The notes under the pieces: generated by a model
The model's database searches: none
Seen by the model: only the letters and a program-made list of their open reading frames with translations
What the model was told of the DNA's origin: nothing
Source of the DNA: Planctomycetaceae bacterium
GTDB lineage: Bacteria; Planctomycetota; Planctomycetia; Pirellulales; PALSA-1355
Assembly (NCBI GenBank): GCA_003153375.1
Contig: PLYM01000137.1
Location: 1 to 32,973 of the forward strand
DNA: 32,973 nt
Direction: 5' to 3'
Shown here: piece by piece, positions 1 to 32,973 of the stretch
How positions within the stretch are numbered: position 1 is the first letter of the stretch
Layout of the letters: each line of letters begins with the position of its first letter
Made by a program: the position numbers and the translations under genes

Positions 1-275
1 GCCCGCACTATCTCAAGTTCGATCGTCAGATGGTGAAGGACATCGATCAGGCTTCGGCGCCACGGCAACAGATGGTGGCGCACCTGGTGCAATTGGTCGC
101 CGAACTGGGCGTGGTGCCACTAGCCGAGGGAATCGAGCGCGAAGCCGAGGGCGACGTGTGCCGCGAGATGGGCTTCGAGCTGGTGCAGGGTTTTTACTAC
201 GGCCGGCCCGCCGCCGTGTCGGCCCATCTGGAAACCGCCACGAGCGCCAGCGGCACGCCGTTCTCGCCGGGTTAG
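1..275 (+). CDS. EAL-domain protein, C-terminal fragment (c-di-GMP phosphodiesterase family)
   Basis: The gene enters from the left edge, so only about 90 C-terminal residues are visible, read from base 3 to the TAG at 273-275. They match the end of an EAL domain: a LKFDR motif near base 15, then the conserved AEGIE motif, a late GFELVQGFYYGRP segment and a short tail. EAL domains hydrolyse cyclic-di-GMP. The catalytic EAL signature and any sensor, GGDEF or receiver domain lie outside the window, so activity cannot be judged. The gene converges on the SYLF gene with only 13 bases between stop codons and no clear terminator. The family call is strong, while enzymatic activity is inference. Confidence 0.85.
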   Translation, partial: PHYLKFDRQMVKDIDQASAPRQQMVAHLVQLVAELGVVPLAEGIEREAEGDVCREMGFELVQGFYYGRPAAVSAHLETATSASGTPFSPG

Positions 276-288
276 CTCGCGTCGGTCA

Positions 289-1314
289 TCACCGCGCGGC
301 AGCTTCGCGACGCGGAGGCGGCGGCAGGGCCAAGGTCGGACCCGCGGCTTCGGCCGATTGCCGGGCATATTCGCGCAGCAACTCGTAGGTCGATTGGAAC
401 TCGGGCCGCTGCGCCAGCGCCTTGTAGTTCGGGTCCTGAGCGATGCGATCGAACTGGGCCGCCGCAATTTGCAGCGATTCGAGGCTGGGCGGGTTGTTGC
501 CCTCGAAGACTTCCTTGGGCAGCGCCAGATACTTCTTCCACGGTTCGTCGATCAAGCCATAGAGCTGCGTGGCATTTTTGCGCAGGGCCTCACGCAGAGT
601 CGGCAAGCGGGCCCCGACGACCGGCGTCGGCACGGGCTCGCCCGGAGCCACCGCGACGGGGGTCAACTGCACCAGGTCCTGACGCAGGGTAACGGCCGCC
701 TGCGGAATGCGTTGCGGCACTTGAGCGGGGGGAGCGCCGTAATAGGCGATCTGGGCCTCGGGATCGACTTCGATGGCCGACCCGTCGAGCGACAGGCCGA
801 CGAACAGGCCACGGCTGCGCGAGTACGACAGAATCTCGGCCTTCAGCCGCACGTCGGTGGCGGCTGCCGCATTGCGACCCACGGGTCCGGCCGCGACAGC
901 CGCGTCGGCGCCGATGGTGAACTTGCCGCTGAACAATCCCTCGACACTCTTCTTGGTCATGAACACCAGCACGACGTCGGTGCCCTGAACGCCGGCTTGC
1001 CAGCCGACGCTGCCGCCAGTGAGCGTGACGAATTGCGGCAAGCTCCATTGCCCCTCGGAGTCGCGAATCATCACGACGCCGTGACCGCGGCGGATGCCGG
1101 CCACGAAGCCGATCTTGATGACGTCGGGAATGATGACCACGCCCTGCGCGTCGGCCAGCATCGACTCGGGGATCTGGCGGGCAGGAATGGCCATGATCTC
1201 GTGCAGAATCTGATCGGCCGAGCGCACCGTTTGATCGGGATCGGCTTGGGCCTGCGGGGCCACGAGCGCCCAGACGACGGCAGTCAAAAGAATGGGGGGC
1301 GCAAAGCGTGGCAT
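289..1314 (-). CDS. Secreted SYLF-domain (Ysc84/DUF500) lipid-binding protein
   Basis: A 341-residue protein starting at an ATG preceded by AAGGAG, seven bases upstream, which fixes the start. Residues 1-24 form a Sec signal peptide ending AQA-DP, so it is exported. Residues about 28-205 match the SYLF/Ysc84 fold: LADAQGVVIIPDVIKIGF, a GIRRGHGVVMIRD block, GSVGWQAGVQGTDVVLVFM, then a K-rich segment and FTIGADAAVAAGPVGRNAAAATD. In eukaryotes SYLF domains bind phosphoinositides and actin; the bacterial role is not settled. Residues 205-341 are a Pro/Ala-rich extension ending in a charged helix and a PPPPRR tail, longer than the bare domain. The nearest same-strand gene is the lipoprotein 183 bases upstream. 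Function is inferred only as envelope lipid binding. Confidence 0.85.
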   Translation of the reverse strand: MPRFAPPILLTAVVWALVAPQAQADPDQTVRSADQILHEIMAIPARQIPESMLADAQGVVIIPDVIKIGFVAGIRRGHGVVMIRDSEGQWSLPQFVTLTGGSVGWQAGVQGTDVVLVFMTKKSVEGLFSGKFTIGADAAVAAGPVGRNAAAATDVRLKAEILSYSRSRGLFVGLSLDGSAIEVDPEAQIAYYGAPPAQVPQRIPQAAVTLRQDLVQLTPVAVAPGEPVPTPVVGARLPTLREALRKNATQLYGLIDEPWKKYLALPKEVFEGNNPPSLESLQIAAAQFDRIAQDPNYKALAQRPEFQSTYELLREYARQSAEAAGPTLALPPPPRREAAAR

Positions 1315-1477
1315 GATCGAACTCCTTTTCGCAATTCGTAATCGAGATGTGCGCAGCGGCGAACTGCCGCAGTTCTATCGGAGAGGCGCGTGGGAAGGCA
1401 ATCGCGCTTCGACGTCAGGGATCGTGGGCCCCCGCGGGCGCGCCCGGAGCGCGTCCTTCGAGAGGCCCGGTGCTAGC

Positions 1478-1500
1478 TGAAGCGGCCGTGGGCCGTTTCA
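1478..1500 (-). terminator. Hairpin at the stop codon of the small lipoprotein gene
   Basis: TGAAACGGCC, loop CAC, GGCCGCTTCA on the minus strand. It is a ten-base stem with one mismatch and includes the TGA stop itself. There is no T-run after it, so it is either a weak or Rho-assisted terminator or an mRNA 3' end stabiliser. Low confidence as a terminator. Confidence 0.25.
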
Positions 1501-1713
1501 GTTCCCCGTGCCATTGTCGCCGGGCATGCCGGCGCCGGGATTCTCGCCCGGCGAACTTCCGCTGGTGCCGGTGGGGCCAGCGCCTTCGCCGCCGGTTCCG
1601 CCGGAGACATAGGCCGGATCGCCCGTGCCGCCATCGGTGGGGCCCGATTTGGCCGTACAGCCAACGGTGATCGTGAGTGCACCCAGCAGCGTCAGAACGA
1701 GCAAACTCTTCAT
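1498..1713 (-). CDS. Small Gly-rich lipoprotein, function unknown
   Basis: A 71-residue protein. I chose the ATG at 1711-1713 over an upstream in-frame start because AGGA lies seven to eight bases before it and the N-terminus is then a compact signal. Residues 1-18 are Lys-Ser followed by a hydrophobic stretch ending TVGC, so Cys19 is the likely lipidated residue (signal peptidase II). The mature part is low complexity, almost only Gly, Thr, Ser, Pro, Ala, Asp and Asn (GGTGGEGAGPTGTSG and similar). It has no predicted globular fold. It is transcribed away from the second small lipoprotein at 2165, with 451 bases between them. No function can be assigned. It could be a spacer-like surface lipoprotein. 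Confidence 0.7.
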   Translation of the reverse strand: MKSLLVLTLLGALTITVGCTAKSGPTDGGTGDPAYVSGGTGGEGAGPTGTSGSSPGENPGAGMPGDNGTGN

Positions 1714-1856
1714 CGCAGAAATCCTCGCGGACACGGACAGCAAATCGAATCGATCGTGCCGTCAATTGTATCGCGAGCCATTGCTTTCGACGACTCCGAG
1801 TTCCGACCGAGAATCTGCCTCCGTAAATTGCGACCGCGACAATACTTCAGACACGG

Positions 1857-1872
1857 CGATTCGGAAGAATCG
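1857..1872. promoter_or_regulatory. Perfect 16-bp palindrome, possible activator site
   Basis: CGATTC-GGAA-GAATCG is a perfect inverted repeat with six-base arms. It lies about 180 bases upstream of the -24 element of the sigma-54-like promoter at 2053, a usual distance for an enhancer-binding activator of sigma-54. A single GAATCG half-site also occurs at 1747-1752. Assignment as an activator site is inference. Confidence 0.3.
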
Positions 1873-2052
1873 TTACTCCTCGCTATCCCGCCTTGATAGC
1901 TTGCCGACCACGTTGACCCCAGGGCGTTCGGTTGGTCGTTGCTCGCCGAATTGATCAGCGCGGTCTTTCGCTGCGCACGATGGGCGCTCAAAACAGCGAT
2001 TTAGTGAATTCTCGACCGAGATTCTGTTCTTGTTGGCCATCTTACGACCCAA

Positions 2053-2068
2053 TGGCACGCCAAGTGCT
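2053..2068 (+). promoter_or_regulatory. Sigma-54 (RpoN) -24/-12 promoter candidate for the 2165 lipoprotein gene
   Basis: TGGCACGCCAAGTGCT matches the RpoN consensus TGGCACG-N4-TTGCW at 11 of 12 defined positions. It keeps the required GG-N10-GC spacing (GG 2054-2055, GC 2066-2067). Transcription would start near 2079, giving a leader of about 86 bases before the ATG at 2165. No sigma-70-like pair of comparable quality was seen in front of this gene. Confidence 0.5.
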
Positions 2069-2164
2069 TTGGTCCCTGACGAACTCGTAGGTCGAGTAGA
2101 TGCCAGCCGATGGCGGCGGCTGCTCGATTGACCAATTTTCAAAAACACGTGAGGAGAAATGATC

Positions 2165-2359
2165 ATGCGACGATTCCTAGTGTTGGGACTGATCGTGCTG
2201 GCCACAGCGATGACGATGGGGTGCGAGAAGAAGTCCACGACTCAAACGAAAGAAACGACGTCGGGTCCGGGCGGCACGACCACGACCACCAATACGCACG
2301 AAGTCGAATCGTCGGGCAAGAACCCGCCGGCGAATAGTCAGGGTGAAACGGCGAAGTAG
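2165..2359 (+). CDS. Small Thr/Ser-rich lipoprotein, function unknown
   Basis: A 64-residue protein. Two ATGs are in frame (2159 and 2165). GAGGAG at 2151-2156 is only two bases from the first but eight from the second, so 2165 is chosen. Residues 1-19 (MRRF, then a hydrophobic run ending TMGC) form a lipoprotein signal with Cys20 as the lipidated residue. The mature part begins EKKS and continues as a Thr/Ser/Gly/Asn-rich segment including five consecutive Thr residues, ending QGETAK. No enzyme motif is present. Planctomycete genomes carry many such short lipoproteins. The sigma-54-like promoter upstream suggests conditional expression. Followed after 135 bases by the DUF3309 gene on the same strand. 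Confidence 0.7.
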   Translation: MRRFLVLGLIVLATAMTMGCEKKSTTQTKETTSGPGGTTTTTNTHEVESSGKNPPANSQGETAK

Positions 2360-2404
2360 TCGCGGAGACGTGGCGACGGAGCGTACCTTTCCGAGTCCGT
2401 GAAT

Positions 2405-2480
2405 CGCGAGCGCAGAATGCTCGCGGGGGGTTCGGCCTCATGCGAGGTCGAATCCCCTGGAACAGAGAAGGTTTTTCTTT
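2405..2480 (+). other. Two stacked hairpins plus T-run upstream of the DUF3309 gene
   Basis: Hairpin 1 is CGCGAGC (2405-2411), a seven-base loop, then GCTCGCG (2419-2425). One base later hairpin 2 pairs GGGGTTCGGCCTC (2427-2439) with GAGGTCGAATCCCC (2444-2457). That makes 13 pairs with one G-U, a single bulged T and an ATGC loop. A T-rich run (2472-2480) follows 14 bases later, and then the GAGG ribosome-binding site of the DUF3309 gene. It could be a terminator of the lipoprotein gene, an attenuator-like leader or an mRNA stabiliser. The gap before the T-run makes a classical intrinsic terminator less likely. Confidence 0.4.
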
Positions 2481-2494
2481 AGCGAGGTGCTGCC

Positions 2495-2650
2495 ATGCTC
2501 GGAACGGTATTGTTAGTCGTGTTGATTCTGTTGTTGCTGGGCGCGTTGCCGGCGTGGCCGCATAGCCGCAACTGGGGACCGTATCCCAGCGGCGGCTTGG
2601 GACTGATCGTGGTGATCATCCTGGTGCTCCTGCTGATGGGACGAATTTAG
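2495..2650 (+). CDS. DUF3309-family tiny membrane protein
   Basis: A 51-residue protein with ATG at 2495 and GAGG seven bases upstream. It has two hydrophobic segments (residues 4-20 and 35-49) around a conserved polar turn WPHSRNWGPYPSGGLG, and it ends LLLMGRI. This pattern (MLGT-hydrophobic-LPAWPHS-W-G-PSGGLGL-hydrophobic-GRI) is that of the DUF3309 family, which is widespread and has no known function. Its TAG stop overlaps the TAA stop of the convergent glycosyltransferase gene by four bases (2647-2650), so the two transcripts must overlap at their 3' ends. Confidence in the family is high. Confidence 0.85.
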   Translation: MLGTVLLVVLILLLLGALPAWPHSRNWGPYPSGGLGLIVVIILVLLLMGRI

Positions 2651-4971
2651 CGTGACGGTGGGCTGTGCCCCATCGACACGCCTCGACACCACGCGCGCCA
2701 CATCTGGCAATAGGCCAGTTCCAGGTTTCGCGTGAAACCGGCGAAGTCCAAGAGCACGGACTTCGCCATGCGGGCACGCAGTTCCTGGCGCAAGCTCGAC
2801 AACCCTTCCAGGTCGGCGGCGCGTGCCACGGCCAACTCGACGTACTCGTCGGGCGAGTGCGTGATCCAATCTTCCAGGCCCAGGTTGGCCAGCACGCTGC
2901 CGCCGAAGCGCGAGGCGTAGGTGTGGCCCTCGAGCATCACGACGGGCACGCCCATCCAAATCGAGTCGCAGGTCGTGGTGTGGCCGTTGAAGCCAAAGGG
3001 GTCGAGCGCGATATCCGCCCGCCCGATCAATCGCAGATAATCCAGGCGCGGCCGCTTGTCGCAGACTTCAACGCGAGCCGGGTCGATACCATGGGAGCGG
3101 ACCACCTCGTGCAGATGGCGCTCGGCATAGCCGCCTCGGTTGGCCAGGATGAACAACCGCGAGTCCGGCACCCGCGCCAGGATCTGGCACCAGGCGGCCA
3201 GCGCCTCGGGTGTGATCTTGGCGATGTGATTCAGCGACCCGAACGTCACGTGTCCGGCGCTACCGGCCGGCAGCGGGGTGACCGCCGGCGCGTCGTCGGA
3301 GGGGCGGTAGCAGAAAAAACTCCGCGGCAGCCGAATCAATTGCTCGGTGTAATAGGGCTCGCTCTGGCCGAGGGGATCGGCCCGCTGGTCGGTCAGCCGA
3401 TAGTCCATGGCTGACATGCCGGTCGTGTTCTGATAGCCGAGGTAGGTGACTTGAATCGGCGCCGGCTTGCGCGCGAAGACCAGCAAGCGATTTTCTCCGA
3501 TGTGCCCGGTGAGGTCGACCAGGATATCGATCCGGTCTTGGCGAATTTGTCGTGCCAGCTCTTCGTCGGACAATCCACGCACGTCGCGCCAGTGGTCGGC
3601 CAGGGCGCGCAGCCGGGTCGTGACGTCATCCGTCGGACGCGAAGTGTAGTAGCAAAAGACTTCGAACTGCTCGTGGTTGTGCGCCGAGAGCACCGGCTCG
3701 CTGAAATAGTTCACCGCGTGTTCGCGAAAGTGCGGCGAGACGTAGCCCACGCGCAGCCGCCGCTCGGGCGTGCGATCGTTGGCGTGCGGCGCGGCCCCGG
3801 CCGTCAGGGGTTCGGCATGGTGCCGAGCCCAGGCCAGGTGCTCGGCGTGGAGTTGCTCGGGTGTGTAGCGGGGATCGAAATTCAGGCAGTACAGCAGATT
3901 ACTGTGTTGGGCGGCGTCGAGTTGCAATTCCAACGAGCGGCGGAACCAGGCGATGGCTTCGACGGTGCGTCCCTGGCTGCGCAGGCCGTTGGCCAGGGCC
4001 GCGCGGGTCATCGCCGAATCGGCTCCCAGTTCGAGCGCCTTGGTCGCGAATTCAACGGCTTCATCGGGCCGGGCCGTGGTGTCATAGAGGATCGAGAGGT
4101 TGATGCACGAATTGGCGTGCCGGGGGTCGAGCCGCAGCGCCTCGCGATAACCGGCGATGGCGAGATCCGTGCGGTTCAAGTCCTGATAGATGATCGCCCG
4201 GTTGAAATGCGCCATCACGAAGTCGGGCCGATGCGCGAGGGCGCGATCGTAACACGCGAGCGCTTCGCTGAGCTTGCCTTGCGTGCGCAGCACGATGGCC
4301 AGGTTGTTGAGCACCTCGACATAGTCTGGCTTCAAGTCGAGCGCGGCCCGATACTCGGCCTCGCAAGCGGCCAGTTGGCCTTGTTGATCATAGAGCGCCC
4401 CCAACTCGCAGCGGGCACCCAGGAAATTGCCGCGCAACCGCACGGCTTGCTGCATTTGATCCGTGGCCTCGGCCAGCCGGCCCAAGCCGCGATAGGCGCG
4501 ACCCAGGTTGAAATGGCACTCGAGCTGCTCGGGCGACAATCGCGCCAGCCGCTCCAACGGCTCGAGCGCCTCGACGAACTGCCCGAGCGCGATCAGCACC
4601 GAGCCCAGGTTGTTCAGCGCGATCGGATGGTTGGGTGCGTGGCGAATCGCCGTGCGATAGCTAGTGGCCGCCTCGGCAAGACGCGCTTGATCCTGCAACG
4701 CGCGACCCAAGCTACTGTGGGCGTCAGCCCAAGCGGGTTCGAGCCGGGTAGCCTGTTCCAGATGGCTTTGCGCGGCCGAGAATTCGCGACCGGCCTGCAG
4801 CAGCAGTGCCAGGTTGTAGTGGGCGGCGGCGAATGCCGGCTGCGACTCGATCGCGGCCGCGTGCCGTGGGTTAGCAGCCAGAATCTGCCGATAGATCTGC
4901 TCGGCCTCGGCCAGCTGCCCCGCCTGGTGCAGGCGCACCGCATGTTGCAACATTTCGGCCGCGTCGTTCAT
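2647..4971 (-). CDS. TPR-repeat O-GlcNAc-transferase-like glycosyltransferase (GT41)
   Basis: 774 residues. Roughly residues 1-365 are about ten tandem TPR units (for example the A-YNLA-LL and LNNLG-VL repeats). From about 395 the chain matches the GT41 catalytic region of O-linked GlcNAc transferase/SPINDLY. It shows VGYVSPHFREHAVNYF near 404 with the conserved His, LVDLTGHIGENR near 490, LGYQNTTGMSAMDY near 515, LNHIAKITP near 583 with the Lys that contacts the nucleotide phosphates, and GHTTTCDSIWMGVPVVM near 665. The likely role is glycosylation of protein Ser/Thr; donor and targets are unknown. I prefer the ATG at 4971, where family homology begins. An in-frame ATG at 5019 adds 16 residues lying in a small hairpin. 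Neither start has a strong ribosome-binding site. Confidence 0.9.
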   Translation of the reverse strand: MNDAAEMLQHAVRLHQAGQLAEAEQIYRQILAANPRHAAAIESQPAFAAAHYNLALLLQAGREFSAAQSHLEQATRLEPAWADAHSSLGRALQDQARLAEAATSYRTAIRHAPNHPIALNNLGSVLIALGQFVEALEPLERLARLSPEQLECHFNLGRAYRGLGRLAEATDQMQQAVRLRGNFLGARCELGALYDQQGQLAACEAEYRAALDLKPDYVEVLNNLAIVLRTQGKLSEALACYDRALAHRPDFVMAHFNRAIIYQDLNRTDLAIAGYREALRLDPRHANSCINLSILYDTTARPDEAVEFATKALELGADSAMTRAALANGLRSQGRTVEAIAWFRRSLELQLDAAQHSNLLYCLNFDPRYTPEQLHAEHLAWARHHAEPLTAGAAPHANDRTPERRLRVGYVSPHFREHAVNYFSEPVLSAHNHEQFEVFCYYTSRPTDDVTTRLRALADHWRDVRGLSDEELARQIRQDRIDILVDLTGHIGENRLLVFARKPAPIQVTYLGYQNTTGMSAMDYRLTDQRADPLGQSEPYYTEQLIRLPRSFFCYRPSDDAPAVTPLPAGSAGHVTFGSLNHIAKITPEALAAWCQILARVPDSRLFILANRGGYAERHLHEVVRSHGIDPARVEVCDKRPRLDYLRLIGRADIALDPFGFNGHTTTCDSIWMGVPVVMLEGHTYASRFGGSVLANLGLEDWITHSPDEYVELAVARAADLEGLSSLRQELRARMAKSVLLDFAGFTRNLELAYCQMWRAWCRGVSMGHSPPSR

Positions 4972-5176
4972 TGCCAGCTTGCCATCGGTCGACCCAGGGG
5001 ACAGGTTCTTCTGCCCCATCTTAATCGGCCGCGGCCCTTGGAGTCACCGCTGAGTTTCTTTTCGGGGGACGTCTTGGTCGCCATGGTCGATTGATCATTG
5101 GCGTGGCCTGCTCCATACTGGTCGAGCAACTTGTTTTTCGGCCCCGCACGAAGCTCGCAGGTTCTGGAATAAAGCC

Positions 5177-6694
5177 ATGGCACGGCCGTATCGGTCGATT
5201 CATCAAAGCCGCGTGGCTTATTCAAGCACGATCGCGAGTCTACTGGTCGGCACGTGCGCGGCGATGATCGCCCTGGCGCCGAGTTGGGCGGCGGCCGCGG
5301 ACGTGAATGGCAAGCGGCCGAACATCGTATTGATTCTGGCCGACGATTTGGGTTACGGCGATTTGCAATGCTATCAGGCGGCGTCAAAAATTCCCACGCC
5401 CGGCATCGATCGGCTGGCGGCCGAGGGCATGCGGTTTCGCGACGCGCATACGCCGTCGTCGGTCTGCACGCCAACGCGCTATGGGTTGTTGACGGGCCGT
5501 TATGCCTGGCGCACGCGGATGAAGTCGGGCGTGCTCAACGGCTACTCGCCGGCGTTGATCGAAGCGGGCCGCACGACCCTGGCGTCGATGCTGCACGAGC
5601 GGGGATATCGCACGGCCTGCGTCGGCAAATGGCACTTGGGTTTTGGCACGCAAGAGCCGGTCGACTATGCGCAGCCGCTGGTGCCGGGTCCGACGACGGT
5701 GGGTTTCGACGAGTCCTTCGTGCTGCCGGCATCGCTCGACATGCCCCCCTATGTGTTTGTCGAGAACGGCCGGCCCACGATCGCTCCTAGCGCGTCGATC
5801 GGCGACAGCAAGATGCGGCGCTATGGCGGCGAGGGCTTTTGGCGGGCTGGCGCGATCGCGCCGGGCTTTCGGCACATCGACACGCTGCCCACGCTCTCCC
5901 AGCGGGCGGTGCGGTTTGTCAAACAGCAGTCGCGCGAGAAGCCGTTCTTTCTCTACTTTCCGCTCACCGGGCCACACACGCCCTGGATGCCGCTGGAGGA
6001 ATTTCGCGGCCGCAGTGGTGCCGGCTACTACGGCGACTTCGTCGCGCAGGTCGATGCGACGATTGCTTCCTTGCTCGCCGCGCTGGCCGAGCGGCAACTG
6101 GCCGACAACACGCTGGTCATCTTCACCAGCGACAACGGCGCCCATTGGCTGCCCAGCGACATCGCCGAGTGGGGACATCGAGCCAACGCCGACTGGCGCG
6201 GACAGAAGGCCGATGTCTGGGAAGGCGGCCATCGCGTGCCGCTGATCGTCCGTTGGCCCGGCGTGGTGGCGCCGGGCAGCCAGAGCGATCGACTCGTTTG
6301 TCTCACCGACGTCATGGCGACCGTTGCCGACCTGCTGGGGCAACGTCTTGGACCCGAGGAAGGCGAAGACAGTTTCAGCTTTCTCGGGGCGTTGGCGGCC
6401 GACAAGTCGACCCGGCCGCCGCGCGAGGCGATCGTCCACCATTCGGCCGACGGCACGTTCGCGATTCGTCAGGGCCCCTGGAAGCTGGCCATGAAGCTCG
6501 GTTCGCACGGCTTCAGCGAACCGAGGACCGTCGAGCCCACGCCCGGTGGTCCGCAGGGGCAGTTGTATCACCTGGTCGACGATCCTGCGGAATCGCGTAA
6601 CCGCTGGCTCGACGAGCCTGAAGTCGTCGCCCGCCTTTCGCGGTTGCTGGCCGAATATCAGAGTGAAGGGCATAGCCGGCTGCTCGAGCCATAG
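5177..6694 (+). CDS. Secreted arylsulfatase-family sulfatase
   Basis: 505 residues with an N-terminal signal ending AAA-AD near residue 41, so the enzyme is exported. The sulfatase core is complete. ADD at 55-57 supplies metal-binding Asp residues. The formylglycine motif is C97-T-P-T-R, which must be matured by a formylglycine-generating enzyme encoded elsewhere. GKWHLG holds Lys151 and His153, and GPHTPW holds His267. SDNG holds Asp319/Asn320, and Lys344 precedes EGGHRVP. A short substrate-specific C-terminal domain follows. The family hydrolyses sulfate esters of polysaccharides, sterols or aryl compounds; the substrate cannot be read. Planctomycetes encode unusually many sulfatases. It is divergent from the glycosyltransferase gene. 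No same-strand partner lies close by. Confidence 0.92.
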   Translation: MARPYRSIHQSRVAYSSTIASLLVGTCAAMIALAPSWAAAADVNGKRPNIVLILADDLGYGDLQCYQAASKIPTPGIDRLAAEGMRFRDAHTPSSVCTPTRYGLLTGRYAWRTRMKSGVLNGYSPALIEAGRTTLASMLHERGYRTACVGKWHLGFGTQEPVDYAQPLVPGPTTVGFDESFVLPASLDMPPYVFVENGRPTIAPSASIGDSKMRRYGGEGFWRAGAIAPGFRHIDTLPTLSQRAVRFVKQQSREKPFFLYFPLTGPHTPWMPLEEFRGRSGAGYYGDFVAQVDATIASLLAALAERQLADNTLVIFTSDNGAHWLPSDIAEWGHRANADWRGQKADVWEGGHRVPLIVRWPGVVAPGSQSDRLVCLTDVMATVADLLGQRLGPEEGEDSFSFLGALAADKSTRPPREAIVHHSADGTFAIRQGPWKLAMKLGSHGFSEPRTVEPTPGGPQGQLYHLVDDPAESRNRWLDEPEVVARLSRLLAEYQSEGHSRLLEP

Positions 6695-6850
6695 TCGACC
6701 CACACTCCGCGCGCTCGGGCCCCGATCGCCACGGGTTCGCTCACCCTCCGGTTGCTATTTCTTGCGGCCCGCGCGGAAGGTTACGATAGTGGCCGACCGC
6801 GCAGGGGACCGTCGTGCGGCGAGCGGTAAGGTGCAACCCCGGAAGGTGTC

Positions 6851-9800
6851 ATGGAACTTTTTCCGCTCCTGCTTGGCGCGACCTGCGTGCTGGCCGCCGT
6901 GGCCGTGGTGGGCCATGGAATCTGGGTGGGCATTTCCTGGGTCGTCGGTGGCGGCGCGCCAGGACGGAAGGGACAGAGCTGCCCGCGCTGTGGCGTGAAG
7001 CTGGAGCGCGATCAATGCGGCGTGTGCGAATGGCCGGTGCCGCCCGACGCGGCGCGGCGGCGGCCGTTGGCCGCGCTGGGCGCGTTGGAAAAGCAGGCGG
7101 CCGATTTCGAGCGGCTTGGCATTCTTGAGCCGGCTGCCCGTCGGCAGTTTGCGCAGTTGATTGAGGGTGAGCGGGCGCGTCTGGTTGCCGCGCGCGAGGC
7201 GCTTCTCGCCGCCAAAGCCGCGCCCGGTGCTGCTGCTGAAGTGCTGCCTGTCGAGCCGATGGCGAAGGCCAGCGCGCCGGTTGCTCCGCCAATCATCGAG
7301 CCGCGCCCCGTTGCTCCGCCGCCGCATGTTGCTTCGCCAGCGGCCGAAGTGTCGCAGGGAGTCGACCTGCCCGCGCAGGAGGTGGCCGCCGGCGCAACGC
7401 TTGTCGAACGAGCCAGACAGTTCGAGGCGGCGCGTGCGGCCGCGGCGGATCAGCCCAGGCATTCGCCCGCCGCCCCGGTGGCGCCGTTGCCGCCGGCCCG
7501 GTCGTGGCTCGACGTGCTGGCGGCGTTCATGGAAGAGCGCAACATGCGCTGGGGCGAGATGGTGGGTGGGCTGTTGATCGTCTGCTGCTCGATCGCGCTG
7601 GTGGTCAGCTTCTGGTCGGCAATTGCCGAACGCCCCTGGCTCAAGTTTTTCTTGTTCAATGGCGTCACGGCCGGTCTATTCGGCGTCGGTTTCTACAGCG
7701 AACATCGTTGGCGGCTGCGGACGACCAGCCAGGGCCTGCAGATCATCGGCAGCTTGCTGGTGCCGTTGAACTTCTTGGCCATCGCCGCGTTTTCCTCCGC
7801 GGCGGCGGCCAACTCGCCGCTGACGCTGGTGGGCGAGGTTTTTTCGATCGGCCTGTTTGCGTCGCTGGTTTTTTTCGCCGGCCGGATCCTCGTCGACCAC
7901 GGCCCCGGCTGGCTGGTGGCCGGCCTGTTGATTCCCTCGATCGCCCAGTTGCTGGTGCGCAGGTTTGTCGAACCCTCGACGGGCGTAACGGTGTTGGCGC
8001 TGTTGTCCGCGTTGCCGCTGGCCTGCTATCTCGCGGTCAACGGCGAGTGGATTCGCAGGGCCGCGGGCGTGGGTGTGCTGAGCGAAGAGGAAATCAACTC
8101 GCTGCTGAAGTTTTTTGGCCTGACGTCGTTCGCCGTCGTGCTGCCCTTAGCGCTGTTGCTGTTCAAGACCGGCGAACCGCTCGAGACCCTGCGCGAGTTG
8201 CCGTTCGTGGCGGGCGTGCTGGGCCTGGTGCCGCTGGGCGTGGGGTTGACACTGTGGCAAAAACTGGCCGGACGTGGATTGCCCGCGCTGCGCACCGCCG
8301 GCACCAGCATCGCGGTGCTGGGCGCGATGATCTGTGTCAGCGGTTTGGTGCTGGGCTGGCCCGAGCCGCGGGCGATGCTGCCGGCGGCGCTGGTTGAGTT
8401 CGCCGTGTTCACGTTCGTCGCCTGGTGGTTCGCCATTCCCTGGGCCCATCTGCTGGCCGGGGCCTGCCTGGCCTGGGCCTATCTGCTGGGCGTGAATTTG
8501 TTTGATGTTGAGATTGCTTGGTCCGGTGACGGGCCGCTGGCGTTGGCGCGGGCCTTGGTATCGGATGGCAGCGGCACGTTGTTGGCGCCGCTGGTTACGC
8601 TCTATGGCGCGGCCGCATTCGTGGCCCAGTCACGTCGGCGCCCCAGCGCTCTGCCGCTGGGCTGCGTGGCCGGCGCGCTGGCCGCGGCGAGCGTGGCGCT
8701 GGTGAGTTGGTTTGGCTTTGGTCTCGAAGGCGACCCCGCCGGCGCCGGCTGGGTTTATTTGGTGTATGCCGCCGGCGCGCTGACGCTGGCCGCGCGCAGC
8801 CGGCGGTTGGCGATTCCTTGGATCGGCGCGGCGTTGCTGCTGGCCGGTGTCTTGCAGGAAGTCTGGTTTCACTATGGCGAGATTTGGCATTTGGAGCATG
8901 CCGAGATCACGGCCGCGCTCGTGGCTTGCTCGCTGGCCGCGGCGATCGCGATCGTCGTCCGCACGACCCGCGCGGCGGTCGACGACAGTCCGTTGGAAGC
9001 CGTGCTGTGGACCGCGACGTTCTTTGCCTCGCTGGTGGCGGCCGCGTGGCTCGCGATCACCGTGCCGGAGCAGACCGCGGCCTTCGCGGCCGGACATTGG
9101 TTTTGGTTGGCGGTGCTGTGGCTGCTCACCGGCCTGGCGATCGAATGGGCCGGCGTATGGACGTTGTTCCAGGTCGCGCTCAGCCTGGCGGCGGTCTTTG
9201 CCGTGGTGGCTCGTTTGGAAGTGCAGCCGTGGTTTCGGGAGTCGCCGCGTCCCTGGCTCGATCCGTGGACGCTGGAAGCTGTCGGCATCGCGCTGGCCGG
9301 GTTGAACATCGCGTGGGCCGTGGTGCGAATCGCCGTGGTTCGCGTTCGCGTGGATCGCCCAGCGTCGGCTCTTCGCGCGCATGTCGGGCGGCTCTGCGCT
9401 TCGCCGTGGCTAGCCGTAGATCGAATCACAAGCGCTTGGGTCGTTGCGCTGCTGGTTGCGATTGCCAGCCATGCGGCGCTGCCAGGCGTTCGGCAAGAGT
9501 TGTCGCCGGCACCGGTGGCGAACCTGGCCGCGAACGGCACGCCCACGCCGACAGGGCGCGTGGTGCCGCCGATCGAGGACTTCCAGTGGCTCGACGTGCC
9601 GCACGATCACGGCAGCGGCTGGGGCGGCTGGACCTTGTGGGCCGGCGTCCTGGTGCTCGTGGCCGTGACGACGCGCGAACGAAACTCCGCGACTTGGGCT
9701 TCGTGTTTGCTGGTCGTCGTGGCAGCCGTCTGTCCGTTGCTGGCCAGCCGCTGGGAAGGGGACGTTGCCGTGGCCTCGGCGCTGCGCTGGTTGTCGACCG

Positions 9801-12800
9801 GTTTTCTCGTGCTCGGATCGGCGGTGGTGTGGTGGCGTGTCTGGGCGCGGCGGCGCGGCGCGGGAGGCGAATGGCGACCGACGGACGCGAGCGTGCAGTT
9901 CGAGGCGTCGGCGCGGGCGTTGGTGATCTTCTTGGGATTGTTTCCGCCGCTGGCGATTCTGCTGGCGATCAGCGCCGGGGCGCTGGAGCGTGCGGGTCAG
10001 ACGGCTTTGCCGTGGCACGAGTTGATTCCGCTAGCGATCGTCGCCAGTATCGCAGCGCTCATCGCGGCGGCGCTGTTGCGCGCCCCGGTCGGCGTGCTAG
10101 GGGGTCATCAAGCGACTCGGCGATCGACGTGGCCGGCGGCGGCTTCGGCGCTGGTGATCGTGCTGGTCATGGCGCCGCTCGTGGCCACGATCGTCTATCA
10201 GATCGGCACGGCGTTGGTGCGGAGTCCGATCTTGGGTCCGAATGCCGATTCGATTTTCGCGCGGATGGGATTGGCGACGTCCTATGCCGGTCCGTTGGTG
10301 ATCACGGCCCTGGCATTGGTGGGCTATGCGATTCGCGAGCGGTCGGGCAACTGGGGGTTGGCGGCCGGGCTGACGCTCAACCTCGCCGCGACGGCCGCTT
10401 ACTTGCTGGCCATCTCACATGCCGGGCTGCGTTTCGACGCGGCTCAATGGATTCGTCTGGCGCAATTGAACACGGCCGTGGCTGCCGGCTATGCGATTGC
10501 GTGGCTGCCGATGCTGGTGCGCGTGCGGCGCCGCGGCGATGCGACCGAGTCGCTGGCTGGCGACTTCGCGCTGCAAACGCAACTCGCGCTGGCGCCGGCC
10601 CTGATGGGCCTGGCACTCGGCTGGGCCTGGTGCGACCTGGTCTGGGATCCGGAAAAGCTGCAACGCACGTCGCCGATGAACGCGGAACTGGCCGACCTGT
10701 GGGGCTGGGGCAGTTTTGCGTTGGCTTGCACCAGCGTTTGGGCCGCGCTGTGGGTCGCCGGACGCCGCGTGAGCATGTTGGGCACCAGCATCTTCCTGGT
10801 CGCGGTGGCCATCTTTGCCGCCGTGATTGTGGCCCGTTGGGATTCGGGCGCATGGGAATCGTATCACACACTGGTCATCGGCCATGGTGCCATCGGCACC
10901 GTGCTGCTCGGCCTGGCCTGGCGCGAGCGCCGCACGCAGGGCCGCATTGCAGAGAGTTCTTCGGATAGCGCACCTCTCGGTGAAGCCATCGCCGGTGGTG
11001 CCTCGGCGGGCTGGGTGGTGTTGCAAGGCGCGATCGTGGCCGGGCTGGCCCTGCGCGAACTGTGGGATGATTATTGGTGGCCGATCGGCGAGCTGGCTTT
11101 TCTCGGCATCCTGTTGGCGCCGGCCACGGCCTGGGTCTTTCAGCGCAGGCGCTACCTGTACATCGCCGCGGTGCTCATCAACGGCGCCGGACTGGCGCTG
11201 GCCGATGCCTACGGCCGACTGCGGACCCTGGACGAATTCGTCTACTGGAACACCATTCTGTTGGCAGCGCCGACGGTGCCCTGGCTGCTGATCGAAGTGT
11301 TCGCGATCCGACCGCGACGCTTTGACCTCGACTCGCAGGTCGTGCCGTTTCATCGCCTGGCCGCGCGCGGGGCGTTGGCGATTTTGTTGCTGGCCGTGAG
11401 CGTCGGGCTGTTCGATGATGCCACGCGCTGGGGTTGGACGACCACGAGCTCCGCGCTGCCCTGGATTGCGCTGGCCGCGGCCGGAGTGGCGGCGCTGGCC
11501 TGTCTGTGGGATGTGGGGTCACGTTCCGCGATGGCAGGACTCTATGTTTGGGGATTGATTGCCTGCGGCATGCTGCTCGACGTTTTTGACCTGGAGCCGA
11601 GACAATTATTATGGCTCGGCGCGGCGGTGGCGGCGGCCTATGGCCTGGCCACGAGTTATCTGTGGAGCCTGCGCGACGGTCTGTGGCCGCTGGCCCAGCG
11701 GCTGGGCATTCCGCGCGGACAGCAGGTGGAGCTGGCGAGTGCCTTGTGGCTCGTGCCGTGCAATCTGTTGATCGCGGGGGCCGTGGTCGCGATGACGCTG
11801 GCGGTCGAGTTGACCGAGCACGAGTTGCCGATGCGCTTGCTGGCGTCACAGGCTACGCTGGCACAGGTGATCAGCGTGGCCCTGTTGGCGCGGGGCGATC
11901 GCCGCGGCACGTTGCAGTTGATCGCGCTCGTGCTAGGTTCCGTCGGCGCCGTGATGTTTGCCTGGTCGTGGCTCGGCGTCGGCACCACACTGACGATGCT
12001 GCACGCCCTGGTGGTGTTGGCCGCGACCCAGGCGGCCGTGGCCGTGTTCTATGGCTTCGGGCTCGGCAAGTTGTTGCGCGACAGCAGCGACTGGCTCGAA
12101 CCGGCGCGGCGGCTGACGCCTTGGTTGGCCGCCGTCAGTGGCGTGGCCCTCGTGGCGATCCTGGGCGTCGAGGTGCGCGAGTTCGTCGGCCATCGCGACG
12201 TGGTCATGGCCTGGCCCGCGATTTTGGTGGTGGCGCTGACGCTGTTGGGGCTGTCGCTCGCGGCGCTGGCGGCGGCGGTATTGCCGGGGCGCGATCCGCT
12301 GGGATTGAGCGAGCGCGGGCGGCAGGTCTATGTCTATGGCGCCGAGATCGTGTTGGCGCTGTTGTTCCTGCACATCCGTTTGACGATGCCGTGGCTGTTC
12401 GGCGGACTGCTCAGCGAGTATTGGCCGCTGGTCGTGATGGCGATCGCGTTTGTCGGCGTCGGCTTCGGCGAGCTTTGTCGGCGGCGCAAACAAGAGGTGT
12501 TGGCCGAGCCGATTCAGAACACGGGCGCCCTGTTGCCGGTGTTGCCGGTGCTGGGCTTTTGGGCCGGCGGCACGCGCGTCGACTATTCGCTGTTGCTGCT
12601 GGCCGTGGGCGTACTCTATACGGGGCTGTCGATCGCGCGGCGGTCGTTCGGTTTCGGCGTGCTGGCGGCGCTGGCGGCCAACGGCGGGTTGTGGTACTTC
12701 CTCAGCCGGCAGGATGGGCTGGGACTGCTGGCGCATCCGCAGGTCTGGCTGATTCCGCCGGCGCTGTGTCTGTTGGCGGCGGCCTATTTGAATCGGCAAC

Positions 12801-13180
12801 AACTGGGCGAAGCGCGGATGACCGCCATTCGCTATTTCGCCTCGATGACGATCTATCTGTCTTCGACCGGCGACATCTTCATGAACGGCGTGGCCCAGGC
12901 GCCCTATTTGCCGCTGGTGCTGGCCGTGCTCTCGGTCGCGGGCATTTTGGCGGGGATGCTGTTGCGCGTGCGGGCGTTCTTGTTCCTGGGCACGGGCTTC
13001 CTGGTGCTCTCGCTGTTCACCATCATCTGGCACGCGGCGGTCGATCTGAACCAGACCTGGATCCTGTGGGTCAGCGGCATCGTGCTGGGGTTGTTGATCC
13101 TGGCGCTGTTCGCGATGTTCGAAAAAAAGCGGCAGGACGTGCTGGAAATGGTAGAAAAGATCAAGCATTGGGAAGGCTAA
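6851..13180 (+). CDS. Giant polytopic membrane protein with N-terminal zinc ribbon, function unknown
   Basis: 2109 residues, starting at ATG with GGAAGG four bases upstream. Residues 3-31 form a first membrane helix. Residues 44-59 are a zinc ribbon (CPRC, eight residues, CGVC). Residues 75-120 are a charged helix. About 120-215 is a Pro/Ala linker. From 218 on the chain is dominated by membrane helices (several dozen) almost to the C-terminus, which ends in a short charged helix. The first block (FMEERNMRWGEMVGG, then ERPWLKFFLFNG and GFYSEHRWRL) resembles the DUF2157/DUF2339 type of predicted membrane protein, but the chain is far longer than either. No transporter, glycosyltransferase or protease motif was recognised. 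The DinB-fold gene follows after 58 bases and may be cotranscribed. Function unknown; not obviously a fusion of known enzymes. Confidence 0.85.
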   Translation: MELFPLLLGATCVLAAVAVVGHGIWVGISWVVGGGAPGRKGQSCPRCGVKLERDQCGVCEWPVPPDAARRRPLAALGALEKQAADFERLGILEPAARRQFAQLIEGERARLVAAREALLAAKAAPGAAAEVLPVEPMAKASAPVAPPIIEPRPVAPPPHVASPAAEVSQGVDLPAQEVAAGATLVERARQFEAARAAAADQPRHSPAAPVAPLPPARSWLDVLAAFMEERNMRWGEMVGGLLIVCCSIALVVSFWSAIAERPWLKFFLFNGVTAGLFGVGFYSEHRWRLRTTSQGLQIIGSLLVPLNFLAIAAFSSAAAANSPLTLVGEVFSIGLFASLVFFAGRILVDHGPGWLVAGLLIPSIAQLLVRRFVEPSTGVTVLALLSALPLACYLAVNGEWIRRAAGVGVLSEEEINSLLKFFGLTSFAVVLPLALLLFKTGEPLETLRELPFVAGVLGLVPLGVGLTLWQKLAGRGLPALRTAGTSIAVLGAMICVSGLVLGWPEPRAMLPAALVEFAVFTFVAWWFAIPWAHLLAGACLAWAYLLGVNLFDVEIAWSGDGPLALARALVSDGSGTLLAPLVTLYGAAAFVAQSRRRPSALPLGCVAGALAAASVALVSWFGFGLEGDPAGAGWVYLVYAAGALTLAARSRRLAIPWIGAALLLAGVLQEVWFHYGEIWHLEHAEITAALVACSLAAAIAIVVRTTRAAVDDSPLEAVLWTATFFASLVAAAWLAITVPEQTAAFAAGHWFWLAVLWLLTGLAIEWAGVWTLFQVALSLAAVFAVVARLEVQPWFRESPRPWLDPWTLEAVGIALAGLNIAWAVVRIAVVRVRVDRPASALRAHVGRLCASPWLAVDRITSAWVVALLVAIASHAALPGVRQELSPAPVANLAANGTPTPTGRVVPPIEDFQWLDVPHDHGSGWGGWTLWAGVLVLVAVTTRERNSATWASCLLVVVAAVCPLLASRWEGDVAVASALRWLSTGFLVLGSAVVWWRVWARRRGAGGEWRPTDASVQFEASARALVIFLGLFPPLAILLAISAGALERAGQTALPWHELIPLAIVASIAALIAAALLRAPVGVLGGHQATRRSTWPAAASALVIVLVMAPLVATIVYQIGTALVRSPILGPNADSIFARMGLATSYAGPLVITALALVGYAIRERSGNWGLAAGLTLNLAATAAYLLAISHAGLRFDAAQWIRLAQLNTAVAAGYAIAWLPMLVRVRRRGDATESLAGDFALQTQLALAPALMGLALGWAWCDLVWDPEKLQRTSPMNAELADLWGWGSFALACTSVWAALWVAGRRVSMLGTSIFLVAVAIFAAVIVARWDSGAWESYHTLVIGHGAIGTVLLGLAWRERRTQGRIAESSSDSAPLGEAIAGGASAGWVVLQGAIVAGLALRELWDDYWWPIGELAFLGILLAPATAWVFQRRRYLYIAAVLINGAGLALADAYGRLRTLDEFVYWNTILLAAPTVPWLLIEVFAIRPRRFDLDSQVVPFHRLAARGALAILLLAVSVGLFDDATRWGWTTTSSALPWIALAAAGVAALACLWDVGSRSAMAGLYVWGLIACGMLLDVFDLEPRQLLWLGAAVAAAYGLATSYLWSLRDGLWPLAQRLGIPRGQQVELASALWLVPCNLLIAGAVVAMTLAVELTEHELPMRLLASQATLAQVISVALLARGDRRGTLQLIALVLGSVGAVMFAWSWLGVGTTLTMLHALVVLAATQAAVAVFYGFGLGKLLRDSSDWLEPARRLTPWLAAVSGVALVAILGVEVREFVGHRDVVMAWPAILVVALTLLGLSLAALAAAVLPGRDPLGLSERGRQVYVYGAEIVLALLFLHIRLTMPWLFGGLLSEYWPLVVMAIAFVGVGFGELCRRRKQEVLAEPIQNTGALLPVLPVLGFWAGGTRVDYSLLLLAVGVLYTGLSIARRSFGFGVLAALAANGGLWYFLSRQDGLGLLAHPQVWLIPPALCLLAAAYLNRQQLGEARMTAIRYFASMTIYLSSTGDIFMNGVAQAPYLPLVLAVLSVAGILAGMLLRVRAFLFLGTGFLVLSLFTIIWHAAVDLNQTWILWVSGIVLGLLILALFAMFEKKRQDVLEMVEKIKHWEG

Positions 13181-13238
13181 CGCGTGCCGCTCTGCGCCCA
13201 AGGAAGCTCGTGATGCCGACAACACCGGAAGGAACACC

Positions 13239-13700
13239 ATGGATCGTAAACTGATCGACCAGTATGCCAACGGCGGAGACCAGTTGACCGAGGCGATCGT
13301 CGGTCTGAGCGAGGAGCAGATGGCCGCCTTTCCGGTGCCCGGCACGTGGAGCATTCAACAGATCGTGCTGTACTTGCTGGACAGCGATCTGATCGGCGCC
13401 GAGCGCATGAAGCGGGTAATCGCCGAGGACGATCCGCTATTGGTGGCTTTCGACGAGACGGCGTTCAGCAAGAAGTTGTTCTACGATCAGCTCGACGCGC
13501 GGCTGGCCGCCGAGGTGTTTGCCAAGAACCGCTCGCTGATGTTCGAGATTCTGCGGCGGCTGCCCGACGAGGCGTTCGCCCGCACGGGCCGGCACAGCGA
13601 ACGTGGACCGGTGTCGCTGGCCGATCTGCTGGCGACCTTCGTCGGCCATCTGGAGCACCATCTGAAGTTCATTCAGCAGAAGCGGCGGCTGGTGGATTGA
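13239..13700 (+). CDS. DinB-fold (DinB_2/YfiT-like) protein
   Basis: 153 residues, ATG with GGAAGGAA upstream. It shows the four-helix DinB pattern: PGTWSIQQIVLYLLDSD at 34-50, AERMKRVIAEDDPLL at 54-68, and a final helix GHLEHHLKFI at 136-145 with His137, His140 and His141. In the family three His residues usually bind a metal: one in helix 2 (the W-S-x(6)-H-L pattern) and two in the last helix. Here the helix-2 position is Tyr45, so the usual metal site may be altered. Family members include thiol-transferases for bacillithiol or mycothiol and damage-inducible proteins of unknown activity. It follows the giant membrane protein gene on the same strand and ends before a shared terminator. Confidence 0.82.
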   Translation: MDRKLIDQYANGGDQLTEAIVGLSEEQMAAFPVPGTWSIQQIVLYLLDSDLIGAERMKRVIAEDDPLLVAFDETAFSKKLFYDQLDARLAAEVFAKNRSLMFEILRRLPDEAFARTGRHSERGPVSLADLLATFVGHLEHHLKFIQQKRRLVD

Positions 13701-13721
13701 TCTCCGCCAACGGGCGGCAAC

Positions 13722-13758
13722 AAAAAAAGGGCGGGAGTCCCGGTGGGAGCTCCCGCCC
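13722..13758 (-). terminator. Intrinsic terminator for the DUF1080 gene, between convergent genes
   Basis: Read on the minus strand: GGGCGGGAG, a 12-base loop, CTCCCGCCC, then seven T residues (the A-run at 13722-13728). This is a classical strong intrinsic terminator for the minus-strand gene ending at 13804. On the plus strand the same stem is followed by a weaker TGTTGGTT, so it may also stop transcription from the DinB gene. Confidence 0.85.
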
Positions 13759-13803
13759 TGTTGGTTGGCACGTTCGTCGTTGGTCGCGCCGTCGAGGTCA
13801 ATG

Positions 13804-14475
13804 CTACGGCAGCGGCTTGACCATCACGTTGCGATAGTAGGTCGTGCTCTTGGGATCGTGGGCCTGGAAGGCGAATGTTCCCTTGCTGATCTTTTCCATC
13901 ACGCCTTTTTCGATTTGCTCGGGCGTGGCGTGGGCGTCATCGGCTTCGGTATATTCGGCGATCACGTTGCCGTTGACCTTGGTGGTGACGGTGTTGCCAT
14001 TGACGATCACTTCCTCGACGAACCACTCGTTGTCCTTGGCCGGCGCTTTGAAGTTCTTCTTGATGTGATAGATGCTGCCGGTCTTGACCGGGTCGAGGTG
14101 CGTGTTGTTCACCTGGGCCTCGAAACCGGTGCTGGGAAAGCCCGACGGTTGAAAGCGGACGTGAAAGTAAATGCCCGAGTTGCTGCCGCGGGTGGTCATC
14201 ACCTCGGTGCGAAAGATGAAGTTCTTGAACTCGGGCGGATGCGATTCGTCGTCACCCATGTAGAACAAGTGGCTGCGCGGTCCGGCGGCCACGATCTTGC
14301 CGTCCTCGACTTTCCACTGCTCGGGATGCTCGCTGGCTTTCCAGCCTTTGAGCGATTGTCCGTCGAAGAGACTGATCCAGCCGTCCTCGCCGGCCTTGGG
14401 GGCCGCGTCATCGGCCACGCACGTCGCGGCCAGGGGTAACAGCAGGATTGCCAGCAGCCAACACAACTTCTTCAT
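13804..14475 (-). CDS. Secreted DUF1080 (3-keto-disaccharide hydrolase-type) protein
   Basis: 223 residues. The ATG at 14473-14475 is chosen because GGAG lies seven bases upstream; a TTG two codons earlier is unlikely. Residues 1-20 form a signal peptide, possibly cleaved after CVA. The rest is one DUF1080 domain: WISLFDGQSLKGWK at 33-46, WKVEDGKIVA, then EFKNFIFRTEV, GSNSGIYFHVRF, a FEAQVNN strand, TGSIYHIK, NEWFVEEVIVNGN and a final YYRNVMVKPL strand. The fold is a concanavalin-like beta sandwich. Some members hydrolyse 3-keto-glycosides, while most are uncharacterised and very common in Planctomycetes. It lies 170 bases downstream of the anti-sigma gene in the same direction. Substrate unknown. 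Confidence 0.88.
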   Translation of the reverse strand: MKKLCWLLAILLLPLAATCVADDAAPKAGEDGWISLFDGQSLKGWKASEHPEQWKVEDGKIVAAGPRSHLFYMGDDESHPPEFKNFIFRTEVMTTRGSNSGIYFHVRFQPSGFPSTGFEAQVNNTHLDPVKTGSIYHIKKNFKAPAKDNEWFVEEVIVNGNTVTTKVNGNVIAEYTEADDAHATPEQIEKGVMEKISKGTFAFQAHDPKSTTYYRNVMVKPLP

Positions 14476-14645
14476 GTTCAAACTCCGAAAATATCGAATG
14501 GGATTTCCAGTTGAAAACTCACGGGTCTACGCGGGAAGTTGGCTCCCCGGCGTCGAGAGATAGTTTCGCTAGCCGCGCGGCCGCTGTAAAGGAGCGCGTT
14601 TTTCGGAGAATATCCCCGGGCGACGAGGCAGCAAGGCCCTCGGCG

Positions 14646-15359
14646 CTAGGGAATCGAGGCGGCCGCCTTGTGGCAGACGTGGCAGTGCTGAGCCACCTGG
14701 GCCGTGGCAGCGCTGGGCACGACGTCCGAATGCGCGGTGTGGCACTCGGTGCAGCAGTGATTCAGTTGCAAGTCGGCGTCGGCCAACAGCCGGTCGCCGC
14801 GGGGGGCATTGCGGGGACCGTTGCTGGGGCGATGGTTCGTGCAGGCCGCGGGGCGAACCGCCAACTCGGCCTTTTCGGCCGGCGTCAGCTGCAAGACAAA
14901 GTCGTTGGCCGGCGGCGGCAGCGAGGCCGCGGCGCCTGGCGGCCGGGCCGGCGGCGCGGCTCCGCCGTCAAAGGCCCCGCGCGAGTTGATCAACAGTCCC
15001 AACGTGACTCCCAGAGCCAACACGGCCGTGATCTGCCAAGCGCTCAGAGCCGACCAGTGCGGATTCGCCGCGGGTGGGTTCCAGCCCTCGGGCATCGACA
15101 ACAGCGGTTCGACCTTGGGCACGAACGAGACGACCGGCGGAGTGCGATCGGTGGCCACGGCCGACCAATAGCCGGGCAGGTCGCGGCTCTCTTCGGGACC
15201 GATGGCCTCTTGAAACAACTCGATTGCCGGCCGCAGCGCCTCGGCCAGGCGGTGGCATTCGGCACACTCGCCGAGATGCGCCTCGACGTCGGCATCGCAG
15301 GCCGAGCCGGTCGGAAACGGTCCGCGGGTCAAGATGTCAAAAACCTGATCGCAATTCAT
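14646..15359 (-). CDS. Anti-sigma factor with periplasmic CXXCH (heme c-type) tail
   Basis: 237 residues. Residues 1-50 are an anti-sigma zinc domain with Cys3 and H28-x3-C32-x2-C35. Residues about 105-125 are the only membrane helix. The segment after it (about 127-237) should be periplasmic. It starts Ala/Pro-rich, and its last 70 residues contain CTNH at 173-176, C203-T-E-C206-H207 with His210 close by, and C226-H-V-C229-H230. Two CXXCH motifs with nearby His residues resemble a small multiheme cytochrome. The ATG overlaps the stop of the sigma gene as ATGA, so translation is coupled, as expected for a sigma/anti-sigma pair. The inferred role is to hold the sigma factor and release it in response to a periplasmic redox or heme signal. 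Heme attachment is not proven; the motifs could instead bind a metal. Confidence 0.8.
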   Translation of the reverse strand: MNCDQVFDILTRGPFPTGSACDADVEAHLGECAECHRLAEALRPAIELFQEAIGPEESRDLPGYWSAVATDRTPPVVSFVPKVEPLLSMPEGWNPPAANPHWSALSAWQITAVLALGVTLGLLINSRGAFDGGAAPPARPPGAAASLPPPANDFVLQLTPAEKAELAVRPAACTNHRPSNGPRNAPRGDRLLADADLQLNHCCTECHTAHSDVVPSAATAQVAQHCHVCHKAAASIP

Positions 15360-15991
15360 TCGTCACGCTCCCGCTCCGCGCCGTCGCGTGCCGATTCTTT
15401 CGAACCGGCCGACTGGAGCAACTCGGCCAACCGCATCAAACCCCAACGCACTCGATTCTTCGCCGTGTTCAGGCTGCACTCCATCGCCTCGGCGATTTCC
15501 TGAAATTTCAAGCCGCCGAAAAACCGCAGCCGCAACGCGTCGGCTTGCACGACGCTCAGTTCGAGCAGCAGCAACTCCAACTGCTCGCCGCGCTCCTTGG
15601 CCAACAGATTCGCCAGCGGCGAACCTTCGCTGCCGACCGCGCCGCTCCCGCCAGCCACCTCGCGCTCGACCGGCCAGGACTCGAGCGGCACGCTGCGCTG
15701 GCGGCGCTGATAATGGTGATGACACTGATTCAGCAGGATGGTCCACAGCCAGGTGCGAAAGTTGAGCCGGGGATCGTAATGGGCGCACCAGCGAAACGCG
15801 GCCAGGAACGTCTCTTGCACCACGTCCTCGGCCCAGTCGTCGCGTCCCAGCCGGCTGCGCGCCACGCGCACCAGCGCCGGTTGATAACGACGCACCAGTT
15901 CGGCGAAGGATTCGGAATCGCCAGCCTGCACGCGCACCAGCAAGGTGGCGTCGGAAGCTTCACTGCGAGGATCGCGCGCTGCGAAGTTCAT
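15356..15991 (-). CDS. ECF-type RNA polymerase sigma factor
   Basis: 211 residues from ATG at 15991. Longer reading of the frame upstream was rejected because it runs into the flavoprotein gene without homology. Region 2 spans about 27-95: SFAELVRRYQPALVRVA, then DDWAEDVVQETFLAAFRW (-10 recognition) and FRTWLWTILLNQ. A linker at 100-130 is followed by region 4 at about 137-192: ELSVVQADALRLRFF, then FQEIAEAMECSLNTAKNRV, a helix-turn-helix for the -35 element. There is no region 3, as in ECF factors. The charged tail ends ERERDE. The stop overlaps the anti-sigma ATG. The flavoprotein gene lies 119 bases upstream on the same strand. The target promoters are unknown. Confidence 0.92.
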   Translation of the reverse strand: MNFAARDPRSEASDATLLVRVQAGDSESFAELVRRYQPALVRVARSRLGRDDWAEDVVQETFLAAFRWCAHYDPRLNFRTWLWTILLNQCHHHYQRRQRSVPLESWPVEREVAGGSGAVGSEGSPLANLLAKERGEQLELLLLELSVVQADALRLRFFGGLKFQEIAEAMECSLNTAKNRVRWGLMRLAELLQSAGSKESARDGAERERDE

Positions 15992-16110
15992 GGCGAAAAG
16001 TTCCGGAATAAGCGGCAATTGCACGCTGTCGAGGTCTATTCTGGTTCGATCAACACCGAGACGCAAGCGCGGATTTGTCGCACCGTCAGCATTTGACGCG
16101 TGTATCAAGC

Positions 16111-16686
16111 TTAAGCCAGCAGCTTGCGCAAGAACGCAGCCAACTCGGCCCCCAGTTGCTCGACCCGCTGGTGCTGCTTGCCGTCTTTCAGCGAACCGTC
16201 CTCGGCGAAGGCTTCGTGGGCCTTCGAGATCGAGATCGTGCCGGGCAGCACGACCACGCCGATATTGCCCAGAATGGCCCGCACGTGAACCAGGCCGCGC
16301 AGCCCACCCAGCGCACCGGGCGAGGCGCTGACGAGCGTGGCGACTTTGCCCGTGAAGCACTCCAGCGGCGGCCGGCCCGCGACGGGCCGGGACGTCCAGT
16401 CGATCGTGTTCTTCAGCAACCCCGAGATCGAGCTGTTGTACTCGGGCGAAGAAATCAAGAAACCTTGATGCGATAGCATGAGGTCTTTCAGCTTGCGGCC
16501 GTTCTCGGGAAGGCCGCGTTCGGTCTCGCAATCTTCATCGAACAGCGGCAACGGGTAATCGGCCAGATCGATCAGCGTCACCTCGGCGCCCGCCGCGCGG
16601 GCCCCCCCGGCGGCGATCCGCACCAGCTTCTTGTTCCAGGACTGTTTCCGGCCGCTGCCGGCGAACGCAAGGATTTTGGGGGGCAT
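16111..16686 (-). CDS. NADPH-dependent FMN reductase-family flavoprotein
   Basis: 191 residues with a flavodoxin-like fold. Residues 5-18 (ILAFAGSGRKQSWN) form the phosphate-binding loop typical of the family. DLADYPLPLFDED lies at 40-52, and SSPEYNSSISGLLKNTIDW at 79-97 is the hallmark flavin/dimer segment. GKVATLVSASPGALGGLRG follows, with an LRKLL end. Such proteins bind FMN and reduce FMN, quinones, azo compounds or metals with NAD(P)H. The exact substrate is not readable. The ATG directly follows a pyrimidine-rich repeat leader that lacks a Shine-Dalgarno site. The gene lies 119 bases ahead of the sigma factor gene and may share its transcript. Confidence 0.88.
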   Translation of the reverse strand: MPPKILAFAGSGRKQSWNKKLVRIAAGGARAAGAEVTLIDLADYPLPLFDEDCETERGLPENGRKLKDLMLSHQGFLISSPEYNSSISGLLKNTIDWTSRPVAGRPPLECFTGKVATLVSASPGALGGLRGLVHVRAILGNIGVVVLPGTISISKAHEAFAEDGSLKDGKQHQRVEQLGAELAAFLRKLLA

Positions 16687-16748
16687 GGAAGTGAAGGATG
16701 AAGGCGGAAGGATGAAGGATGAAGGATGAAGGATGAAGGATGAAAACG
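16683..16748 (-). repeat. GAAGGAT tandem repeat, leader of the flavoprotein gene (inverted copy 1)
   Basis: Six GAAGGAT units and one variant (GAAGGCG, second position) run from 16693 to 16741, then GAAAACG. On the minus strand this is a C/T-rich leader (CATCCTT repeats) ending directly at the ATG of the flavoprotein gene. An inverted, shorter copy lies at 17054-17099 with the same flanks (GCATGGAAG on one side, GAAAACG on the other). Confidence 0.9.
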
Positions 16749-16851
16749 GGGCACGGACGACCGGCTCGCTGGGGGTGTTGTAGCATGAAATTCAGAAGGG
16801 GTCTAAGGAATCTCGGGGCGGCGCGGTGGGTTTGGGGTATGATGGGGTGTC

Positions 16852-17028
16852 ATGCGAAACCGGGAACAGGAACGTCCGGGACAGTTTACGCTTCGCTCTT
16901 TGTTGGCGGGGCTGTTGTGGTTCGCCATGCTGCTGGCCATTTGCGTCCAGTATCAGCAAGCCCGCACGCGACAGCGAGCCACGAACGAAATGCTCAAAGC
17001 CACTGGCGCCATGCCCCACCGGCGCTAG
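16852..17028 (+). CDS. 58-residue single-helix membrane protein
   Basis: ATG at 16852 with GGGGTG just upstream. Residues 1-10 are charged (MRNREQERPG). QFTLRSLLAG at 11-20 leads into one membrane helix to about residue 33. A basic, Gln/Arg-rich tail of about 25 residues ends MPHRR. The F-x-LR-x-LL entry into a single helix is typical of small planctomycete membrane proteins. A TATGAT box at 16838-16843 would place transcription almost on the ATG, so the message may be nearly leaderless. It lies between the two inverted repeat copies. No function known. Real coding is supported by length, composition and start context but not proven. Confidence 0.6.
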   Translation: MRNREQERPGQFTLRSLLAGLLWFAMLLAICVQYQQARTRQRATNEMLKATGAMPHRR

Positions 17029-17053
17029 CGAAAGAGAACCGAGACTGACGTTC

Positions 17054-17099
17054 CTCGTTTTCATCCTTCATCCTTCCGCCTTCATCCTTCTCTTCCATG
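17054..17099 (+). repeat. Inverted copy 2 of the GAAGGAT repeat, leader of the ferredoxin gene
   Basis: CGTTTTCATCCTTCATCC opens a 46-base block that is the reverse complement of 16683-16748, apart from fewer tandem units (two instead of five after the variant unit) and one substitution near the ATG. Its 3' end overlaps the ferredoxin ATG at 17097. Both genes therefore begin CTTCC-ATG-CC. Confidence 0.9.
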
Positions 17100-17456
17100 C
17101 CCGCCTTCACGTCCCACATCTTCGTCTGCTGCAACCAGCGAGAACCCGGGCACAAACGCGGGTGTTGCGATCCGGAGGGCAAGGAGGAGTTGCGGAGTTG
17201 CTTCAAGAAGGAGTTGAAGCGGCATGACCTAGGGGCCCTGGTGCGGGCGAACGAGGCCGGGTGTCTGGATCAGTGCGAGTTGGGGCCGACCGTGGTGATC
17301 TATCCGCAGGGCATCTGGTACGGCAATGTCCAGCTCGAGGACGTGCGGCGGATCGTCGAGGAGACGGTGATCGGCGGCCGAGTGCTCGAGGATCTGCTGA
17401 TTCCCGACGAGGCGCTCAACGCCAAGAAGGCCGGCAAGGACAAGAAGGGCGAGTGA
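17097..17456 (+). CDS. Thioredoxin-fold [2Fe-2S] ferredoxin
   Basis: 119 residues. SHIFVCCNQR at 6-15, C23-C24, and GCLDQCELGP at 55-64 followed by VVIYPQGIWYGNV match the thioredoxin-like [2Fe-2S] ferredoxins (Aquifex Fd4 type). Likely cluster ligands are Cys11, Cys23 or Cys24, Cys56 and Cys60. Cys12 and Cys35 are extra. EDVRRIVEE at 81-89 is the usual closing helix, and a Lys-rich tail follows. The family carries electrons at low potential, or acts as the NuoE-like subunit of hydrogenases and complex I. Here it stands alone. It starts directly after the mirrored repeat leader and lacks a Shine-Dalgarno site. It converges with the membrane protein gene at 17484. Confidence 0.88.
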   Translation: MPAFTSHIFVCCNQREPGHKRGCCDPEGKEELRSCFKKELKRHDLGALVRANEAGCLDQCELGPTVVIYPQGIWYGNVQLEDVRRIVEETVIGGRVLEDLLIPDEALNAKKAGKDKKGE

Positions 17457-17483
17457 GCCCGGCGTCGGACCAGCTAGTCGCGG

Positions 17484-18089
17484 TCAGCGGAACAGCGCGC
17501 GTTGCAGGGCGACAGCCACGGCGACGACAATGCAGGCCACGGTCATCGCCAGGAACATTTCGCGCATTGACAGCCGGCCGCGACCCACTGCCGATTCGAT
17601 GGCAACGCGCTCCTCGGGACTGGCCGATTGCAAATCGCTTTCGAGTCGATGGGCCCAAGTCAGATAGCGGTTGCCCGTGCCGAGCAGGTAGGCCGCGACT
17701 GTCCAGGCGACGAGCGGCACCAGAAAGTGCGCGACGTTCTCGCCCCACGAGGTGATGGCCGCGGTGACGAAGCCGACCGACAGCAGCACGGCGATCAGGG
17801 CCGCGAAGAACCCGAAAAAGAGCAGCACGCGAGCGACCGCCTCGGCAGCTCGGCCGTCGCGGCGAAACACGGCCCGATAGTTCCAGACGATCATGCTGCC
17901 GGCCGGGAAGACGATCAGCAGCATCGCCAACGGCAGGGCCACGAGCGTTCTCAGTTCCAACGGCCGCAGGCCGGGGGAGAGAATCGCCAGCACCAGCGCC
18001 ATCAGCAGGCCCCACAGGGCCACATTCGAAAGGCACATCGCGACCAGCAGGCCGTCGGGCTTGCGAATCTCCCGGCCGGCTGCACTCAT
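17484..18089 (-). CDS. Polytopic membrane protein, function unknown
   Basis: 201 residues. After a charged start (MSAAGREIRKPDG) come about five hydrophobic segments near residues 13-38, 46-68, 85-112, 118-136 and 178-197. A cytoplasmic-looking charged loop lies at 140-176 (LESDLQSASPEERVAIESAVGR). No conserved catalytic motif was recognised. The stops of this gene and the ferredoxin gene are 27 bases apart and face each other. Upstream it is divergent from the cytochrome-WD40 gene. Not assigned to a family. Confidence 0.7.
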   Translation of the reverse strand: MSAAGREIRKPDGLLVAMCLSNVALWGLLMALVLAILSPGLRPLELRTLVALPLAMLLIVFPAGSMIVWNYRAVFRRDGRAAEAVARVLLFFGFFAALIAVLLSVGFVTAAITSWGENVAHFLVPLVAWTVAAYLLGTGNRYLTWAHRLESDLQSASPEERVAIESAVGRGRLSMREMFLAMTVACIVVAVAVALQRALFR

Positions 18090-18448
18090 CGGAACCGCGC
18101 TTTGCTGATGGACACACGAGACACTCGATCAATCATCGTCGGGCCGTGCCCAGCGATCAACGCCGAGGGGCGATCTGGGGCCCCAGCGGCGGGGGTGATG
18201 CTCGTAAGTCGCGCATTCGGAGGGGTTTCGGGCGGATGGATCCGTGGCTTTCCGCCGCGATTTTCCTTGCCAGCGGGGCGCCGCGATGTGTATATTCGGA
18301 GGATGGCGGCGGGCGCGGGGCCAGGGCCTCGAATACGCCGAGCCGCCCGATTGTGCTCGCCTTGCCAACAAGACCGTCGCCCTAGCGGCTGCCCGGGCCC
18401 AGCGGACGGTTCTTCCCGCCACGAAAGCATCCGGCCACGAAAGGTGTT
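18090..18448. other. Divergent intergenic region, promoter and long leader of the cytochrome-WD40 gene
   Basis: 359 bases with no convincing gene. It holds the sigma-70-like promoter at 18267-18296 and a GC-rich leader of about 145 bases. A direct repeat CCACGAAAG occurs at 18419 and 18436, just before the start codon. A GGAGG followed immediately by ATG at 18303 is too close to act as a start. Confidence 0.55.
18267..18296 (+). promoter_or_regulatory. Sigma-70-like promoter of the cytochrome-WD40 gene
   Basis: TTGCCA (18267-18272), an 18-base spacer, then TATATT (18291-18296); five of six matches in each hexamer. Transcription would start near 18303, leaving a leader of about 146 bases before the ATG at 18449. 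Confidence 0.5.
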
Positions 18449-19900
18449 ATGTCCCTCGTCGAGCGCTTCCTCATCCTGTCGTTCGCGGTTGCGTGTTGGG
18501 CCCCCAGCAGTTGGCTGGCGGCGGCTGAACCGGCCGATCCTAAAACGGCGACCGCCACGGTCAGCTACTTCCGCGACATCCGTCCGATCTTTCAGGCCCA
18601 ATGCCAGGGCTGCCATCAGCCGGCCAAGGCGATGGGCGAGTATGTGATGACCAGCGTCGAGGGGCTGTTCAAGGGTGGCGAAAGCGAGCAGCCGGCCATC
18701 GTGGCGCTCAAACCCGAGGAGAGCCACCTGCTGGCGCAAATCACGCCCAAGGACGGCAAGGCGGCGATGCCCAAGGACAAGGAACCGCTGACCGAAGACC
18801 AGATCAAACGCGTGCGGCAATGGATCGTCGAAGGAGCGAAGGACGATACGCCGATGTCGGTGCGCGGCGTGATCGACATGGAGCATCCGCCGGTCTACGA
18901 GGGTAGCCCCGTGCTGACCGCGCTCGATTTCTCGCCCGACGACACCCTGCTGGCCGTCTCAGGCTATCACGAAACCTTGCTGCACGACGTCGAAGCCGCC
19001 AAGAACGGCGCGCCGAGCCTGGTCGCGCGGCTGGTCGGTCAATCGGAACGGGTCGAATCGATCAGTTTCTCGCCCGACGGCAAGCTGCTGGCCGTGACGG
19101 GCGGCTCGCCCGGACGTTTGGGCGAAGTGCAGGTGTGGGACGTCGCGACGCGTAAGCTCAAGTATTCGCTGCCGGTGACCTACGACACGGTGTATGGCGT
19201 CAGTTGGTCGCCCGATGGGACGAAGATCGCCTTTGGCTGCGCCGACAACACGTTGCGGGCCATCGATGCCGCGACCGGCAAGCAGGTGCTATTCCAGGGC
19301 GCGCACAGCGACTGGGTGCTCGACACCGTGTTCTCGAAAGAGGGCACCTATGTGATCTCGGTGAGCCGCGACCGCTCGATGAAGTTGGTCGAAGTGGCCA
19401 CGCAGCGCTTTGTCGACAACATCACGAGCATTACGCCGGGCGCGCTCAAGGGCGGGCTGGACGCCGTGGCACGGCATCCGAAGAAAGATGAGCTGCTGAT
19501 CGGTGGGGCCGACGGCATTCCGAAGATTTATCAAATGCTGCGCACCAAGCCGCGGCAGATCGGCGATGATTTTAATTTGATCAAGGCCTATGAGGCCGTG
19601 CCGGGTCGCATTTATGACGCCCACTTCAACGGTGACGGCAGCCGCTTCCTGGTGGCCAGCAGTCTTGATGGCACGGGCGAAGCGCGAATATATGAGACCG
19701 AGAGCGGCAAGCTGCTGCACAAGCTCGAAGGCCAGAAGGGCCCGGTCTATGCCGTGGCCTTCAGCACGGGCGGCAAGCTCGTGGCTTCGGCCGGGTTCGA
19801 CGGCCTGGTGCGGCTAAGCGACCCCGAGACGGGCAAGCTGCTGAAAGAGTTTTCGCCGGTGCCCGCGAGCGGTACGAAGGTGGCCGCGACCTCCAAGTAG
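18449..19900 (+). CDS. Exported planctomycete cytochrome domain fused to WD40 repeats
   Basis: 483 residues. A signal peptide ends near residue 25 (LAAAEP). Residues 38-140 are a planctomycete C-type cytochrome domain: SYFRDIRPIFQAQCQGCHQPAK with C52-x2-C55-H56, then EESHLLAQI and MPKDKEPLTEDQI. In that fold a distal Met could be an axial ligand. From about 155 to 475 the chain is a WD40 propeller (repeats with FSPDG, WSPDG, VQVWDVAT and similar). Predicted to be periplasmic. Planctomycetes often place such fusions beside DUF1549/DUF1553 genes, as here (121 bases downstream). The function of these pairs is unknown; redox chemistry on complex polysaccharides is a guess. The ATG has AGGTG five bases upstream. 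Confidence 0.9.
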   Translation: MSLVERFLILSFAVACWAPSSWLAAAEPADPKTATATVSYFRDIRPIFQAQCQGCHQPAKAMGEYVMTSVEGLFKGGESEQPAIVALKPEESHLLAQITPKDGKAAMPKDKEPLTEDQIKRVRQWIVEGAKDDTPMSVRGVIDMEHPPVYEGSPVLTALDFSPDDTLLAVSGYHETLLHDVEAAKNGAPSLVARLVGQSERVESISFSPDGKLLAVTGGSPGRLGEVQVWDVATRKLKYSLPVTYDTVYGVSWSPDGTKIAFGCADNTLRAIDAATGKQVLFQGAHSDWVLDTVFSKEGTYVISVSRDRSMKLVEVATQRFVDNITSITPGALKGGLDAVARHPKKDELLIGGADGIPKIYQMLRTKPRQIGDDFNLIKAYEAVPGRIYDAHFNGDGSRFLVASSLDGTGEARIYETESGKLLHKLEGQKGPVYAVAFSTGGKLVASAGFDGLVRLSDPETGKLLKEFSPVPASGTKVAATSK

Positions 19901-19942
19901 CGAGGTGGCCAAGTAGCACGGTGGGCAAGTAGCGCGAAGCAC
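19895..19942 (+). repeat. Three tandem 16-bp units starting at the stop codon
   Basis: AAGTAGCGAGGTGGCC (19895-19910), AAGTAGCACGGTGGGC (19911-19926) and a decayed third AAGTAGCGCGAAGCAC (19927-19942). The first unit contains the last Lys codon and TAG stop of the WD40 gene, so the gene end itself appears to have been duplicated in tandem. Confidence 0.75.
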
Positions 19943-20021
19943 AATCAACGCGGCAGCGATTTTAAAAACATACATACGACTCACGAAGAATTCAAAGCAA
20001 CGGGACCGAAGGATGTTCGCC

Positions 20022-23000
20022 ATGAAAACGAGTTTCTCGACGATCGGGTGCCTGGCGCTGGCGATGGCGTGGGCCTTGCCGGCCACGGCCAAGGAACAGT
20101 TGCCCGAGGGCGCGAAGGTCGTGGCGTTGGAAGCCACGCCTGCCCAGATCTCGCTAGCCAACAAGTATGCCTACGTGCAGGTGCTGGTCACCGCGCAGTT
20201 GGAAGGCGGCGATCGCGTTGACGTGACGCGCCTGGTTCAAGCGACCGTGGCCAACGACCTGGCCAGCGTCTCGCCGACCGGCGTGGTGCGGCCGAAGACC
20301 GAGGGGGACGGCGAGGTCACGTTTTCGGTGGCCGGTCAGACGGTCAAGGTGCCTCTGAAAGTCGCCGTGCAGACCGGCGATTTCAACACGAGCTTCGTGC
20401 GCGACGTGATGCCGGCCCTGTCGAAGATGGGCTGCAATGCCGGGACCTGCCATGGTTCGCTCAACGGCAAGAACGGTTTCAAATTGTCGCTGCGGGGCTA
20501 TGACGCGCTCTACGATCACCGCGCGCTGACCGACGACATCGCGGCGCGGCGCATTAACCGGGCCGCTCCCGATCAGAGCCTGATGCTGCTCAAGCCCTCG
20601 GGCGTGATTCCGCACGTCGGCGGGGTGCTGACCCAGCCGGGGCAGCCTTATTACGAGCTGGTGCGCAGCTGGATCTCGGGCGGGTTGAAGTTGGATCTCG
20701 ACAGTCCGCGCGTCGAGAAAATCGAGATTTTTCCGAAGAACCCGATCGTGCCCATGCCTGGCATGGTGCAGCAGATGCGCGTGGTGGCTAATTACGCTGA
20801 CGGCACCGTGCGTGACGTGACGCTCGAGGCCTTCATCGACAGCGGCAACACCGAAGTGGCCGAGCCCGACAAGTTGGGATTGGTTTCCGTGGTTCGCCGC
20901 GGCGAGGCCCCGATCCTGGCCCGTTTCGAAGGCGCTTATACGGCCACGACGATCACGGTGATGGGCGATCGCAGCGGTTATGAATGGAAGGAAGCTCCGT
21001 CGAACAACTTCATCGACGATCTGGTCTACAACAAGCTGAAGCGCGTCAAATCGCTGCCCAGCGAACTGTGTACCGATGCCGAGTTCGTGCGCCGCGTGAC
21101 GCTCGACCTGACCGGCCTGCCCCCGACGAGCGACCAGGTGCGAGCCTTCGTAGCCGACGCCCGCGACACCAAGGTCAAACGCGACGAGCTGATCGAGCAA
21201 CTGATCGGCAACGGCGAATACATCGAGCTGTGGACCAACAAGTGGGCCGATCTGTTGCAGGTGAACCGCAAATTCCTGGGCGAGCAGGGTTCGTTCGCGC
21301 TGCGGGGCTGGATCAAGCAGGCCGTATCGGCCAACATGCCCTACGACAAGTTCGTCTACACGATCCTGACCGCCAGCGGCTCGACGGTCGAAAATCCGCC
21401 GGCGGCCTATTACAAGATTCTGCGCACGCCGGAAGACACCATGGAGAACACGACCCAGCTCTTCCTGGGCGTGCGCTTCAATTGCAATCATTGCCACGAC
21501 CATCCCTTCGAGCGCTGGACGCAAGGACAGTACTATCACCTGGCGGCTTACTTCGCCCAGGTCGGCCGCAAGGAAGACCCGTTGAGCGAAGGCCGCAAGC
21601 TGGGCGGCAGCGACGTCGAAGGCGGCAAGCCGTTGGTCGAGGACATTTATGACTCCGGCAGCGGCGAAGTGGTCGACGGCGGCAGCGGCAAGCCGGCCAC
21701 GCCCGGTTTTCCCTATCAACACAGCGACCTGGCCACGGGTCCTGCCACGCGCCGCGAGCAACTGGCGCATTGGATCGCCTCGAAGGACAATCAGTACTTC
21801 GCCAAGAGCTATGTGAATCGTCTCTGGGGCTATCTGTTCGGACGCGGCATCATCGACCCGATCGACGACATCCGCGCCGGCAATCCCCCCTCGAATCCCG
21901 AGCTGCTGGAGAAGCTGACCCAGGAATTCGTCGGCAGCAATTTCGACATGCAGCACATGCTGCGCACGATTTGCAAATCGCGCAGTTACCAAGCGTCGAT
22001 CGTCACGAATAAGTGGAACCAGGACGACGACATTAATTTCTCGCACGCGATTGCCCGCCGCTTGCCGGCCGAGGTGCTGTATGACGCGATTCAACGAGCC
22101 ATGGGCTCGGTCAGCCAGTTGCCGGGCGTGCCGGCCGGTTTTCGCGCGGCGCAGTTGCCCGACGTGGGGTTGACGTTGCCCAGTGGTTTCTTCGAAGTCT
22201 TCGGGCGCCCGGCCCGCGAAAGCTCGTGCGAGTGCGAGCGTTCCAGCGGCATGATGCTGGGACCCGTGATGACGCTGGTCAACGGTCCGACGATTGCCGA
22301 GGCGATTGCCGATCCGGCCAACAGCCTGACCAAACTCGTGGCGGAGCAAGCCGACGACGCCAAAGTGGTCGACGAACTGTTCGTGCGCATTCTGGCGCGC
22401 GCCGCGACGCAGGGTGAAATCGAGGCCGGCGTGCAAGCCTTGCACGCCAGCGGCGCGGAGGTGGCCAAGCTGCAAGAGGAGCTGGCCAAGCACGAAACCG
22501 AGCTGGCCGCCAAGCAATCGGCTTGGGAAGCCACGTTGGCTCCGGCCACCTGGACCGTGCTCGAGCCGCGCGAAATGACCGCCAGCATGGGCGCCACGTT
22601 TGCCAAGCAGCCCGATCAGTCGCTGCTGGTCGAAGGCGCCAATGGTCGCGGCACGTTCACCGTCAACCTGACCACCGAGTTGTCCAACGTGACGGCGATT
22701 CGGTTGGAAGTTCTGGCCGATCCCATGCTGCCCTCCAGTGGGCCGGGCCGTGCCGGCAACGGCAACCTGACGCTCTCGGAGTTCCGCGCCACGGCGGCCG
22801 CGACGTCGGATCCCACCAAGACGACCCCCTTGTCGTTCGCGGGGGCCACGGCCGACTTCTCGCAGGACGGTTTCCCGGTCACGGGCGCCATCGACGGCAA
22901 CCCGCAAACGGCCTGGGCCATCAGTCCGCAAGTCGGTAAGAACCATGTGGCCACGTTCGAAATCAAGGAAGACTTGAACTTTGCGGGAGGCACGGCGCTG

Positions 23001-23321
23001 TCGATCGTGCTCGATCACCAGTACGACGAGCAGCACACGATCGGCCGTTTTCGCGTCTCGGTCACCGGTGCCAAGCGGCCCCTCGTGCCGACCACGGTGC
23101 CCGCCAAGGTGCTGGAGATCGTGGCCATCGCCCCCGAGCAGCGCAGCGACGCGCAAAAGGCCGAGTTGGCGAACTTCTATCGTTCGCGCGATGCACTGTG
23201 GGTCCGCCTGAATACGGCGCTCGCCACCACGGTCGAGCAGGCCAAGAACCAACGCCTGACCGGTGCTCAGGATCTGTCCTGGGCCTTGATCAACAGCCCG
23301 GCGTTTTTGTTCAATCGGTAA
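20022..23321 (+). CDS. DUF1549/DUF1553 planctomycete cytochrome-type surface protein
   Basis: 1099 residues. The ATG at 20022 is chosen because GAAGGA ends eight bases upstream; an ATG at 20013 overlaps that site. The signal peptide ends ATA-KE near 23. Residues 35-115 resemble a bacterial Ig-like domain. A cytochrome-like segment follows with C138-x4-C143-H144 (CNAGTCHG), then GFKLSLRGYD. DUF1549 covers about 325-520 and includes VRRVTLDLTGLPPTS and C488-N-H-C491-H492. DUF1553 starts near 577 (LAHWIASKDN) and ends with the conserved INSPAFLFNR. It is interrupted at about 806-1023 by a coiled coil and a discoidin-like beta domain. The family is almost confined to Planctomycetes and Verrucomicrobia and its reaction is unknown. 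No DUF1501 partner follows. Confidence 0.92.
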   Translation: MKTSFSTIGCLALAMAWALPATAKEQLPEGAKVVALEATPAQISLANKYAYVQVLVTAQLEGGDRVDVTRLVQATVANDLASVSPTGVVRPKTEGDGEVTFSVAGQTVKVPLKVAVQTGDFNTSFVRDVMPALSKMGCNAGTCHGSLNGKNGFKLSLRGYDALYDHRALTDDIAARRINRAAPDQSLMLLKPSGVIPHVGGVLTQPGQPYYELVRSWISGGLKLDLDSPRVEKIEIFPKNPIVPMPGMVQQMRVVANYADGTVRDVTLEAFIDSGNTEVAEPDKLGLVSVVRRGEAPILARFEGAYTATTITVMGDRSGYEWKEAPSNNFIDDLVYNKLKRVKSLPSELCTDAEFVRRVTLDLTGLPPTSDQVRAFVADARDTKVKRDELIEQLIGNGEYIELWTNKWADLLQVNRKFLGEQGSFALRGWIKQAVSANMPYDKFVYTILTASGSTVENPPAAYYKILRTPEDTMENTTQLFLGVRFNCNHCHDHPFERWTQGQYYHLAAYFAQVGRKEDPLSEGRKLGGSDVEGGKPLVEDIYDSGSGEVVDGGSGKPATPGFPYQHSDLATGPATRREQLAHWIASKDNQYFAKSYVNRLWGYLFGRGIIDPIDDIRAGNPPSNPELLEKLTQEFVGSNFDMQHMLRTICKSRSYQASIVTNKWNQDDDINFSHAIARRLPAEVLYDAIQRAMGSVSQLPGVPAGFRAAQLPDVGLTLPSGFFEVFGRPARESSCECERSSGMMLGPVMTLVNGPTIAEAIADPANSLTKLVAEQADDAKVVDELFVRILARAATQGEIEAGVQALHASGAEVAKLQEELAKHETELAAKQSAWEATLAPATWTVLEPREMTASMGATFAKQPDQSLLVEGANGRGTFTVNLTTELSNVTAIRLEVLADPMLPSSGPGRAGNGNLTLSEFRATAAATSDPTKTTPLSFAGATADFSQDGFPVTGAIDGNPQTAWAISPQVGKNHVATFEIKEDLNFAGGTALSIVLDHQYDEQHTIGRFRVSVTGAKRPLVPTTVPAKVLEIVAIAPEQRSDAQKAELANFYRSRDALWVRLNTALATTVEQAKNQRLTGAQDLSWALINSPAFLFNR

Positions 23322-23393
23322 CTCGCGGCCAACTGGCAGAATTCGCGACGGGATCTTCGGCGCCGAGGCTGGGGTGTCGCCACGAGACGAGCT

Positions 23394-23813
23394 ATGCACG
23401 AGATTCTTTCCTATTCGGCCGGTCCCTACAAAGGCTACCTGGGACGCGCCGAATACGATCATGATGCCGGTCGGTTCCACGGCGAGCTCCTTGGAATTAA
23501 CGACGTGATCACGTTTCAAGCCGAAGCGCCCACGGAATTGGGCAAGGCCTTTGTCGAGTCGGTGGATGATTACCTGGCTTTTTGCCGATCGCGGCGTGAA
23601 ACACCTGAGAAGCCGTTCTCCGGCCGTTTTGTTGCCCGCATTGCTCCCGACTTGCACAGGAAGTTGAGTCTCGCGGCACAAGAGCAAGGAACGAGCTTGA
23701 ATTCTTTGGTCGAACAATGCTTGGCCAGTTCGCTGGTCACGAAGCCCGCCGAAATCAAGCGCAAAGCCAAGGCCAAACTGCGCACCCGGCGGCCGCCAAA
23801 GCGCGCGGGCTGA
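23394..23813 (+). CDS. Solitary HicB-like protein
   Basis: 139 residues. Residues 12-62 form a partial HicB fold (YKGYLGRAEYDHDAGRFHG, then ITFQAEAPTELGKAFVESVDDYL). Residues 75-112 look like a ribbon-helix-helix DNA-binding segment (FVARIAPDLHRKLSLAAQE, then SLNSLVEQCL). The tail is strongly basic. HicB antitoxins normally neutralise and co-repress the HicA mRNA interferase. No HicA-sized frame is present in the 72 bases before or the 163 bases after the gene, so this copy is solitary and may act only as a transcriptional regulator. No strong ribosome-binding site was seen. Confidence 0.8.
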   Translation: MHEILSYSAGPYKGYLGRAEYDHDAGRFHGELLGINDVITFQAEAPTELGKAFVESVDDYLAFCRSRRETPEKPFSGRFVARIAPDLHRKLSLAAQEQGTSLNSLVEQCLASSLVTKPAEIKRKAKAKLRTRRPPKRAG

Positions 23814-23976
23814 GATCCTTCGCGCACACGCCACAAGTCCGTGCTCCGTAGCGCGATTCTACCTTGCTGGTCCGTCACTCCGCTTGCCAATCTGCCGTTG
23901 CCGGCAAACAATGAGGGGCGATATCTCCTCAATCGCCTCCGGCGCGGCAATCCTCAAGCGGAACAGGCTTCTTTCG

Positions 23977-24852
23977 GTGTACGTCGAAACGCGTTCGCTC
24001 ACCAAGCGCTACGGTCACTTCACGGCGCTCGACGACTTTTCGTTTTCCGTCGAGCGGGGCGAGGTCGTGGGCCTGTTGGGGCCGAACGGGGCCGGCAAGA
24101 CGACGCTGTTGCGGCTGCTGATGGGTTTTCTGCGCCCGACGGCCGGCAGCGCCTCGATCGATGGGCTCGACTGTTACCGGCAATACTTCGAGGCTCATCG
24201 CCGCGTTTCCTACCTGCCCGGCGAGGCGCGGCTGTTTCGGGGCATGCGGGCTCGTGAGGTGGTCGATTTTTTTACGGCGGTGCGCGGCGATGGCAGCAAG
24301 CCACGCGCCGAGAAGCTGGCCTCGGAGCGGTTTGGACTCGATCTTTCGCGGCCCGTGGCGGCCATGTCGACCGGCATGCGGCAAAAGCTGGCCCTGGCCG
24401 TGACGCTGGCGGTCGACACGCCGCTGGTAATCCTGGACGAGCCGACGTCGAACCTCGATCCCACGGTGCGCTCCGACGTGGCCGCGCTGGTCGGCGAAGC
24501 CAAGCGCGCCGGCCGCACGGTGATCTTTTCGTCGCACGTCATTTCCGAGGTCGAGCAGGTTTGCGATCGGGCCCTGATCTTGCGGGCCGGCCACCTAGTC
24601 CACACGCAGATCATTGCTGACCTGCGGCGCAAGCACCGCATTCGCGCCCAACTGACCGGTCCCTTGCCGCCGCTGCCGGCGAGTCTCGACGGCACGGTCA
24701 CCATGGCAGTCGGCCACGCGGGCGAGTTAACCATCGAAACGCCGGGCGAATTGTCGGGGCTGCTGGGATGGCTGGCCACGCTGCCCTTGGCCGAGGTCAC
24801 GATCGAACCGGTCGGGCTACGGGCGCTCTACGATCAATATCATGCCAACTGA
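23977..24852 (+). CDS. ABC transporter ATP-binding protein (ABC-2 exporter type)
   Basis: 291 residues from a GTG at 23977, where family homology begins (VETRSLTKRYG); an ATG at 23911 would add 22 unrelated residues. Walker A is GPNGAGKTT at 35-43 and Walker B is LVILDEP at 150-156 with catalytic Glu155. The switch His is His187 in FSSHVISE. The signature loop reads STGMRQK at 131-137 rather than LSGGQ, as is common in exporters of the CcmA/NatA type. About 70 C-terminal residues form an accessory domain. The permease starts 27 bases downstream, so the two form one transporter. Substrate unknown; candidates include lipids, peptides or surface polymers. Confidence 0.88.
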   Translation: MYVETRSLTKRYGHFTALDDFSFSVERGEVVGLLGPNGAGKTTLLRLLMGFLRPTAGSASIDGLDCYRQYFEAHRRVSYLPGEARLFRGMRAREVVDFFTAVRGDGSKPRAEKLASERFGLDLSRPVAAMSTGMRQKLALAVTLAVDTPLVILDEPTSNLDPTVRSDVAALVGEAKRAGRTVIFSSHVISEVEQVCDRALILRAGHLVHTQIIADLRRKHRIRAQLTGPLPPLPASLDGTVTMAVGHAGELTIETPGELSGLLGWLATLPLAEVTIEPVGLRALYDQYHAN

Positions 24853-24879
24853 ACCGCCCGCGAGCGAAATCGCCCCGTC

Positions 24880-25740
24880 ATGAACGTCGCGCTGTGGAAA
24901 AAGTCGTGGAACGAATCGCGCTGGCTGCTGGCCGGCTGCATGGCCATCATGTTCGTGGCCCACTGGCTGCGGGTCTGGCTGAGCAGCTATCTGCCGTCGC
25001 AAGATCTGGCTTCGATGTTGAGTTTTTTGCCCGAGTTCATCGAGCCACTGCTGCCGGTCTCGTACAAGCAGATTGCCACGCCGGCCGGCAAGATTGCCGC
25101 GGCCTATGACGACCCGATCGTGCTGCTGCTGGTCACGGTGTGGGCCATCTCGCGCGGGTCCGACGCGGTCAGCGGCGAGGTGAATCGCGGCACGATGGAA
25201 ATGGTGCTGGCGCAGCCGGTCACCCGACTGGGCGTGTTGGGCACGCAATCGGCTATGACGCTGTTGGGCGCCATCGCGTTGGGGGCCACGGCACTGGCGG
25301 GCACCGCGCTGGGGCTGGCGACCATCGCGCTCGAGGAGACCGTTTCGGCGAGCGTGTTCGTGCCGGCGGCCCTGAACTTGACGGCCGTGACAGTGTTTCT
25401 GGCCGGCGTGACCACGATGGTATCGTCGGCCAGCAACTCGCGTGGGCACACGATTGGCGTGGTGGGTGGGTTTTACGCGTTTTCGATGCTTCTAAAAGCC
25501 ATCGGCCGTCTGGCTCCCGGGTGGAAATGGCTCAACTACATCTCGTACTTCACCGCCTTCGAGCCGCAATTGCTGGTTGGCGACCCCAAACGAGCCTGGA
25601 TCTGGTGGTCGGCGACCGCCGACGGCTCGTTTGAGCTGGGCGGGCTGGGTTATGACAGCATCCTGATTGGGCTCGGCCTGCTGTTCTATCTGGTGGCCCT
25701 CGGCATCTTCTATCGCCGCGATCTGCCGGCCCCACTGTGA
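24880..25740 (+). CDS. ABC-2 family permease
   Basis: 286 residues with six hydrophobic segments, near 17-38, 83-100, 123-150, 157-182, 190-210 and 255-275. The last is followed by the charged end FYRRDLPAPL. The VSGEVNRGTMEMVLAQPVTR segment at 107-126 is the conserved motif of ABC-2 permeases (the E-x-x-x-GT-x-E-x-L-x-x-P-x-x-R pattern). It follows the ATPase by 27 bases and has no substrate-binding protein partner, which fits an exporter. A TPR gene lies 202 bases downstream and appears to have its own promoter region. Confidence 0.88.
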   Translation: MNVALWKKSWNESRWLLAGCMAIMFVAHWLRVWLSSYLPSQDLASMLSFLPEFIEPLLPVSYKQIATPAGKIAAAYDDPIVLLLVTVWAISRGSDAVSGEVNRGTMEMVLAQPVTRLGVLGTQSAMTLLGAIALGATALAGTALGLATIALEETVSASVFVPAALNLTAVTVFLAGVTTMVSSASNSRGHTIGVVGGFYAFSMLLKAIGRLAPGWKWLNYISYFTAFEPQLLVGDPKRAWIWWSATADGSFELGGLGYDSILIGLGLLFYLVALGIFYRRDLPAPL

Positions 25741-25782
25741 GCGGGCCCTGACCGATTGTTCGCCAGATGCGGCCCGAAGGCC

Positions 25783-25788
25783 TACAAT
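25783..25788 (+). promoter_or_regulatory. Candidate -10 box upstream of the TPR-HD-TolC string
   Basis: TACAAT in the context GGCCTACAATTC, 155 bases before the TPR start. No convincing -35 hexamer at normal spacing. It resembles other TAnnAT boxes in the window (TATGAT 16838, TATATT 18291, TAGAAT 32283). Confidence 0.25.
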
Positions 25789-25942
25789 TCACGGGGGCGC
25801 CCAGGGACCGGACGCCGAAAGGTGCGTTCGTCCGCCGAGACGCTGGCCAGGAACTCGCATAGCGTCGTTTTTCGGTTCGCGTCATAATTCCTATCCCAGC
25901 GAACGGGTGTGTGACGGAATCGAGCTTTTACGAGGAGTTGTC

Positions 25943-27502
25943 ATGGTGCGGCCCAGACTCTGGCAGTGGTTGTTGTGTGCCGGCGCGGTGTTGGCCTGCG
26001 GGGCGGTCCATGCGGCCGACGACGGACAGGCGATTCTGGACAAGGCCACGGATGTCAAGCTGACAGCCGAAAGCGTGGCCGATCTGAACGACGTCATCCG
26101 GCTTTGCCAGGAAGCCATCAAGGCCGGCCTGGACGAAGACAACACCAAGTTTGCCAATGGCTTGCTGGCCAGCACCTTGACCCAACGGGCCGAGATGGCC
26201 TGCGTCGAACTGTTCGAGCGCCCGGTCGATCCGGCCCGCGCTCGCAAGATCGCCCAGTTGGCGGTCGCCGACCTCGAAGAGACGATCCGCATCGACGCGA
26301 ACCAGGCCGAGGCCCAGTTCCTGCTCGGCCGGTTGTATGGTCAGATGGGCGAGCCCAAGAAAGCCCTCAAGGCGCTCGACGAAGCCATCCGGCTGACCGC
26401 CGATGAGCCGGCGTCGCGGGCGAAGGCCCTGCTGGTGCGAGCCAACCTGCACCAGGATCCCAAGGACCGGCTGGCTGATTTCGACGAAGCGGCCAAGATC
26501 GCGCCCCGCGACCCCAACGTGCTGCGCTTTCGCGGCATGTTTCATTTGGGCCAGAACAATCTGGATGCCGCCGTGGCCGATCTGACCGCGGCCGCCGAGA
26601 TCGATCCCAAGGACTCCGATACGCAAGAAGCCTGCGGCATCGCGCAGGCCTTGGCTCAGAAATATGACGAATCGCTGGAGAGTTTCAGCCGGGCGATCGA
26701 GCTCGATCCGAACGCGGCGACGGCCTATGTACACCGCGGCCGCATCCGTGCGATCAAGGGAGATATGCCCGGGGCCTTGCGCGACGTCGAGCATGGTTTG
26801 CGGCTGCAGCCGGGCGCCGTGCAGGCGCTACAATTGCACGCCAGCCTGTTGGGCAGCGCCGGCAAGTACGATCAGGCCCTGGTCGATCTGAATGCCTTGC
26901 GGACCGCCATGCCCGACAACCCCGAGGTGCTGACGCAGATTGCCGCCGTCTACCAGGCTTCGAAACAACTTCATAAAGCCGTGGCCACCTACGACCATCT
27001 GCTGAAGAACGACCCGAAGAATGCCAGCGCCTATCGCGGCCGGGCCGATACGTATCTGAGCCTGGGCAAGCAGAACGAGTCGATCGCCGACTATGAAGCG
27101 GCTCTCAAGCTCGAGCCGAACAACAGCGGCGTGCTCAACAACCTGGCCTGGGTTCTGGCCACGTCGCCCGACGACAAGCTGCGCGACGGCAAGCGGGCCA
27201 TCGAGCTGGCCAAGTCGGCCGCCGAGGGGACCGAATTCAAGCAGGCCCACATCGTGAGCACGCTGGCCGCGGCCTATGCCGAGACGGGCGACTTCGACAC
27301 GGCCGTGACCTGGTCGAAGAAGGCCGTCGACATCGGCGGCGACCAGCTCAAGAGCCAGTTGCAAAAAGAGCTGGAAAGCTACGAAGCTCACCATCCGTGG
27401 CGCGAGGCCGTGCCGCCGACCGAAGAGCCGGCCGTGCAGAACCCGTCCGAAAAGGGCTCGCCGGCCAGCGACGACACCGCGCGTTCGAAGAACGAGGAGT
27501 AG
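25943..27502 (+). CDS. Exported TPR-repeat protein
   Basis: 519 residues from ATG at 25943 with AGGAG five bases upstream, which sets the start over longer frames. Residues 1-25 are a signal peptide ending VHA-AD. From about 100 the chain is a series of TPR units (AQFLLGRLYGQMGEPKKAL, ALDEAIRLTADEP, RAIELDPNAATAYVHRG and others) to about residue 480. A Glu/Pro/Ser-rich disordered tail follows and ends ARSKNEE. TPR arrays bind partner proteins; here they would do so in the periplasm. The HD-domain gene begins two bases after the stop, so the pair is cotranscribed. Partner unknown. Confidence 0.85.
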   Translation: MVRPRLWQWLLCAGAVLACGAVHAADDGQAILDKATDVKLTAESVADLNDVIRLCQEAIKAGLDEDNTKFANGLLASTLTQRAEMACVELFERPVDPARARKIAQLAVADLEETIRIDANQAEAQFLLGRLYGQMGEPKKALKALDEAIRLTADEPASRAKALLVRANLHQDPKDRLADFDEAAKIAPRDPNVLRFRGMFHLGQNNLDAAVADLTAAAEIDPKDSDTQEACGIAQALAQKYDESLESFSRAIELDPNAATAYVHRGRIRAIKGDMPGALRDVEHGLRLQPGAVQALQLHASLLGSAGKYDQALVDLNALRTAMPDNPEVLTQIAAVYQASKQLHKAVATYDHLLKNDPKNASAYRGRADTYLSLGKQNESIADYEAALKLEPNNSGVLNNLAWVLATSPDDKLRDGKRAIELAKSAAEGTEFKQAHIVSTLAAAYAETGDFDTAVTWSKKAVDIGGDQLKSQLQKELESYEAHHPWREAVPPTEEPAVQNPSEKGSPASDDTARSKNEE

Positions 27503-27504
27503 CG

Positions 27505-28074
27505 GTGGACCGTCAGGCGGCCTGGGAGCTGGTTTGCCAGTACACGGCCAGCGACAGTCTGCGCAAGCACATGCTGGCCGTTGAAGCGGCCATGCGGGCC
27601 TATGCCCGGCGCTTCGGGGCCGAGGAAACCACCTGGGGCATCGTCGGGCTGCTGCACGATTTTGACTACGAGCGCTGGCCCGATCCGCCGGATCATCCGC
27701 TGCGCGGCGCGGCCATTCTGGCCGAGCAGGGCTATCCCGATCACGTGATTTACGCGATCAAGTCGCACGCCGACTATCTGCTCGATTGCCCCCGCGTGTC
27801 GCAGCTCGACAAGACACTCTATGCCTGCGACGAACTGGCCGGCTTCGTCACGGCCGTGGCCAAGGTGCGGCCCGAGGGAATTCACGGCCTGAAGGCCAGC
27901 AGCGTGAAGAAGAAGTTCAAGCAGAAGAGCTTTGCCGCCGCCGTGCGCCGCGAGGATATCGTGGCCGGCGCCGCCGATCTGGGCGTCGAGCTCGACGAGC
28001 ACATTCAGTTCGTGGTCGACGCCTTGGCTCAGGTCGCCACGGAACTGGATCTGAACACGGGTGCTGGCGCCTGA
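27505..28074 (+). CDS. HD-domain phosphohydrolase
   Basis: 189 residues from GTG at 27505, with GAGGAG five bases upstream in the end of the TPR gene. The HD motif set is complete: His22 (RKHMLAVE), His51-Asp52 (LLHDFDYE), His88 (KSHAD) and Asp109 (ACDELAGF). The DHPLRGAAILAEQGYP segment matches the family that includes small metal-dependent phosphohydrolases; some act on nucleotides or c-di-NMPs. The C-terminal half is a helical region rich in Lys and Asp. No signal, so it is cytoplasmic. The substrate cannot be told from sequence. It is translationally linked to an exported TPR protein, an odd pairing. Confidence 0.85.
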   Translation: MDRQAAWELVCQYTASDSLRKHMLAVEAAMRAYARRFGAEETTWGIVGLLHDFDYERWPDPPDHPLRGAAILAEQGYPDHVIYAIKSHADYLLDCPRVSQLDKTLYACDELAGFVTAVAKVRPEGIHGLKASSVKKKFKQKSFAAAVRREDIVAGAADLGVELDEHIQFVVDALAQVATELDLNTGAGA

Positions 28075-28259
28075 CAGCGGGGTCTGAATCACACTTCTGC
28101 GGAAGCCTCGCGGAGTTCCTGGCCGCTGGCAGCGCGCTGCTGGCAATGGCAGCTAAAGACCTGGGACACGCGCGGCGCGGAATCGATGATTGTCGGCCGC
28201 CGGGCATGTCGAAGTTTACCCATGGTGCTCGACAATAGCCAACCCGTGGGGCGGGCGAA

Positions 28260-29810
28260 ATGCGGCGGTTTTGCCATGCGATCCTGATGGCGGTGCTCTT
28301 TCTGCGCCTGGCGGCAAGCGCCTGCGCGCAGGAGACCGGCCACCAAGAGGTTCCGGGGGCCACGCCGATCGAACGCTTGCCGCCGGGGGCCCACTCGCCT
28401 TATGACACCCAGCGAAATCGCGGCGCGATCGGCAGCAAGCCGGGCTCGATGCGGCCGCGGGTGCCGATGGACCAGACTCCCCGTGCGCCGGTGCATCCCG
28501 GGCTGCCGCCGCTGCCGCCGCTGGAGATCGAGCCGCAGTCGATTCCCATCCCCAACGCCTGGAGCATTCTGTTCGAGATTCACGACGAGGGGCCGCCCAG
28601 CGGTTTGACTCTGGATCAGGCCATTGAGCGGCTGGTCGGGGCTAGCGTGGCGCTCAAGGCCAAGTCGCTCGACATTCCGCAAGCGCAGGCCGACGTGCTG
28701 ACGGCGGGGCTGCACGCCAATCCGATCGTCTATGGCGATGGCCAATTGCTGCCCTACAAACACTACAACGCGGTGACCAACCCAGGTGGACCCGCGCAGT
28801 ACGATCTCAACGTTGCCTACCCGCTCGATCTGAGCGGCAAGCGGCCGGCGCGGGTCGACGTGGCCAACGCGGCGCAGCGCGTCACCGAAGCGATGTATCA
28901 GGACGCGGTCCGACAGGAGGTTGATCGGCTGGGCACGGTGTATGTCGATGCTTTGGCGGCCCGACTGGCGGTGCGCACCCTGCGGGGTGGACTGGCGCGG
29001 GTCGAGGAGATTCAGAAACGGGCCGCCGAGGAAAAGCGCGACCCGCGCGAGGCCGAAGCCTTGCGGCACCAGATTCAGATTCAACGCCAGACGATCGCCT
29101 TGGCGCTGGTCGATGCGGAAGCAGCCTGGCGCAACAGTCGGCGGACGCTGTCCATGATGTTGAACCTGCCGCGCGAGAACGTGGCGCAACTGGATCTGCG
29201 CGGCACGGTGGAAGACCGCATACGCAGGCCGCCGTCGGTCCAGGAGCTGGTCACGACGGCGCTGGCGAACCGGCCGGACATCGCGGCCTATCGCTTGGGC
29301 GTGCAACGGGCCGAAGCGGATTTTCGGCTTTCGAAGGCCAACCGGCTGCCCGACGTGTACGCGCTCTATCAGCCGTTCACCTATCAGGACAACTCACCCT
29401 TCAATGCCCCCAGTTCCCGCTCCTGGGCCGCCGGCGCCACGGTGACGGTGCCGATCTTCGATCGCAACCAGGGCAATATCCGCCGGTCGCAGGTCAACGT
29501 CGAACAGTCGCAATATGAATTGCGAGCGCTCGAGCAGCGCGTGACGGCGGAAGTGGAGAATGCGTACGACGACTACATCTCGACGCAGATCGCGCTGCGG
29601 CAGATCGAGACCGAGCTGCTGCCCGACATCGAAAAGACGATGGGTCAGAGCATTGAGCAGTTTCACAAGGGCACGCTCGACTCGAGCAGCTACTTGAGCG
29701 CCCGCCGCGATCTCGACGACCTGGGACGGCAGTATCGCGAGCTGCTCATTCGCCACCGCCGCAGCATGCTGGCGATGAATACGGCCATCGGCATGCGCGT
29801 GTTTCCGTGA
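28260..29810 (+). CDS. TolC-family outer-membrane efflux protein
   Basis: 516 residues. The signal peptide ends near 23 (ASACA-QE), followed by a Pro-rich stretch to about 100. Two outer-membrane efflux repeats span about 115-310 and 325-510. They show SGLTLDQAIERLV, a YPLDLSGKRPARVDVA barrel segment, long coiled-coil helices, RPDIAAYRLGVQRAEADF, and WAAGATVTVPIFDRNQGNI in the second barrel strand. This is the CzcC/TolC exit-duct fold; the protein should trimerise. No membrane-fusion protein or RND pump gene is adjacent, so the inner-membrane partner must be elsewhere unless it is the ABC pair upstream. A second, convergent gene ends ten bases downstream. Confidence 0.9.
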   Translation: MRRFCHAILMAVLFLRLAASACAQETGHQEVPGATPIERLPPGAHSPYDTQRNRGAIGSKPGSMRPRVPMDQTPRAPVHPGLPPLPPLEIEPQSIPIPNAWSILFEIHDEGPPSGLTLDQAIERLVGASVALKAKSLDIPQAQADVLTAGLHANPIVYGDGQLLPYKHYNAVTNPGGPAQYDLNVAYPLDLSGKRPARVDVANAAQRVTEAMYQDAVRQEVDRLGTVYVDALAARLAVRTLRGGLARVEEIQKRAAEEKRDPREAEALRHQIQIQRQTIALALVDAEAAWRNSRRTLSMMLNLPRENVAQLDLRGTVEDRIRRPPSVQELVTTALANRPDIAAYRLGVQRAEADFRLSKANRLPDVYALYQPFTYQDNSPFNAPSSRSWAAGATVTVPIFDRNQGNIRRSQVNVEQSQYELRALEQRVTAEVENAYDDYISTQIALRQIETELLPDIEKTMGQSIEQFHKGTLDSSSYLSARRDLDDLGRQYRELLIRHRRSMLAMNTAIGMRVFP

Positions 29811-29820
29811 ACTGCCCGCG

Positions 29821-30225
29821 TTAGACGTCGCCGTCGCCGGCGATGCGGTAGAGGCGGCGGAGGATGATCCAGAAGAAGGGCAGGTAGATGATGTCGGAAA
29901 AGAACAGCAAGATCAGAAACGTCCAGGGCACGCTGCCGTGGATCGCATGGCCGATGCTCAAGATCGAGCCGATCGACTTGCTCAAGAAACCGAGCAGGAG
30001 CAGGCCGCGGTTTTCGAGCGGATTGAAGGCCACGAGCAGATAGCCGACGCCGAACAGGCCGATCAGGATGCCGGAGAGCTGCACGAAGAGCATCAGCTTG
30101 GGCTTGGGCAAGTCCAAGGTCTTGAATACTTCGTGATAGAAGACGGTCAGGTTGAGCGCCGCCAGCAGGTTGTAGCAGCCGGCAAAGACCAGCAGGTAGA
30201 ACATCCAGGGCTTGAGTGGTTGCAT
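29821..30225 (-). CDS. Four-helix membrane protein, function unknown
   Basis: 134 residues from ATG at 30225, where the hydrophobic protein begins (MQPLKPWMFY); a longer frame upstream has no signal and crosses the reductase end. Four hydrophobic segments lie near 8-30, 45-66, 73-92 and 100-122, followed by a basic end LRRLYRI. No family was recognised; the layout resembles small DoxX-like or DUF membrane proteins. It lies 71 bases downstream of the sulfite reductase on the same strand and could be cotranscribed. No ribosome-binding site was seen. Confidence 0.7.
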   Translation of the reverse strand: MQPLKPWMFYLLVFAGCYNLLAALNLTVFYHEVFKTLDLPKPKLMLFVQLSGILIGLFGVGYLLVAFNPLENRGLLLLGFLSKSIGSILSIGHAIHGSVPWTFLILLFFSDIIYLPFFWIILRRLYRIAGDGDV

Positions 30226-30296
30226 TGGGCGGTGGATCGCTGGGGATGGAGTGCAAGCGGCGCCGAACGGGTGCCTCGCCCTCGGCCGCGTGCGAG

Positions 30297-32054
30297 CTAG
30301 CTGATTTCCTGCGCCGCGTATTGCTCGGTCCAGGCGGCCAAATCGTCGGCGCCCTTGCGATGGCAAAAGTCGCCCAGCGTTTCGCCTTCCTCGCGGGCGT
30401 GCTTGAAGTACGTCAGCACGCGCACGATCGTGGGCACGATGTCGGCCGCGGGGACCATGTCCTTGTATTTGAAATTCAAGCGATCGCCGAGCAACCGGCC
30501 GCCGAGAAATACGGTGTAGCGTCCGGCCGCTTTGCCGACCAGGCCGATGTCGCAGTTGTAGGGTCGGGCGCAACCGTTGGGGCAGCCCGTCATGCGCAGC
30601 GTGAATCGCTCGTGCGAAAGTCCCAGCCGCGCCAGCTCGACTTCGAGCTGGTCGACGATGCCCGGCAGAGCCCGCTCGGCTTCAGTAATCGACAGTCCAC
30701 AGGTGGGCCAGGCGACGCAAGCCATCGACCAGCGGCGGACCGTCGAGATTTCGTCGTGCAGCTTCACCCCATGCTCGCGCAGAATCTGTTCGACGGTCGT
30801 GCGATTTTCAGGCGCGATGTCGGAGAGCAGCAGGCTCTGGTGCGGCGTCAGGCGGATGCCCGGCTTGAGCCGATTGCAGAGGACGCGCAGGGCCGTCTTG
30901 AGTCGCAGCGCCGGTTCGTCGTGGATGCGGCCGTTCTCGACGTTGAGACCATAGAACCAGCGGCCGTCGCCTTGCTCGTGCCAGCCGATGTGGTCGTCGA
31001 AAGCGTGGACGTCATCGGGATGTGGATCGGCCAGCGGCTGGCCGTAGTATTCTTCGACCTTGGCCTTGAACTTGGGCAGGCCCCAGTTGTGAATCAGATA
31101 CTTCATCCGCGCGACCTTGCGGTCCGAGCGGTTGCCGAAGTCGCGCTGCACCTTGATGATCGCCGTGGCGACGTCGATCACCTGGTCGGGCTTGATGAAC
31201 GCCATCCGTTGGGCCACGGCCGGAAAGGTTTTTTCGGCGCTGGGGGTGACTCCCATGCCGCCGCCAACCAGGACGTTGTAGCCCAGGATCGTGTCGCCTT
31301 CGACCACGGCCATCAGCCCCAGGTCGTTGGCATAGAGATCGACGCAGTTGTCGCCCGCCAGGCCGATGGCCGTTTTGAATTTGCGCGGCAAGTAGGTGGG
31401 GCCATAGATCGGCTCGATCTCGTGGCCGTTGCTGCCGCCGCCGACCAGGGTCTCTTCGCCCGAGTCGGGATCGGTGATCCACAACTCATGATAAGCGCGG
31501 GTGCGGGGGCAGAGGTGGGCCGCCAGGTCATCGGCCAGCTGTTGCAGCTGACCTCGGACGCGATCGTGCAGCGGGGCCGGGCAGCACATCACGTTGCGCT
31601 CGACGTCGCCGCAAGCCGCCAGCGTCGAGAGCTGAATTTCGTTGATGCGGTGAATGGTCTTCCACAGGTCGTGCTTGAGCACGCCGTGCAATTGGAGTCC
31701 TTGCCGGCTGGTGATCCGCAGCGTCGTGTTGCCGATCTCGTCGCACAGGTCGAGCTCGGCCAGCAGCTGATCGCTGGTCAGCTTTCCGCCCGGGATCTTG
31801 GTGCGGACCATGAATGAGTATTCTTTGCTCGACTTCACGTGGCCTGGCTCAGCCCGACCGGCCGCACGCGCATCGCGATCGTCTTGCTGATAGAGACCAT
31901 GGTGCTTGAGCAGTTGAATGCTCGACTTGCCGAAAAAGTCGTTGCCGTCGTGCAATTCCTGGGCGATGTCGCCGCGCAGGTAGTTGCCCTGAATCTTGAA
32001 GACCTCGACCGGGCTGAGTTTGGCGTCGGCGGCGGGCTGCGTTGGATCAGACAT
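30297..32054 (-). CDS. cysI: Assimilatory sulfite reductase hemoprotein (siroheme/[4Fe-4S])
   Basis: 585 residues from ATG at 32054; a GTG 51 bases upstream is less likely. The siroheme/[4Fe-4S] ligands are present as C446-x5-C452 (CVAWPTC) and C491-x3-C495 (TGCPNGC). Arg113 and Arg117 (RITSRQG) and Lys225/Lys227 match sulfite/siroheme-contacting positions, and HHGLYQQDDRDAR sits at 51-63. The enzyme reduces sulfite to sulfide with six electrons. The CARPYN context after the cluster resembles ferredoxin-type reductases, while VGKAAGRYTVFLGG resembles NADPH-type CysI. No flavoprotein partner gene is nearby, so the electron donor is open. A nitrite-reducing role is less likely but not excluded. 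Confidence 0.88.
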   Translation of the reverse strand: MSDPTQPAADAKLSPVEVFKIQGNYLRGDIAQELHDGNDFFGKSSIQLLKHHGLYQQDDRDARAAGRAEPGHVKSSKEYSFMVRTKIPGGKLTSDQLLAELDLCDEIGNTTLRITSRQGLQLHGVLKHDLWKTIHRINEIQLSTLAACGDVERNVMCCPAPLHDRVRGQLQQLADDLAAHLCPRTRAYHELWITDPDSGEETLVGGGSNGHEIEPIYGPTYLPRKFKTAIGLAGDNCVDLYANDLGLMAVVEGDTILGYNVLVGGGMGVTPSAEKTFPAVAQRMAFIKPDQVIDVATAIIKVQRDFGNRSDRKVARMKYLIHNWGLPKFKAKVEEYYGQPLADPHPDDVHAFDDHIGWHEQGDGRWFYGLNVENGRIHDEPALRLKTALRVLCNRLKPGIRLTPHQSLLLSDIAPENRTTVEQILREHGVKLHDEISTVRRWSMACVAWPTCGLSITEAERALPGIVDQLEVELARLGLSHERFTLRMTGCPNGCARPYNCDIGLVGKAAGRYTVFLGGRLLGDRLNFKYKDMVPAADIVPTIVRVLTYFKHAREEGETLGDFCHRKGADDLAAWTEQYAAQEIS

Positions 32055-32124
32055 GCGTGAATCGACCGGAATTGGGACTTGAGGAAGGCGGCAGGATAGC
32101 GGCACCGAGAGTCGCTAGACAATG

Positions 32125-32153
32125 GTGACAAACTTTACCATCATAGTGATAGT
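32125..32153 (+). promoter_or_regulatory. Candidate sigma-70 promoter upstream of folD
   Basis: GTGACA (32125-32130, five of six), a 17-base spacer, then GATAGT (32148-32153, four of six), within an AT-rich island. It would give a leader of about 168 bases. A competing TAGAAT box at 32283-32288 is closer to the start but lacks a -35. The 273 bases between the two divergent genes hold nothing else that I recognise. Confidence 0.3.
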
Positions 32154-32327
32154 CGCTTGTATTTTAGGCAACAACTTGGGCAGCGGCTAGTGGTTTGTGG
32201 TCGAGACGCGACGAGCACTTGGCGACCTCGTCGGGGGCTGTCTCGAACGACCCGCCCCCTAACCCAGGGCAGGTGGCTCGGCTAGAATGCGGCCTCCTCC
32301 CTGGGCACCAACGACGAAAGGCCCCCC

Positions 32328-32973
32328 GTGACGGCCGAGATTCTCGATGGCAGCAAACTTGCCAAGCAAATCCGCGACGAGCTGCGCGACGAAGTGGTCG
32401 ACTTCATCGAGAACAATCTGGAGGTCCCCACGCTGGCGGCCGTGCTGGTGGGCAACGACGCGGCCAGCGAAGTCTATGTGCGCAACAAGGTGAAGGGCTG
32501 CGAACAAGTGGGCATGCTGAGCCGCCTGTGCCGGCTGCCGGCCGAGACCTCGCAAGAAGAACTGCTGGCGCTGGTGGCCAAGCTGAACAAGGCCAAGGAA
32601 GAGGAGCCGGTCCACGGCATCCTGGTGCAGTTGCCGCTGCCGCCGCAGATCGAAGTCGGGCGCATCTTGCAGGCCGTCAGCCCGCTGAAGGACGTCGACG
32701 GATTTCATCCGGAGAACGTTGGCCGGCTGGTGCAAGGCAACCCGCGCTTCGCGCCTTGTACTCCCTATGGCATTCAGCAGTTGCTGGTGCGCAACAACAT
32801 TCCGATCGCCGGGCGTCACGTGGTGGTGGTGGGCCGCAGCGAGACGGTTGGCAAGCCGATGGCGCTGCTGCTCATGCAACGCGGCGCGGGGGGCGACGCC
32901 ACGGTAACGGTTTGTCACAGCCGCACGCCCAACCTGGCGGCGATGACACGGCAGGCCGACATCTTGATCGTGG
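32328..32973 (+). CDS. folD: FolD, methylene-THF dehydrogenase/cyclohydrolase (partial, runs off right edge)
   Basis: About 215 residues are visible from a GTG with AAAGG six bases upstream. FolD oxidises 5,10-methylene-THF with NADP+ and hydrolyses the methenyl product to 10-formyl-THF, supplying one-carbon units for purines and formyl-Met. Visible signatures are SEVYVRNK at 47-54 with the catalytic Tyr50/Lys54 pair, the substrate-binding QLPLPP, KDVDGFHPENVGRL, PCTPYGIQQLL and the dinucleotide motif VVVVGRSETVGKPMALLL, followed by TVTVCHSRTP. The usual full length is about 285-300 residues, so the last quarter lies beyond the window. It is divergent from the sulfite reductase gene. Confidence 0.95.
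   Translation, partial: MTAEILDGSKLAKQIRDELRDEVVDFIENNLEVPTLAAVLVGNDAASEVYVRNKVKGCEQVGMLSRLCRLPAETSQEELLALVAKLNKAKEEEPVHGILVQLPLPPQIEVGRILQAVSPLKDVDGFHPENVGRLVQGNPRFAPCTPYGIQQLLVRNNIPIAGRHVVVVGRSETVGKPMALLLMQRGAGGDATVTVCHSRTPNLAAMTRQADILIV

Follow-up and report, generated by a model that had tools for sequence, protein, structure and literature searches.

A putative membrane anti-sigma factor with a predicted heme c tail, paired with an ECF sigma factor in Planctomycetia

Introduction

ECF sigma factors are a major bacterial route by which signals from beyond the membrane reach transcription, and the class I (zinc) anti-sigma factors are a familiar group. To our knowledge, the signal sensed by most anti-sigma factors is unknown. 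Regulation in Planctomycetes is poorly understood as well. In class I proteins of the RsrA, ChrR and RsiW types, an HxxxCxxC domain is present and the gene immediately follows that of an ECF sigma factor, an arrangement shared by the protein described here, whose extracytoplasmic part differs from theirs in being a conserved CXXCH tail. In an ECF classification (PMC7406223), about 65% of class I anti-sigma factors have a membrane helix and conserved extra domains are reported per group; its main text makes no mention of a heme or cytochrome domain.

Sensors that carry heme c are known among chemoreceptors, kinases and GGDEF/EAL enzymes (PMC12889525, PMC8396549), and Tll0287 offers a case of His/Cys axial ligation of heme c in a sensor-type domain (PMC12889525). 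DcrA, GSU0582/GSU0935, Tll0287 and sCache_heme proteins share with the predicted arrangement a covalent heme c in the extracytoplasmic part of a signalling protein. However, these Cache/PAS-like sensors are folded domains, whereas the present tail spans about 70-110 residues without such a fold and is attached to an anti-sigma factor. Heme-linked control of an ECF sigma factor through a membrane anti-sigma factor is also found in HasS/HasI and HxuR/HxuI, in which, as reviews describe them, an outer-membrane receptor senses heme and none is carried by the anti-sigma factor (PMC11442138, PMC12670364). Finally, Paired_CXXCH_1 and MtrC-type multiheme fragments resemble the tail in having two CXXCH motifs with a short linker, and give weak profile matches to it. 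Unlike such doubled-CXXCH cytochromes, the tail has no conserved further His for bis-His ligation and has extra cysteines instead. The original prediction knew of no characterised anti-sigma factor with a heme c tail, and we likewise found no example in the open-access literature searched, in which the ECF classification papers are covered in part.

Here we analyse such a gene in a 32,973-nucleotide stretch from a Planctomycetaceae bacterium (GCA_003153375.1, contig PLYM01000137.1, positions 1 to 32,973 of the forward strand), hereafter the window. On our best reading, its product would represent a new sensory variant of the class I (zinc) anti-sigma factors, with a predicted heme c tail.

Results

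Anatomy of the gene and its surroundings

The putative anti-sigma factor gene lies on the minus strand (14646..15359) and encodes 237 aa from an ATG start. This ATG overlaps the stop codon of an ECF sigma gene in the ATGA arrangement that had been described (15356..15991, minus strand; start ATG giving MNFAARD...), and the sigma ORF matches Sigma70_r2 (5e-18) and Sigma70_r4_2 (2e-10). The plan predicted for the anti-sigma protein is a cytoplasmic zinc-type domain, one membrane helix and an extracytoplasmic tail with two CXXCH motifs. The single helix is present, and the HxxxCxxC motif at residues 28-35, C173 and the CXXCH motifs at C203 and C226 were all found at the residues given in the original prediction. 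The zinc motif H28-x3-C32-x2-C35 of the anti-sigma domain (15255..15278, minus strand) lies in an N-terminal region that AlphaFold predicts to be helical (pLDDT 84-95), and the transmembrane helix at about residues 104-125 (14985..15050, minus strand) is indicated by family hydropathy and by an AlphaFold helix at 101-127 with a core pLDDT of about 92. Further along the same strand, the extra tail cysteine C173 (14841..14843), kept in most family members, is a candidate distal ligand of one heme. The first heme c motif, C203-TEC-H207, is immediately preceded by C202 (together 14739..14756, minus strand), which is present in 21 of 23 full-length homologues, and the second is C226-HVC-H230 (14670..14684, minus strand). 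The string C32-AEC-H36 in the zinc motif region also reads as CXXCH, which we consider coincidental because residue 36 is usually Arg in homologues.

The window protein has no match to Pfam zf-HC2 (PF13490) and scores 15.3 bits against a cut-off of 100 with the NCBIfam antisigma model; the orthologs in genomes G004 and G459 reach the zf-HC2 cut-off, one of them only with neighbours in frame.

Downstream of the anti-sigma gene is a gene for a 3-keto-disaccharide hydrolase of the DUF1080 type (13804..14481, minus strand), which also adjoins the pair in some close relatives from a few families only and is not a general part of the locus. Other neighbours depend on the lineage (a two-component system, TPR and PPC-domain proteins, Omp85, DUF1549/DUF1553), and the idea of a fixed set of controlled genes adjoining the pair was dropped, since none is general. 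A PhoR/PhoB-type two-component system stands directly upstream of the pair in genus g21 of family f19 (loci L174, L175, L179 and L182). Close relatives share a recurring TTGCGT-N17-AGAAT-like element ahead of the sigma gene (window 15991-16110, minus strand). An ECF autoregulatory promoter was considered and rejected, as the upstream regions of several lineages read TTGC-N16/17-AAT, nearer to a housekeeping promoter. Elsewhere in the window, a PSCyt1 and WD40 protein and a DUF1549/DUF1553 protein (18449-23321, plus strand) form a Planctomycete cytochrome-type module that is also found near the sigma/anti-sigma pair in G001 and G003. A protein of 2109 aa with many apparent membrane helices and N-terminal CxxC pairs (6851-13180, plus strand) has no Pfam match at E<=0.001.

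The CXXCH tail accompanies the sigma factor

A search of 97 related genomes returned anti-sigma homologues in 41. The zinc motif and both CXXCH motifs are invariant in all 23 full-length homologues, which come from 11 families and share 30-59% identity with the window protein; all six motif residues (Cys, Cys and His of each motif) are kept, and other tail positions vary. The combination proposed for a family search, a zinc domain with a CXXCH tail, lies next to an ECF sigma gene in most members. The same conservation was observed in named genomes, the nearest named relatives being metagenome-assembled genomes of Planctomycetia/Pirellulales. Residue shuffling of the window tail gives a chance of about 0.0005 for at least two CXXCH motifs; the conservation of the motifs across homologues is far stronger evidence than this figure.

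A second search used an alignment of 26 partner sigma factors as the query and was meant to avoid selecting proteins by their tail. The genomes searched were the 97 relatives plus 297 from the class; at an ortholog threshold of E<=1e-45, a sigma ortholog was returned for 27 of the former and 63 of the latter, with exactly one per positive genome. Gene contexts were read at 65 sigma loci, window included. At 60 of these, the product of the adjoining downstream gene has a membrane helix and, past it, CXXCH, with two motifs in 37 cases and one in 23; some of these 60 partners had first been found via the anti-sigma protein and many via the sigma factor alone. No CXXC lacking the following His was seen after the membrane helix in any of the 60 partner proteins. 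No recognisable anti-sigma ORF was found downstream at the five remaining loci (L141, L142, L143, L144 and L168), whose sigma factors cluster together in the tree (support 84/75). Loss of the CXXCH motifs from homologues with intact sigma pairing, an outcome that would speak against the original prediction, was not encountered among the 60 partners, every one of which keeps CXXCH past the helix. The original description of the tail as diheme fits the Pirellulales-type members and fails for most Planctomycetales members, which have one motif.

As a control, we inspected 19 HxxxCxxC proteins of the zf-HC2 type that were readable in six of the sigma-positive genomes. CXXCH followed HxxxCxxC in two of the 19, both of which were the orthologs themselves, and in none of the 17 others.

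Cysteine counts and folds weigh heme against metal

Over the 60 partner proteins, K+R amounts to 4.65 before the helix and 1.87 after it. By the positive-inside rule, this net positive charge before the helix predicts the tail to be outside, in agreement with the extracytoplasmic placement first suggested. Extra tail cysteines, i.e., those located after the helix and outside CXXCH, are as many as the CXXCH motifs in 53 of the 60 proteins (34 two/two and 19 one/one), a count inflated by relatedness. Three Planctomycetales members have a second CXXCH together with a second extra Cys, and their sigma factors branch at two distinct positions in the tree (G676 in one, G542 and G639 in the other). 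This rule suggests one distal Cys ligand per putative heme, with Tll0287 as a parallel. We regard Cys ligation as an inference because the relatedness-inflated counts would look no different if each motif formed a metal site. Nor would it be universal, since the extra Cys is missing from the G028 ortholog, which has two CXXCH motifs, and from that of G485, whose sole cysteines are those of a single CVTCH. An intramolecular C173-C202 disulfide was rejected as the rule, given that one-motif members mostly carry one extra tail Cys.

The one-to-one ratio would equally provide a C3H metal site, and the tail could accordingly be a heme-free metal or thiol sensor, in which C plus CxxCH coordinates Zn or Cu or engages in disulfides, and in which the sigma factor is released upon oxidation or when the metal is lost. 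The AlphaFold model of the window tail, computed without heme, is compatible with this alternative in that it contains short helices only, at low confidence (pLDDT about 37-64), and no recognisable cytochrome fold. However, a His follows every CXXC in the 60 proteins without exception, the G485 tail offers two cysteines only and that of G028 no extra one, and AlphaFold models the CXXCH of a one-motif ortholog as part of a helix at the C-terminus (pLDDT about 74) and not as a knuckle. Given the invariant His and the ortholog with two cysteines, a zinc ribbon was judged less likely than heme. The operon link to ResB/CcsA described below also speaks against the metal or thiol sensor, which we consider very unlikely. 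Heme c is favoured over zinc in the tail, and heme attachment is predicted, because the His after CXXC is invariant, G485 has no other Cys and, in one lineage, genes for cytochrome c assembly share an operon with the pair.

Two paired-CXXCH models stay below their cut-offs (PF09699, 15.3 versus 20.6 bits; TIGR01905, 13.8 versus 25.2 bits), and a PDB sequence search matches the tail weakly to multiheme chains such as MtrC. A PDB fold search gave no meaningful match, and Pfam DUF3365 (sCache_heme) was not matched in the window protein at E<=1.

Relatives that lack the sigma factor

Tailed homologues with both CXXCH motifs also occur in five genomes in which no sigma ortholog passes E<=1e-45 (G013, locus L193; G020, L189; G030, L192; G045, L190; G072, L191), and the protein may therefore have, or have had, another role. 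In G020, the tailed gene sits between the response regulator and TPR genes that flank the sigma/anti-sigma pair in family f19, and the sigma gene seems to have dropped out between conserved neighbours. Such orphans would suit a tail that carries electrons, as a small module, or stores heme, on a protein whose anti-sigma domain is vestigial or serves a different function, with no signalling from heme to the sigma factor. Against this stand the sigma and tailed-protein genes themselves, which usually overlap or lie a few bases apart wherever the sigma factor is present, the tailed proteins being the only downstream partners found. The zinc domain is, moreover, as well conserved as the heme motifs within Pirellulales. 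Taken together, a carrier or store uncoupled from the sigma factor appears most improbable.

Tail-less homologues of about 135-150 aa, consisting of the zinc domain and a terminal membrane helix, were found at loci L194-L202, L012, L013, L024-L028, L037, L038, L043 and L051. They are confined to genomes without a detected sigma ortholog, so the zinc domain may have a second life without the sigma factor. Most of those examined, in family f7 and some others, adjoin a peroxiredoxin gene of the AhpC-TSA/Bcp type.

An apparent operon with cytochrome c assembly genes in one family

The genome that contains the window has one fused ResB-CcsA gene, and System II assembly is thus available to it. A search of 65 sigma-positive genomes detected ResB in 49. 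In both sigma-bearing genomes of family f119, which belong to two genera, the sigma gene, the CXXCH protein gene, ResB and a CcsA-type gene follow one another on one strand, with gaps before ResB and before the CcsA-type gene of 60 and 28 nt in G478 and of 123 and 20 nt in G485. The ResB of this apparent operon is the only one detected in each of the two genomes, and the f119 anti-sigma proteins have lost the zinc motif while retaining CXXCH.

This arrangement brings up the main rival explanation, in which the protein is a sentinel of cytochrome c assembly and its CXXCH tail a dedicated substrate that reports on heme ligation. An unloaded tail, unfolded and with reduced thiols, would be cut, and the sigma factor, once freed, would raise genes for heme c assembly or oxidative damage; a loaded tail would be stable and silent. 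The f119 operon, as well as the persistence of CXXCH there after the loss of the zinc motif, would fit such a role. On the other hand, the contexts read in other lineages showed neither ResB nor CcsA next to the pair, the ResB genes located there lie elsewhere in the genome, and the linkage is for this reason a clue and not a rule. The correspondence of one Cys per motif also suggests a built heme site as opposed to a bare substrate. We hold the sentinel to be rather unlikely, although it shares most of its anatomy with our preferred explanation and could be combined with it.

Discussion

The explanation we prefer, and think likely, is that the window encodes a heme c-bearing membrane anti-sigma factor in which the state or loading of the heme would control release of the sigma factor. 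It draws on the sigma/anti-sigma operon, the predicted topology, the invariant CXXCH motifs, the rule of one Cys per motif and the presence of assembly genes, all of them read from sequence. The pairing of CXXCH tail and sigma factor is kept across Planctomycetia, and the family therefore probably constitutes a previously undescribed heme-based switch of gene expression.

In the proposed mechanism, the N-terminal zinc-type domain would hold the ECF sigma factor of the adjoining upstream gene in the cytoplasm, and the tail would carry two covalent c-type hemes attached by System II (ResB/CcsA). For each heme, the CXXCH His would probably act as one ligand and C173 or C202 as the distal one. Candidate triggers are a redox change, in either direction, that costs the heme its Cys ligand, a bound gas such as NO, and failure of heme loading. 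Any of these may alter the fold or stability of the tail, a change that would be passed through the membrane helix, and the sigma factor would then be freed, most likely by regulated proteolysis. This is the release route of other membrane anti-sigma factors.

Several findings count against this explanation, namely the CXXCH models that stay below cut-off, the low-confidence tail, the absence of extra cysteines in G028 and G485, the five tailed proteins without a sigma partner and gene neighbours that differ between lineages. Only tentatively do we extend it to a more specific proposal: a class-wide anti-sigma family in which a covalent extracytoplasmic heme c with His/Cys ligation, one distal Cys to each heme, would link an ECF sigma factor directly to the redox, gas or loading state of the cellular heme c pool, and of which one lineage shares an operon with its heme c synthetase.

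For a whole class of Planctomycetes, a conserved heme c tail names both a concrete cofactor and a shortlist of signals, comprising redox state, NO or other small ligands, and heme supply. The ResB/CcsA operon makes the link to cytochrome c assembly directly testable. If the preferred explanation is true, anti-sigma factors would join the signalling outputs driven by heme c.
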